Positions 1 through 46,616 of a DNA stretch of 46,616 nucleotides are shown here, piece by piece. Both the position numbers and the translations under genes were made by a program. The number at the start of each line of letters is the position of its first letter. Positions within the stretch are counted from its first letter, which is position 1. The notes beneath the pieces are model-generated. The model was not told the origin of the DNA. It did no database searches and saw only the letters and a program-made list of their open reading frames with translations. Source of the stretch: Caldifarciminota bacterium. GTDB lineage: Bacteria; Hydrothermota; Tepidihabitantia; SM23-42. The DNA is taken from contig CP070686.1 in NCBI GenBank assembly GCA_020353055.1, positions 48,188-94,803 of the forward strand, in the 5' to 3' direction.

Positions 1-139
1 AGGTAGGTTACTTTTACATTACTCACCCGTTCGCCACTAGCGCTATTCTGTATTGCTACAAAATAGCAACCCGTTCGACTTGCATGTCTAAGACACGCCG
101 CCAGCGTTAGTCCTGAGCCAGGATCAAACCCTCCATTAA
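1..139 (-). rRNA. rrs: 16S ribosomal RNA, 5' end (partial)
   Basis: Read on the minus strand, this is the start of a bacterial 16S gene. It has the GTTTGATCCTGGCTCAG universal site, then AACGCTGGCGGCGTG, ATGCAAGTCGAACGGG and GGCGAACGGGTGAGTAA. The mature 5' end is placed near 139 by counting back from the universal site using E. coli numbering. The gene runs off the left edge, so only about 140 nt is visible. A perfect 9-bp inverted repeat (147-155 with 191-199) lies in the leader before the mature end and may form a processing hairpin. Confidence 0.97.
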
Positions 140-225
140 GAAGGAATTTGAAAATAAGACTCAATGTCCTGGAAAATACTTACGGGGTAAATTTTCAAAG
201 ATCATTTTCTTATCTTAAGCATTTT

Positions 226-253
226 ATTATAACCAAAATGCATAAATTGTCAA
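226..253 (-). promoter_or_regulatory. Consensus rRNA promoter
   Basis: The minus strand reads TTGACA (253-248), a 16-bp spacer, and TATAAT (231-226). Both hexamers match the sigma-70 consensus perfectly. The transcription start should fall near 219, giving an 80-nt leader before mature 16S. The promoter starts only 15 bp after the glgC stop, so rRNA is transcribed independently of the glgC pair. Confidence 0.9.
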
Positions 254-268
254 GAGGTAAGCAAATGC

Positions 269-1528
269 TTATATAGTGCTACCCGAACGCACTATCTTAT
301 GCTTCGCTGAAACCAACTGGGCGTCGGGCATGATTATGCAATTCTTACCGACACTGATGCCGGATGCGACCGTGGCGCCCTTCCCTATAATAGATATACC
401 TTTTGCAAGATGTTTTGGAAATCGCTTATTGGGAAGCGATTCGCCAACTCCGATACGAGCGGAACTGCCCACGTTAACGAGTTTGTCAATTATGCTACTC
501 TGTACAAGAGAACGTGCGCCGATCGTCGTATCATGAAAAATTATTGAGTCGATGATCTCGGCACCCTTGCCCACCGACACCCCTGGTGACAGAACGGAGT
601 TACTTACTTTGCCTTGGATTACGCAACCTCGTGCGATTAGCGAATTCGCGACACTCGATGCACGCGCGATGTAGGTGGATGGGCGGTCACCAACTTCTCC
701 TTTTGCCGCAAGGTTTGTTTTAATATTCCAGTTCTTCACATCAAGACCTGAATCAGGTTGTAGCATATCCATATTCGTCTGCCAGTATGCCTGAATCGTT
801 CCAACATCACGCCAGTAACCGTTAAAGACATAGCCAAAAACGCGCTTCCGTTTCAACAACGGGGGGATAATATCCCGGGCAAAATCAGTGCCGCCCGAAC
901 GCGCGGCCCTATTCAGCATTTCCACCAAACGCGAACGATTGAACAAGTATACACCCATGGAGGCGAGATTAGACTTTGAACTTTTTGGTTTTTCAATCCA
1001 GGAATTGATTCTTCCTTTACCATCTGTTTCTGCAATACCAAAATGCTGAACGTCTTCGGGCGGTACGCGGACCAAACAAATCGTCGCCTCAGCCTGGTGC
1101 TCTCGATGAAAAGTGATCAATTCATTATAATCCATAGAGTATATGTGGTCGCCGGATACTATCAGCACCAATTCCGGGCCGAAGTCATCGATGAATCCAA
1201 TGTTTTGATATATGGCATCTGAGGTACCCTTATACCAGTCCGATATCTCCTCGCCGGTTTTTGGCGGCAGTATTTCGACGAGTCTTGTGCGCCCGAACAG
1301 ATCCCAAGGCCGACCTCCGTCGAGATGTTCCATCAGCGATAATGGTTTATATTGAGTGAGCACGCCGACGACATCAATGTGGGAGTTGGCGATATTACTC
1401 AGTGTAAAATCGATGATCCTGTAGATGGCACCAAAGGGGAGCGCGGGCTTTGCACGTTTGCTCACCAGGATATTCAACCGTGACCCCATACCCCCAGCAA
1501 GCAGCATCGCGATCAAGTCTTTCGTCAT
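269..1528 (-). CDS. glgC: Glucose-1-phosphate adenylyltransferase (ADP-glucose pyrophosphorylase), catalytic-type
   Basis: This enzyme makes ADP-glucose from glucose-1-phosphate and ATP for glycogen synthesis in the cytoplasm. The 419-aa protein has an N-terminal nucleotidyltransferase domain with an intact GGMGSR loop (12-17), KRAKPAL (24-30), GTSDAIYQN, GDH (126-128), IEKP (188-191) and WRDVGT (239-244). A left-handed beta-helix follows from about residue 290. An in-frame start 27 nt further upstream is possible. The ATG at 1528 is preferred because it forms an ATGA overlap with the stop of the upstream paralogue and puts the typical LLAGG motif near the N-terminus. The two genes are therefore translationally coupled and probably encode one hetero-oligomer. 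Confidence 0.93.
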   Translation of the reverse strand: MTKDLIAMLLAGGMGSRLNILVSKRAKPALPFGAIYRIIDFTLSNIANSHIDVVGVLTQYKPLSLMEHLDGGRPWDLFGRTRLVEILPPKTGEEISDWYKGTSDAIYQNIGFIDDFGPELVLIVSGDHIYSMDYNELITFHREHQAEATICLVRVPPEDVQHFGIAETDGKGRINSWIEKPKSSKSNLASMGVYLFNRSRLVEMLNRAARSGGTDFARDIIPPLLKRKRVFGYVFNGYWRDVGTIQAYWQTNMDMLQPDSGLDVKNWNIKTNLAAKGEVGDRPSTYIARASSVANSLIARGCVIQGKVSNSVLSPGVSVGKGAEIIDSIIFHDTTIGARSLVQSSIIDKLVNVGSSARIGVGESLPNKRFPKHLAKGISIIGKGATVASGISVGKNCIIMPDAQLVSAKHKIVRSGSTI

Positions 1529-2763
1529 CGAAGGGTACTCCCTGGTTGAACACATTCTACAGTGATCCGCCCCGAGGAATAGATCGCCGTATTGGCGCCG
1601 ATTGTTGTTTTATTAGGAACCACTGTGTTTCTACCCAGCACTGTAATTCCAGAATGCAGAAGATCGCCGAATTCACCAGATTTTGTTTCCCGACCAAAAC
1701 CGCCGACCATACATCCTTCGCCGATCCTGGAGTCTTTATCACAGATCACCTTATTGAGTTTTGTGTTTCTACCGATAATCGTATCATGGAAAACTATCGA
1801 ATCAACTACTTCGGAATCATTAGCAACAGCGACACCGGGTGAAAGAATCGAATTCCTGACCTTACCCTCAATAATACAACCCTCACTGACCACCGAGTTT
1901 ATCACATCGCCGTTTATGTATGCTGGTAAACGGTCTGCGCGCGCACACCTCTCAAGAAGGTTTGTCCTCACCTGCCAGTCCTTCAAAGCAACCTTCCCGT
2001 TTATAATATTCATATTTGTCTTGTAGTACGAATCTACTGTCCGCGCATACGCCCAATAACCATCATGTTTGTACCCGAACACGCGGGCACTTGATACAAT
2101 CTTGGGTATGATATCGCTCCCGAATTCGTGGGATCTTTCCTTCGCATTCTTTTTAAGAACGTCGATAAGAAAATCACGGTTGAAAAGATAGAGGGTCATC
2201 GACACCCAATCCGAAGGCGGCTCGTTTGGTTTCTCCTGATAATCACGTAATATGCCATTACGGCTTATCACACCATAGCCGAACCGCGAAGACCTGCTCT
2301 TCTTCCGTGTAAATGATATTGTAGCATCTGCCCCTTTCTCAATATGAAATTCAATGAAAGGGCGGTAATCCATCCGGTAGATATGGTCTGCCGAAGCGAT
2401 CAAGACATGCTGCGGATCGAAACTCTCAATATACGAAATATTCTGATATACGGCATCCGCGGTTCCCTGGTACCAATCAGATGCCTTGAACCCGCGGTAC
2501 GGAGGGAGTATCCGTATACTACGTGAACGGCCAACAAAATCCCAGTGCTCACCAGTACCGATGTGTCGTACCAGAGCGTAAGGCCTGTATTGGGACAGAA
2601 CACCAACGTTGCTAATCCCACTGTGCATCAGATTACTAAGCACGAAATCAATGATACGGTAAGTGGCAAATACGGGCAACGCTGATTTGGGTCTCTGTTC
2701 AGTGAGGCAGAGCAACTCATCGACCCTGCCGCCAGCAAGTACCATAGCAAGGACGCTACTCAT
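1525..2763 (-). CDS. GlgC paralogue with degenerate active site (GlgD-like regulatory subunit)
   Basis: This 412-aa protein aligns with GlgC end to end, with the nucleotidyltransferase fold followed by a beta-helix. Key catalytic positions are lost. The GGxGxR loop reads GGRVDELL (11-18), lacking the second Gly and the Arg. WRDVGT is replaced by WAYART (237-242), and GDH by ADH (125-127). QEKP (176-179) is retained. In Bacillus-type systems GlgD is a non-catalytic partner that modulates GlgC, and the same role is inferred here. It is the first gene of the operon. Its ATG sits 5 nt after a perfect -10 box, with no room for a Shine-Dalgarno, so the mRNA is predicted to be leaderless. Confidence 0.85.
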   Translation of the reverse strand: MSSVLAMVLAGGRVDELLCLTEQRPKSALPVFATYRIIDFVLSNLMHSGISNVGVLSQYRPYALVRHIGTGEHWDFVGRSRSIRILPPYRGFKASDWYQGTADAVYQNISYIESFDPQHVLIASADHIYRMDYRPFIEFHIEKGADATISFTRKKSRSSRFGYGVISRNGILRDYQEKPNEPPSDWVSMTLYLFNRDFLIDVLKKNAKERSHEFGSDIIPKIVSSARVFGYKHDGYWAYARTVDSYYKTNMNIINGKVALKDWQVRTNLLERCARADRLPAYINGDVINSVVSEGCIIEGKVRNSILSPGVAVANDSEVVDSIVFHDTIIGRNTKLNKVICDKDSRIGEGCMVGGFGRETKSGEFGDLLHSGITVLGRNTVVPNKTTIGANTAIYSSGRITVECVQPGSTLR

Positions 2764-2768
2764 GTTTC

Positions 2769-2796
2769 ATTATAGGAGGAAAGCACTGGATGTCAA
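2769..2796 (-). promoter_or_regulatory. Promoter of the glgC pair (leaderless type)
   Basis: Minus strand: TTGACA (2796-2791), 16-bp spacer, TATAAT (2774-2769), 5 nt, then ATG (2763-2761). The expected transcription start coincides with the A of the start codon. Confidence 0.88.
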
Positions 2797-3113
2797 TAAG
2801 ACAACCATTAGCGTAAAGGCTACGTCCACTCGCAAGGGTAACGAGGCCCGTATCGTTTGGTTCGTTAATTTCGCTATTCCCGTCACTATCGTTAATTACG
2901 CCAGTTCCGCTAATACCATTTTCGTCTGTTTTGGTAATTTGAATTTTGATGTTCGAATTTGTCCCGTTCCCGGGATAGAGGAACGAAGATTCTCGCACAT
3001 ATAATCAAATCGAAGATTTGAATATTTGCGGAATTTAGCATTTAGTATTTGGAATTTCGTGCTTGCTTTCAGCCAAAGGGCATTGTCCCGATGGACGTTA
3101 CCGTTCTCTAATA
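2797..3113. repeat. Intergenic degenerate repeat region
   Basis: This divergent gap between the glgC pair and the EamA gene has no credible gene. From about 2825 to 2935 the minus strand carries AACG-centred units spaced 6-9 nt (ATTAACGATAGTGACG, GAAATTAACGAACC). From about 3000 to 3058 there are AT-rich TTTGAATATTTGCGGAATTT-type units. Both families recur in other gaps of the window. The ORFs that cross this region look like repeat translations. Confidence 0.6.
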
Positions 3114-3141
3114 TTGACACCAGTTTTTATAGGATTATTGT
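3114..3141 (+). promoter_or_regulatory. Promoter of the EamA gene (leaderless type)
   Basis: TTGACA (3114-3119), 16-bp spacer, TATTGT (3136-3141), 5 nt, then ATG at 3147. No Shine-Dalgarno precedes the ATG. The promoter decides the start codon, because an ATG-initiated extension to 3063 would begin upstream of the promoter. Confidence 0.75.
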
Positions 3142-3146
3142 CACAT

Positions 3147-4049
3147 ATGCCGGATCAAAGAAAAGCCTATGTATATGCTGCATTAGTGGTGCTGATGTGG
3201 TCGACCGCAGCTTCAGCATTCAAGGTTTCCTTGAGATACATGGATTACGCGCAACTCCTTTTTTTCGCGGCCACCGTTTCAATGGTTACTTTGTTCACGA
3301 TACTTTTGAGGCAGAAGAAGTTCCGCCTGCTCCGCAGATGCACACTGAAAGATTTTGTATACTCGTTACTCCTCGGTTTTCTAAATCCATTTCTCTATTA
3401 CTTTATTCTGCTCAAGGCATATTCGCTACTCCCCGCACAGCAAGCCGTGGCACTCAACTATACTTGGGCTATTCAACTGGTCTTATTATCGATACCGCTG
3501 CTCCACCAGAGCATAAGAGCAAGGAGCATACTCGCCGTCATCATAAGCTATCTCGGCGTGGTGATCATAGCAACCCGCGGCGCTATCTCCGAATTTCATA
3601 TTTTCAACATTAGCGGCATCCTCCTTGCTCTTGGCAGTGCAGTCATCTGGGCGCTCTTCTGGATATACAATATCAGGGACCAACGCGATGAAGTTGTAAA
3701 ACTCTTTTTGAATTTCGTCTTTGGTTTTGCCTTCATACTCATCTACATGATATTCACCGGAAGATTGACCACTCCAAACTTACCGGGATTTCTTGGTGCT
3801 TTGTATGTCGGCATTTTTGAGATGGGCATCACATTCGTCCTGTGGTTAAAAGCCCTCCGGCTATCGAGAACGACTGCTCAGGTCAGCAACCTCATCTATC
3901 TTACGCCGTTCTTCGCCCTCGTGTTCATCAACATCATCGTTGGAGAAAAAATTCTCGTTTCAACCGTGATCGGACTTATCTTCATCGTGAGCGGAATTCT
4001 ATTCCAAAAATATCCGCACTGGAAGATCCCGCTTTCAAGATACATGTAA
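3147..4049 (+). CDS. EamA/DMT-family transporter
   Basis: This is an inner-membrane protein of 300 aa with about ten hydrophobic helices arranged as two EamA repeats, as in drug/metabolite transporters such as RhaT or YdcZ relatives. The first half opens with AYVYAALVVLMWSTAASAF, a typical EamA helix 1. The second repeat begins around residue 150 (GILLALGSAVIWALFWIY). Substrate cannot be read from the sequence. The start is the ATG directly behind the leaderless promoter. The preceding 28 codons of open frame are repeat-derived and lie upstream of the predicted transcription start. Confidence 0.88.
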   Translation: MPDQRKAYVYAALVVLMWSTAASAFKVSLRYMDYAQLLFFAATVSMVTLFTILLRQKKFRLLRRCTLKDFVYSLLLGFLNPFLYYFILLKAYSLLPAQQAVALNYTWAIQLVLLSIPLLHQSIRARSILAVIISYLGVVIIATRGAISEFHIFNISGILLALGSAVIWALFWIYNIRDQRDEVVKLFLNFVFGFAFILIYMIFTGRLTTPNLPGFLGALYVGIFEMGITFVLWLKALRLSRTTAQVSNLIYLTPFFALVFINIIVGEKILVSTVIGLIFIVSGILFQKYPHWKIPLSRYM

Positions 4050-4111
4050 GTGATATCTGCTACATTTAAGGCATATCTCCAGGCAATGATAATGTTCTCA
4101 TTGTACAACCA

Positions 4112-4139
4112 TTGACAAACAACGCCCTACCGTTAACAT
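4112..4139 (+). promoter_or_regulatory. Promoter of the DUF1028 gene
   Basis: TTGACA (4112-4117), 16-bp spacer, TAACAT (4134-4139). Transcription should start near 4146, almost on top of the AGGAGG (4145-4150) that serves the ATG at 4155. The leader is therefore only about 9 nt. Confidence 0.7.
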
Positions 4140-4154
4140 TATCCAGGAGGTCAT

Positions 4155-5192
4155 ATGGTAAGTGTGATAATGTTAATAGTCTGTTTATCCGGTTACGGGA
4201 CGTTTTCGATCGTAGCAATGGATCCGGAAACGGATGAATACGGTGTCGCCGTGGCATCGAGAGTGCTCGACGTAGGATACATCGTGCCATGGGTTAAAGC
4301 CGATGTAGGGGCAGTAGCCACACAAGCTTATTCGAATCCCTATTTTGGACCGTGGGCACTGGAAGAGCTATCCAAAGCAAAATCAGCAGATGAAGCAATG
4401 CGTGCCGTTCTCGCAAAGGATACAATGCCCGAAGATCGTCAAATAGGCATCGTTGACAGAAACGGTCAATCCGCCTCGCACACCGGGAACAATACAACGG
4501 CATGGGCCGGGCATCGGAACGGGCCCAACGTTGCCGTTCAGGGCAACATACTGACCGGACCCGAGGTCGTAGACAGCATGCTCGCGGTATTCACGCGTAC
4601 CGAAGGACCGCTCGCCGAACGCATGCTTTCGGCCCTTGAAGCGGGAGATAACGCAGGCGGTGACAGCCGGGGCAAGCAATCTGCTTCAATAGTAGTCATG
4701 ACAAAACGCGGCGGCTACCTGGGTGTTGATGACCGACTGGTAGACCTGAAGGTCATTGACAATCCGGAACCGGTGCAGGAACTTCGCCGTCAATACGAGT
4801 TGTGGCAGTACGCCTTCATGGCGCCGGCATATTTGAGGCTTGCCGGCGAGCAAAAGGAAAAAGAAAATACATTCCTAAAGAAGACTTATTCACTTCTTAC
4901 CAAAGCATTACAGAGCGACCTGGAATCACCCGAGGTATACAATAGTCTTGCCTGGGAATTTGCCTTACTCAAGAAATATCCTGAAGAAACGCTTCAGGCC
5001 GCAAAAAAAGCCCATGCCCTGGCGCCTGATGACGCCAACATAATGGACACCGTGGCCGAAGCCTACTACGCCGCCGGCAAGTACGAAGAAGCGGTCAAGT
5101 GGGAAACGAACGCGCTGCAAATCGAACCCGAGAACGCATTTTTTCTCGGACAGTTAGAGAAATATAAGAACGCACTATCCGAAAGGAAATAA
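4155..5192 (+). CDS. DUF1028 protein with C-terminal TPR repeats
   Basis: Residues about 15-225 match the DUF1028 family, which has an Ntn-hydrolase-like fold: TFSIVAMDPETDEYGVAVAS, VGAVATQAYSNP, RQIGIVDRNGQ, QGNIL, AGGDSRG. The remaining 120 residues contain TPR-like helices (EVYNSLAWEFALLKKYPEETL, AEAYYAAGKYEEAVKWETNAL). Activity of the family is unproven; hydrolase function is suggested only by fold. A short hydrophobic start (MVSVIMLIVCLSGYG) could be an export signal, but in this family that stretch runs straight into the first beta strand. AGGAGG supports the ATG. The gene lies 38 nt before the phosphatase-superfamily gene and may be cotranscribed with it. Confidence 0.87.
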   Translation: MVSVIMLIVCLSGYGTFSIVAMDPETDEYGVAVASRVLDVGYIVPWVKADVGAVATQAYSNPYFGPWALEELSKAKSADEAMRAVLAKDTMPEDRQIGIVDRNGQSASHTGNNTTAWAGHRNGPNVAVQGNILTGPEVVDSMLAVFTRTEGPLAERMLSALEAGDNAGGDSRGKQSASIVVMTKRGGYLGVDDRLVDLKVIDNPEPVQELRRQYELWQYAFMAPAYLRLAGEQKEKENTFLKKTYSLLTKALQSDLESPEVYNSLAWEFALLKKYPEETLQAAKKAHALAPDDANIMDTVAEAYYAAGKYEEAVKWETNALQIEPENAFFLGQLEKYKNALSERK

Positions 5193-5230
5193 CAGGAGCG
5201 AATATCAGACATTTTCGAAATAGATAACCT

Positions 5231-6394
5231 GTGCCCAGAATGCATTTGCCTAACTACAATGATGGCAGCATTGTCAATCTGATGAGCTCGATTTTGGCCG
5301 CCTATGGCGAAGAATCCACATACAAGCCTCTAAGAAATGTAAACATCGAAAATCTGAAACGGTCGACGAACATCGTTCTCTTGGTTATTGATGGACTAGG
5401 CCATGAATTCCTAAAGCGTCATATAAGCAGTAGTTTATCGGGATATCCATGCCATAGAATCACCTCGGTCTTTCCTCCGACAACCGCCACCGCAATAACC
5501 ACTTTTTCGACCGGATTGGCTCCCCAGCAGCATGCGATCACGGGTTGGTTTGTGTACCTCAAAGAAGTGGGTTCAGTTGTTAAAATATTACCATTCGTTC
5601 CGCGACATGGCGGCAGCACTTTGAGTTTGGCAAATATAGAGATGCATCAAATACTGAAATGTGATCCCATCTCATCCAGAATACGCGAAGATAACTTCTA
5701 TATCACCCCTTATTATCTCTATGAGTCTTCTTACCGGCGAGCAACTTCGAAGGGTGCAGAAGTGGTAACCTATGATTCACTGTCAGATTGTTTTACCAAG
5801 ATCACGCAAATTGTGAGAGTCGGTGACCAAAAGAAATTTCTGAATGTTTACTGGCCGGAATTCGACTCAATTTGTCATAGCTTCGGCACTGAAAGCCCCG
5901 AGGCATTGGCACACTTCAGAGAATTGGAGCAGAATATCGACAACCTCATCCGTGCCCTCAAATGCTCAAAAACCACCCTGCTGATAACTTCGGACCACGG
6001 ACTAACGGACACGAACCCGGAACACTTCATAAATCTCAACGAACATCCAGATCTCAGAGACACCCTTTCATTACCGCTATGCGGTGAACCGCGGGTCGCT
6101 TACTGCTATGTCCGCCCGTCACGGGTCAACAGCTTTCGTCACTACGTCAATACGAAACTTTCGCGGTATTGCACCCTGTGCAGCAGTCATGAACTGATCA
6201 AGAAGCACTTATTTGGTCTTTTCAGACCAAGCACGGAATTATCCGACCGCGTTGGCGATTATATCCTTATGATGAAAGATAAATACATTATTAAGGATTT
6301 TGTGTTGGGTGAAAACGAACACTTTCTCAAGGCGAATCACGGAGGAGTGAGTAAGGAAGAAATGTACGTGCCCTTGTTCACCGTCTCCTGTTAA
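5231..6394 (+). CDS. Alkaline-phosphatase-superfamily hydrolase (type I phosphodiesterase/nucleotide pyrophosphatase)
   Basis: This 387-aa protein has metal-site and nucleophile motifs of the superfamily. LLVIDGLGHE (about 52-61) supplies the first Asp. FPPTTATAITT supplies a Thr nucleophile candidate. YWPEFDSICHSFG, TSDHGLTD and NHGGVSKEEMYVPL supply further Asp/His ligands. The family cleaves phosphodiesters or phosphomonoesters, and the substrate here is unknown. No signal peptide is evident. The start is uncertain: a GTG at 5231 or an ATG three codons later, neither with a clear Shine-Dalgarno. Confidence 0.86.
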   Translation: MPRMHLPNYNDGSIVNLMSSILAAYGEESTYKPLRNVNIENLKRSTNIVLLVIDGLGHEFLKRHISSSLSGYPCHRITSVFPPTTATAITTFSTGLAPQQHAITGWFVYLKEVGSVVKILPFVPRHGGSTLSLANIEMHQILKCDPISSRIREDNFYITPYYLYESSYRRATSKGAEVVTYDSLSDCFTKITQIVRVGDQKKFLNVYWPEFDSICHSFGTESPEALAHFRELEQNIDNLIRALKCSKTTLLITSDHGLTDTNPEHFINLNEHPDLRDTLSLPLCGEPRVAYCYVRPSRVNSFRHYVNTKLSRYCTLCSSHELIKKHLFGLFRPSTELSDRVGDYILMMKDKYIIKDFVLGENEHFLKANHGGVSKEEMYVPLFTVSC

Positions 6395-6547
6395 CCCACC
6401 ATACCTGAGTTTTGATTTTATTGTTTCAGCAATTGAGGAAACTGCGGCATGACATCATCGGATGGGTGAAATCTCCGCTATGCACAAAGTTTGCCGGACA
6501 AGATATACCGCAATCCTGATTGCTGAATGGATATCCCTACCGCGGCT

Positions 6548-8479
6548 TTAGTCTACGACGATGACCTTCCTTGCGATGTCTTCCCGGTCGGTTTTCAACC
6601 GGCAGAAATAAACCCCGGCACGCAGTCCGTTGATCACGATTTCGTGGCTACCAGGAGTGCGATCCCCCCCATTGATCTCACTGACCAACCTGCCGCCGAC
6701 GTCATAGACAAATATCTTCACTTCCGTGCTACGGTTAAGAGTTACGTTCAGAACCGGTTTCCGCGACGGATTGGTAACGAATGAGAACCCACTGTACGGT
6801 GTTGTTGTCGTCAATTCGTCCACACCAACAAACACCTGGCATGTCTTCAGCAGCCACAGGTTCGGGTCGACCTCTATCGAGGTTACGGAATCAGGAAGCG
6901 TTATCGAGTAATTCTGCGGAGCTGTACTGACAGGTACCGTAACAGTAGTATCAGAGCCAGAAACGTGAAGCGTTATCTCGACAGGCATGTGAAAGACCGG
7001 TGCGTTATTCTGAAGCTGATGTATCAATATGTTGGTCTCGTAATCATTACCGTCTGGCTCGCATTCCCAGAAAACGCGATACTCGGGATGTCCCTGACCA
7101 TAGACCCATTCATCGAAGAACCAGGTCAGGTCTTTCCCATACATAAAGGAGAAGACCGCGTTCAAATCTTCAGTACTGGCGTTACCATATTCAAACGAAT
7201 CCCGGTACGCGGCGATCGCATGATAGTATGCATCCTGATCGAGGTAACGCAGCATGTGCATTACCCACGACGCCTTGCAGTACGTATACCCGTAATCGAA
7301 TAACTCGCTCAGCGGCGGGTCATAGAGCGGATGGCGCCACTGCTGGTCTGACTGGAAGTAATTCTGAGCGCGACTGGCCATTAGACTCAAGAAGTCATTG
7401 TGCCCGAACCGATACCAGATGTAGTTTGCATCGCTGTAGGTTGCATAGCCCTCGTTGAGCCAGATGTCCCGGAAATCGACACAGGTAACCATATCGCCCC
7501 ACCACATATGCGCCAGTTCGTGGGCCATGCCCCTCTCTGATTGATTCAGCAACCATGTGCGGTGGATTGTGGAAAGTTCCTGATGTTCCATACCACCCCA
7601 GGCATACGGATACACCACGTCCTGACCGTACCGATCGAAAGGATAGGCTCCGTAGAGCGAATCGAAGATATACATGGCATCGGGCAAGTATTGGAATGAC
7701 ACAACTGAGAAAGCCGAATCTTCCGGCCACATGAAATGTCTTATCTCCACCGTATCACCCGAGTTGCTGTAGAACCAATCTGACCACTCTGCATAATTGG
7801 AAACGCCGAAATGCATGAGGTATGTGGTAACCGGGTAATCCTCCTGCCATGTGTATGTCTTCGTGTTGTTCGGATTATTGACAACACCGGTGAGCTCACC
7901 ATTGGCACAAACCACAAAGGTATCAGGTACTGTTACAGACATTATACAACCATAGTCGGCCTTGTCATACGGCTCATCATAACACGGCATCCAGCGCCGG
8001 GCATCCCACGGTTCACCAAGAGTATACGCCAGGGCGTGCAGCGTATTCGTGTTATAGTTTCTCGGATAATAGACGAATCCGGTCTGCGAATAGGTAACAC
8101 TCCATGAACCGTGATAACCCACCATAATATCGAACGAATCGTTCATGTTGTAGGTCTGGGGCAGGTTTATGACCAGGGACTCTCCCGCCGCAGAAAAGGT
8201 GGCAGCAACACCATCAACCAAGACCGAATCAATAGAAAGCGTGTACGAGTGCAAGACCGTTGTGCTAAGACCATCCTCTGTGCTCCGGCACGAAATCTTG
8301 TTAACTCCCTGGATGCTGCGCTCGGTCATGGGAACGACGACATCGAGATCGTATTTGAGCACATTGTATGCATGGGTGGATTCGGCACGTGAAAATTGTC
8401 GATATGCTTCAGGACGGAAACACTTTGCCTCAATGTTCTCGCTATTCCACTGGGCAATAAAAAAGAACAAAAAGACCAT
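6548..8479 (-). CDS. Secreted M1-family metallopeptidase with C-terminal sorting-like domain
   Basis: This is an exported zinc aminopeptidase-type enzyme of 643 aa. The first 18 residues are a hydrophobic signal (MVFLFFFIAQ). The exopeptidase-like motif GGMEHQ (295-300), HELAH (320-324) and the distal Glu in NEGYATY (E343) give a complete M1 active site. A beta-rich tail from about residue 560 (NPSRKPVLNVTL, VKIFVYDVGGRLV, LRAGVYFCRLKT) resembles the FlgD-like/type IX secretion C-terminal domain. Substrate is probably extracellular peptides. AAGGAGG lies just upstream of the ATG. The gene is monocistronic, with its own promoter. Confidence 0.92.
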   Translation of the reverse strand: MVFLFFFIAQWNSENIEAKCFRPEAYRQFSRAESTHAYNVLKYDLDVVVPMTERSIQGVNKISCRSTEDGLSTTVLHSYTLSIDSVLVDGVAATFSAAGESLVINLPQTYNMNDSFDIMVGYHGSWSVTYSQTGFVYYPRNYNTNTLHALAYTLGEPWDARRWMPCYDEPYDKADYGCIMSVTVPDTFVVCANGELTGVVNNPNNTKTYTWQEDYPVTTYLMHFGVSNYAEWSDWFYSNSGDTVEIRHFMWPEDSAFSVVSFQYLPDAMYIFDSLYGAYPFDRYGQDVVYPYAWGGMEHQELSTIHRTWLLNQSERGMAHELAHMWWGDMVTCVDFRDIWLNEGYATYSDANYIWYRFGHNDFLSLMASRAQNYFQSDQQWRHPLYDPPLSELFDYGYTYCKASWVMHMLRYLDQDAYYHAIAAYRDSFEYGNASTEDLNAVFSFMYGKDLTWFFDEWVYGQGHPEYRVFWECEPDGNDYETNILIHQLQNNAPVFHMPVEITLHVSGSDTTVTVPVSTAPQNYSITLPDSVTSIEVDPNLWLLKTCQVFVGVDELTTTTPYSGFSFVTNPSRKPVLNVTLNRSTEVKIFVYDVGGRLVSEINGGDRTPGSHEIVINGLRAGVYFCRLKTDREDIARKVIVVD

Positions 8480-8526
8480 AAATCCTCCTTATATTGATCC
8501 ACAAAAAAGACCGATTATACAGGAAC

Positions 8527-8554
8527 AGTATATAGAGCGTCCCTCTCATGTCAA
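8527..8554 (-). promoter_or_regulatory. Promoter of the M1 peptidase gene
   Basis: Minus strand: TTGACA (8554-8549), 16-bp spacer, TATACT (8532-8527). The predicted start near 8520 gives a leader of about 40 nt that contains the Shine-Dalgarno. Confidence 0.78.
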
Positions 8555-8726
8555 CACACATAAGGACGGCCTGATCTGCTTGCATGTAAAGTGAAACCTT
8601 TCGGTTGTTCATGCGTATTAGATATAAATGGTTCTCTTGCCCACACGGCAACGCCCGAAATTTCAAGAGGCAGGAGATATCCTTATTTCGCTATTTATAC
8701 AGTAATGAAAGGTCCAGGGAGGTTCA

Positions 8727-10877
8727 ATGCAGTATTTGCTAGTATTCTTTCTCATCTTTGCGGAGAGAAAATCGGTCGAGGTGCGCTATACAGAGATCGC
8801 ACCGCAGATCGATGGATTCATTGAAGAAACATGGATGGCTGCTGATTCAGCATACGATTTCGTACAATTCATGCCATACGAAAAGACCCCATCGGCCGAA
8901 AAGACGACCGTCTACCTCTTGCAAGACAAGGAAAACCTGTACATTGCCTTTCGCTGTTACGCAGACAGCATAAAACCAATTGCCTGTCTAACTGCGGATG
9001 AAGATGACATAAGACTTACCATCGACACATTCGGCAGCAAAAATGCTGCTTACTATTTTCAGATCTTTGCCAGCGGGATATTTCACGATGGCTGGCTACT
9101 TGACAATGGACGTACCTTTGATGATTCATGGGAAGGTGTTTGGTACCGGGGGCTGAAGTTATACGATGACCGTTGGGAAATCGAAATCAAAATACCGTTC
9201 AAATCAATCCGTTACAAGAAAGACCTTGACGAGTGGGGTATTGAATTTGGCCGTTATATGGCACAGAACCGTGAGATCAGCGTCTGGAACGAATATCTAC
9301 AGAAGGAAGATATTCAAATATCAAAACACGGTACTCTGATGGGCATAAATCCGCAGGCAACCGGCTATTATTTTGAACTGTATCCTGAGGCATACTTCAG
9401 GATCGACCGGCAGTATCACACCGGAGATTCAGTGGAAACCGATACAAAACCGAGTGCCAGCCTCAACCTGAAGTGGGATGTTACACCTCAGGCCACGATC
9501 AATGCAACAATTCTTCCGGATTTTGCTCAAATCGAATCAGACCCATTCTCCCTGAACCTATCAAGGTATCCGACATATCTGGATGAAAGACGGCCTTTCT
9601 TTTTAGAAGGTCAGGAGATATTCAGAATGGCTGACTTTGGAGATATGGGATTCTTCGATCCACTTGAGATATTCTATTCCCGGAGGGTCGGTAAATCCGT
9701 GAATGACGATGCCATACCGATCCTGGGCGGGCTTAAAGTCACCAACAAATCCAAAGACTGGAACCTCGGAATTCTGGGCGCTTATACAGACTCATATCTT
9801 GATACGTTGGTTCACGATATCAATGAACCGAACCGTTGGTTTACCGTAATGAGGGCAAAACGCGCGGTCCTTGAAAATTCTCACATCGGAGCGCTATTCA
9901 GTGGTATGGCCGTTGACAAGGATGACTATAACTACGCGTTCGGACTTGATGGTGCATATCTAAGCGGCGCGAATCAACTGGTATTGCAGGGTGCGGTGAG
10001 CAGCAGAAAGGATTCGCTACACGACAAATTGGGCTGGGCATTTGATGCCGGGTATTTTGGTTTTGTTGAAAACTTCATTGTTTTCACCTCCGCGAGAGTT
10101 GTACAGGATTCTTTTGACGTCAGCCATGTTGGATTCGTCCCCTGGGTCGGCGAAAAGAGGATCATGTTGGCGACCGGCCCTTACCGACAATACTCGAAAG
10201 GACCGGTCAGGAATTTCTTCGTCGCCCCGGGTGTTGTCGCTATACAAGAACCGGGCGTCTCCGACTGGTCCTTGACCGGCATGCTCGAGTTCAATCTGCA
10301 ATTCCGCAATGATTGGGGATTTGATATCGGCGTTAACGCCGGCAAGCATTACGAAGCCCCACAAGATACGGTCATTGACTTTTTCTCACGCTCATTCAAC
10401 GCTTCTTTCTGGGGGCGATTATTCAATCAACACATAGACTTTGGTTTCGACTATCAGTACGGATGGAACTACACGCGTGGCTACCTTGGCTATCAGGGTG
10501 AAAACCGATTATCATACACTTACTCTATAATTCCTCAGGTACGATTGGGCTTGGCATCCTACCTGTGGATCGAATGGAACCCTGAAAATCAGGTAGAAGC
10601 GATCTGGCCGATTTTCAGACCCAGCATTGATATTGCGTTCAACTCAGAAATGAACTTGCGGATCTTTGATGAAATTGTAACGCAGACACCGGGCACTGAT
10701 TTTGGCGAACTGGAATATCTCTGGAACCGCATCGGTGTACTTTTCTCCTGGAATTTCATGCCCAAGTCATGGATATACGTGGCTCTTAACGATCACCGCG
10801 TGCAGGATGAATTCGGCGACCTGCAACCTTCATACCAGATCGGGGCGATCAAGGCGAAATACCTGATATATTTCTAA
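8727..10877 (+). CDS. DUF5916 family protein: CBM9-like N-domain plus predicted outer-membrane barrel
   Basis: A 716-aa protein with a short signal-like start (MQYLLVFFLIFA). Residues about 20-200 resemble the family 9 carbohydrate-binding-like domain (PQIDGFIEETWMAAD, NLYIAFRCYAD, WEIEIKIPFKSIRY). The rest is DUF5916, with YPTYLDERRPFFLEGQEIF and many alternating aromatic strands that suggest a large barrel ending in KAKYLIYF. Function is unknown; a role in binding or uptake of sugars or peptides at the surface is inference. GGGAGG gives a good Shine-Dalgarno for the ATG. No clear promoter was seen in the 250-bp divergent gap with the M1 gene. Confidence 0.82.
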   Translation: MQYLLVFFLIFAERKSVEVRYTEIAPQIDGFIEETWMAADSAYDFVQFMPYEKTPSAEKTTVYLLQDKENLYIAFRCYADSIKPIACLTADEDDIRLTIDTFGSKNAAYYFQIFASGIFHDGWLLDNGRTFDDSWEGVWYRGLKLYDDRWEIEIKIPFKSIRYKKDLDEWGIEFGRYMAQNREISVWNEYLQKEDIQISKHGTLMGINPQATGYYFELYPEAYFRIDRQYHTGDSVETDTKPSASLNLKWDVTPQATINATILPDFAQIESDPFSLNLSRYPTYLDERRPFFLEGQEIFRMADFGDMGFFDPLEIFYSRRVGKSVNDDAIPILGGLKVTNKSKDWNLGILGAYTDSYLDTLVHDINEPNRWFTVMRAKRAVLENSHIGALFSGMAVDKDDYNYAFGLDGAYLSGANQLVLQGAVSSRKDSLHDKLGWAFDAGYFGFVENFIVFTSARVVQDSFDVSHVGFVPWVGEKRIMLATGPYRQYSKGPVRNFFVAPGVVAIQEPGVSDWSLTGMLEFNLQFRNDWGFDIGVNAGKHYEAPQDTVIDFFSRSFNASFWGRLFNQHIDFGFDYQYGWNYTRGYLGYQGENRLSYTYSIIPQVRLGLASYLWIEWNPENQVEAIWPIFRPSIDIAFNSEMNLRIFDEIVTQTPGTDFGELEYLWNRIGVLFSWNFMPKSWIYVALNDHRVQDEFGDLQPSYQIGAIKAKYLIYF

Positions 10878-10950
10878 ACGGTACCTGGATTCTCGGAAAC
10901 ATCTAGAGCCTTGATTTTGACTGAGTTCCGTTGATACAACTGCAAAGAAA

Positions 10951-10979
10951 TTTCGAAATTCGAATTGCGAAATGCGAAA
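10951..10979. repeat. 29-nt intergenic repeat, copy 1
   Basis: Identical base for base to 34604-34632. It begins TTTCGAAATTCGAATTGCG and ends in ATGCGAAA. AACG-type units follow at about 10990-11025 (ATCGTTAGTCTCGTTACTTT). The element sits between the DUF5916 and symporter genes, which converge here. Confidence 0.85.
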
Positions 10980-11059
10980 CTAAGAATTGTTGATATCGTT
11001 AGTCTCGTTACTTTCGTTAACTTAAAAATTAAACAGAAGTAAGCGGGTTGGTTTATTGT

Positions 11060-12493
11060 CTATCCCCAGACCCGACTGATGTGTTCTGCCGGGAATTTAG
11101 GCGTAGCACGGCTGACCAGAACCATTAGCAGAAACCCTACTATAATTCCGGGGATGAAACCGTGAACGCCAAAAGGCTTACCAGCAAGCATCCAGAAAAG
11201 AGCGGTCACGCAGCCGCCGACCATAGAAGCAATACAACCCAATCTGGTCGCGCCTTTCCAATAGATGCCGAAGAGGATGGGCCAGAGCGTCGTCGAGGCG
11301 ATCACTGCCCAGGCAAAAGCGGTCAAAGTCAAAACCAGTGCCGGGGGCCGCAAAGCAATAACCAGGGAAATGAATCCGATAACGATGCTGCCTATTTTCC
11401 CCCAGAAAAGACTCTTCTCCTTCACGATATCTCGTTTTATGCCTTTCTTTATGAGGTCTTGAACCATCGAGCTCGAGAGAATGATCAATACCGACGAAAA
11501 AGTGGACATCCCGGCAGCAACGACGCCGGCCAGTACGATTGCTGCGCCAAATGGCGAGAGTATCGTCTTCACCAGGGTGGGGATCGCGAGGTCCGGGCTG
11601 GCGAGAGACGGGAAGAGGGTGCGGGCAATCGCTCCGTTGAAATAGGGGAGTAATGCCATACAAGTGCCGACCGTTGCCACTACCGTACCGATTTTCAGGA
11701 CACTCAAATTCTTGATCGAGTAGAAACGCACCACAAGCTGAGGCATGCCCCAGACGCCAAAACTCACGATGAGAGCGAAGGAAAGCAGACCGGGCCAACC
11801 CCAGACACCAGGAGTATGTAACAAACCCGGGTCAATTGATGCCAGGGCACTGTTAGCGGCAGTAATCCCTCCCACTCTATGCAGGGTGAATACAGTAAGC
11901 ACGATCAAACCGATACCCATGACCCAAGCCTGGATGAAGCTCGTCCAGACGACGGCAAGATAACCGCCGATAGAAACGTAGAACAGGATGATGATACAAG
12001 ATATCAAAACACCGTACACATAAGGTATGTTCATGAGCACTTCAAAGATATGTCCCATGCCCTTGAGTATACTAACGTTGTAAATGATCATGAAAAGGAC
12101 AATAATAAGTGCCGAGAAGATACACGCAAAATCCGACTGGAAACGTTCGCCGATAAAACCGGGAACGGTCATCGTTTTCAAACGCTGCGTGAACGTTCTT
12201 ATTCGGGGGCCGAGTACGATCCATGCTACAGTGCAGCCCAAAAGGACATTGATCGCACCGATCCAGAGCGTCGACATACCGAACATGTATCCGAAACCAC
12301 CGCCGCCAATTATCACCACTGAGCTGAAATACGCAGCGACAAAAGAAAGTGCGGTCACCCATGGACCTATCTGACGCCCACCGATGTAGAAATCCTCTAC
12401 GCTTTTCGTTCTGCGCCCGGTAATAAAACCAACGAGCACCAGCGCTCCAAGATAAGCAAGCAGGACCAGTGAATAGACAAAAGGCTCACTCAT
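11060..12493 (-). CDS. Sodium:solute symporter (SSS family)
   Basis: This inner-membrane cotransporter has 477 aa and about 13 helices. Family signatures include GRRTKSVEDFYIGGRQIGPW near the N-terminus, SSVVIIGGGGFGYMFG in helix 2 and the GLIVLTVFTLHRVGG region. Solute specificity is not readable; monocarboxylate or amino-acid-type relatives are possible. The start at 12493 is chosen because GGAG lies 8 nt upstream and it overlaps the stop of the 39-aa ORF. Earlier in-frame starts would lie inside that ORF. The C-terminus is short and ends outside the last helix. Confidence 0.92.
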   Translation of the reverse strand: MSEPFVYSLVLLAYLGALVLVGFITGRRTKSVEDFYIGGRQIGPWVTALSFVAAYFSSVVIIGGGGFGYMFGMSTLWIGAINVLLGCTVAWIVLGPRIRTFTQRLKTMTVPGFIGERFQSDFACIFSALIIVLFMIIYNVSILKGMGHIFEVLMNIPYVYGVLISCIIILFYVSIGGYLAVVWTSFIQAWVMGIGLIVLTVFTLHRVGGITAANSALASIDPGLLHTPGVWGWPGLLSFALIVSFGVWGMPQLVVRFYSIKNLSVLKIGTVVATVGTCMALLPYFNGAIARTLFPSLASPDLAIPTLVKTILSPFGAAIVLAGVVAAGMSTFSSVLIILSSSMVQDLIKKGIKRDIVKEKSLFWGKIGSIVIGFISLVIALRPPALVLTLTAFAWAVIASTTLWPILFGIYWKGATRLGCIASMVGGCVTALFWMLAGKPFGVHGFIPGIIVGFLLMVLVSRATPKFPAEHISRVWG

Positions 12494-12605
12494 CTTCGTC
12501 TCCAGGTTTGAAAATCCAGATCGCCCATACAATGCTGAACACAACACAGCCGAATGCTACAATCCAGGGCACGAACGTCAGCCAAGGCGTGTTGAAAGGT
12601 CCCAT
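12486..12605 (-). CDS. Symporter small accessory protein (39 aa)
   Basis: A short ORF: ATG at 12605, a strong GGAGGTGA Shine-Dalgarno, one transmembrane helix (about residues 9-32, VPWIVAFGCVVFSIVWAIW), an acidic tail KPGDEDE, and a stop at 12486. It overlaps the symporter start by 8 nt, so the two are translationally coupled. Small single-helix proteins encoded directly before SSS transporters are known as symporter small accessory proteins. Assignment rests on position and topology. Confidence 0.8.
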   Translation of the reverse strand: MGPFNTPWLTFVPWIVAFGCVVFSIVWAIWIFKPGDEDE

Positions 12606-12622
12606 ATTCTCACCTCCGGTAA

Positions 12623-12650
12623 ATTACCACGCAATGATACATGTGGTAAT
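12623..12650. promoter_or_regulatory. Inverted repeat over the symporter promoter (candidate operator)
   Basis: ATTACCAC (12623-12630) and GTGGTAAT (12643-12650) are perfect 8-bp arms 12 bp apart. One arm lies in the promoter spacer and the other just downstream of the -10 box, bracketing TATCAT. The position fits a dimeric repressor site. It could also form an RNA hairpin only if transcription began further upstream. Confidence 0.55.
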
Positions 12651-12662
12651 ATCGGTTGTCAA
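12634..12662 (-). promoter_or_regulatory. Promoter of the symporter operon
   Basis: Minus strand: TTGACA (12662-12657), 17-bp spacer, TATCAT (12639-12634). It lies about 29 bp upstream of the small accessory ORF and is overlapped by the inverted repeat. Confidence 0.75.
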
Positions 12663-12763
12663 CCGCGAAACGGGTAGTGTCGTTAATCCCGTAAGTCGCG
12701 TTAAGTCCTTTTGCTCAAATGCTTATCCTCTCACCTTTGCACTTCTGCCGTGTCCAGCAGAGG

Positions 12764-13558
12764 TTATCCCGAACGTTTCAGTTTACCTTTCTTCTTTGCG
12801 TAGTACTCTGCTCGGCTGAACACTAACATACCCACTGGTATGAGTAGTACTCCGGCCACCAGAAGCAGCAGGATCACCGGCATCAACTCGCCGAATCCGG
12901 CGCCGTCCAACAATGCGGCGCGCATTGACCGGAGCGTGTAGGTGGCCGGCGAGAGATAGCTCAGAGGGCGAATCCAGACCGGCAATACTTCGATCTCATA
13001 ATAAACACCGGAGATCAGGAGCAAGCCGGCTTCCATGATATGGGTAGCATAAGCGCCTTTTTCAGTCGAAAGCAAAGGCAGAACCGCGGCAATTAGCCCC
13101 AAACCGACGAACGACAATCCGGAAACGACGAGGATGACAAGCAAGGCAGGGAGGTTTGCACCGCTGAGAGATATGCCAAAGAACAAAACGACAATGACCA
13201 GTATCAGGCTGCTCCTTATGACACCGTAAACAACTGCCCACATACAATTACCGATCAAGTGTACGAACCTGCTGACCGGTGCCATGAATGTGTATTCGAT
13301 AGTCCCTTCCCATCGTTCCCAGGCGATCGATTCTGATATTTCGTGAAACAGGATGGAAAGAAATCCCCAGACCATGGCGCCAACCACCAAGTACATGACC
13401 ATCTCTTTTCCCATGGTTGCTCCAATCAGCCCGATCGCAAGGGCATTCACCACATTATAGGACAAGAATACGGCTTCCCAGCCAATATAACGCTTTACCA
13501 GTGCAAAGTTGCGTTCTACGAAGGCAATTGAACCGTAAGTATGAGTTCTAACATTCAT
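12764..13558 (-). CDS. ABC-2 type transporter permease
   Basis: A 264-aa inner-membrane subunit with six predicted helices. A cytoplasmic N-terminus precedes the first helix (VFLSYNVVNALAIGLIGA), and the conserved region EGTIEYTFMAPVSR matches the ABC-2 family. It overlaps the ATPase gene by 11 nt and forms the exporter with it. Substrate is unknown; drugs, polysaccharides or other amphiphiles are typical of the class. The basic C-terminus (YYAKKKGKLKRSG) is cytoplasmic. Confidence 0.9.
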   Translation of the reverse strand: MNVRTHTYGSIAFVERNFALVKRYIGWEAVFLSYNVVNALAIGLIGATMGKEMVMYLVVGAMVWGFLSILFHEISESIAWERWEGTIEYTFMAPVSRFVHLIGNCMWAVVYGVIRSSLILVIVVLFFGISLSGANLPALLVILVVSGLSFVGLGLIAAVLPLLSTEKGAYATHIMEAGLLLISGVYYEIEVLPVWIRPLSYLSPATYTLRSMRAALLDGAGFGELMPVILLLLVAGVLLIPVGMLVFSRAEYYAKKKGKLKRSG

Positions 13559-14321
13559 CCTCTATCTCCTTCCATTCACGGCCAGTAACATCAAGGAATA
13601 CATCTTCCAGAGCTGACTTGGCATATTCCGCCCTAAGTTGAGATGGACTGCCCAGGGTAACGAAACGACCGTCGATGATAATAGCAACACGATCACAGAG
13701 CACCTCGGCTTCCTTCATATCATGGGTGGTCAAGATAATTGTTAAATCATTGCTGCTATTGTTCATCGACTCCCGAACATAGTTTTGCACATCCATTTTG
13801 GACCGTGGGTCGAGGCCGGTAGTCGGCTCGTCCAGAAGCAACAGCATCGGTGCCGTAAAGAATGCACGTGCGATCGCCACTTTCTGTTGCATGCCCCGCG
13901 AAAGGTCTTCAAGCGGTTCGTAGACACGTTTCTCGGCAAATCCCAGCCTGCCGAGAATATCCAGAGAGCGCTCTTTCGCATCCTTCTTACCTAATCCGTA
14001 TAGTCGTGCCGCATAGCGCAGATTCTCCCATGCGGAGATGCCCTTGAAGAAAGCCGCATCTACGCTGACTCTGTTGATCAGACGGCGCACTGAACCATAC
14101 TCCCGTACCACGTCATAGCCAAACACGCGAGCGGTTCCCGCATCCGGGATGAGCAGGGTCGACAGTATGCGGATCAGCGTACTCTTGCCGGAACCGTTTG
14201 GTCCAACAATGCCGAATATTTCCTTCCTGCTGACCGTGAAACTTATTCGGTTGACCGCCGAGATCTTACGGCCGTTCTTACCAAAGGTCTTAACCAACCC
14301 CTCACATTTTACAGCCTCCAT
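13548..14321 (-). CDS. ABC transporter ATP-binding protein
   Basis: A 257-aa nucleotide-binding subunit. Walker A is GPNGSGKST (40-48), the signature LSRGMQQK (140-147), Walker B LLLDEPT (161-167), and the H-loop TTHDMKEAE. The arrangement matches ABC-2 exporter ATPases of the CcmA/NodI type. The ATG follows GGAAGGAGGT. It is first in the two-gene operon and lies about 100 nt downstream of the terminator of the structured RNA on the same strand. The 100-nt gap has no convincing promoter, so expression may depend on read-through from the RNA. Confidence 0.93.
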   Translation of the reverse strand: MEAVKCEGLVKTFGKNGRKISAVNRISFTVSRKEIFGIVGPNGSGKSTLIRILSTLLIPDAGTARVFGYDVVREYGSVRRLINRVSVDAAFFKGISAWENLRYAARLYGLGKKDAKERSLDILGRLGFAEKRVYEPLEDLSRGMQQKVAIARAFFTAPMLLLLDEPTTGLDPRSKMDVQNYVRESMNNSSNDLTIILTTHDMKEAEVLCDRVAIIIDGRFVTLGSPSQLRAEYAKSALEDVFLDVTGREWKEIEDEC

Positions 14322-14423
14322 ATACCTCCTTCCGCCTTGCGGATGATAACAGCGATGCCGGCTAGATTACAGAGATATTTGTCATCACCGTAATTTTGTT
14401 TTTAATCTCCGGTATCATTCTGT

Positions 14424-14457
14424 AAAAAAAAACGCCGTGGGGGAAGCCCACGGCGTT
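14424..14457 (-). terminator. Rho-independent terminator of the structured RNA
   Basis: An 11-bp perfect stem (AACGCCGTGGG, 14431-14441, with 14447-14457), a 5-nt loop and nine consecutive U on the minus strand. Confidence 0.9.
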
Positions 14458-14570
14458 CGCAAAAAAAATCGATAACTCAGGTGGACTCCACCTCCTGATT
14501 AATAGGAGTGCCGAGAGGCTGATTGCCAAAAGCCGTCTCGCTCCTGTTATCTGCTTTCCAGTTTATCATG
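14424..14570 (-). ncRNA. Unclassified structured RNA, about 147 nt, upstream of the ABC-2 operon
   Basis: A perfect promoter and a strong terminator bound this RNA, and no ORF fits it. It folds by eye into a compact three-way junction. P1 is GATAAC/GTTATC (14546-14551 with 14471-14476). P2 is a long hairpin with AGGAG/CTCCT, CGAGA/TCTCG and GGCT/AGCC (14504-14545). P3 pairs TCAGG with CCTGA plus TGG/CCA, with a 3-nt bulge (14477-14498). P1 is followed by eight U, then the terminator. It does not match 4.5S, 6S, tmRNA, RNase P or any riboswitch I recognise. It could be a free sRNA or an attenuator/riboswitch of the downstream ABC exporter. Confidence 0.75.
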
Positions 14571-14576
14571 ATCTAT

Positions 14577-14604
14577 ATTATAACAATAAAATGCTAATTG
14601 TCAA
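14577..14604 (-). promoter_or_regulatory. Consensus promoter of the structured RNA
   Basis: Minus strand: TTGACA (14604-14599), 16-bp spacer, TATAAT (14582-14577). Both boxes are perfect, as in the 16S promoter, which implies strong expression. The start is expected near 14570. Confidence 0.9.
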
Positions 14605-14767
14605 GATATAACATGCACGGGCATACCTATTATCCCTGTACATGGAAGTCAAAAAAAGCAATGAGGTTTGTTTCGGTAAACCGGAATAGCGGCAGGCGAT
14701 CTTCGGTCGACTTGAGTGCTCCGCAGGGTATGGCGCCGAAGCAAGCACGATGAGAATCTAAGCACAA

Positions 14768-14846
14768 AAACGAAAACAGCGAAAGTAGCGCTACTAACGA
14801 TAATAACGGAAGTAACGGTATTCGCGAAAATAACGAAATTAACGTG
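14768..14846. repeat. AACG-type intergenic repeat block
   Basis: About ten copies of an AACG/AGCG-centred unit at 6-9 nt spacing (CGAAAGTAGCGCTACTAACG, ATAATAACGGAAGTAACGG). This lies in a gap of about 340 bp between the structured RNA promoter and the lipoprotein gene. Apart from this block and the promoter at 14860 I see nothing in the gap. Confidence 0.7.
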
Positions 14847-14859
14847 CCAAAGAATATAC

Positions 14860-14887
14860 TTGACAAAATCGAATTGATGTATAAAAT
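14860..14887 (+). promoter_or_regulatory. Promoter of the lipoprotein gene
   Basis: TTGACA (14860-14865), 16-bp spacer, TAAAAT (14882-14887). The predicted start near 14894 leaves a leader of about 20 nt with AAAGGAGG. Confidence 0.78.
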
Positions 14888-14913
14888 AGACTTAAGTTTA
14901 GAAAGGAGGCAAT

Positions 14914-15741
14914 ATGAAGCGAAAATTGTTTGTTGCCGCGGTTCTGGTTATGGCAGTTGCTATCAGCCAATGCTCCAAGGAAACCGACGAAGACGCGATT
15001 AGAAACCTGATCGAAGCAGACACCATTTGGTTCAATCCTAACAGCGAGGTCGACTCAACAACCAGCGACGACCGGGATACAGTAGCCATCTGGTGGCGCG
15101 GGGTACAAACTCACGATGAACCGATAATCGACATCCAGATAACAGGAGATTCAGCGTGGGTTTCATTCAGCAGGGGTAACTTTGGACACTTCTACTCTCT
15201 GGCAAAGATCGACACCATGCCCTGGGTGCTTTGGGATAAGAACCTATCTGAAACTGCTCAACTACGTGCGATTTTCATGCGCACGGGTGAAGAATCCGAC
15301 GAAAACCGAGGTTGGGAACTCGACAAAATTTCTCTGGCCTTTGGACAATCCAATACTGTGAATACGGTTTCGATCGACAGTCTGCGAATAACCACGCAAA
15401 CCGAGGCCGTAGACATGCTGATAGTCGACCCGCTTAATACCTACTTTGACCTTGAAAGCCTCGTGACTTTCCAAGCTGGTGAACAGGTCACGCTAACCCT
15501 CTACACAAACGTAGCGGATGGACACGCATTCCTCCATACTTTCATACTCGCATGGCCCTTCTATATACGTCTGCCTTTCACCAATATGGGAGATGGCGTA
15601 TTTCAAGGTACATGGCATGCTCAGCTCGTGGCAATTCCACGCTTTGCGATCTTCGATTTAATGCCACATTCGACGATCTATACTCAGGAAGGTCCGTATG
15701 ATTTCAACGGTTGGTTACTGCCATATATGATCAGTGAGTAG
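14914..15741 (+). CDS. Lipoprotein of unknown function
   Basis: A 275-aa protein with a classical lipoprotein signal: MKRK, a hydrophobic core, and lipobox AISQC with the modified Cys at about residue 20. It is expected to be membrane-anchored in the cell envelope. The mature part is acidic and shows beta-rich, Asp/Thr-rich sequence (SEVDSTTSDDRDTVAIWWRG) without a family I recognise. A central SFSRGNFGHFYSLAK stretch and FQAGEQVTLTLYTNVADGHA may be two small beta domains. AAAGGAGG sets the start. The gene is monocistronic and ends at a bidirectional terminator shared with ffh. Confidence 0.8.
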   Translation: MKRKLFVAAVLVMAVAISQCSKETDEDAIRNLIEADTIWFNPNSEVDSTTSDDRDTVAIWWRGVQTHDEPIIDIQITGDSAWVSFSRGNFGHFYSLAKIDTMPWVLWDKNLSETAQLRAIFMRTGEESDENRGWELDKISLAFGQSNTVNTVSIDSLRITTQTEAVDMLIVDPLNTYFDLESLVTFQAGEQVTLTLYTNVADGHAFLHTFILAWPFYIRLPFTNMGDGVFQGTWHAQLVAIPRFAIFDLMPHSTIYTQEGPYDFNGWLLPYMISE

Positions 15742-15757
15742 GTATTTGACGTTCAAC

Positions 15758-15785
15758 AAAAAAGGGGAGCTACGCTCCCCTTTTT
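15758..15785. terminator. Bidirectional terminator
   Basis: GGGGAGC-TAC-GCTCCCC (15764-15780) is flanked by six A on the left and five T on the right. It can terminate the lipoprotein gene on the plus strand and the ffh operon on the minus strand. Confidence 0.9.
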
Positions 15786-15787
15786 GT

Positions 15788-17083
15788 TTATATCTTGAAT
15801 GGCATCTTCGCCGGTAAATCCTTTCCGAATTTCTTAAGCATGTCGCGGGTATAAAAAAACTCCTTGAGCATCTTATTCACATCCGTAACTGTCGTACCAC
15901 TGCCTGCAGCGATCCTTCTCTTTCGAGACCCGTCGATAACTTCTGGATGAAGCCGCTCCCGGCGCGTCATAGAATTAATCATCGCCACCATTTTCTTGAA
16001 CTGGCCTTCATCAATATCGCTCTCTCTTACCCCGGGGATCATTGCGGCAATCTTGGAAATCGGCCCCAGCTTCTTGACCGCGCGAAGCTGCTCCAGAAAA
16101 TCCTCCAGATTCAACTCCCCTTTCATCACTTTCTTTTTCATCTTATCCTGGTCGATCTCCGCCTCTACCGTCTTCACCTTTTCGACCAGGCTCATCACAT
16201 CGCCCATACCCAGAATCCGCTGAGCCATACGGTCGGGATGGAAATCTTCGAGTCCATCTAATTTTTCACTGGTGCCAACGAAGAATATTGGTACATCAGC
16301 GACTTGCATGATGGAGAGTGCTGCGCCGCCCCGGGCATCGCCATCCATCTTCGTCAGGATTGCACCGTCCAAGCCAATCTTCTCCGCGAAGAGTCTTGCC
16401 TGCGTGACCGCATCCTGCCCGCCCATGCCGTCCGCGACCAGCAAACGGTAGTCTGGAGAGAGCGCGCCGTGGATATTCTTCAATTCTTCGATGAGTGGAT
16501 CATCAATATGTAATCTTCCGGCCGTATCGATTATTACGACACCATACCCCTTCTTGTTTGCCAACTCCTTTGCCTTTTTGACAGTCGCGACTGCGCTATC
16601 TTTTTCGAGGGGAACCATCGGGGTATTTGCCCGCTGCGCAAGAAGCTGCAGCTGCTGAACTGCGGCGGGTCTTTTTGTATCGGCCGGCACGAGTAACGGA
16701 TTTCGACTACTGTACTTCACCGCCATTTTCGCGGCAGTTGTGGTCTTACCAACTCCCTGCAAACCGATCAGGCTTATTACAGTAAACCCGTTTTTCTTGA
16801 AATCGATCCGCCGTGTCTCACCGCCCAAGAGTTCCACCAACTCCTCGTATACCGCCTTGATAACAAGATCGCCCGGCTTCAGGCTTTTGGACAATTCAAT
16901 TCCCTTTGTCTTCTCTCCCAGCCCAACGATGAAATCTTTTACCACACGATAATTTACATCTGCTTCAAGCAGGGCAATTCTGATATCTTTGGAAATACTA
17001 TCGAGTTCCTCGTTGGTGATCCTGCCGTAGCCTAGAATTTTCCGTTTAACGAGATGGAAACGGTCTATCAGCCCTTCGAGCAT
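15788..17083 (-). CDS. ffh: Signal recognition particle protein Ffh/SRP54
   Basis: The SRP GTPase binds signal sequences and SRP RNA and delivers ribosomes to FtsY. At 431 aa it is slightly shorter than the usual 440-455. It has an N-domain helical bundle, a G-domain with GLQGVGKTT (107-115), DTAGR and TKMDGDARGG, and a Met-rich M-domain (MKKKVMKGELNLEDF, IPGVRESD, SRKRRIAAGSG). Last gene of the PASTA-rpe-ffh run, overlapping rpe by 16 nt. Confidence 0.97.
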   Translation of the reverse strand: MLEGLIDRFHLVKRKILGYGRITNEELDSISKDIRIALLEADVNYRVVKDFIVGLGEKTKGIELSKSLKPGDLVIKAVYEELVELLGGETRRIDFKKNGFTVISLIGLQGVGKTTTAAKMAVKYSSRNPLLVPADTKRPAAVQQLQLLAQRANTPMVPLEKDSAVATVKKAKELANKKGYGVVIIDTAGRLHIDDPLIEELKNIHGALSPDYRLLVADGMGGQDAVTQARLFAEKIGLDGAILTKMDGDARGGAALSIMQVADVPIFFVGTSEKLDGLEDFHPDRMAQRILGMGDVMSLVEKVKTVEAEIDQDKMKKKVMKGELNLEDFLEQLRAVKKLGPISKIAAMIPGVRESDIDEGQFKKMVAMINSMTRRERLHPEVIDGSRKRRIAAGSGTTVTDVNKMLKEFFYTRDMLKKFGKDLPAKMPFKI

Positions 17084-17718
17084 CTCAACTCCTCAATGGC
17101 TTTTGCGTAATCAGGCATTTTGAAAATACCGGCTCCCGCGACGACGATATCTGCACCCGCGCTGCAGACCTGTACGGCATTTATGTTGCTTATACCACCG
17201 TCCACCTCGACCAGACAGTGGAGTTCATGTTTCGTGATCCAATTTTTTGCTTCTTCAATCTTGGGCAACACTTCCGCCATGAATTTCTGACCATAGAATC
17301 CTGGGTTGACTGTCATGATCAGAACATAATCAAGCATCTCCACATAATTTTTTATTACCCCGAACGGCGTGCCCGGGTTTATGGCCAAACCTGCTTTCAC
17401 ATTTTGTCCCTGTATGTATTTAATACAGTGCTCAGGACGGTCTGTGGCTTCACAGTGGAACGACATCCAGTCAAGACCGGCCTCGATGAATTGCATCAGA
17501 TAATTTTCCGGCTTTGTTATCATCAGATGTGCATCAAGCTCGAGTTGTGTAAGTTCGTTCATTGCCTGAACAACCATCGGGCCAAAAGTGATGTTGGGCA
17601 CAAAGACGCCATCCATGACATCCAGGTGCAACAAATCGGCTCCTGCAATCTCTACACTTTTAATTTCTTTCTGAAACTCAGTGAATCTTGCGGCGATGAT
17701 TGACGGGGCGACCTTCAC
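17068..17718 (-). CDS. rpe: Ribulose-phosphate 3-epimerase
   Basis: This interconverts ribulose-5-phosphate and xylulose-5-phosphate in the pentose phosphate pathway. The 216-aa TIM barrel has SIIAARFTEFQKEI, LHLDVMDGVFVPNITFGP with the metal-site His and Asp, DAHLMI, MTVNPGFYGQKF and VDGGI. The start codon is GTG in a GTGA overlap with the stop of the upstream PASTA gene, so the genes are coupled. Confidence 0.96.
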   Translation of the reverse strand: MKVAPSIIAARFTEFQKEIKSVEIAGADLLHLDVMDGVFVPNITFGPMVVQAMNELTQLELDAHLMITKPENYLMQFIEAGLDWMSFHCEATDRPEHCIKYIQGQNVKAGLAINPGTPFGVIKNYVEMLDYVLIMTVNPGFYGQKFMAEVLPKIEEAKNWITKHELHCLVEVDGGISNINAVQVCSAGADIVVAGAGIFKMPDYAKAIEELRCSKG

Positions 17719-18419
17719 TTAATGACCATCACTGTTACCGTATCGCCGCTCTCAACAATTCTTCCCGGCTCGGGATTTTGAACGATAATCGTACCCTTAG
17801 CGCCGCTCCCCCGGACTTCCTCTACTTTACCGATAATGAGACCCATCCTCTCTAGCATTACCTGTGCCCGGCTCAGTTGCTGGCCAACAACGTTTGGCAT
17901 TTTCCTGATCAATCCCTTGCTGAGCACCAATCTGATGCCGTCGCCCTTCTTCACCTCGGTTTCGGCTTCTGGAATCGTCCCGATGATCTTGCCCATCTCT
18001 ACCGAATCCGAAAACGTCGAATCCACCTTATTGACAACCAGTCCGATTCTCTTAATGATCGATACACCCTGCTCATAGCTGACTCCGGTTAGGTATGGAA
18101 TATTTATGGTCTCTGCTCCGAGGCTGACTGTAAGATTTATTATCCGGCCTTTCTTCACACGTGCATCGGGAAGCGGCTCTTGAATGATCACATTCCCTTC
18201 TTCGATTATGCGGTCGAATCTCCGCTCGACAACCACTCCCTCAAGTCCAGCGTTATTCAACTCTTCGATTGCGCCATCTAACGGTAGATTACAGACATTC
18301 GGCACAACGACTTCTTCACCCTTGCCGACCATGAGCGGCATGATCAGGAAATTGGCAAGAAGTATGCCAACAATAAAGAAAACAAAGATGATACCGGAGT
18401 AGATTAAGGTTTTTCTCAT
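17715..18419 (-). CDS. PASTA-domain membrane protein (downstream copy)
   Basis: A 234-aa protein with an N-terminal membrane anchor (residues 5-28, IYSGIIFVFFIVGILLANFL) followed by three PASTA repeats of about 65-70 aa (VPNVCNLPLDGAIEELNNAG, IPYLTGVSYEQGVSIIKRIG, MPNVVGQQLSRAQVMLERMG). PASTA domains usually bind muropeptides or lipid II on Ser/Thr kinases and PBPs, and neither enzymatic domain is present here. Periplasmic location is likely. ATGA overlap with the preceding PASTA gene. Confidence 0.9.
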   Translation of the reverse strand: MRKTLIYSGIIFVFFIVGILLANFLIMPLMVGKGEEVVVPNVCNLPLDGAIEELNNAGLEGVVVERRFDRIIEEGNVIIQEPLPDARVKKGRIINLTVSLGAETINIPYLTGVSYEQGVSIIKRIGLVVNKVDSTFSDSVEMGKIIGTIPEAETEVKKGDGIRLVLSKGLIRKMPNVVGQQLSRAQVMLERMGLIIGKVEEVRGSGAKGTIIVQNPEPGRIVESGDTVTVMVIK

Positions 18420-19144
18420 TCGAGGACCGTTGCCACGACAAGATCAACGGCTGACCCTTTTGCGGCCTGCCTCCCTGGTGATGGGTTCTGACTCATTACA
18501 ATACCAACATTGAATTCGGTACTAACCTCATATCTAACACTACCTACCCTGAATCCGCCGCTTTCGATTATTCTCTTTGCAGATGAAAAAGATTTCCCAA
18601 TGAGCCTCGGCACTTCAGCACTCTGAACACCCCGGCTGAGTACAACAGCAATCTTGTCGCCCCTCTTAACCTTGGTCCCCGCGGTCGGTATCGTTGAGAT
18701 TATCTTGTCCTTCTCTATCTCAGCATTCTCCTCACTCTTTACCTCCCCGATATTCAATCCCAGGTTGGTAAGTCGTACAGTAGCCTCGCTCAAACCTTCG
18801 CCCCGTAAGTCCGGTAGCGCAATCTGACTCGAACCTTTCGACAAGAACACTGTTATAGCAGACTTGCTTTTCACTACCGACCCAGGCAGTGGTGTCTGCC
18901 GGCAGATCAAATTGGGAGGTACTTCTTCATTCTCCTCTTGACCGCCGACAACAAGCAACAAATCGCGCGACTCCGCTATTACCCGCGCCTGTTCCTGGTT
19001 CGAACCAATGACATCCGGGACCACCTTGTCTGCGCCCCTGCCCGCAAGAGGAAGCACAAAAAAGAAGAGTGCGCAGACGACAACTGAAGTGAGAAGCGAT
19101 ACAAAGAAAGAAACTAAAAAAATCCTCGTGCCATTATAATACAT
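18416..19144 (-). CDS. PASTA-domain membrane protein (upstream copy)
   Basis: A 242-aa protein with one N-terminal transmembrane helix (IFLVSFFVSLLTSVVVCALFF) and three PASTA repeats (VPDVIGSNQEQARVIAES, LPDLRGEGLSEATVRLTNLG, VPRLIGKSFSSAKRIIESGG). It shares layout and repeat number with its downstream neighbour, which suggests a tandem duplication. AAAGGAGA precedes the ATG. It lies 47 nt downstream of tRNA-Ser on the same strand, with no visible promoter between them, so it may be transcribed from the tatA promoter through the tRNA. Confidence 0.9.
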   Translation of the reverse strand: MYYNGTRIFLVSFFVSLLTSVVVCALFFFVLPLAGRGADKVVPDVIGSNQEQARVIAESRDLLLVVGGQEENEEVPPNLICRQTPLPGSVVKSKSAITVFLSKGSSQIALPDLRGEGLSEATVRLTNLGLNIGEVKSEENAEIEKDKIISTIPTAGTKVKRGDKIAVVLSRGVQSAEVPRLIGKSFSSAKRIIESGGFRVGSVRYEVSTEFNVGIVMSQNPSPGRQAAKGSAVDLVVATVLE

Positions 19145-19191
19145 GTCTCTCCTTTCTCGCCCTGCGTTCTATTTCTCTTAACATCTTTCTC

Positions 19192-19280
19192 CGGAGAGGG
19201 CGGGATTTGAACCCGCGATCCACCTCTCGGCAGATACACGATTTCCAGTCGTGCTCCTTAGGCCGCTCGGACACCTCTCC
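19192..19280 (-). tRNA. tRNA-Ser (GGA anticodon)
   Basis: The cloverleaf is read on the minus strand. The acceptor GGAGAGG pairs with CCTCTCC. The D-arm is GTCCGAGCGGCCTAAGGAGC. The anticodon arm is CACGACT-GGA-AATCGTG. The long variable arm of class II tRNAs is TATCTGCCGAGAGGTGGAT, and the T-arm is GCGGGTTCAAATCCCGC. The discriminator is G and no CCA is encoded. Confidence 0.96.
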
Positions 19281-19316
19281 ACCATGCCTTTTTCGAAGGG
19301 GAGCACCGAAGGAAAA

Positions 19317-19514
19317 CTAATCCTCCTTCGTGCTTTTTGCTTCCTTGGTCTCGTCCTTTTCTGGTTCTAGTGGTTTATCTATCTCGCTCAGACCCTTTCT
19401 GAATTCTCTAATACCCTTGCCCAAACCACGCGCAAGATCAGGAATTTTTTTCGCGCCGAAGAGCAGCAAGGCAATGAGTAAGATTAGTAAAATTTCCTGC
19501 CAACCAATATTCAT
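19317..19514 (-). CDS. tatA: Sec-independent protein translocase subunit TatA/TatE
   Basis: A 65-aa protein that forms the pore of the twin-arginine pathway. It has a short N-terminal helix ([18 protein letters not shown]), the hinge [17 protein letters not shown] with the conserved FG and P, an amphipathic helix and an acidic tail. The ATG at 19514 follows GAGGT and an obvious promoter, while the longer open frame to 19619 would start upstream of the promoter. TatC is not in the window. Confidence 0.94.
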
Positions 19515-19530
19515 AATTACCTCTTTTGAA

Positions 19531-19558
19531 ATTATACCGAAATCACCAATAATGTCAA
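19531..19558 (-). promoter_or_regulatory. Promoter of tatA
   Basis: Minus strand: TTGACA (19558-19553), 16-bp spacer, TATAAT (19536-19531). Both boxes are perfect. The leader is about 11 nt. It may also drive tRNA-Ser and the PASTA-rpe-ffh genes. Confidence 0.88.
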
Positions 19559-19647
19559 CCATAATATTACTATTATAGTACCAAAGTCCCGCGCAATCAC
19601 ACGTTTTACAGTTGCACAATCTCCAGCACTATCGAAACCCAAAGGTA

Positions 19648-19675
19648 TTGACAAGGTTTTCATGGTGATTATAAT
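19648..19675 (+). promoter_or_regulatory. Promoter of the 400-aa membrane protein gene
   Basis: TTGACA (19648-19653), 16-bp spacer, TATAAT (19670-19675). It diverges from the tatA promoter. An ATG at 19662 lies inside the spacer and cannot be the start. Confidence 0.87.
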
Positions 19676-19697
19676 ACACACGAATCAAGGAGGTGAG

Positions 19698-20900
19698 GTG
19701 ACTAATTTACATTTTAACTACAAAGATGTTTTTAGAGCTGGGAGACTCGGCTTCAGCGCTAAGAAAATATGGCTCGCCTTTCTCGGTCTTCTGATCGCTC
19801 ATGTCGGATACGCAATATTTTCCTATCTCGCCTTTGTTGTCAGTGGCATTGAAATAGGTGAAGTATGGGAAGTATACCGACTCATGCCCATGTATCCTAC
19901 CGGGCTCCCATGGTTCTCATGGGTCATTTGGATAATCGCATTTCTGTGGTATCTCTTTATCGCTTTACTGGCTGGTGTCGCAATTTCGAAGGTCACCTAT
20001 GAACAACTCAAGGGTGACGAGTTCTTCGAGATAAAGGAAGCGGTCAAGTTTGCCTTAAAAAGCGGCAGATCTGCAATCCTGGCACCGATAGTCCTGGTAC
20101 TATTCATGATTGCTCTCATCATCATGGGTCTCATCCTCGCCCTTATTACGTGGGTTCCATACTTCGGTCAATTATTCTTTGCGGTGATGTCAATACTGGC
20201 GTTCGCAGTCTGTCTATTCATCATATATCTGATGATCGTTACGGTCGTGTCTTTAATAATCGGACCATCAATTGTCGGTGAGACAGGAAATGACACATTC
20301 GACACCCTGTTTGAATCTTTCTCGGTCGTGAACGACCAACCGTGGAGGTTCATCGTCTACGAATTTCTGCTTATACTGGTTGTCTTGATCGGCGTTGGAT
20401 TGCTCGGACTGTTCTCGGCAAAAGCGATTTTCCTCGGCCAGGATGTCATCGGTTTGATCGTACCTGCCGACAAAATTGATAATCTGCTGATAAATGCTGC
20501 CCACTACGTCAAGGTTACTGTTCCGCCGATACTACCCGAATCATGGCACGCATTTTTCGCCGGTTATCTTGAATCGATCGGGATGACGAATCTTCTGTAT
20601 CCACCAGATTACTTGCCGGCGTACGAGAGTTGGTCCGGAGCCATCACCTCTTTCATACTGGGCATAGTATTTTACTTTATTGTTCTCTTTGTGAAATCTC
20701 TTGGTATGGCTATCTTCTGGGCAGGTAACACCGTAATATTTACCGTGCTCGTCAAGAAGAAGGATGATAAGAATCTTCTTGAAATCAAGGAAGAAATCTT
20801 CGAAGAAGAGAAAAAAGTTGAAGAGAAGAAAGTAGAGCCGAAGAAACCGGCCGCAAAAAAACCGAAACGGACAAAAAGAAAAACCAAGAGAAGTAAGTAG
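19698..20900 (+). CDS. Polytopic membrane protein with Lys/Glu-rich tail, unknown function
   Basis: A 400-aa inner-membrane protein with six or seven predicted helices, beginning LHFNYKDVFRAGRLGFSAKK before helix 1. A cytoplasmic tail of about 50 residues switches from Glu-rich (EEIFEEEKKVEEKK) to Lys/Pro/Arg-rich (KKPAAKKPKRTKRKTKRSK). I recognise no family with confidence; the fold recalls DUF4013-like membrane proteins. The start is the GTG at 19698, preceded by AGGAGG with a short 4-nt gap, because the only earlier in-frame ATG is inside the promoter. The basic tail could contact nucleic acid or ribosomes; era follows. Confidence 0.75.
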   Translation: MTNLHFNYKDVFRAGRLGFSAKKIWLAFLGLLIAHVGYAIFSYLAFVVSGIEIGEVWEVYRLMPMYPTGLPWFSWVIWIIAFLWYLFIALLAGVAISKVTYEQLKGDEFFEIKEAVKFALKSGRSAILAPIVLVLFMIALIIMGLILALITWVPYFGQLFFAVMSILAFAVCLFIIYLMIVTVVSLIIGPSIVGETGNDTFDTLFESFSVVNDQPWRFIVYEFLLILVVLIGVGLLGLFSAKAIFLGQDVIGLIVPADKIDNLLINAAHYVKVTVPPILPESWHAFFAGYLESIGMTNLLYPPDYLPAYESWSGAITSFILGIVFYFIVLFVKSLGMAIFWAGNTVIFTVLVKKKDDKNLLEIKEEIFEEEKKVEEKKVEPKKPAAKKPKRTKRKTKRSK

Positions 20901-20921
20901 CATAGAGGAAGAATTGCTTTT

Positions 20922-20955
20922 ACGCCAGGATGGGCCAGCCTTGCCCTCCTGGCGT
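20922..20955. other. Strong hairpin between the membrane-protein gene and era
   Basis: ACGCCAGGA (20922-20930) pairs with TCCTGGCGT (20947-20955), with an inner GGGC/GCCC extension. No U-tract follows, so it may be a processing or pausing hairpin rather than an intrinsic terminator. Confidence 0.6.
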
Positions 20956-20990
20956 ATCTTCATTATGTAACATTCCAGGAAAGGAAATCC

Positions 20991-21857
20991 GTGAAAGCCG
21001 GCTACGTCGCCATAATCGGAAAACCCAACGTGGGCAAATCAACACTGCTCAACCATCTGCTGGGGACAAAAATCTCCGCGGTGACATCAAAACCACAAAC
21101 CACCCGAAAGCGAATCCTCGGGATACTTACTGAAGGTGAATACCAGGCATGTTTTATCGACACACCCGGTATAATAGATGCTGAATATGAATTGCAGGAG
21201 CAAATGGTAGGGCAGATAAAGAGCGCAATAGCTGATGCCGACGTGTTGGTATTATTGATCGATCCATGGTTCAAGAATGACCGCTCGTTCTGGCAATTCA
21301 CCGACCTCGCCGATGAAATACCCAAAATCATTGCGATCAATAAAATCGACCTCGTATCAAGAAATGACCTCTTGCCGTTGATCGATAGCCTCAAGTCCAG
21401 AAGAATACCTGATATCGTACCAATATCAGCACTGAACGGCGAGGGTGTTGCGGACCTTAAGAGAATAATATTCGCTAACCTACCGGAAGCGGAATTCTTC
21501 TACCCCGAGGAAGATATTTCCGATTCGCCAGAAAGATTCTTCGTCGCCGATCTGATTCGTGAAAAGATCTTCCAGCGATTCAAGAAAGAAATCCCCTATG
21601 CGACCTGTGTACTCATTGATGATTTTAAGGAGCGAGAAAAAGGTAAGGATTACATCAGAGCGATCATATATGTCGAACGCGACTCGCAGAAAGCAATCCT
21701 AATAGGCAAGAAAGGCACTGCTCTGAAAAAGGTGGGAGAAGAAGCAAGGCGCGAGATCGAAAGCTTCCTGGGGCGCACTGTATACCTTGAGTTATGGGTA
21801 AAAGTCAAGGAGAAATGGAGAAAGAACAAAAAATTCCTGAAGGAATTGGGTTACTGA
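20991..21857 (+). CDS. era: GTPase Era
   Basis: A 288-aa essential GTPase for 16S maturation and 30S assembly. G1 is GKPNVGKS (10-17), G2 QTTRKR, G3 DTPG (57-60), G4 NKID (117-120) and G5 SALNG. A C-terminal KH domain carries ILIGKKGTALKKVGEEARR and ends LELWVKVKEKWRKNKKFLKELGY, as in known Era proteins. The start is a GTG, with AGGAAAGG upstream. Confidence 0.97.
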   Translation: MKAGYVAIIGKPNVGKSTLLNHLLGTKISAVTSKPQTTRKRILGILTEGEYQACFIDTPGIIDAEYELQEQMVGQIKSAIADADVLVLLIDPWFKNDRSFWQFTDLADEIPKIIAINKIDLVSRNDLLPLIDSLKSRRIPDIVPISALNGEGVADLKRIIFANLPEAEFFYPEEDISDSPERFFVADLIREKIFQRFKKEIPYATCVLIDDFKEREKGKDYIRAIIYVERDSQKAILIGKKGTALKKVGEEARREIESFLGRTVYLELWVKVKEKWRKNKKFLKELGY

Positions 21858-21894
21858 TCAAATTTCCGCAATCATACAGATCAAAGGAGGTTCT

Positions 21895-22377
21895 GTGGAG
21901 ATCAAGAAAATAAGGATCGAAGTACCGGATGGCATAAATTTAATATGCGGACATGCACATTTTATAAAAACCGCCGAGGACCTCTATGAAGCATTGATCA
22001 ACTCTTCGGCGCAGATAGCTTTCGGAGTCGCCTTTTGCGAGGCGTCGAGCGCTTGCCTGGTGCGCTCTGAAGGTAATGATCCCGACCTGACCGAGATGGC
22101 AGAGAAGTACGCACTCGAAGTCGGTGCTGGCCATTTCTTTGTCGCATTCATAAAAAATGCATTTCCGATCAATGTCCTCGGTGCACTCAGAGCATGCCCC
22201 GAGGTGGTCAACATTTACTGCGCAACCGCAAATCCAGTAGAGATACTGATCGTTGAAGATACACAAGGCAGAGGTGTCATCGGCGTTATCGACGGATATG
22301 CGCCAAAGGGTATAGAAGACGAAAAGGCGCGCAAGGAGCGGTATGATTTTCTGCGAAAAATCGGTTACAAACTGTAA
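21895..22377 (+). CDS. Adenosine-specific kinase (DUF355 family)
   Basis: A 160-aa protein typical of the Adenosine_kin family found in archaea and deep-branching bacteria. Hallmarks are INLICGHAHFIKTAEDLYEA, FGVAFCEASSACLVR, AGHFFVAFIKNAFPINVL and EILIVEDTQGRGVIGVIDG. Its relatives bind adenosine or AMP and are described as adenosine-specific kinases; this is from family knowledge, not tested here. The start is GTG after AAAGGAGG. It follows era by 37 nt. Confidence 0.93.
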   Translation: MEIKKIRIEVPDGINLICGHAHFIKTAEDLYEALINSSAQIAFGVAFCEASSACLVRSEGNDPDLTEMAEKYALEVGAGHFFVAFIKNAFPINVLGALRACPEVVNIYCATANPVEILIVEDTQGRGVIGVIDGYAPKGIEDEKARKERYDFLRKIGYKL

Positions 22378-22444
22378 GTACTGCAGACCTCGACTTCAAC
22401 CGGCCATACACGGACAGATAATTCATACCCAGTATGGTGTTCTC

Positions 22445-23176
22445 ATGATGGTCATAATACTTCTATGCCTACCCGCTATCGGCAATGCTGCGGCGACAGG
22501 ACGCCTGTGGTCATACTTCAACCTGACATCCCTGGTCAGCCCGAACTGGGCGATCATCGCAATGCCTGGCATGCGCTATGAATTCGCTCGCAGCGACGAC
22601 CCGTCTATGCTACCGGCAAAGGGTGTGTACTTCTATGAATTGTTCGTAGGCCCCGTGTTCACCAAGAATCATGGTGCCTTTACTTTCAAGCTGCCGCTCT
22701 GGTACTACTACATGGGGTTTCCATCCACCGGTACGTATTCTTATTCACACAACATTGAAGTCCTGCCGATCTTGAGTTATCGATTTGGAAAAACGACCCT
22801 CACCAGCAGGACAATATTCCATAATACTATATACGCAAGTGTGTACGACACATCTTATCAGCGCACCGGATATTCGCTCGTTGTTCGACAAATGCTGCAG
22901 ATCGCCCACGAAATAGATGAGCGGGCGACGTTGATACTTGCCGATGAGCCATTTTTCGGGGTGATCGCAGACAAGCAGGCAACTCCGAGCCCGATTGGTT
23001 TCTGGCCTAAGGGGTTCCGGTTGAACAGAGTGTATGCTGGTCTGCAATACAGGCTAACACCCAGAATCACGGTATCACCCCAATACGTGCTCGAAACCGT
23101 ACATGATGAAGGTACCGTAACGGATGTCAATCAATATTTGTTCGTTACTATTTCCTATGTTCTGAAATTATTCTAA
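22445..23176 (+). CDS. Predicted outer-membrane beta-barrel protein (DUF2490-like)
   Basis: A 243-aa protein with a signal peptide (MMVIILLCLPAIGNAAA). The mature part alternates polar and aromatic strands (WSYFNLTSLVSPNWAIIAMPGMRYEF, YAGLQYRLTPRITVSPQYVLE) and ends in the outer-membrane-type terminal Phe (FVTISYVLKLF). Resemblance to DUF2490 is by strand pattern only. The open frame reaches back to 22343 inside the kinase gene, but the signal peptide fixes the start at 22445 or 22448. No Shine-Dalgarno is present. A weak CGGACA-16-TATGGT-6-ATG arrangement could make it another leaderless gene. Confidence 0.72.
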   Translation: MMVIILLCLPAIGNAAATGRLWSYFNLTSLVSPNWAIIAMPGMRYEFARSDDPSMLPAKGVYFYELFVGPVFTKNHGAFTFKLPLWYYYMGFPSTGTYSYSHNIEVLPILSYRFGKTTLTSRTIFHNTIYASVYDTSYQRTGYSLVVRQMLQIAHEIDERATLILADEPFFGVIADKQATPSPIGFWPKGFRLNRVYAGLQYRLTPRITVSPQYVLETVHDEGTVTDVNQYLFVTISYVLKLF

Positions 23177-23219
23177 CTCTATCTACTTCGGCACGCCATT
23201 ATTTGGTTCCTTTTATCGT

Positions 23220-23315
23220 TTAGCTGGTTACTAAGGTTTCGTGCCGTGAGACGTAACCATTTTGGTCGAAACGGGCGTAGTTACCGTTGGACGTTACCGA
23301 TATTTTACCCATCTT
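23220..23315. repeat. Degenerate AACG/CGTT-type intergenic repeat
   Basis: The gap between two convergent genes contains GTTACTAAGGTTTCGTGCCG, GAGACGTAACC and GTAGTTACCGTTGGACGTTACCG, related to the AACG-unit blocks elsewhere. No terminator hairpin with a U-run was seen in this gap. Confidence 0.5.
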
Positions 23316-23351
23316 CTTAACCTCTTAATTTATAACCTTCTGGAATATCTA

Positions 23352-25472
23352 TTAGTCCATCCCGAGTACCTTCAATATGAACGCATATTCGAAAGCCACA
23401 CTCTTCAAATAGCCGTACCGGCCTGATGCACCTTCATGCCCGGCGTCCATGTTGATCTTCAGCAATAAGAGATTTCCGTCAGTCTTGAGAGCCCTCAATT
23501 TTGCGACCCATTTTGCCGCCTCCCAATATTGAACCCGTGGATCATTGAAACCGGCAACGACCAACATGTTGGGATAATCTCTGGCACTGACATTATCGTA
23601 TGGCGAATACGATTTCATATACCAGTAGAATTCCTCTTCAAACGGGCTGCCCAATTCGGTATATTCAACGACGGTCAACGGAATCGATGGATCGAGCATC
23701 GTGTTGATGACATCGACAAAGGGCACATCGGCAATAACCGCCTTGAATAATTCGGGGCGCATGTTGACTACAGCGCCCATCAATAAGCCACCTGAACTTC
23801 CGCCCGATATTACCAGACGGTCATGCGATGTGTACTTTTCCTCAAGCAGATGTTGGGCACAGGAAATGAAATCGGCAAAGGTATTCTTTTTGTTCAAGAA
23901 CTGCCCTTTTGTATGCCAGGATTTGCCCATTTCGCCGCCGCCGCGTACATGAGCAATCGCAAAAATGAATCCGCGATCCAACAGGCTTAGGCGATTACGC
24001 GAGAAATATGGTTCGAAGTTAAAACCATATGCGCCATACCCTGTTAGCAAGAGCGGGTTATTGCCGTTTTTTTGCACGCCCGTTCGGTAAACCATCGATA
24101 TTGGAATCAAAGTACCGTCCTCCGACCGCACGAGAATTCTTTCACTGCAGTACTGCTCCGGATCATAGCCACCCAAAACCTCATACTGCTTCTTCAACTC
24201 CCGGACCCGGGTCGCCATATTGTAGTCGAAAATGGTACCCGGTGTTATGAGCGACATGTATTCGAAACGGAGCAAATCGGTCCTGAACTCAGGGTTATCT
24301 CCCAACCAGAATGTATATACGGGTTCAGGAAAATCAATGTAGTACTCAGTGTTTTTGACCATGTCGATCACGTGAATATTTCTTAAGCCTTCTCTTCTCT
24401 CATATACCACAAGGTATTTTTCGAAGGCATCGAAACCGGTGATCGTGATTGAATCCCGATTGGGGATTATTTCCTGCCAATTCTGCGCTGCCCGACTGGC
24501 AATCGGAGCTTCCATCAATTTGAAATTTGCTGCGTCATCGTTTGTCATTATATAGAATTTGTCAGCCCTGTGATCTATGTAATATTCGATCCCGGTTTCA
24601 CGCGGTCGAAATATACTAAAGCCACTCTGAGGCGAATCAGCATCTGCATAGTGGATTTCGGTGGTCCTGTGGCTGCTCGTGTTCATTAACACGTATTGTT
24701 CACTCCTGGTCCTTTCTATATCAATCCAGAATGCTTCATCTTTTTCGTGATATACCATCGAATCCTCACTCGAGTCGGCCCCCAAAATATGCTGATAGAG
24801 CTTGTACGGTCGCTTTGCCTCATCAAGAACAGTATAGTAGATCGTACGGTTATCGTTTGCCCACGCCGCTTGATAACCCACGTTATTAACGGTCTCTCGC
24901 GATACAGCATTCTCATCAAGATCCTTAAAATAGAGTGTATACCGTTCAGCCCCGCTCGTGTCTATCGAGTAAGCAAGATAACTGTGGTCGGGGCTGACTT
25001 CATATACGCCCAATTCCAAATATGAGTACTCGGAAGCCAGCATGTTCATATCAAGTAAAACCTGTTCAGTGCTGTCAAGGCTCCATCTCTTCCGGCAATA
25101 GATCGGATATTCCTTACCTTTTTCGGTTCGGGAATAGTAGTAGTAATCGTCCAGCCTCGCTGGCACAGAAAGGTCTGTTTCCTTAATACGTGCAAGCATT
25201 TCTGCATAAAGACTGTCCTGCAACGATTCCGTTTCGCTCATCATCGCCCTGGTGTAATCATTCTCTGCACGGAGATATTCCATCACCTCTGGATCATCCC
25301 TACGTCTAAGCCAGTAGTAATTGTCGGTTCGAACATCACCATGCACCGTGTCTACAACTGGGTGTATTCGTGCCACAGGTGCTCTGATGACCGCGGCTTC
25401 TGCTGCATCATCACCGAAGAGTAATGCGCCCAACGACAATGCAAAAATGCAGACTAAATGTACTTTGCTCAT
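23352..25472 (-). CDS. Exported S9A serine peptidase, oligopeptidase B-like
   Basis: A 706-aa prolyl-oligopeptidase-family enzyme that cleaves short peptides, probably after basic residues if truly PtrB-like. A signal peptide (MSKVHLVCIFALSLGALLFG) suggests periplasmic location. The N-terminal beta-propeller begins after RIHPVVDTVHGDVRTDNYYWLR. The C-terminal alpha/beta-hydrolase carries GGSSGG (Ser559), FNDPRV (Asp644) and DAGHEG (His679). Its ATG forms an ATGA overlap with the lpxC stop, an unusual pairing of peptidase and lipid A genes. Confidence 0.93.
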   Translation of the reverse strand: MSKVHLVCIFALSLGALLFGDDAAEAAVIRAPVARIHPVVDTVHGDVRTDNYYWLRRRDDPEVMEYLRAENDYTRAMMSETESLQDSLYAEMLARIKETDLSVPARLDDYYYYSRTEKGKEYPIYCRKRWSLDSTEQVLLDMNMLASEYSYLELGVYEVSPDHSYLAYSIDTSGAERYTLYFKDLDENAVSRETVNNVGYQAAWANDNRTIYYTVLDEAKRPYKLYQHILGADSSEDSMVYHEKDEAFWIDIERTRSEQYVLMNTSSHRTTEIHYADADSPQSGFSIFRPRETGIEYYIDHRADKFYIMTNDDAANFKLMEAPIASRAAQNWQEIIPNRDSITITGFDAFEKYLVVYERREGLRNIHVIDMVKNTEYYIDFPEPVYTFWLGDNPEFRTDLLRFEYMSLITPGTIFDYNMATRVRELKKQYEVLGGYDPEQYCSERILVRSEDGTLIPISMVYRTGVQKNGNNPLLLTGYGAYGFNFEPYFSRNRLSLLDRGFIFAIAHVRGGGEMGKSWHTKGQFLNKKNTFADFISCAQHLLEEKYTSHDRLVISGGSSGGLLMGAVVNMRPELFKAVIADVPFVDVINTMLDPSIPLTVVEYTELGSPFEEEFYWYMKSYSPYDNVSARDYPNMLVVAGFNDPRVQYWEAAKWVAKLRALKTDGNLLLLKINMDAGHEGASGRYGYLKSVAFEYAFILKVLGMD

Positions 25473-26248
25473 ACGTAATCCCTCAGAGAAAGCGAAAGTT
25501 GTCTGGCAAACTGCACATTCAATTGGTGTGACGTGTTCACACCAATTATCTTTCCACTGAAGGGTCTTCTCAATACATACAAATCACCAAGTAAGTCTAA
25601 CAACTTGTGTCTCACCGGCTCATCAGGAAAACGTAAGGGGGTCGCTGAATACATTCTGCCTTCCGTTATTCCGATGCCGTAGGGCGGCAATCGCTGGAGA
25701 CGAGGATCATTTTCATCCGTGAAAACAAATGTACGTGCCGGAGCGATCTCGCTTCTGTATGTTCCCACGTCCGTTTTGAGGATTATCCTCTGGGTACCGA
25801 TATGAGGATGGATCAATGACATCTCGACGATCAAGTCATCGGTATCCATTGGCAAGTATGTAATATGACTATTGCCCTCCGCGACTTCGATACGCTCAGC
25901 CGACCGCACACGCGGCACATGGCCGTTTTCGAATCCATCCAGAGCATTCACGAACTTCTGGCTCGACCCGTCGAAAAAGGGTATTTCCTCACCGTACACA
26001 TCGATACGAACATCATAGATACGCATTCCAAAAAGCGCTGAGAAGAGATGCTCGACCACATGCAAGTACGTTCGATCCCCGATTGTAACAGAATGGTTCC
26101 TGACAAAGATATTATCGATGCCGTAAGAAATATTGACCGGCGTGGCAGAATTATGATGAACATACAAACCGAACTGTTCGCCGGCCGTAACCTCTACAAT
26201 ACTCTTCCCTCCACCTAAACAGCGGCCTTCTAATTTAGCTTTGTTCAT
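25469..26248 (-). CDS. lpxC: UDP-3-O-acyl-N-acetylglucosamine deacetylase
   Basis: The committed, zinc-dependent step of lipid A synthesis. The 259-aa protein is shorter than E. coli LpxC (305) but has HVVEH (63-67, with catalytic Glu66 and ligand His67), EIPFFDGSS, RHKLLDLLGDL (ligands His214 and Asp218) and SHQLN (His241, general acid). It is not fused to FabZ. It overlaps lpxD by 14 nt. Confidence 0.95.
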   Translation of the reverse strand: MNKAKLEGRCLGGGKSIVEVTAGEQFGLYVHHNSATPVNISYGIDNIFVRNHSVTIGDRTYLHVVEHLFSALFGMRIYDVRIDVYGEEIPFFDGSSQKFVNALDGFENGHVPRVRSAERIEVAEGNSHITYLPMDTDDLIVEMSLIHPHIGTQRIILKTDVGTYRSEIAPARTFVFTDENDPRLQRLPPYGIGITEGRMYSATPLRFPDEPVRHKLLDLLGDLYVLRRPFSGKIIGVNTSHQLNVQFARQLSLSLRDYV

Positions 26249-27182
26249 TCTTTTTTTCTCCGTACAAACGCGCGAGGGCCTTCAGCACCGCGCTGTGCTC
26301 GCGTGCGGGCGTACCTGAGTATTTCGCTCCCTTCCTCAGTGATTTAAATACCCCGCTCTTCGCGTATACAATTACGTCATCGGCGATCTCTACATGGTCG
26401 CTGATCCCGACCTGTCCACATAGAATAACGTTATTGCCGATCTTTGAAGAACCAGCAATACCCGATTGACCCATGATTATGCAATTTCTGCCAATCCTGA
26501 CATTGTGCGCGATATGCACCTGATTATCTATTTTCGTACCTTCTCCAACCACCGTATTACCTATCGTTCCACGGTCGATGGTCGTTCCACTCCCAATTTC
26601 CACAAAATCACCAATAATGACACCGCCGATGTGTCTCATTCTTTCATATTTTTCTCTCTTAATGTAACCAAATCCCTCTTTGCCAATTACCGTATTCGAT
26701 TCAACTACGACGAAATCTCCAATCTGTGTGTGCCTGTATATGGTCGCATTCGGGTGTATTCTGCAATTAGCACCGACTACTACGCCTTCGTCAATATAGC
26801 ATTGTGCTCCGATATAGGTCCCTGAACCGATCCGCACATTCTTCCTGATGACTGTAAAGGGCTCAATTGTACAGGATTCTGATATCTCTGCTCCGGCTTC
26901 GACAACCGAACGTGTCGATATCCCGAATTCTGTCTCTGCCTTAGCCAACGCTTTCAACAAAACGAACATGGCTTCTTTTACGTCTTTCACAACAATACCG
27001 CTTTTCCCCAGGATCTCTTCCCTGCTGACCACTGTTCCTGCATTTGTTTTATAGAGAGGGTCAAACAGGAATGTCATATCTGATTCCAAAGCTTCCTCTG
27101 GCGGCAATACGTTTCGCACCACGAATTCACTGTTGCCATAAACCCTACCGCCAATAATACTACCAATATCCGATAATCTCAC
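26235..27182 (-). CDS. lpxD: UDP-3-O-acylglucosamine N-acyltransferase
   Basis: The third step of lipid A synthesis. The 315-aa protein has an N-terminal uridine-binding domain (RLSDIGSIIGGRVYG, PPEEALESDMTFL), a left-handed beta-helix of hexapeptide repeats and a C-terminal helix. The catalytic region reads RHIGGVIIGDFVEIGSGTTI and KIDNQVHIAHNV. The open frame extends to a TTG at 27188, which would lie inside the -10 region. The GTG at 27182 is chosen since it sits 5 nt after a TACGAT box and no Shine-Dalgarno exists. Confidence 0.94.
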   Translation of the reverse strand: MRLSDIGSIIGGRVYGNSEFVVRNVLPPEEALESDMTFLFDPLYKTNAGTVVSREEILGKSGIVVKDVKEAMFVLLKALAKAETEFGISTRSVVEAGAEISESCTIEPFTVIRKNVRIGSGTYIGAQCYIDEGVVVGANCRIHPNATIYRHTQIGDFVVVESNTVIGKEGFGYIKREKYERMRHIGGVIIGDFVEIGSGTTIDRGTIGNTVVGEGTKIDNQVHIAHNVRIGRNCIIMGQSGIAGSSKIGNNVILCGQVGISDHVEIADDVIVYAKSGVFKSLRKGAKYSGTPAREHSAVLKALARLYGEKKNEQS

Positions 27183-27187
27183 GACCA

Positions 27188-27216
27188 ATCGTATACGGAT
27201 TACCTACGACTGTCAA
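27188..27216 (-). promoter_or_regulatory. Promoter of lpxD-lpxC-peptidase operon (leaderless type)
   Basis: Minus strand: TTGACA (27216-27211), 17-bp spacer, TACGAT (27193-27188), 5 nt, GTG. An alternative -10, TATACG with a 15-bp spacer, overlaps it. Confidence 0.68.
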
Positions 27217-27337
27217 GCGGCACCTGAAGACGATATCTGACGATCACCTCCCCTTTACCAACACCTGAGAAATAGAGAGGATTGATACAACAGAAGTAGA
27301 GAAGACAGGAGGATAAGAAGTTCAATACAACAGAGAG

Positions 27338-27376
27338 CGATATTAACGAAATCAACGCAATTAACGGCCATAACGT
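27338..27376. repeat. AACG-type intergenic repeat block
   Basis: The sequence contains ATATTAACGAAATCAACGC, AATTAACGG and CATAACG, which are units of the family seen at 2825 and 14768. It lies between the divergent lpxD and Mth938-like promoters. Confidence 0.7.
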
Positions 27377-27391
27377 CTTTTGTCCGGCATC

Positions 27392-27419
27392 TTGACACTT
27401 ATCAGATTATCCGTAAGAT
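27392..27419 (+). promoter_or_regulatory. Promoter of the Mth938-like gene (leaderless type)
   Basis: TTGACA (27392-27397), 16-bp spacer, TAAGAT (27414-27419), 6 nt, then GTG at 27426. Confidence 0.75.
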
Positions 27420-27425
27420 AGATAT

Positions 27426-27764
27426 GTGATTGAAGCGTACAAATTTGGAGAAATTAGAGTGCGCGGTAAGATTTATCAGAGCGACCTAATAATCTACCCC
27501 GATCATGTTGACTCAACCTGGTGGAGAAAACAAGGACACGCGCTGGACATTGACGATATCAGAGAGGTCATCGAAGCAAAACCCGAGGTCATTATCTTCG
27601 GAACAGGGCAACCTGGCCTTATGCAGGTGTCCGACAAGACAATCGCCAAAATAAATGAAATGAACATCGAAACGATAATCGTGCCCACCGAGAATGCATG
27701 CCAGGAGTACAATAGAATCTCAGCGCAGAAGAAAGTCATTGCCTGCCTGCATCTCACATGTTGA
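27426..27764 (+). CDS. Mth938-like domain protein
   Basis: A 112-aa protein of the Mth938/NDUFAF3 fold (FGEIRVRGKIYQSDLIIYPD, WWRKQGHALDIDDI, PEVIIFGTGQPGLMQVSD, TENACQEYNRI). Eukaryotic members assist respiratory complex I assembly; the bacterial function is unknown. The GTG start follows the -10 box by 6 nt without a Shine-Dalgarno. The end overlaps the next gene by 7 nt. Confidence 0.87.
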   Translation: MIEAYKFGEIRVRGKIYQSDLIIYPDHVDSTWWRKQGHALDIDDIREVIEAKPEVIIFGTGQPGLMQVSDKTIAKINEMNIETIIVPTENACQEYNRISAQKKVIACLHLTC

Positions 27765-29203
27765 AGAAATATTTTGTCACAATTATCATCATAGGAGTAC
27801 TTTTTATGGCACAGAATTGTGAAGGTATAGAATACCGCACATCACCGCATGCCGGAACCTGGTATCCTGGCAATGAAGGGCAGTTGAGGGAAATCATAGA
27901 TGGGTTCCTGAAAAACGCCAGGGCTAAGGTGCACGGTGAAATATTCGGATTGGTTGCACCCCATGCAGGATATGTATATTCCGGACCCGTAGCGGCATTC
28001 GCTTACAAAACTGTGGAAGGAATGGAATTCGATGATGTCATCGTCATCGGTCCCAGCCATCGCCACGGCTTTTACGGTGCCTCGGTAGACACCTTGGGAG
28101 GACGACAAACACCGCTGGGAAAAATCGAATATGACGTGGAACTGGCAAAGAAGATCATCGCAGCAGACAAGAACATCGGTTATGAACCAGCCGCCCATGC
28201 TGCTGAGCACTCGGTAGAAATACAAATGCCCTTCATACAATACACCATCAAGAGTTTTAAGGCGGTCGAAATCATCATGGGCACACAGGATTACAAAACT
28301 TGTGAAATCTTGAGCCAGGCGATCGTGAATTCAACAAAGGGAAGAAGCGTCTTAATAGTTGCGAGTTCTGACCTCTCTCACTACCACTCTCAGAAAGACG
28401 CGGAAAATCTGGACAACATGGTTGTCGAAGCGATGGCCAAGTTCGATCCCGAACTACTGCACAATAGACTCAAGACTGACAGCTGCGAGGCTTGTGGGGG
28501 TGGTCCCATGATCACGGCAATGCTCATCTCCAGGCAATTGGGTGCCGACAAATCAAAACCGCTCTATTACGCCACAAGTGGCGACATCACAGGTGACCGC
28601 ACACAGGTAGTGGGTTACATGGCAGCGGCATTCTACAAGGAACAGGAAATGAAAGTCGGGGTTGACCTGGGTTTCAGCAAAAAGGAAAAAGAGAAACTAA
28701 AAACAATTGCGCGCGAAACGATTGAAGCAGCAGTTCACGGCAAAAAACTTCCGCAACCGACCGGTATTACCAAAAAACTCAAAGAACCTTATGGAATATT
28801 CGTCACCATAAACAAACAGGGCAATCTGCGCGGCTGTATAGGTCGTATCATCGGTGATCAGCCACTCTATTTGACATGCCAGCAGATGGCACGCGCTGCC
28901 GCACTCGAAGATCCCCGGTTTCCCCCGGTAGCCGAGAAGGAGTTGAGCAGCCTGCAAATAGAAATATCCATACTGACACCAATGAAGAGAATATCGAACA
29001 AAGACGAAATCGTCGTTGGTCGTGACGGGCTTTATATCAGGAAAGGTATGTATAGTGGTTTGCTATTACCACAAGTTGCCGCAGAATATGGATGGACGGT
29101 CGATGAGTTCCTTACTCAAACGTGCTACAAAGCGGGACTTTCCACAGACGTACTCAATTCAAAGGATACTGAAATATACCGGTTTTCGGCAGAAGTCTTT
29201 TGA
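27758..29203 (+). CDS. MEMO1/AMMECR1 fusion (AmmeMemoRadiSam proteins B and A)
   Basis: A 481-aa fusion. Residues about 25-290 are a MEMO domain with the conserved His/Asp sites (VAPHAGYVYSGP, IGPSHRHG, AAEHSVEIQMPF, ASSDLSHYH). Residues about 305-480 are AMMECR1 (YGIFVTINKQGNLRGCIGR, RAAALEDPRFPP). The partner radical SAM gene is not in this window. The start is ambiguous. From 27758 the protein begins with a signal-like MLKKYFVTIIIIGVLF. From the ATG at 27806 (AGGAG at 8-nt spacing) it would be cytosolic and 465 aa long. The longer form overlaps the upstream gene. Confidence 0.92.
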   Translation: MLKKYFVTIIIIGVLFMAQNCEGIEYRTSPHAGTWYPGNEGQLREIIDGFLKNARAKVHGEIFGLVAPHAGYVYSGPVAAFAYKTVEGMEFDDVIVIGPSHRHGFYGASVDTLGGRQTPLGKIEYDVELAKKIIAADKNIGYEPAAHAAEHSVEIQMPFIQYTIKSFKAVEIIMGTQDYKTCEILSQAIVNSTKGRSVLIVASSDLSHYHSQKDAENLDNMVVEAMAKFDPELLHNRLKTDSCEACGGGPMITAMLISRQLGADKSKPLYYATSGDITGDRTQVVGYMAAAFYKEQEMKVGVDLGFSKKEKEKLKTIARETIEAAVHGKKLPQPTGITKKLKEPYGIFVTINKQGNLRGCIGRIIGDQPLYLTCQQMARAAALEDPRFPPVAEKELSSLQIEISILTPMKRISNKDEIVVGRDGLYIRKGMYSGLLLPQVAAEYGWTVDEFLTQTCYKAGLSTDVLNSKDTEIYRFSAEVF

Positions 29204-29275
29204 CACCGAACATACTGAAAAGATGTACTGAAACTGAAGGAACCGTTGTATTTTCGATACTGAGTTAGGGAATAT

Positions 29276-29953
29276 ATGAAAAAAGAAAAAATCTATATCG
29301 AACCCTTCGCCGACATGGGCTATGCAAAGATCGATCTGCATCGTGCAAAGAGAAAGGGTTTTCCCGAAGTGGTCTTCTGTCAGGGTAAAACAAAAAAACA
29401 GATACTGGCAATAGCCGCTAAGATATGCAAGGCAAATGACGTGGTCATGCTCACGAGAGTCAACACCGAGGTCGGCAGAGCACTAAGAAAAAAGTTCCCC
29501 AAGGGTAGATACAGCGCAGAGGCGCGGATTTTCTATACGGGGAGGTTGCGTAAGAAGACCGGCCTGATATCGATCCTGACCGGCGGCACCGCAGACATCC
29601 CGGTTGCCGAGGAAGCGGCTATAACCGCCGAGGTCATGGGCAGTAAGGTTCAACGGATCTATGATGTCGGCGTGGCTGGTGTGCACCGGCTGCTGGCATT
29701 CCGTGAAATCATCGAAAAATCCAGAGTTCTCATCGTTGTCGCGGGAATGGATGGCGTCCTGCCGTCGGTGGCTGGCGGATTATTCTCAAAACCAATCATA
29801 GCAGTGCCGACCAGTGTCGGATACGGCCTGAATCTTCAGGGCATAACGCCCTTGCTCACAATGCTCAATTCGTGCGCACCAGGTATTGCAGTAGTGAACG
29901 TCGATAACGGATTTGGTGCAGGCTATATCGCCTCAACGATTAATCAGTTATGA
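29276..29953 (+). CDS. larB: Nickel pincer cofactor biosynthesis protein LarB
   Basis: A 225-aa enzyme related to PurE that carboxylates nicotinic acid adenine dinucleotide in synthesis of the nickel pincer nucleotide of lactate racemase. Motifs are ILTGGTADIPVAEEAAITAE, DVGVAGVHRL, VAGMDGVLPSVAGGL and AVPTSVGYG. It overlaps larC by 4 nt (ATGA). LarE and LarA are not in the window. Confidence 0.94.
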   Translation: MKKEKIYIEPFADMGYAKIDLHRAKRKGFPEVVFCQGKTKKQILAIAAKICKANDVVMLTRVNTEVGRALRKKFPKGRYSAEARIFYTGRLRKKTGLISILTGGTADIPVAEEAAITAEVMGSKVQRIYDVGVAGVHRLLAFREIIEKSRVLIVVAGMDGVLPSVAGGLFSKPIIAVPTSVGYGLNLQGITPLLTMLNSCAPGIAVVNVDNGFGAGYIASTINQL

Positions 29954-31104
29954 AGGTACTGTACTTCGATCCAATTACCGGTCTGAGCGGTGACATGATG
30001 CTGGCTGCTTTAATAGACCTGGGTGTCAGTAGAGATAATCTGAAAAAGGCCCTGAACTTCATCCCTGGAGCAGAAATGAAAGTTGGCCGCGTCAACCGGC
30101 AGGGCGTGAGCGCGCGGACGGTGAGATTTGTCACCAGAAGCAAAATACGAGAAAAGCAATTCATCCCCCTCATCAGAAAAAGCAAATTGCCAGCGCGTAT
30201 TAAATCGCAAGCAATTGAAATCGTCGATAAGATCTTCGCGGTGGAGAAAAAAGTGCATCATACTAAGCATCTGCACCTACACGAAATGGCCGATGCCGAT
30301 ACACTACTCGACATCGTCGGCGTGCTTGCGGCAATCGAATCCCTCAACGTAGAGAAGATATTCTCAAAACCCATAACGGCCGGCTCCGGATTCATAAAAA
30401 CTATCGAAGGCAACATGCCCGCCTTTAATTTCGCAACTGCCGAGCTGCTGAAGAATTTTCCGGTCCGTTTCCTGCCCATTGCCGCCGAACTCACAACGCC
30501 AACCGGAGCCGCCATTATCAGCAGCATTGCCACTGGAAGCGATGATCTGTCCATTTCGAAACTCCTGCGCGTAGGTCTCGGCGCGGGTTCTATGGATATC
30601 GAGGGCTACCCAAACCTGCTGCGTGTCTTTCTCGCTGAATCACACCAACATTTAACAGATGAATGTACCGTCATTCAGACCAACATCGACGACATGAATC
30701 CCCAGGACTACGAGATGTTGTTCGATAAACTCTATGCAAACGGAGCATTGGATGTTTCTCTCAGCCCGACTATAATGAAACGCTCGAGACCTGGCATACT
30801 TCTAACCGTACTATGCCAGGCGAACATTAACAATATTGTTGACACCCTCTTTGCATACACAACCTCAATAGGTTTTCGAGTGAGCAACACAAGGAGAATC
30901 AAGTTTCGTCGTCAGATTGTCAAAGTCAAATCGCCGTATGGAACAGTCGGCGTTAAAATGATTGAGTATGGAGGCAAGAAACGATATTCTCTTGAATACC
31001 GTGACCTCTTGCGAATTGCCGAAAAACGAAAGCAGTCAACCAATGAAGTCAGAAACGAATTAATGCGGCTCTTGAACGACAAACTCATAAAACATGAACG
31101 GTGA
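29950..31104 (+). CDS. larC: Nickel pincer cofactor biosynthesis protein LarC (nickel insertion)
   Basis: A 384-aa CTP-dependent nickel-insertion enzyme. It opens with the family start YFDPITGLSGDMMLAALIDLG, has HLHEMADADTLLDIVG and later QTNIDDMNPQDYEMLFDKLY. In Lactobacillus plantarum LarC is made by a programmed frameshift; here it is a single uninterrupted frame. It is coupled to larB by ATGA. Confidence 0.94.
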   Translation: MKVLYFDPITGLSGDMMLAALIDLGVSRDNLKKALNFIPGAEMKVGRVNRQGVSARTVRFVTRSKIREKQFIPLIRKSKLPARIKSQAIEIVDKIFAVEKKVHHTKHLHLHEMADADTLLDIVGVLAAIESLNVEKIFSKPITAGSGFIKTIEGNMPAFNFATAELLKNFPVRFLPIAAELTTPTGAAIISSIATGSDDLSISKLLRVGLGAGSMDIEGYPNLLRVFLAESHQHLTDECTVIQTNIDDMNPQDYEMLFDKLYANGALDVSLSPTIMKRSRPGILLTVLCQANINNIVDTLFAYTTSIGFRVSNTRRIKFRRQIVKVKSPYGTVGVKMIEYGGKKRYSLEYRDLLRIAEKRKQSTNEVRNELMRLLNDKLIKHER

Positions 31105-31166
31105 GATTATGCTCGGTACATCAAATCGGACCCGCGCAATGCCCGCAGCATACGCCCATTCCAAAC

Positions 31167-31808
31167 ATGCCAAGGACTAAGATTAAAGAAACGAAAGCAA
31201 AACGCACAAAGAAACCCGGAAAGATAGACCAATCCGATGGGGTAAACTCATTCGCCGAAAAATTGTCTAAATATCGGCAACTGAATGATAGCGAGCTTGT
31301 TCAGCTGGTAAAGAGTGGCGAGGCAGAGCCGTTTGATGAGCTCGTTAGACGACATAGCATCAAGATACATGATCTTTGTTATAAGATATTACGTAATTAC
31401 GACGATGCTCGGGATATGGCACAAGAGACGTTTATTAAGGCCTATCGAAAGATAAAGAAATTTGACGGCCGCTCCAAATTCTCGACGTGGCTTTATCGGA
31501 TCGCCGTCAATAACTGCTTGAACTATCTGAAGAAACAACGGCCGACCGAGGAGATATACGAAGAAATGATGAGCGGCGGGAAAGACGATCCGGTGGAACG
31601 GTATCGAAGCAAGAAGCTGAGAGAAATGATCTACAGTGCAGTGGAAAAATTACCGACGGTGCAGAGAGCCGTGTTTACACTTCGGACTCTTGAGGATATG
31701 TCCTACCAGGAAGTAAGTGAAATATTGAAGAAACCGATCAGTACAGTTAAAGTCAACCATCATCTCGCCGTCAAGAATCTGAGGAATTACATGAAGGCAG
31801 TGTTATGA
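31167..31808 (+). CDS. RNA polymerase ECF sigma factor
   Basis: A 213-aa sigma-70 family member with only regions 2 and 4. Region 2 includes FDELVRRHSIKIHDLCYKIL and DMAQETFIKAYRKIKKF. Region 4 includes LPTVQRAVFTLRTLEDMSYQ and STVKVNHHLAVKNL. A Lys-rich N-terminal tail (MPRTKIKETKAKRTKKPGK) precedes region 2. An upstream GTG at 31101, overlapping the larC stop, would add 22 residues unlike a sigma N-terminus; the ATG at 31167 is preferred, but no Shine-Dalgarno supports either start. The next gene is its likely anti-sigma, joined by ATGA. Confidence 0.92.
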   Translation: MPRTKIKETKAKRTKKPGKIDQSDGVNSFAEKLSKYRQLNDSELVQLVKSGEAEPFDELVRRHSIKIHDLCYKILRNYDDARDMAQETFIKAYRKIKKFDGRSKFSTWLYRIAVNNCLNYLKKQRPTEEIYEEMMSGGKDDPVERYRSKKLREMIYSAVEKLPTVQRAVFTLRTLEDMSYQEVSEILKKPISTVKVNHHLAVKNLRNYMKAVL

Positions 31809-32272
31809 AGTGTTTAGACGTGCAGGAGAACATCATATATCTACTCTGCGGAGAGATATCTCCAGAGGACCGCATGGCTGTCCTCGAGCATATACGGAAC
31901 TGTCCTATGTGCCGACAGGAATATCAGATGCTGGATGAATGCCTTCAACTTTGCACACCAGCCGAAACCGAAACTTGCGAGTGTCAGTTCCAGAAAACCT
32001 ACTGGGAAGAATTTGTTTTTTCGATACATGAAAAGATCTCCCACGAGAAGTTTGAGAAAAGGTTTCCTTTCCGTATTGTTATTCCCGTAGTTGCCTCAGC
32101 AGTTGTAGCATTCGGCATCGGTTACTTCCTATTCATAAGACCCGAGCCCGAAATAACCGCGCAGGAGCAAATTCCTCAATATCAGGGCGGTCAATATGAA
32201 GAGGTCTATGAATTGACCCCTGAACAGCAAGAGGAATTCATAAAGATTATCAATCAACGCTACGGCCAATAG
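31805..32272 (+). CDS. Zinc-finger anti-sigma factor
   Basis: A 155-aa membrane protein. The N-terminal zinc-binding anti-sigma motif is HIRNCPMC (His29, Cys33, Cys36). A transmembrane helix spans about 91-111 (IVIPVVASAVVAFGIGYFLF). A Gln/Glu-rich exterior tail ends in TPEQQEEFIKIINQRYGQ. The protein is expected to hold the upstream sigma at the membrane until a signal arrives. Its last codons and stop form the left arm of a strong hairpin. Confidence 0.9.
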   Translation: MKCLDVQENIIYLLCGEISPEDRMAVLEHIRNCPMCRQEYQMLDECLQLCTPAETETCECQFQKTYWEEFVFSIHEKISHEKFEKRFPFRIVIPVVASAVVAFGIGYFLFIRPEPEITAQEQIPQYQGGQYEEVYELTPEQQEEFIKIINQRYGQ

Positions 32273-32280
32273 GCCGTAGC
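32259..32280. other. Perfect hairpin at the end of the anti-sigma gene
   Basis: GCTACGGCC (32259-32267), AATA loop, GGCCGTAGC (32272-32280): a 9-bp GC-rich stem overlapping the stop codon and abutting the next -35 box. Without a U-run it may act as an mRNA 3'-end stabiliser or a weak terminator. Confidence 0.75.
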
Positions 32281-32308
32281 TTGACAGCATTGCACAATCA
32301 GCTATAAT
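32281..32308 (+). promoter_or_regulatory. Promoter of the beta-CASP nuclease gene (leaderless type)
   Basis: TTGACA (32281-32286), 16-bp spacer, TATAAT (32303-32308), 5 nt, then GTG at 32314. Both boxes match the consensus perfectly. Confidence 0.9.
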
Positions 32309-32313
32309 CATAC

Positions 32314-33690
32314 GTGGATGTAACATTTGTTGGTGCGGCGCGAACCGTAACCGGATCACTCCATCTTTTTGAATACAAGAAACAAAAATTCCTGCTCGAA
32401 TGTGGTGTGTTTCAGGGACATCGCGAAGAAGCAGAACGTATCAATAGCACCTTCCCTTTCAAACCAAAGGATATCAAGGCAGTAATACTCTCGCACGCAC
32501 ATATCGATCATTCAGGTAATTTACCCAATCTTGCTCGACGCGGTTTCACCGGACCTGTGTTCTGTACGAGCGCCACCAAAGATATCGCATCGCTACTTCT
32601 GCTAGATTCTGCGAAAATACAAGAGTACGATTTCAAATACCTGAACAAGAAACGCGCGGAGAAGGGACTGTTGCCGAAGGAACCGCTTTACACGATAGCC
32701 GACGCCGAGAATACAATAAAGCAATTCCGGGAAGTCGATTACGAGAGCTCGTTCGAACCTGTTCCCGGAGTACAGGTTACTCTGTACGACGCCGGACATA
32801 TTCTTGGGTCTTCGGTGGTCCTGATCGAATCCGAAGGCAAGCGAACTCTCTTTAGCGGTGACCTCGGGCGCAAAGACATGCCGATAATAAAAGATCCGGT
32901 AAACGTTGACGCGGTTGACTACATGATACTGGAATCCACGTACGGCGGACGGAAACATGAATCGTTCGACACGATGAAGGAGGAATTGAAGGGCATCATT
33001 GAAAAGGGAAAGAAAAAAAGAAGCAAGATTGTTATCCCCGCATTTGCCGTGGAGCGTACGCAGTTATTGGTGACCATCCTGAGAAACTTGTATGATGAAG
33101 GATGCCTGAAGGATGTTCCGGTGTATGTCGACAGCCCGCTCGCTTCGAACGTAACCGAGGTCTTCCGCCGACATCCGGAGTGTTTCGATGCCGAAACCAC
33201 CAGGATCTTTGAGGAAGAAGATCCATTCAACTTTCCGAATCTTCACTACGTCGCGGATGCGGAAGAGTCAAAATCGCTCAATGATAAAACCGGACCTATG
33301 ATCATCATGTCCGCATCCGGCATGTGCGAAGGCGGACGTGTGACACATCACCTGATCCACACCATCGGTAACGAAGAAAATATGATAGTGATGACGGGAT
33401 ACCAAGCCCGCGGCACCTTGGGCAGAAAGATCCTCGAGCGTGCACCAAGGGTGACGATTTTCCATGATGAGTTTGATGTCCGCGCGAAGACCTATTTCAT
33501 GGGCGGTCTCTCGGCGCATGCCGATGGCGAGGATCTATTAGAGTACGTAAAGGTCGCAGTAGACAGCCGGCTGAGAAAAGTATTCCTCGTACATGGTGAG
33601 ATCGAAGAATCCCAGGCCTTACAGCAAAAGATCACCGCACTGGGACCACAGGCAGATATACCACAAAGTCTGACCACAGTAAGCATCTAA
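32314..33690 (+). CDS. MBL-fold/beta-CASP ribonuclease (CPSF73/YSH1-like)
   Basis: A 458-aa enzyme of the metallo-beta-lactamase superfamily with inserted beta-CASP and C-terminal RMMBL domains. FVGAARTVTGS is the usual start. The metal site is HAHIDHSGNLP (61-71). Then come DAGHILGSS, FSGDLGRKDMPI, IPAFAVERTQ, VDSPLASNVTEVF, MSASGMCEGGRVTHHL and GLSAHADGEDLLEY. Proteins of this type cleave RNA. The GTG start is set by the promoter. Confidence 0.94.
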   Translation: MDVTFVGAARTVTGSLHLFEYKKQKFLLECGVFQGHREEAERINSTFPFKPKDIKAVILSHAHIDHSGNLPNLARRGFTGPVFCTSATKDIASLLLLDSAKIQEYDFKYLNKKRAEKGLLPKEPLYTIADAENTIKQFREVDYESSFEPVPGVQVTLYDAGHILGSSVVLIESEGKRTLFSGDLGRKDMPIIKDPVNVDAVDYMILESTYGGRKHESFDTMKEELKGIIEKGKKKRSKIVIPAFAVERTQLLVTILRNLYDEGCLKDVPVYVDSPLASNVTEVFRRHPECFDAETTRIFEEEDPFNFPNLHYVADAEESKSLNDKTGPMIIMSASGMCEGGRVTHHLIHTIGNEENMIVMTGYQARGTLGRKILERAPRVTIFHDEFDVRAKTYFMGGLSAHADGEDLLEYVKVAVDSRLRKVFLVHGEIEESQALQQKITALGPQADIPQSLTTVSI

Positions 33691-33724
33691 GCTTTCCACC
33701 ACCCATACCTGAACTCAGCAAAAC

Positions 33725-33752
33725 TTGACGCTTATCTATAACAGGTTATAAT
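33725..33752 (+). promoter_or_regulatory. Promoter of the DUF2520 gene (leaderless type)
   Basis: TTGACG (33725-33730), 16-bp spacer, TATAAT (33747-33752), 5 nt, then GTG at 33758. Confidence 0.85.
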
Positions 33753-33757
33753 AAGCA

Positions 33758-34582
33758 GTGCGTATAGGACTCATAGGCTGTGGTCGGGTGGGCATAGCAG
33801 TCGTTGGCTTGCTCCAGCGCGACAATAAGATCGCGGGCGTGTATGACAAGTACAAAAAAAACGAGCGCAGGGCAACTCGAATTCTTCACATAACGCACAA
33901 CCCTCCATACAAGGAATTGATAAGCCAGAGCGACGTGCTGTTGATCGCAACACCTGACGACGTGATCCTGGATGCATTCGGGAAGATGCGGAAGTATATA
34001 AAGGGCAGAAAATATATTTTTCATTTCAGCGGCATCCTACCAGCAGAAATAATCCCCAAAGAAATTAATATTCACTGCGCATCGGTCCACCCCTTTACAA
34101 CCTTCCCCGAAATCCAGGTGCCTTCTCGAAGACGACATTTCCAGCTGTCCATTGAAGGTAACCCGCAGGCCGTAAGGATCGCACGCAAGATCTTCAATAA
34201 AAGAAATTTTACGCTCAGAAGAATCACCAAAAAGGAAAAAACCTTATATCACCTAACAGGCGTTTTCTCCTCAAATCTGCTCGTCGGGCTCATCGCAGCG
34301 ATCAATGAACTCGCCAGCAAAATTGACTGGCACCAGGAAGAATCCAGGGAATTGATCTTCCCGATAATCTATGAAACCCTGGACAACATAAAGAAATTCG
34401 GCATACGGAGAGCCTTGAGTGGTCCACTCCGCCGCGGCGACGTCGAAGTGGTGAAGAAACACTTAAACGCTCTGAAAAGGGACAAGAACTTGTATGCCAT
34501 ATACAAGGCACTCTCGCAGGCCCTCGTCGAGAACGTCATCGATGGCAAAAAGAGGCGAGAGCTGAAGAGACTACTGCGTTAA
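33758..34582 (+). CDS. Rossmann-like/DUF2520 domain oxidoreductase-like protein
   Basis: A 274-aa protein. The N-terminal Rossmann fold begins RIGLIGCGRVGIAVVGLL, with a GxGxxG-like turn, and has LIATPDDVILDAF. The C-terminal helical DUF2520 domain includes ASVHPFTTFPE and YHLTGVFSSNLLVGLIAAI. Architecture resembles 6-phosphogluconate/F420 reductase-like dehydrogenases; substrate is unknown. The GTG start is 5 nt behind the -10 box. Confidence 0.88.
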   Translation: MRIGLIGCGRVGIAVVGLLQRDNKIAGVYDKYKKNERRATRILHITHNPPYKELISQSDVLLIATPDDVILDAFGKMRKYIKGRKYIFHFSGILPAEIIPKEINIHCASVHPFTTFPEIQVPSRRRHFQLSIEGNPQAVRIARKIFNKRNFTLRRITKKEKTLYHLTGVFSSNLLVGLIAAINELASKIDWHQEESRELIFPIIYETLDNIKKFGIRRALSGPLRRGDVEVVKKHLNALKRDKNLYAIYKALSQALVENVIDGKKRRELKRLLR

Positions 34583-34603
34583 GACGGTTTGCTATTTAAA
34601 AAG

Positions 34604-34632
34604 TTTCGAAATTCGAATTGCGAAATGCGAAA
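34604..34632. repeat. 29-nt intergenic repeat, copy 2
   Basis: An exact duplicate of 10951-10979, in the gap after the DUF2520 gene. Beyond it, to 34743, I see only low-complexity sequence, including CTGCTGTGTCCAGCA, which resembles CTGCCGTGTCCAGCA near 12748. Confidence 0.85.
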
Positions 34633-34743
34633 TTTGAACGGACATTATTATCGTTTCTCAAGTTCTCATCTTTCCAACCTCCCATCTCCCCGACCTCTGC
34701 TGTGTCCAGCATCCCAATCCTAACCGAACAATCGTCAGTCTTG

Positions 34744-34771
34744 TTGACTTTTTCGGCATTCGCCATAGAAT
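34744..34771 (+). promoter_or_regulatory. Promoter of the Ig-like protein gene (leaderless type)
   Basis: TTGACT (34744-34749), 16-bp spacer, TAGAAT (34766-34771), 5 nt, then ATG at 34777. Confidence 0.75.
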
Positions 34772-34776
34772 TGGGT

Positions 34777-35703
34777 ATGTTGAAAATGTTAGCATTGATC
34801 CTTGCTCTAATGGTATTATTGACAGCGGTATGTGCGCACAAAGCGGCGCCGCTAGCCAAAGACCGCCTCAACCCCAGACTGACCAAAGTTTCAGTGATCA
34901 ACAACCGGCAAATTCAACTTACCTTTACCGAAGAGATTGACACATTAACTCTTTTCCCGGATAGCGTGTTTATCAGATCGGAAGATGAGACCTTAACCGC
35001 ACTACTAATGTATCCGTCCCTCTCTGCTTCTGAAATCATCATCGCTACCGAACCGATGAAAGCCGTTAGTTATGAAATCAACGGGCTGGTGCTGGACAAG
35101 GCAGAAAACAGGGGTCCTTTCAGCAGCACTTTCCAGGGTTCGGTGAAACCCGATACGATCGCGCCCTGGGTAACAGCATATTCAGAGGGTGAAGACAAAC
35201 ACGAATTCTTTCTGCAATTCTCCGAAGCAATGGATACCATGAGCGCTTCATTCGTAATCGTTCCCAGAAGAGACTTCATTGCCGAATGGGCCAGCCACCG
35301 ACATGCAAGGTTCATCCCCGCGACTGGAAACGAAACCCTGAGTTATGATACCACTTATTATATTTTTCTAAAAAGCGCCCGGGATATCAGCGGCAACAAA
35401 TCAATTCCGTTCATCACGTCAGTCACGCCGGACACGGTCTACAATCGGGTAAGCCTGGCCGGCAGAGCACTGACAGACGATGTGCCAGTCAAGACCGGAC
35501 TGGCAATTTTGGTCAGAGACCACCCTATAGGCATTTCTTTCGTAACCGATGGCAATTTCTCCTTCAGCGTGAGAGATTCCATGCCCTACACAATACAAGT
35601 CATCGCAGGCAAGCACTCGGGTTCCGGTATTGCTATTGCAGGGAACGATAATATGATAAGTCTGAAAGAGGAAGTGTTAGAAATTGATTCTCTTATCGAT
35701 TAG
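34777..35703 (+). CDS. Exported Ig-like (Big_5-type) domain protein
   Basis: A 308-aa protein beginning with a signal peptide (MLKMLALILALMVLLTAVCAH). Two Big_5-like beta domains follow (RLTKVSVINNRQIQLTFTEE, then KPDTIAPWVTAYSEGED and FFLQFSEAMDTMS), then a small beta region near the C-terminus. The open frame continues back to 34618 through the 29-nt repeat, but the leaderless promoter and signal peptide fix the start at 34777. The frame overlaps the next gene by 20 nt. Role is unknown, perhaps surface or envelope adhesion. Confidence 0.8.
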   Translation: MLKMLALILALMVLLTAVCAHKAAPLAKDRLNPRLTKVSVINNRQIQLTFTEEIDTLTLFPDSVFIRSEDETLTALLMYPSLSASEIIIATEPMKAVSYEINGLVLDKAENRGPFSSTFQGSVKPDTIAPWVTAYSEGEDKHEFFLQFSEAMDTMSASFVIVPRRDFIAEWASHRHARFIPATGNETLSYDTTYYIFLKSARDISGNKSIPFITSVTPDTVYNRVSLAGRALTDDVPVKTGLAILVRDHPIGISFVTDGNFSFSVRDSMPYTIQVIAGKHSGSGIAIAGNDNMISLKEEVLEIDSLID

Positions 35704-37612
35704 CCTGCTGGCGATCATTCTAGCTTTTATTGTCTACAGAAAACAGCCGTTTCAATTCATCCTGCGTGTCGCCGTAATAGCACTCATCTACTCACTTCTG
35801 AGCAACTACGTATTGTCCATTAATACCGGCGTATCGCAACAGGTTCCTGTTGTCCTCATCGACCACTCTAAGAGTATGGAAAAACAGCTTCCACGAGTCA
35901 TCGACGTCATTTCCAGGTTCGAATTCCCTCACCAACCCTTCTTCTTCCAAGAAAGCGTTCTGACCGACAAAAGACCAGAAAACCTTGGTTCCTATACAAA
36001 TATCGCTAAAGCAATGAGGAAATGCAGCAAGTCAAGACCATCGGTTTTGATGTTGATAACAGATGGCAATCACAATTCCGGTGAATCGCCGTTACTCGCG
36101 GCCGACGACATTCAAGTACCGGTTTATGCATACGGTGTCGGCACTGAAGGTATTCGCGACATTGCCATCATGGATGTTACTACACCAGCGTATGCTTATG
36201 AAGGTGACTCGATACTAATTGAGGCTACAATAGAATCAAGCGGGTTCCCAACCGGGGAAGGTCAGGTCACCCTCGCCACGGCTTCTGGCAAAAGGGTAGC
36301 AGCACAGACATTTTTCTTGAGCGAAAGCCCGGCGCGACGCACAGTGAAATTCAGGTACGCCGCAGGCGTGGCGGGTGAACTACGTCTTAATATAGAAGTT
36401 TCACCAGCACCTGGGGAGATTTCCTACGAAAATAATACTCACTCAAGTACCATCAAGGTACTCAAAGGTAAAATAAAGGTACTATACTACACCGACCATG
36501 TATCATTCAATACAAAATTTCTTCGGAAGCAATTGAAAGAGGATGATAATCTATCACTATCTTCCTTTGCCAATGCGGGAAATGGAAAGTATCTCGACAT
36601 CGATAACGTAACCGAGATCAACGAACTGCCGGACCCCAGAGATTATGATGTCATAATTCTTGATAATACAAACGTCAACAAACTGCCCTGGTCAGAGATA
36701 CCGCGATACGTAAACGACGGCAAGGGAGTGATTCTGATCGGCACGCTTGACCGAACCGATGCGGCATGGCAGAGTATAATACCGATCAATACGACCGGTG
36801 GCGTAATCGTCGGATCTCATAGCATTCAGGTTAAGCAACCATTCTCAGTACTCACAGAGGAAAATTATCCTCCCTTGAGCGCGATTTGCCGCACGGTCGG
36901 TTCAAAACAGGATGCGGTGATCATAGCAGATGCGAGTAATCTCCCTCTTATCGGCTACCGCCGAGAAGGCCGCGGTATCGTATTTCAGATCTGCATCGTC
37001 GACCTCGCAGCATGGAATTTCATGCAGAGTGGGTTCAAGAGCAAAGACTTAATCGGCCGCTTCGCGAGTGACATCGTCAGATTTCTATCCCATTTTGGCG
37101 CGCATGACCGGCTCGTGCTCGCCACGCAGAAGAGAGACTATGCTGTCGGTGAAACAGTTGATCTAACGTTGCAGAGTTACGACCGGGATCTGCGCCGTGC
37201 CGGTGGCGGGGATTTCTTCCTTGTCGCCGATGGCGTTAACATTCCGTTCTATGAAACAACGTACGGCTATTACGCAACAAGCATTATTTTCGAGGAACCT
37301 GGAAAACAACAGATTGTTGCGCAGGGGAAAATGGACGAAGAGAAACTGACCAGCAACAAAGTTGCACTCAATATAACATCCCGGATATTAGAGACCGAGT
37401 ACCGACTCAACCGGAATCTTCTCGAAGGCATCGCAGCCAGAACGGACGGTAAATTCTTTCTGCTCGACGAACTCGAGACGGTGACGCTTCCGGAGGATAG
37501 AAATCATAAAACAAGCAGAGTTATACGATTCAATTCACCCCCGACCTATTTCTTCGTGCTAATCATTTTAGTTGCCGATTGGGTGTTACGTCGTCGTCGA
37601 GGTGTCACATGA
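35684..37612 (+). CDS. VWA-like membrane protein (BatA/glutamine-amidotransferase-like architecture)
   Basis: A 642-aa protein. Two N-terminal helices precede a von Willebrand A-type domain with an incomplete MIDAS (DHSKS, 60-64, and LITDGNHN). Beta domains follow, then a flavodoxin/amidotransferase-like stretch (YDVIILDNTNV, GKGVILIGT), and a C-terminal helix ending WVLRRRRGVT. Similar proteins sit in Bat-type or cell-surface operons. The start is a TTG at 35684 inside the upstream gene; a more downstream start would lose helix 1. The last bases overlap the next ATG. Confidence 0.78.
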   Translation: MILLSISLLAIILAFIVYRKQPFQFILRVAVIALIYSLLSNYVLSINTGVSQQVPVVLIDHSKSMEKQLPRVIDVISRFEFPHQPFFFQESVLTDKRPENLGSYTNIAKAMRKCSKSRPSVLMLITDGNHNSGESPLLAADDIQVPVYAYGVGTEGIRDIAIMDVTTPAYAYEGDSILIEATIESSGFPTGEGQVTLATASGKRVAAQTFFLSESPARRTVKFRYAAGVAGELRLNIEVSPAPGEISYENNTHSSTIKVLKGKIKVLYYTDHVSFNTKFLRKQLKEDDNLSLSSFANAGNGKYLDIDNVTEINELPDPRDYDVIILDNTNVNKLPWSEIPRYVNDGKGVILIGTLDRTDAAWQSIIPINTTGGVIVGSHSIQVKQPFSVLTEENYPPLSAICRTVGSKQDAVIIADASNLPLIGYRREGRGIVFQICIVDLAAWNFMQSGFKSKDLIGRFASDIVRFLSHFGAHDRLVLATQKRDYAVGETVDLTLQSYDRDLRRAGGGDFFLVADGVNIPFYETTYGYYATSIIFEEPGKQQIVAQGKMDEEKLTSNKVALNITSRILETEYRLNRNLLEGIAARTDGKFFLLDELETVTLPEDRNHKTSRVIRFNSPPTYFFVLIILVADWVLRRRRGVT

Positions 37613-38148
37613 ACCCCCAGGACCTTGTTACCAGAGGCTTAACACCCGAGATGGCTGTGCTTCTGACCTCGATGCTTCCTATCATCGAACTAAGAGGCGC
37701 CTTACCCCTGGCTATCAACGTATTTCATATCAGCTGGCCAAAAGCTTTTCTCATCGCCTACATAGGTAACATGATCCCGGCGCCGTTCATTCTCTGGCTT
37801 CTTCGTCCGATGGTAAATCTTCTCTCAAAGATAGAAATCTTCAAGCGATTCTTTAACTGGCTCTTTGAGCGCACGAGAAAGAAAAGCAACAAGATGATAG
37901 AAAAATATGAGGAGATCGGATTGATGGCGTTCGTAGCGATTCCGCTGCCCGGAACCGGCGCCTGGACCGGTGCCCTCATTGCATTCTTGTTCGGTCTCGA
38001 CTTCAAGAAATCTCTGCTCGTAATCGCCATCGGCGTCTTCATTGCAGGAGTCATAGTAAGCAGCCTATGCTTGCTGGGTTGGATCGGCGCAGTCGTCGCC
38101 GGAGCGGGATTCATCCTGCTTGCCGCCTTTGGATTCTGGAAATTGTAG
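37609..38148 (+). CDS. Small multidrug-export-type membrane protein (COG2426 family)
   Basis: A 179-aa inner-membrane protein with about five helices. Signatures are MLPIIELRGALPLAINVF, IGNMIPAPFILWLL and IPLPGTGAWTGALIAFLFGL, typical of the Sm_multidrug_ex family; transport is presumed, not shown. The ATG at 37609 overlaps the upstream stop (ATGA) and has a GAGGTG Shine-Dalgarno. A longer open frame to 37579 is not needed. Confidence 0.9.
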   Translation: MNPQDLVTRGLTPEMAVLLTSMLPIIELRGALPLAINVFHISWPKAFLIAYIGNMIPAPFILWLLRPMVNLLSKIEIFKRFFNWLFERTRKKSNKMIEKYEEIGLMAFVAIPLPGTGAWTGALIAFLFGLDFKKSLLVIAIGVFIAGVIVSSLCLLGWIGAVVAGAGFILLAAFGFWKL

Positions 38149-38170
38149 ATATTACAAGGAAACAGGCGTG

Positions 38171-38719
38171 CTACGCACCGCCCAATTTCTGGAGTTGTAT
38201 TCCACTTTTACATAACGGACATTCATCCGGGCTGAAATTCTCAACCGCCCTTTTGTAGACCGCAAATGGGGTAAAGGGCAGTTTTTCGACAGAACGGTCA
38301 ATAAGCACGGCAACACCCGCAACTTCGCCACCTTTTTGGTGGATTGCATCGAGCGTCTCGACTATTGACTTGCCGGTAGTCATAACATCATCGACCAGGA
38401 GCACGCGCTTATCGCCTATATCAAAACCCCGACCCACAACCCGTTTGCCGTCCCTCTCTTCAGCAAAACCAGAGTGCACGCCCAATTGTCTCGCCACTTC
38501 GAATGCGATAATAATCCCCCCGGTTGTCGGTCCAATTACCCACTCGATATCTTTCCCCCTGTATTTCTCAACAATAATACTACACAAACTGGACGTAGCA
38601 TCAGGGTTCTCCAATATTCTAAACTTCTGAAAATAATACTTACTGTGCAATCCTGAGTTCAGGAGGAAATGACCTTCCTGCAATACCATTAGTTCCCTAA
38701 GCAATTTCTCGATATCCAT
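38171..38719 (-). CDS. pyrE: Orotate phosphoribosyltransferase
   Basis: This enzyme adds PRPP to orotate in UMP synthesis. The 182-aa protein has GHFLLNSGLHSKYYFQKF, GPTTGGIIIAFEVA and the PRPP loop VLLVDDVMTTGKS. The C-terminus adds ECPLCKSG, a two-Cys knuckle that is found in some thermophile PyrE proteins. It overlaps pyrF by 23 nt, downstream in the same operon. Confidence 0.95.
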   Translation of the reverse strand: MDIEKLLRELMVLQEGHFLLNSGLHSKYYFQKFRILENPDATSSLCSIIVEKYRGKDIEWVIGPTTGGIIIAFEVARQLGVHSGFAEERDGKRVVGRGFDIGDKRVLLVDDVMTTGKSIVETLDAIHQKGGEVAGVAVLIDRSVEKLPFTPFAVYKRAVENFSPDECPLCKSGIQLQKLGGA

Positions 38720-39437
38720 TTTCCATCTCCTTTAGTATTGCCTCGACAGCTGCGATCGGGTCTGCTGCCTTGACTATTGGCCGCCCGACCACTATGTAAT
38801 TCGCACCTGCCTTTATCGCCTGCCCGGGCGTCATGACTCTCGCCTGGTCATCATCCATAACGCCACTGTCTGCAGGTCTGATACCCGGTGTCACGATGAG
38901 AAAATCATCGCCACAGCATTGCCGTATGGGTATTATTTCCTTGGGGGATGCTACGACACCATCGAGCCCGGCACTCCGTGCTAACTGCGCAAGGAATATT
39001 ACCTGTTCAGCAAGTGTCCTCTCGACATTACCGAAAAGATCGTTAAAATAAGCCTCGTCGATGCTGGTGAGTACAGTGATACCCAGCAATTTCGGTTTTT
39101 CTCCCCCTTCTTTACTGGCGCCGCTGAGCACCGCCTTCACCGCTTCTTCCAACATCGAGAATCCACCGCTTGTATGGATCGTTATGAGGTCGACATCCAT
39201 TCTGATCGCCCCATCACAAGCGCGGGCTACGGTGTTCGGTATGTCGTGATACTTCAGATCAAGCATGATTTTCTTATCATGCTTCTTCAGGTATGCAATA
39301 ATTTCAGGACCAAAGAAGGTAAACGGTACAGCGCCGATCTTGTAATAAATCACACGTTCACCCAAGTTATCGACGAGTGCTTTGATCTGTGAACTGTCGG
39401 TCATGTCAAGTGACACAATCAGCCTTCCCTTCATCAA
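38697..39437 (-). CDS. pyrF: Orotidine 5'-phosphate decarboxylase
   Basis: The last step of UMP synthesis. The 246-aa TIM barrel has LIVSLDMTD, the catalytic Lys/Asp motif LDLKYHDIPNTV, TVLTSIDE, VTPGIRPADSG and ANYIVVGRPI. AAGGAGG lies a few nt before the ATG. Confidence 0.96.
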   Translation of the reverse strand: MMKGRLIVSLDMTDSSQIKALVDNLGERVIYYKIGAVPFTFFGPEIIAYLKKHDKKIMLDLKYHDIPNTVARACDGAIRMDVDLITIHTSGGFSMLEEAVKAVLSGASKEGGEKPKLLGITVLTSIDEAYFNDLFGNVERTLAEQVIFLAQLARSAGLDGVVASPKEIIPIRQCCGDDFLIVTPGIRPADSGVMDDDQARVMTPGQAIKAGANYIVVGRPIVKAADPIAAVEAILKEMENGYREIA

Positions 39438-39474
39438 GCCTCCTTATGCCAGATGGTCACAGGTCGATTGACCA

Positions 39475-39495
39475 GGATGCTGGATTGTAGCATCC
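39475..39495. other. Small hairpin between pyrD and pyrF
   Basis: GGATGCT (39475-39481), 7-nt loop, AGCATCC (39489-39495). It lies in the 63-nt gap of the pyr operon. There is no U-run; it could be an mRNA processing or regulatory hairpin. Confidence 0.4.
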
Positions 39496-39500
39496 CATCC

Positions 39501-40364
39501 TCAACCCGTGAACTCTTCTAGTTCTTGAATTATTCGCAATGGCGCGTAGGGATCGCGCAGTGTTGCCGAACCTATCTCAACGGCGGAAGCGCCGGCGAGC
39601 AGAAATTCATAAGCGTCGCTTCCTGAAATGATCCCACCAACACCAATGATCGGAACTCCCAAATCCCGCAAATGATGTACGCAGTACAGGGCAAACGGTT
39701 TGATCGCCGGGCCGGAAAGCCCACCCGTAATCATCACTTTCTTCTTCTTTATGTCGAATGCCATAGCGTGCAGCGTGTTGACAAGTGAAATCCCATCGGC
39801 TCCTGCTTCGACACAAGCCCGTCCGACAAGCAGCGGGTCACAGAAATTTGCCGTCAACTTCACTATTACCGGAAGCGTGGTTGTCTTGCGCACCTCGGTG
39901 ACGACTCGAGAACAAATCTCCGGGTCACGGCCAAATGCAACTCCTCCCCCTTCGACATTGGGGCAGGAAACATTGAGCTCGAAACCATCAACCTGATCGC
40001 CGACTTCCCCGACGATCTCGACAAAATCACCGACGCTAAAACCTGCAACGTTCACGAAAATCCTGGTCTTGAGCTTTCGCATCTCAGGAAGGATATCTTT
40101 ACAGAAAACCTTCACTCCAGGATTCTCGAGTCCTACGGAATTGATCAGACCACACGCCGTCTCAAAGACCCGTGGTGGAGGATTTCCAGCCCTCCCACTA
40201 GCCGTAATACCTTTTGTGACAATCGCACCAACTTTGTTCGTGACGTTCTTGTACAGTAAACCGTACTCAAAAGTCCCCGACGCGAGGAAAATGGCATTTC
40301 TTAAATCAAGGCCGAAAATGCTACACTTCAAATTTGATTTCTCCCAATTCGAGAACAGGCCCAT
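39501..40364 (-). CDS. pyrD: Dihydroorotate dehydrogenase, class 1B catalytic subunit
   Basis: This FMN enzyme oxidises dihydroorotate to orotate. The 287-aa protein has FLASGTFEYG, IVTKGITASGRAGNPPPR, the catalytic Cys region NVSCPN, KLTANFCDP and GVGGIISGSDAYEFL. It pairs with pyrK, overlapping it by 44 nt, which identifies the NAD-linked class 1B enzyme. Confidence 0.95.
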   Translation of the reverse strand: MGLFSNWEKSNLKCSIFGLDLRNAIFLASGTFEYGLLYKNVTNKVGAIVTKGITASGRAGNPPPRVFETACGLINSVGLENPGVKVFCKDILPEMRKLKTRIFVNVAGFSVGDFVEIVGEVGDQVDGFELNVSCPNVEGGGVAFGRDPEICSRVVTEVRKTTTLPVIVKLTANFCDPLLVGRACVEAGADGISLVNTLHAMAFDIKKKKVMITGGLSGPAIKPFALYCVHHLRDLGVPIIGVGGIISGSDAYEFLLAGASAVEIGSATLRDPYAPLRIIQELEEFTG

Positions 40365-41067
40365 CAGTGCATATCCTGTGATATTCGTTTTTGTACATTA
40401 TCGCACAACCCAGGCACAAACCGCAACCACAACCCATGAAATCCTCGCAGAACGCATAGACCGGCATCGGAAGATTCAATTCTTGCAGCGCGACAAACAT
40501 TTCCCTGGGGCCGCATGTATAGGCTATTTTATAACCGGAAAGGTCCATCTTCTTCATTCTTGATACTACTGTTTCTCCATTCTTGTAACCCCTCTCAGCG
40601 ACGAATATTGACCGGTCAGACATCTTCGCGAGTTCATGTCTTAAAATAAATTCGCTTCTCGCTCGCACTCCGTAGAGCAAGTCAAAGCATATTTTATTCC
40701 TGAACAAATACTCGGCGAGAAAATGGAGGGGTGCAATGCCGATGCCACCCGCAATGATCAGACTCTTCTTCCCGGGAGGTTTGAATCTATGGCCGAATGG
40801 ACCGAACAGGGTCACTTCTTCACCCGGTTTCTTCAAACTGAGTATCCTTGTACCGCGGCCAACGGATTTTATGATTAGCAGTAATCTCCCGCTCTTATAT
40901 GAAGCAATGCTTATCGGCCTGTTCAGAAAGGGATCTATATTGTCACTCACCTGAACCTGGAAGAACTGACCAGGCCATGGGCGAATTCCCGGTAACCTGA
41001 ATTCGAGTCCGAAAATTTTTTTGTTGAACCATCGCTGCCTGAGGATCTTGAGCCTGTATGACCTCAT
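40321..41067 (-). CDS. pyrK: Dihydroorotate dehydrogenase electron-transfer subunit
   Basis: A 248-aa iron-sulfur flavoprotein that passes electrons from PyrD to NAD. Its FAD-binding region contains NRPISIA. The NAD domain has IAGGIGIAPLHFLAEYL, and the 2Fe-2S motif is CEDFMGCGCGLCLGC with a final Cys in ICTDGPV. The ATG lies 3 bp after the TPR lipoprotein stop. Confidence 0.95.
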   Translation of the reverse strand: MRSYRLKILRQRWFNKKIFGLEFRLPGIRPWPGQFFQVQVSDNIDPFLNRPISIASYKSGRLLLIIKSVGRGTRILSLKKPGEEVTLFGPFGHRFKPPGKKSLIIAGGIGIAPLHFLAEYLFRNKICFDLLYGVRARSEFILRHELAKMSDRSIFVAERGYKNGETVVSRMKKMDLSGYKIAYTCGPREMFVALQELNLPMPVYAFCEDFMGCGCGLCLGCAIMYKNEYHRICTDGPVLELGEIKFEV

Positions 41068-41070
41068 AGT

Positions 41071-42438
41071 CTACGGTTCTTGACCATTCACTGAGGAATC
41101 CGATTCTATTGTCTGGAGAATCTGCTGTGCACTCATCGCGTATTCGGTACGTGGGTAAGAATCGATGAGTGAGCGCGCGAGGGTGGCTGCGAGCGTGTCA
41201 TCACCGTGGATGTATGATGCAATCCAGAGATGTGCATACAGCGCCTTTGGCGCCCACTTACTCTTCGGGTAATTCCTATAGACATTCTGATATCCCTCTA
41301 AAGCCTTTGGCAGATCATTGATGTCGGCGAAATATATTTCAGCCAGCAGGAATTGTGACCGTACTTCATCCTCAGTCTCCCCGGTCAGGGACTGGATCCG
41401 CTTGAGCACTTCGGATCTCTTCCTTGCTTTCAGCCCGTATTCACTGTTTGGTGATTTAACCAAGGCACTATCATAGTTAGCAACCGCGAGGTCAATGCTA
41501 TCTTCGCTCTCGTAAATTTGCGCAATCTCATAGAAAGCCTCAGCAGCCACGTCAGGCATTCTGTTCTGGGAGAGTTCACTGCATATATCCTTGGCTTCAG
41601 CAACATTGCCGGTCTTCAAATATAAATCCGCCAGCAAGTCTCTGAATTCTGGGTCCGTCTCATCCACCAGAAATTTCCTACACAGATCAAACTCGCCGAT
41701 CTCAAGGTAGATCTCCGCAATCCGCAACTTGAGATCCCGCCGTTCGCGTTCATCCCTGGTTATGGAAAGCAATTGGGAGGAAGTTTCAAGTGCATCCTCA
41801 TACCGTTGTTCCTCGAACTGAGCCATACTAACGAACCGCAGAACGGTACGGCGCTCATCGTAACTGAGTGAACCATTCATTAAAGTGTCAGCAATTTCAT
41901 AGAGATCTTTATAGTTTGCATCACCGTAATACACGTACAGCAATGCGATCAATGACTTTTTCCGGAATTTCCTCGCATTCATCGCTTCCCGCAGTGCAAC
42001 GACCGCTGAACCATATCTCTCCAGCTTATAGTTCGCCAAGCCAATAAGATATTGCGATTCGTACTGATAACCCGATTCAGGGTAGTTCTGGATCAAAAAA
42101 TCCAGCTTCTCCAGACTTCGCGCATAGTCGCCTTTGAAATAATACGAAGCCCCCATCATGAAGAGCGCATCGTCAATCCACCTCGTGTCCGGATATTTTA
42201 CAATTATCGCCGTCGATTTCTCAATTGTCTTGTCAAAGTTTTCCGAGTCGGTTACAAGCGTATCATGTCTGACGGATTTCCTGCCCTCGCGAAAATAATT
42301 CTTTGCATTATACACCGTGTTGAAATACGCGCAAGACGATAGAATGATAATAACCACACACGTATAGAACAACTTAGATGCTAAAAGCGCAACGAAACTA
42401 GGTTTTTTCAGAATCTTCAATGAAAACCTCAGACCCAA
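41071..42438 (-). CDS. TPR lipoprotein, BamD-like
   Basis: A 455-aa protein with a lipobox (LSSCAYFNTVYNAKNYF) whose Cys would be lipidated. About ten TPR-like helical pairs follow (DDALFMMGASYYFKGDYARSL, ESQYLIGLANYKLERYGSAV). The first repeats resemble BamD, the outer-membrane assembly lipoprotein, but the protein is twice as long. The start is unsure: an upstream TTG at 42438, or the TTG 18 nt further in. It is adjacent to pyrK, which may be chance. Confidence 0.82.
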   Translation of the reverse strand: MGLRFSLKILKKPSFVALLASKLFYTCVVIIILSSCAYFNTVYNAKNYFREGRKSVRHDTLVTDSENFDKTIEKSTAIIVKYPDTRWIDDALFMMGASYYFKGDYARSLEKLDFLIQNYPESGYQYESQYLIGLANYKLERYGSAVVALREAMNARKFRKKSLIALLYVYYGDANYKDLYEIADTLMNGSLSYDERRTVLRFVSMAQFEEQRYEDALETSSQLLSITRDERERRDLKLRIAEIYLEIGEFDLCRKFLVDETDPEFRDLLADLYLKTGNVAEAKDICSELSQNRMPDVAAEAFYEIAQIYESEDSIDLAVANYDSALVKSPNSEYGLKARKRSEVLKRIQSLTGETEDEVRSQFLLAEIYFADINDLPKALEGYQNVYRNYPKSKWAPKALYAHLWIASYIHGDDTLAATLARSLIDSYPRTEYAMSAQQILQTIESDSSVNGQEP

Positions 42439-42488
42439 GCCACGTATTTATATTTATATGCTCAACAAAGTATGGGTATATCGGATAT

Positions 42489-43916
42489 TCATTTGGCAAT
42501 GCCGATCTGCACATTTCTAAATCTCGCCGGAGTCGTACCATGTCCTACGTACATAATTTGACCTGGCTCACCCTTGCCGCAATTGGGTGTCCCGTGCATA
42601 CGCCAGGAATTCTCATTGGCAACAGCATCGCAGTTATTCCAGAACTGAGGCGTAATTCCGGCGTAAGTAGGGTTCTTATAAACCTTCGTGAACTTACCGC
42701 GTTCGATCTTCTTCGCCATCTCACAACCAAATTGGAAGTTCAAACGCTTATCGTCTATTGACCATGATTTATTCGTCATCATAAAGACACCGTCATTCGT
42801 GTCATCGAGCATATCTTCGAACTTCCATTTACCCGGCTCAAGATTGATATTGGTCATACGGATCAACGGGATTCTATTCCAGCCATCCGCCCGCATCGCA
42901 CCGCTCGACCTGCTTTCAACAATCCCAGCGGTTTCGCGAGACGTCAGATAGCCCACAAACATACCATTTTTTATGAGGTATACGCGCTGCCCCGGCACGC
43001 CCTCATCATCCCAGCCAAAAGTCCCGAGACCACCCGGCACGGTCGCGTCAGCAACTATGCTAACCACATTCGAGCCGTACTGGAACCTTGCATATTTATC
43101 AGTAGTCAAGAAACTCGTCCCGGCATAGGAGGCTTCTGTTCCGAGCACTCGGTCGAGCTCTGCAGGATGCCCGCATGATTCATGTACCTGCAAAACCATC
43201 TGGTCATCGTTGATAATAACCGTCGTCTCCATTTGTGGACACTGCTCAGCGCCCAGAAGTATCAATGCTTCATCGGCAACTCTCGGTGCATTCTTGATGA
43301 AATCCATAGATCTAATGAACTCAAAGCCTTTTTGTGCATAATCGCCGTAGGACCGGAATTGAATATCACCCTTATCCATTGCGTAGGCTTTTATACTACC
43401 GCCTGAGAATAGAAAATCTTGGGCAATGAATGAACCATCGGTTGATGCAAAAAAGACCCTGTTCTTTCGGAATCTGAGCGCTGCCTCACTAATCTTAATT
43501 CTCTTATCCTTGCGCATTGCCTTATCGCACGAAAGGAGCAGATCGATCTTGTCGCTGAGCGAAATCTTAAAAGGATCGATCTCTACCCGCGTGCTGTAAA
43601 CACCCTGCTGAGACGGCAAGTCGGTCAATATAATGTCTTTTGATTTGACGGTCGCCGACGCAAGAGCGATTTTCAATGCATCTCTTACGATTTTACCAGC
43701 GACGTTTCTCTTGATCTCATTTGACGAAGCAAAACCCCAGGCTGAATTCTTCAGAACACGCACTCCGAAACCAACATCTGAATTATGTGTTATCGCTTCG
43801 ATAATACCGTTCTTCAGGACGATCGATTCGCTTTCCCGCATAACGACTCGTACATCGCCGTAATCAACTTTTTTTGATCTCAAATCATCAGCAACGCGCC
43901 TGGCAAATTCATCCAT
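42489..43916 (-). CDS. TldD/PmbA family metallopeptidase
   Basis: A 475-aa protein of the TldD type, which forms heterodimeric proteases with TldE/PmbA and processes peptides. The zinc motif is HESCGH (245-250), and the third ligand region is TPNCGKGEPGQ near the C-terminus. The PmbA/TldE partner is not in the window. The ATG follows AAAGGAG. Confidence 0.93.
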   Translation of the reverse strand: MDEFARRVADDLRSKKVDYGDVRVVMRESESIVLKNGIIEAITHNSDVGFGVRVLKNSAWGFASSNEIKRNVAGKIVRDALKIALASATVKSKDIILTDLPSQQGVYSTRVEIDPFKISLSDKIDLLLSCDKAMRKDKRIKISEAALRFRKNRVFFASTDGSFIAQDFLFSGGSIKAYAMDKGDIQFRSYGDYAQKGFEFIRSMDFIKNAPRVADEALILLGAEQCPQMETTVIINDDQMVLQVHESCGHPAELDRVLGTEASYAGTSFLTTDKYARFQYGSNVVSIVADATVPGGLGTFGWDDEGVPGQRVYLIKNGMFVGYLTSRETAGIVESRSSGAMRADGWNRIPLIRMTNINLEPGKWKFEDMLDDTNDGVFMMTNKSWSIDDKRLNFQFGCEMAKKIERGKFTKVYKNPTYAGITPQFWNNCDAVANENSWRMHGTPNCGKGEPGQIMYVGHGTTPARFRNVQIGIAK

Positions 43917-43987
43917 TAGAACTCCTTTGCATTAATATATTCAATTTCCCACGGAAATCAAGACAGATATGAGAAAAATGAGCACCT

Positions 43988-45280
43988 TCATTTATCATAT
44001 GCGGGAAATTCTAAGCTGAATGTGGTACCCTTACCTTTCTTAGACACGACTTCGACCCTTCCTCCGTGTTCCTCAATTACTTTTCTCACATACGCTAAAC
44101 CAAGTCCCATACCCTCTGCCTTTCTGGTAAAGAAGGGATTGAAAATCATGTCTAATTCACGCTCTTCCACACCTACACCACTATCTGTGATCGAAAGAAT
44201 CATTGATTCGTCTTTTCTGCCGGCCACGATCTCGATCTGTCCCTTACCCCTGATAGCCTCTTTTGCATTCTTAAGCAAATTTGTTACAGCAACGGTGAGG
44301 AGTTCGTGATCACCTTTTACCGGTAGGGGTTCGTGTGTCCTCTTTATGATCAAGCGGATCCTCTTCGGAATCGACACTCTCTCGAGTGCATCATCCAAAA
44401 CTCTACTCAAATGCACGCGGGAAACATTCAGACTCAGTGGTTTTGAATATTCGAGGATGCGCGTGATCAATTCCTCCATGTTTCGACATTCCTTGGCTAT
44501 CTCAGAACCTGGTTTTTTTCCCTTTTCCACGAGTCGCGCCAGACCAATAATCGCACCCAGTGAGTTCCGAAATTCATGAGCGATATATGCCGAGAATTCA
44601 ACTAGCATCTGTTCCCGCATTCTAAGTTTACGGTACACCTCATTGAAAGTCGCCGAGACAAAATCTTCCTTCTTTATCTCGATACCGAATTCGCGAGCGA
44701 GATTGGTCACGTAGCGCATGGGTAAAAACAGATTACGGATCAGGAAGAACCCCAGAAAACTGGTAAAAATGAGTGAAATCGTTATGTAAAATATGTGCCA
44801 GCGGAACATATTACCGAGAATAATTGAGTAGGCAGGTACCAGTGATACATATATGTACACAGGAGGGTCCGCACTCGCGTATAAGAAATCGTTGTCCTTT
44901 TGAATTAGTTCCTGAGTCATCGGCATTTTCTCGAAACTGTCGAGGAAATCAAAATCACCAAGTGAAGACATAATATTGAAATGGGACCAGGAGTCGTAGA
45001 TGCGTCTGCCAAGCGTATCAGTAACGACAAGATGGGCAATATTGAACGAACGTCCAAGATTCCTCAAAAGAAAACTCAGTTCGCGGCCATCATAATTGCT
45101 TTTCAAATAACCACGACATACACTCGTAATTGCCAGGATATTACTCCGCTCATAGTTCACGAACTCATTCCTGAATTGAAAACTGATATACAGATTAAAA
45201 ACTGCTACGAAAAGGATGAGTACGATGAAGGTAGTCGCTACAGCACCAATATCACGTGGATACGAGCCGCCGAATTTCAC
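43988..45280 (-). CDS. Sensor histidine kinase
   Basis: A 430-aa kinase. Two transmembrane helices (about 12-35 and 160-184) flank a periplasmic sensor of about 125 residues. A HisKA domain with AHEFRN (H235 as phosphoacceptor) and a HATPase with NLLKNAKEAI, DSGVGV and GMGLGLAYV follow. The start is a GTG with GGAG 8 nt upstream. No response regulator adjoins it. Confidence 0.92.
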   Translation of the reverse strand: MKFGGSYPRDIGAVATTFIVLILFVAVFNLYISFQFRNEFVNYERSNILAITSVCRGYLKSNYDGRELSFLLRNLGRSFNIAHLVVTDTLGRRIYDSWSHFNIMSSLGDFDFLDSFEKMPMTQELIQKDNDFLYASADPPVYIYVSLVPAYSIILGNMFRWHIFYITISLIFTSFLGFFLIRNLFLPMRYVTNLAREFGIEIKKEDFVSATFNEVYRKLRMREQMLVEFSAYIAHEFRNSLGAIIGLARLVEKGKKPGSEIAKECRNMEELITRILEYSKPLSLNVSRVHLSRVLDDALERVSIPKRIRLIIKRTHEPLPVKGDHELLTVAVTNLLKNAKEAIRGKGQIEIVAGRKDESMILSITDSGVGVEERELDMIFNPFFTRKAEGMGLGLAYVRKVIEEHGGRVEVVSKKGKGTTFSLEFPAYDK

Positions 45281-45335
45281 AGATTATCTCCACCCGATGC
45301 GCACAGCTCATTTGCTTTGCACATAAGAAGACGCC

Positions 45336-46616
45336 TCACCTTATTATGGTTAAGCGGCCTGTTCGCCTCTCGACTTTGTCGCCTTGTATCTCGATGACGT
45401 ACAAGTACATACCGCTCACCACATCTTCATTTCCCTCGTTCTTCAAATCCCAGAAAGCCCTTCGTCCATAACGGTCTATCTCATAAGGCTCGGTATCGAG
45501 CACTCTTACCCGTTCGGCAGCCAAGTTGTAAATGGTCACCTTGAATTCGGGAAATTGATTGGCCAATTCTACTGTGTCAGAAGGCAGATACGAAATAATC
45601 ACCTTCTCACCCCACGATGGTTCTCGGTCAGCACGGTACGGGTTGGGCAGTGAGTAAATACTACCCAGTAAAACAGGCGTCACCCAGAACGAAGCCCTCA
45701 TGATCGAATCGGGCGGGCCGATATCATACACCCAGACTCCGGTCGGATTGCCCGCGTAGTCCAGGCTCGCGGGCCGTGATGTATCACCGAAACCATACTC
45801 GCTGTTCTTCCACAAGTCGTTAGCACTTCCTAAATCATGCAGCAGGTAACTGAGGTCTCCATCAGCCTGCATGACGCCGACCAGGGGATGACTTTCATCG
45901 CTATTACTCCCTTTTGAATCATCGACATGCAAAATGAGAAGACCATCCCCGGGAAGGCTCTGGTCAAATCCCCGGCGGAATCGGTTTTCAACCAAAAAAT
46001 ACTCGCCCATGGTTCCCGGGTATTCCCAATTTGGACCGCCAGGGTCTTCAAGTAACCGGACCGCAAACGGATTGCATGAGGCGCAAGGAACATCTTGGTT
46101 CTCGAGTCTTGACACGCCGATCCTATCGACTGCCACGGGGTCGACAAATCCGAGTTGATACTTGGACCAGGCACAAAGATGGGTCGGCGATGAACCCGGA
46201 ATCGCCCGGTCATTTACCCTGCCCCAAGAACCGGCACCCATAAGGCCAAAAAGACCAATGCCAAATGTGGAATAGTCGGTATCATAAAGATCAGTCAGTC
46301 CGAGAATATGTCCGAATTCATGGGCGAAGACGCCAACCGTAATACGGCCGGTATACAATTCAAATCTTTCCGGCTCCATAGAATAATAATCAACGTACAC
46401 GCCATCATCCGTCAGGTATGCCGAAGGACAGCCAGTACCCGTGTTCGAAAGTTGCCATTGATGGGACCAGATATGCGCGGTATAACCGGGAAACCCCTCC
46501 TCTGCACCAGGCCCGGCATGGACCAGAAATACCACATCAACCGTATCATTACCATCTTCATCGAATTGTGAGAAATCAATCGACGGATCAGCAAGGCTGC
46601 AGGCTGCCCAGACGAC
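45336..46616 (-). CDS. M6-family secreted metalloprotease (partial, 5' end outside)
   Basis: The open frame continues to the right window edge, so the start lies outside. The upstream part reads DFSQFDEDGNDTVDVVFLVH, typical of the M6 (immune inhibitor A-like) catalytic domain. The zinc site is HEFGHILGLTDLYD. Then come a Gly-rich region (GLMGAGSWG), a linker and a FlgD-like beta tail (SLPNPYRADREPSWGEKV, FKVTIYNLAAERVRVL, VSGMYLYVIEI) that probably directs secretion or surface anchoring. Confidence 0.9.
   Translation of the reverse strand, partial: VVWAACSLADPSIDFSQFDEDGNDTVDVVFLVHAGPGAEEGFPGYTAHIWSHQWQLSNTGTGCPSAYLTDDGVYVDYYSMEPERFELYTGRITVGVFAHEFGHILGLTDLYDTDYSTFGIGLFGLMGAGSWGRVNDRAIPGSSPTHLCAWSKYQLGFVDPVAVDRIGVSRLENQDVPCASCNPFAVRLLEDPGGPNWEYPGTMGEYFLVENRFRRGFDQSLPGDGLLILHVDDSKGSNSDESHPLVGVMQADGDLSYLLHDLGSANDLWKNSEYGFGDTSRPASLDYAGNPTGVWVYDIGPPDSIMRASFWVTPVLLGSIYSLPNPYRADREPSWGEKVIISYLPSDTVELANQFPEFKVTIYNLAAERVRVLDTEPYEIDRYGRRAFWDLKNEGNEDVVSGMYLYVIEIQGDKVERRTGRLTIIR

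Follow-up and report, generated by a model that had tools for sequence, protein, structure and literature searches.

The locus and its conserved elements

The window analysed here, a stretch of DNA of 46,616 nt, carries on its minus strand an ABC exporter operon preceded by a short transcription unit with the following features:

14577..14604, minus strand: sigma-70 promoter; -35 TTGACA (14604-14599), 16 nt, -10 TATAAT (14582-14577); 12/12 match
14477..14569, minus strand: leader-peptide ORF of 30 codons, apparently leaderless, MINWKADNRSETAFGNQPLGTPINQEVEST; ATG 7 nt past the -10, TGA at 14479-14477
14479..14493, minus strand: hairpin 1:2, AGGUGG-AGU-CCACCU, including the first base of the stop codon; predicted at -8.3 kcal/mol
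14481..14488, minus strand: region 2 (with loop), GAGUCCAC; common to hairpin 1:2 and the predicted antiterminator
14444..14451, minus strand: region 3, GUGGGCUU; shared by the terminator (as 5' arm) and the predicted antiterminator 2:3 (as 3' arm)
14424..14458, minus strand: intrinsic terminator 3:4 with U9; 99.4% of cells paired, about -19 kcal/mol
13548..14321, minus strand: ABC ATPase, DrrA-like (PF00005); first gene past the terminator
12764..13558, minus strand: ABC-2 permease (PF01061); overlaps the ATPase gene

An earlier note on this DNA, made from its letters alone, had described a TTGACA-16-TATAAT promoter and a 147-nt transcript closed by a terminator with nine U, and both descriptions hold. 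From promoter to terminator the predicted minus-strand RNA measures about 147 nt, its terminator having a stem of 11 to 12 bp (12 with the A-U end pairs; 14458-14430) followed by T9, with the end at 14424. The predicted fold of the RNA reaches -54 kcal/mol, as against -38.7 for shuffled sequences (z = -4.0). Going by promoter geometry only, transcription would start at, or within about 2 nt of, the leader ATG. The terminator sequence occurs once each in G000, G003, G021 and G025 and twice in G010, always inside the element; since it is found solely there in the genomes checked, it is no generic repeat. Judged by sequence comparison, the promoter, transcript and terminator on the minus strand are real and conserved. 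The internal U8 run reported by the same note is indeed present in the window, but is absent from G001 and G005 and hence not conserved.

Also in agreement with that note, the RNA belongs to no known family: Rfam searches (6S, SRP, riboswitches, T-box and others) gave no family at gathering score for the window RNA. Permissive matches were set aside as weak or terminator-based, the best being ncS54 with 24.8 bits, mainly from the terminator.

The operon downstream is the ABC-2 exporter operon which the note had placed directly after the RNA and described as lacking an obvious promoter of its own, and no promoter-like site was found in the window between the terminator and the ATPase start. Among the models found for the exporter, NCBIfam drrA and drrB are the best, though both remain below their curated cut-offs (235.7 of 312 bits for drrA and 45 of 223 bits for drrB). 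A PDB search with the permease profile returned only weak matches, to ABCG-type transporters.

Several further features surround the unit. A motif ATTAC(A/G)GnGAT(A/G) at 14346-14394 recurs in the gap between terminator and ATPase at L019, L021, L023 and L029, and is found in both orientations in intergenic DNA of the group, with 14 matches in the window (up to 1 mismatch) against 5.8 expected. On the other side, a divergent gene (14914-15741) encodes a predicted lipoprotein-like product of 275 aa, for which no Pfam match was found; it has its own 11/12 promoter at 14860-14887, just upstream of which lies a degenerate tandem array with a 27-bp period (14769-14844; AACGAAAATAACGAAAGTAACGCTACT). 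Homologues of this gene are found near the attenuator in several relatives.

Phyletic distribution and linkage to the exporter

A covariance model of the 3' core, together with the homologous loci in relatives, yielded 18 copies in 15 genomes, all of them within two families of one order of the candidate division WOR-3 / Ca. Stahlbacteria. The named hosts in this order are represented by metagenome-assembled genomes, and the copies share common descent. Applied to the rest of the class, the 3'-core model yielded nothing convincing: matches in G037, G045 and G049 (E = 0.002-0.005) were rejected as they lack the terminator core looked for.

The linkage of this RNA to the exporter is strict. Wherever a genome of the order has an intact permease orthologue (14 genomes, identity of 77% or more), the RNA lies directly upstream of the ATPase, which answers in the affirmative the earlier note's question of whether the RNA keeps its ABC-2 neighbour, and in genomes of the order without the exporter operon it is absent at that place. 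The RNA and the ABC genes stay together while the genes upstream of them change (G007, G002, G010 and G025), and as little as about 53 nt separates the beginning of the terminator from the start codon of the ATPase in G003 and G007. At one further locus (L081 in G008), the permease match is confined to residues 140-264, i.e. the C-terminal part, and the leader is absent, as if operon and attenuator decay together.

The four copies that do not precede the exporter (one each in G010 and G009 and two in G012, which has three leader copies in total) lie before genes for helix-turn-helix (HTH) proteins of the LuxR/GerE type with 74-80 aa. These copies sit at L028, L029 (the same copy as L043), L044 and L047; the HTH match of one of the four genes is above the Pfam cut-off and those of the other three are weak. 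The exporter and the small HTH regulators under one leader possibly constitute a regulon.

A leader ORF with fixed boundaries and a free sequence

The earlier note had recognised no ORF in the transcript; in fact, 30 codons run open from the predicted transcription start into its third hairpin, inside which the stop codon lies, and the terminator of the window lies 23 nt past this stop. The boundaries of the ORF are held constant across the copies: the -35 hexamer TTGACA is exact in 18/18, the ATG follows 29-30 nt downstream of the hexamer in every one of them, and the stop is placed 21-28 nt ahead of the terminator in all 18. All 14 exporter-linked copies use TGA as this stop, and the four HTH-linked ones use TAG. 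The first ATG shares its frame with the fixed stop in 12 of the 18 copies; in the other six the first ORF has just 12-14 codons, and a second ORF, which is preceded by an AGGAG-like Shine-Dalgarno (SD) site and whose start overlaps or closely trails the end of the first, runs to the same fixed stop. The leader shifts from one leaderless ORF to two overlapping ones, while the stop codon and the antiterminator remain fixed. As most of the larger genes in the window have SD sites ahead of them, the apparently leaderless start looks special to the leader transcript.

When compared with shuffled leaders, 11/11 representatives (one per genus or paralogue) have an open route into the fixed stop, the product of the null probabilities being 1e-12, a figure that takes no account of their shared ancestry. 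The stretch from the ATG to hairpin 1:2 varies in length and sequence, yet stays an open reading frame. The differences within the genus are spread near-equally over codon positions 1, 2 and 3 (220/181/208), so that the peptide sequence is not conserved and selection of the leader peptide as a protein is ruled out. Since codon-position differences show no peptide selection, it is the frame, start and stop that point to translation: their retention beside a variable peptide implies that the leader must be translatable, while its wording hardly matters. Across the 18 leaders, the stretch at which stalling would free region 2 has no conserved residue or codon (examples are INQE, FYQG, LIRE, KGQG and SAEM), and no run of codons for one sensed amino acid, of the trp/his/ilv type, is conserved among them.

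Three mutually exclusive helices

Pairing between the regions was counted in a gap-free anchored alignment of the 18 copies. Hairpin 1:2 joins region 1 (AGGUG) with region 2 (CACCU) in 91% of cells in the 18 homologues, and an alternative register, UCAGG/CCUGA, forms too. Two alternative partners are available to the 3' half of this hairpin, AGUCCAC: the hairpin's 5' half and the terminator's 5' arm, GUGGGCU. Helix 2:3, formed with the latter, is paired in 95.8% of cells, as opposed to 23-52% when slid by 1-3 columns, and four of its eight pairs have changes on both sides. Its main measures were reached by 1-3 of 500 shuffles, a control which overstates independence because leaders of one order share descent. 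The compensatory changes comprise A-U to G-C at pair 22/34 (G020 and the G012abc and G012hth2 copies), G-C to A-U at 18/38 (G021) and A-U to U-A at 17/39 (G009hth); in G020, the change in regions 2 and 3 keeps the antiterminator at the cost of one terminator pair.

Mean predicted energies over the copies are -7.2, -7.5 and -19.8 kcal/mol for 1:2, 2:3 and 3:4, respectively. With region 1 masked, helix 2:3 dominates in 18/18 copies, at probabilities from 0.71 to 1.00; it is weak in two HTH-linked copies, G010hth (-1.8 kcal/mol) and G009hth (-4.5 kcal/mol). In the half-finished transcript at equilibrium, 2:3 is favoured in most members even with region 1 free, and a default-off state would therefore depend on kinetics or ribosomes. 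By their pairing and covariation, the helices 1:2, 2:3 and 3:4 are a mutually exclusive set of the trp type.

This architecture departs from the three-way junction of helices P1, P2 and P3 which the earlier note had drawn. Its P3, the hairpin at the ORF stop, is conserved; P1 and P2 (73% and 71% of cells paired) do no better than shuffled controls, and the individual folds of G007, G001 and G005 differ from a junction. Covariation, which the note had asked for in P1-P3, is likewise absent from P1 and P2; it is found in hairpin 1:2 and helices 2:3 and 3:4, and helix 2:3 was missing from the note's list.

Related exporters outside the order

The permease used as a query recovered 492 related loci from WOR-3 / Ca. 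Stahlbacteria, Zixibacteria, TA06, Poribacteria, Bacillota and others. A strong terminator is present within 300 nt upstream of the ATPase in 21 of 61 exporter loci outside the order, versus 8 of 284 control genes. Family f4, also of WOR-3, has an exporter leader of another kind, with an SD-led uORF (MIKDWTKNLWGPMLVIGFTLSLTEGCL and relatives) and a TAG stop; a 9- to 10-bp pairing between the stop region and the terminator arm was detected in four of five such leaders, and L125 has a perfect 10-bp version of it. For the Zixibacteria leaders, L075, L094, L139 and L161, significance of the 2:3 pairing was not shown, and the claim that related exporters in other phyla are likewise preceded by uORF-plus-terminator leaders, of different appearance, accordingly draws on terminator enrichment and uORFs.

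Rfam models run on 15 loci of related exporters matched none of the leaders at gathering score; the one match in these loci was an Acido-Lenti-1 RNA (RF01687) at L125 (1032-1077). Three Bacillota leaders of the related exporter, at L134, L139 and L140 and some 350 nt before the ABC ATPase, have an SD region (e.g. GGGGGGUCGU) ahead of a uORF that is complementary to a stretch near the uORF end (ACGACCCC), and the uORF is followed by tandem terminators, mostly with a GCCGUGGG-like core.

A mechanistic interpretation and its alternatives

The features by which an attenuator is recognised are present together here: a covarying antiterminator and a terminator that exclude each other, a short ORF with fixed start and stop just ahead of an intrinsic terminator (18/18), and a gene to be regulated downstream on the same strand, i.e. 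the ABC operon in 14 copies and an HTH gene in four. The element is thus, with good confidence, to be read as a ribosome-mediated transcription attenuator forming the leader of the ABC exporter operon. An attenuator for export was one of the options in the earlier note, and it is strongly supported by the invariable linkage to the ABC operon (14/14) combined with the covarying antiterminator. This reading builds on what the compared sequences contain, namely the ORF, its fixed start and stop, the three exclusive helices, the compensatory changes and the exporter linkage; from these we infer the transcription start, the order of folding, the nature of the signal and drug export.

Transcription would begin at or just before the leader ATG. 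A ribosome that reaches the stop codon would cover region 2, leaving regions 3 and 4 to pair as the terminator, such that transcription ends at about 14424. Were no ribosome loaded, hairpin 1:2 would form first and hold region 2, again permitting the terminator. If, in contrast, a ribosome were slowed or stalled within the ORF, on region 1 but off region 2, the latter could pair with region 3; this antiterminator would preclude the terminator and the polymerase would proceed into the exporter genes. The input is most likely impaired translation, for instance by a ribosome-targeting compound or through a general slowdown, with the exporter as the response.

Because no amino acid is conserved at the stalling stretch, a general slowing of translation, e.g. 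by an antibiotic, is the likeliest signal. The same fact makes it rather unlikely that the attenuator senses one charged tRNA or amino acid in the style of trp and ilv, with that amino acid, or a product of it, as the substrate of the exporter. The anatomy is identical to that of trp/ilv leaders, most peptides in the genus of the window have a Trp near their start, and WG recurs in the f4 leaders; yet the stretch exposing region 2 is without any conserved amino acid or codon, and the f4 peptides likewise differ at that stretch.

Quite improbable is control by a riboswitch or a protein, with the ORF being incidental. The RNA folds well, and riboswitch function, the other option that the earlier note had offered, has been considered possible for several ABC leaders without a known sensor (PMC2965389). 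However, a conserved aptamer is lacking, neither P1 nor P2 is conserved, and the stretch between the ATG and hairpin 1:2, though free to vary, stays open; start, frame and stop are all kept, the stop holding its position whether it is TGA or TAG. That the unit is a free-standing small RNA, the abundant sRNA of the earlier note, or a small-protein mRNA merely lying upstream of the exporter, is the least credible reading, with hardly any probability: so strong a promoter and terminator would yield an abundant RNA of about 147 nt, and attenuated transcripts can act in trans, as with rnTrpL of S. meliloti (PMC7298713), but this would leave unexplained the strict linkage to exporter or HTH genes while other neighbours change, the fixed stop codon and the 2:3 helix with its compensatory changes, and the peptide sequence is unconstrained.

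Relationship to known systems and implications

As a putative translation-responsive attenuator, the element has several partial counterparts. BmrCD is a heterodimeric ABC exporter, of a type other than the ABC-2 (DrrAB-like) one. In Bacillus subtilis, ribosome-targeting drugs lead to read-through of the bmrB leader of bmrCD, which encodes a 53-aa BmrB and has its terminator within that ORF (PMC4191407). Both systems share a leader ORF before an ABC exporter, translated in bmrB and presumably so in WOR-3, and a set of terminator, antiterminator and anti-antiterminator; here, though, the ORF has 30 codons, is apparently leaderless and ends upstream of the terminator, the exporter is of the ABC-2 (DrrAB-like) type and the host belongs to WOR-3, and the locus is hence not a member of the bmrB type. 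The four HTH-linked copies are comparable to the whiB7/wblC leaders of actinomycetes, in which a uORF controls an intrinsic terminator before a transcription-factor gene (reviewed in PMC11550727), except that the regulator is of the LuxR/GerE type instead of WhiB and the same leader also serves an exporter.

The arrangement of regions 1:2, 2:3 and 3:4 is that of trp-type attenuators, and a leader ORF at the 5' end of the RNA recalls the leaderless trpL of Sinorhizobium meliloti (PMC7298713). Unlike the trp type, however, there is no regulatory codon run, the stop codon lies in region 2 and the operon is non-biosynthetic. The “ABC-leaders” of Naville and Gautheret (2010) from Firmicutes and Gammaproteobacteria, which had no identified sensor except for one T-box, similarly combine a premature terminator and an antiterminator ahead of ABC transporter genes (PMC2965389); in the WOR-3 hosts, by contrast, the uORF is the likely sensor. 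Precedents exist both for attenuation ahead of ABC transporter genes (PMC2965389, PMC4191407) and for a leader peptide with a leaderless start (PMC7298713). In the papers covered by our literature search, we found no leader-peptide attenuator described for WOR-3 / Stahlbacteria, nor did the search list any regulatory-RNA paper with the name of this phylum. The present case looks like a known kind of switch in a new form, from an uncultured bacterial group, and can be read almost completely from sequence.

A broader evolutionary scenario, which we offer tentatively and hold to be possible, is that leader-peptide attenuators have long been associated with this ABC-2 exporter family across phyla (WOR-3, TA06, Zixibacteria, Bacillota and Chloroflexota). 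Leader sequence, structure and start mode (leaderless, SD-led or two overlapping ORFs) would have been replaced repeatedly while the logic of making the exporter when the ribosome is slow was kept, and the WOR-3 leader would have been copied to LuxR-type regulators, giving a translation-stress regulon. The finding is relevant to whether the attenuators of ABC transporters are ancestral or repeatedly recruited, as Naville and Gautheret had asked (PMC2965389). A further prediction is that slow ribosomes induce this widespread and uncharacterised family of exporters, which would suggest for it a role in self-protection or drug export.
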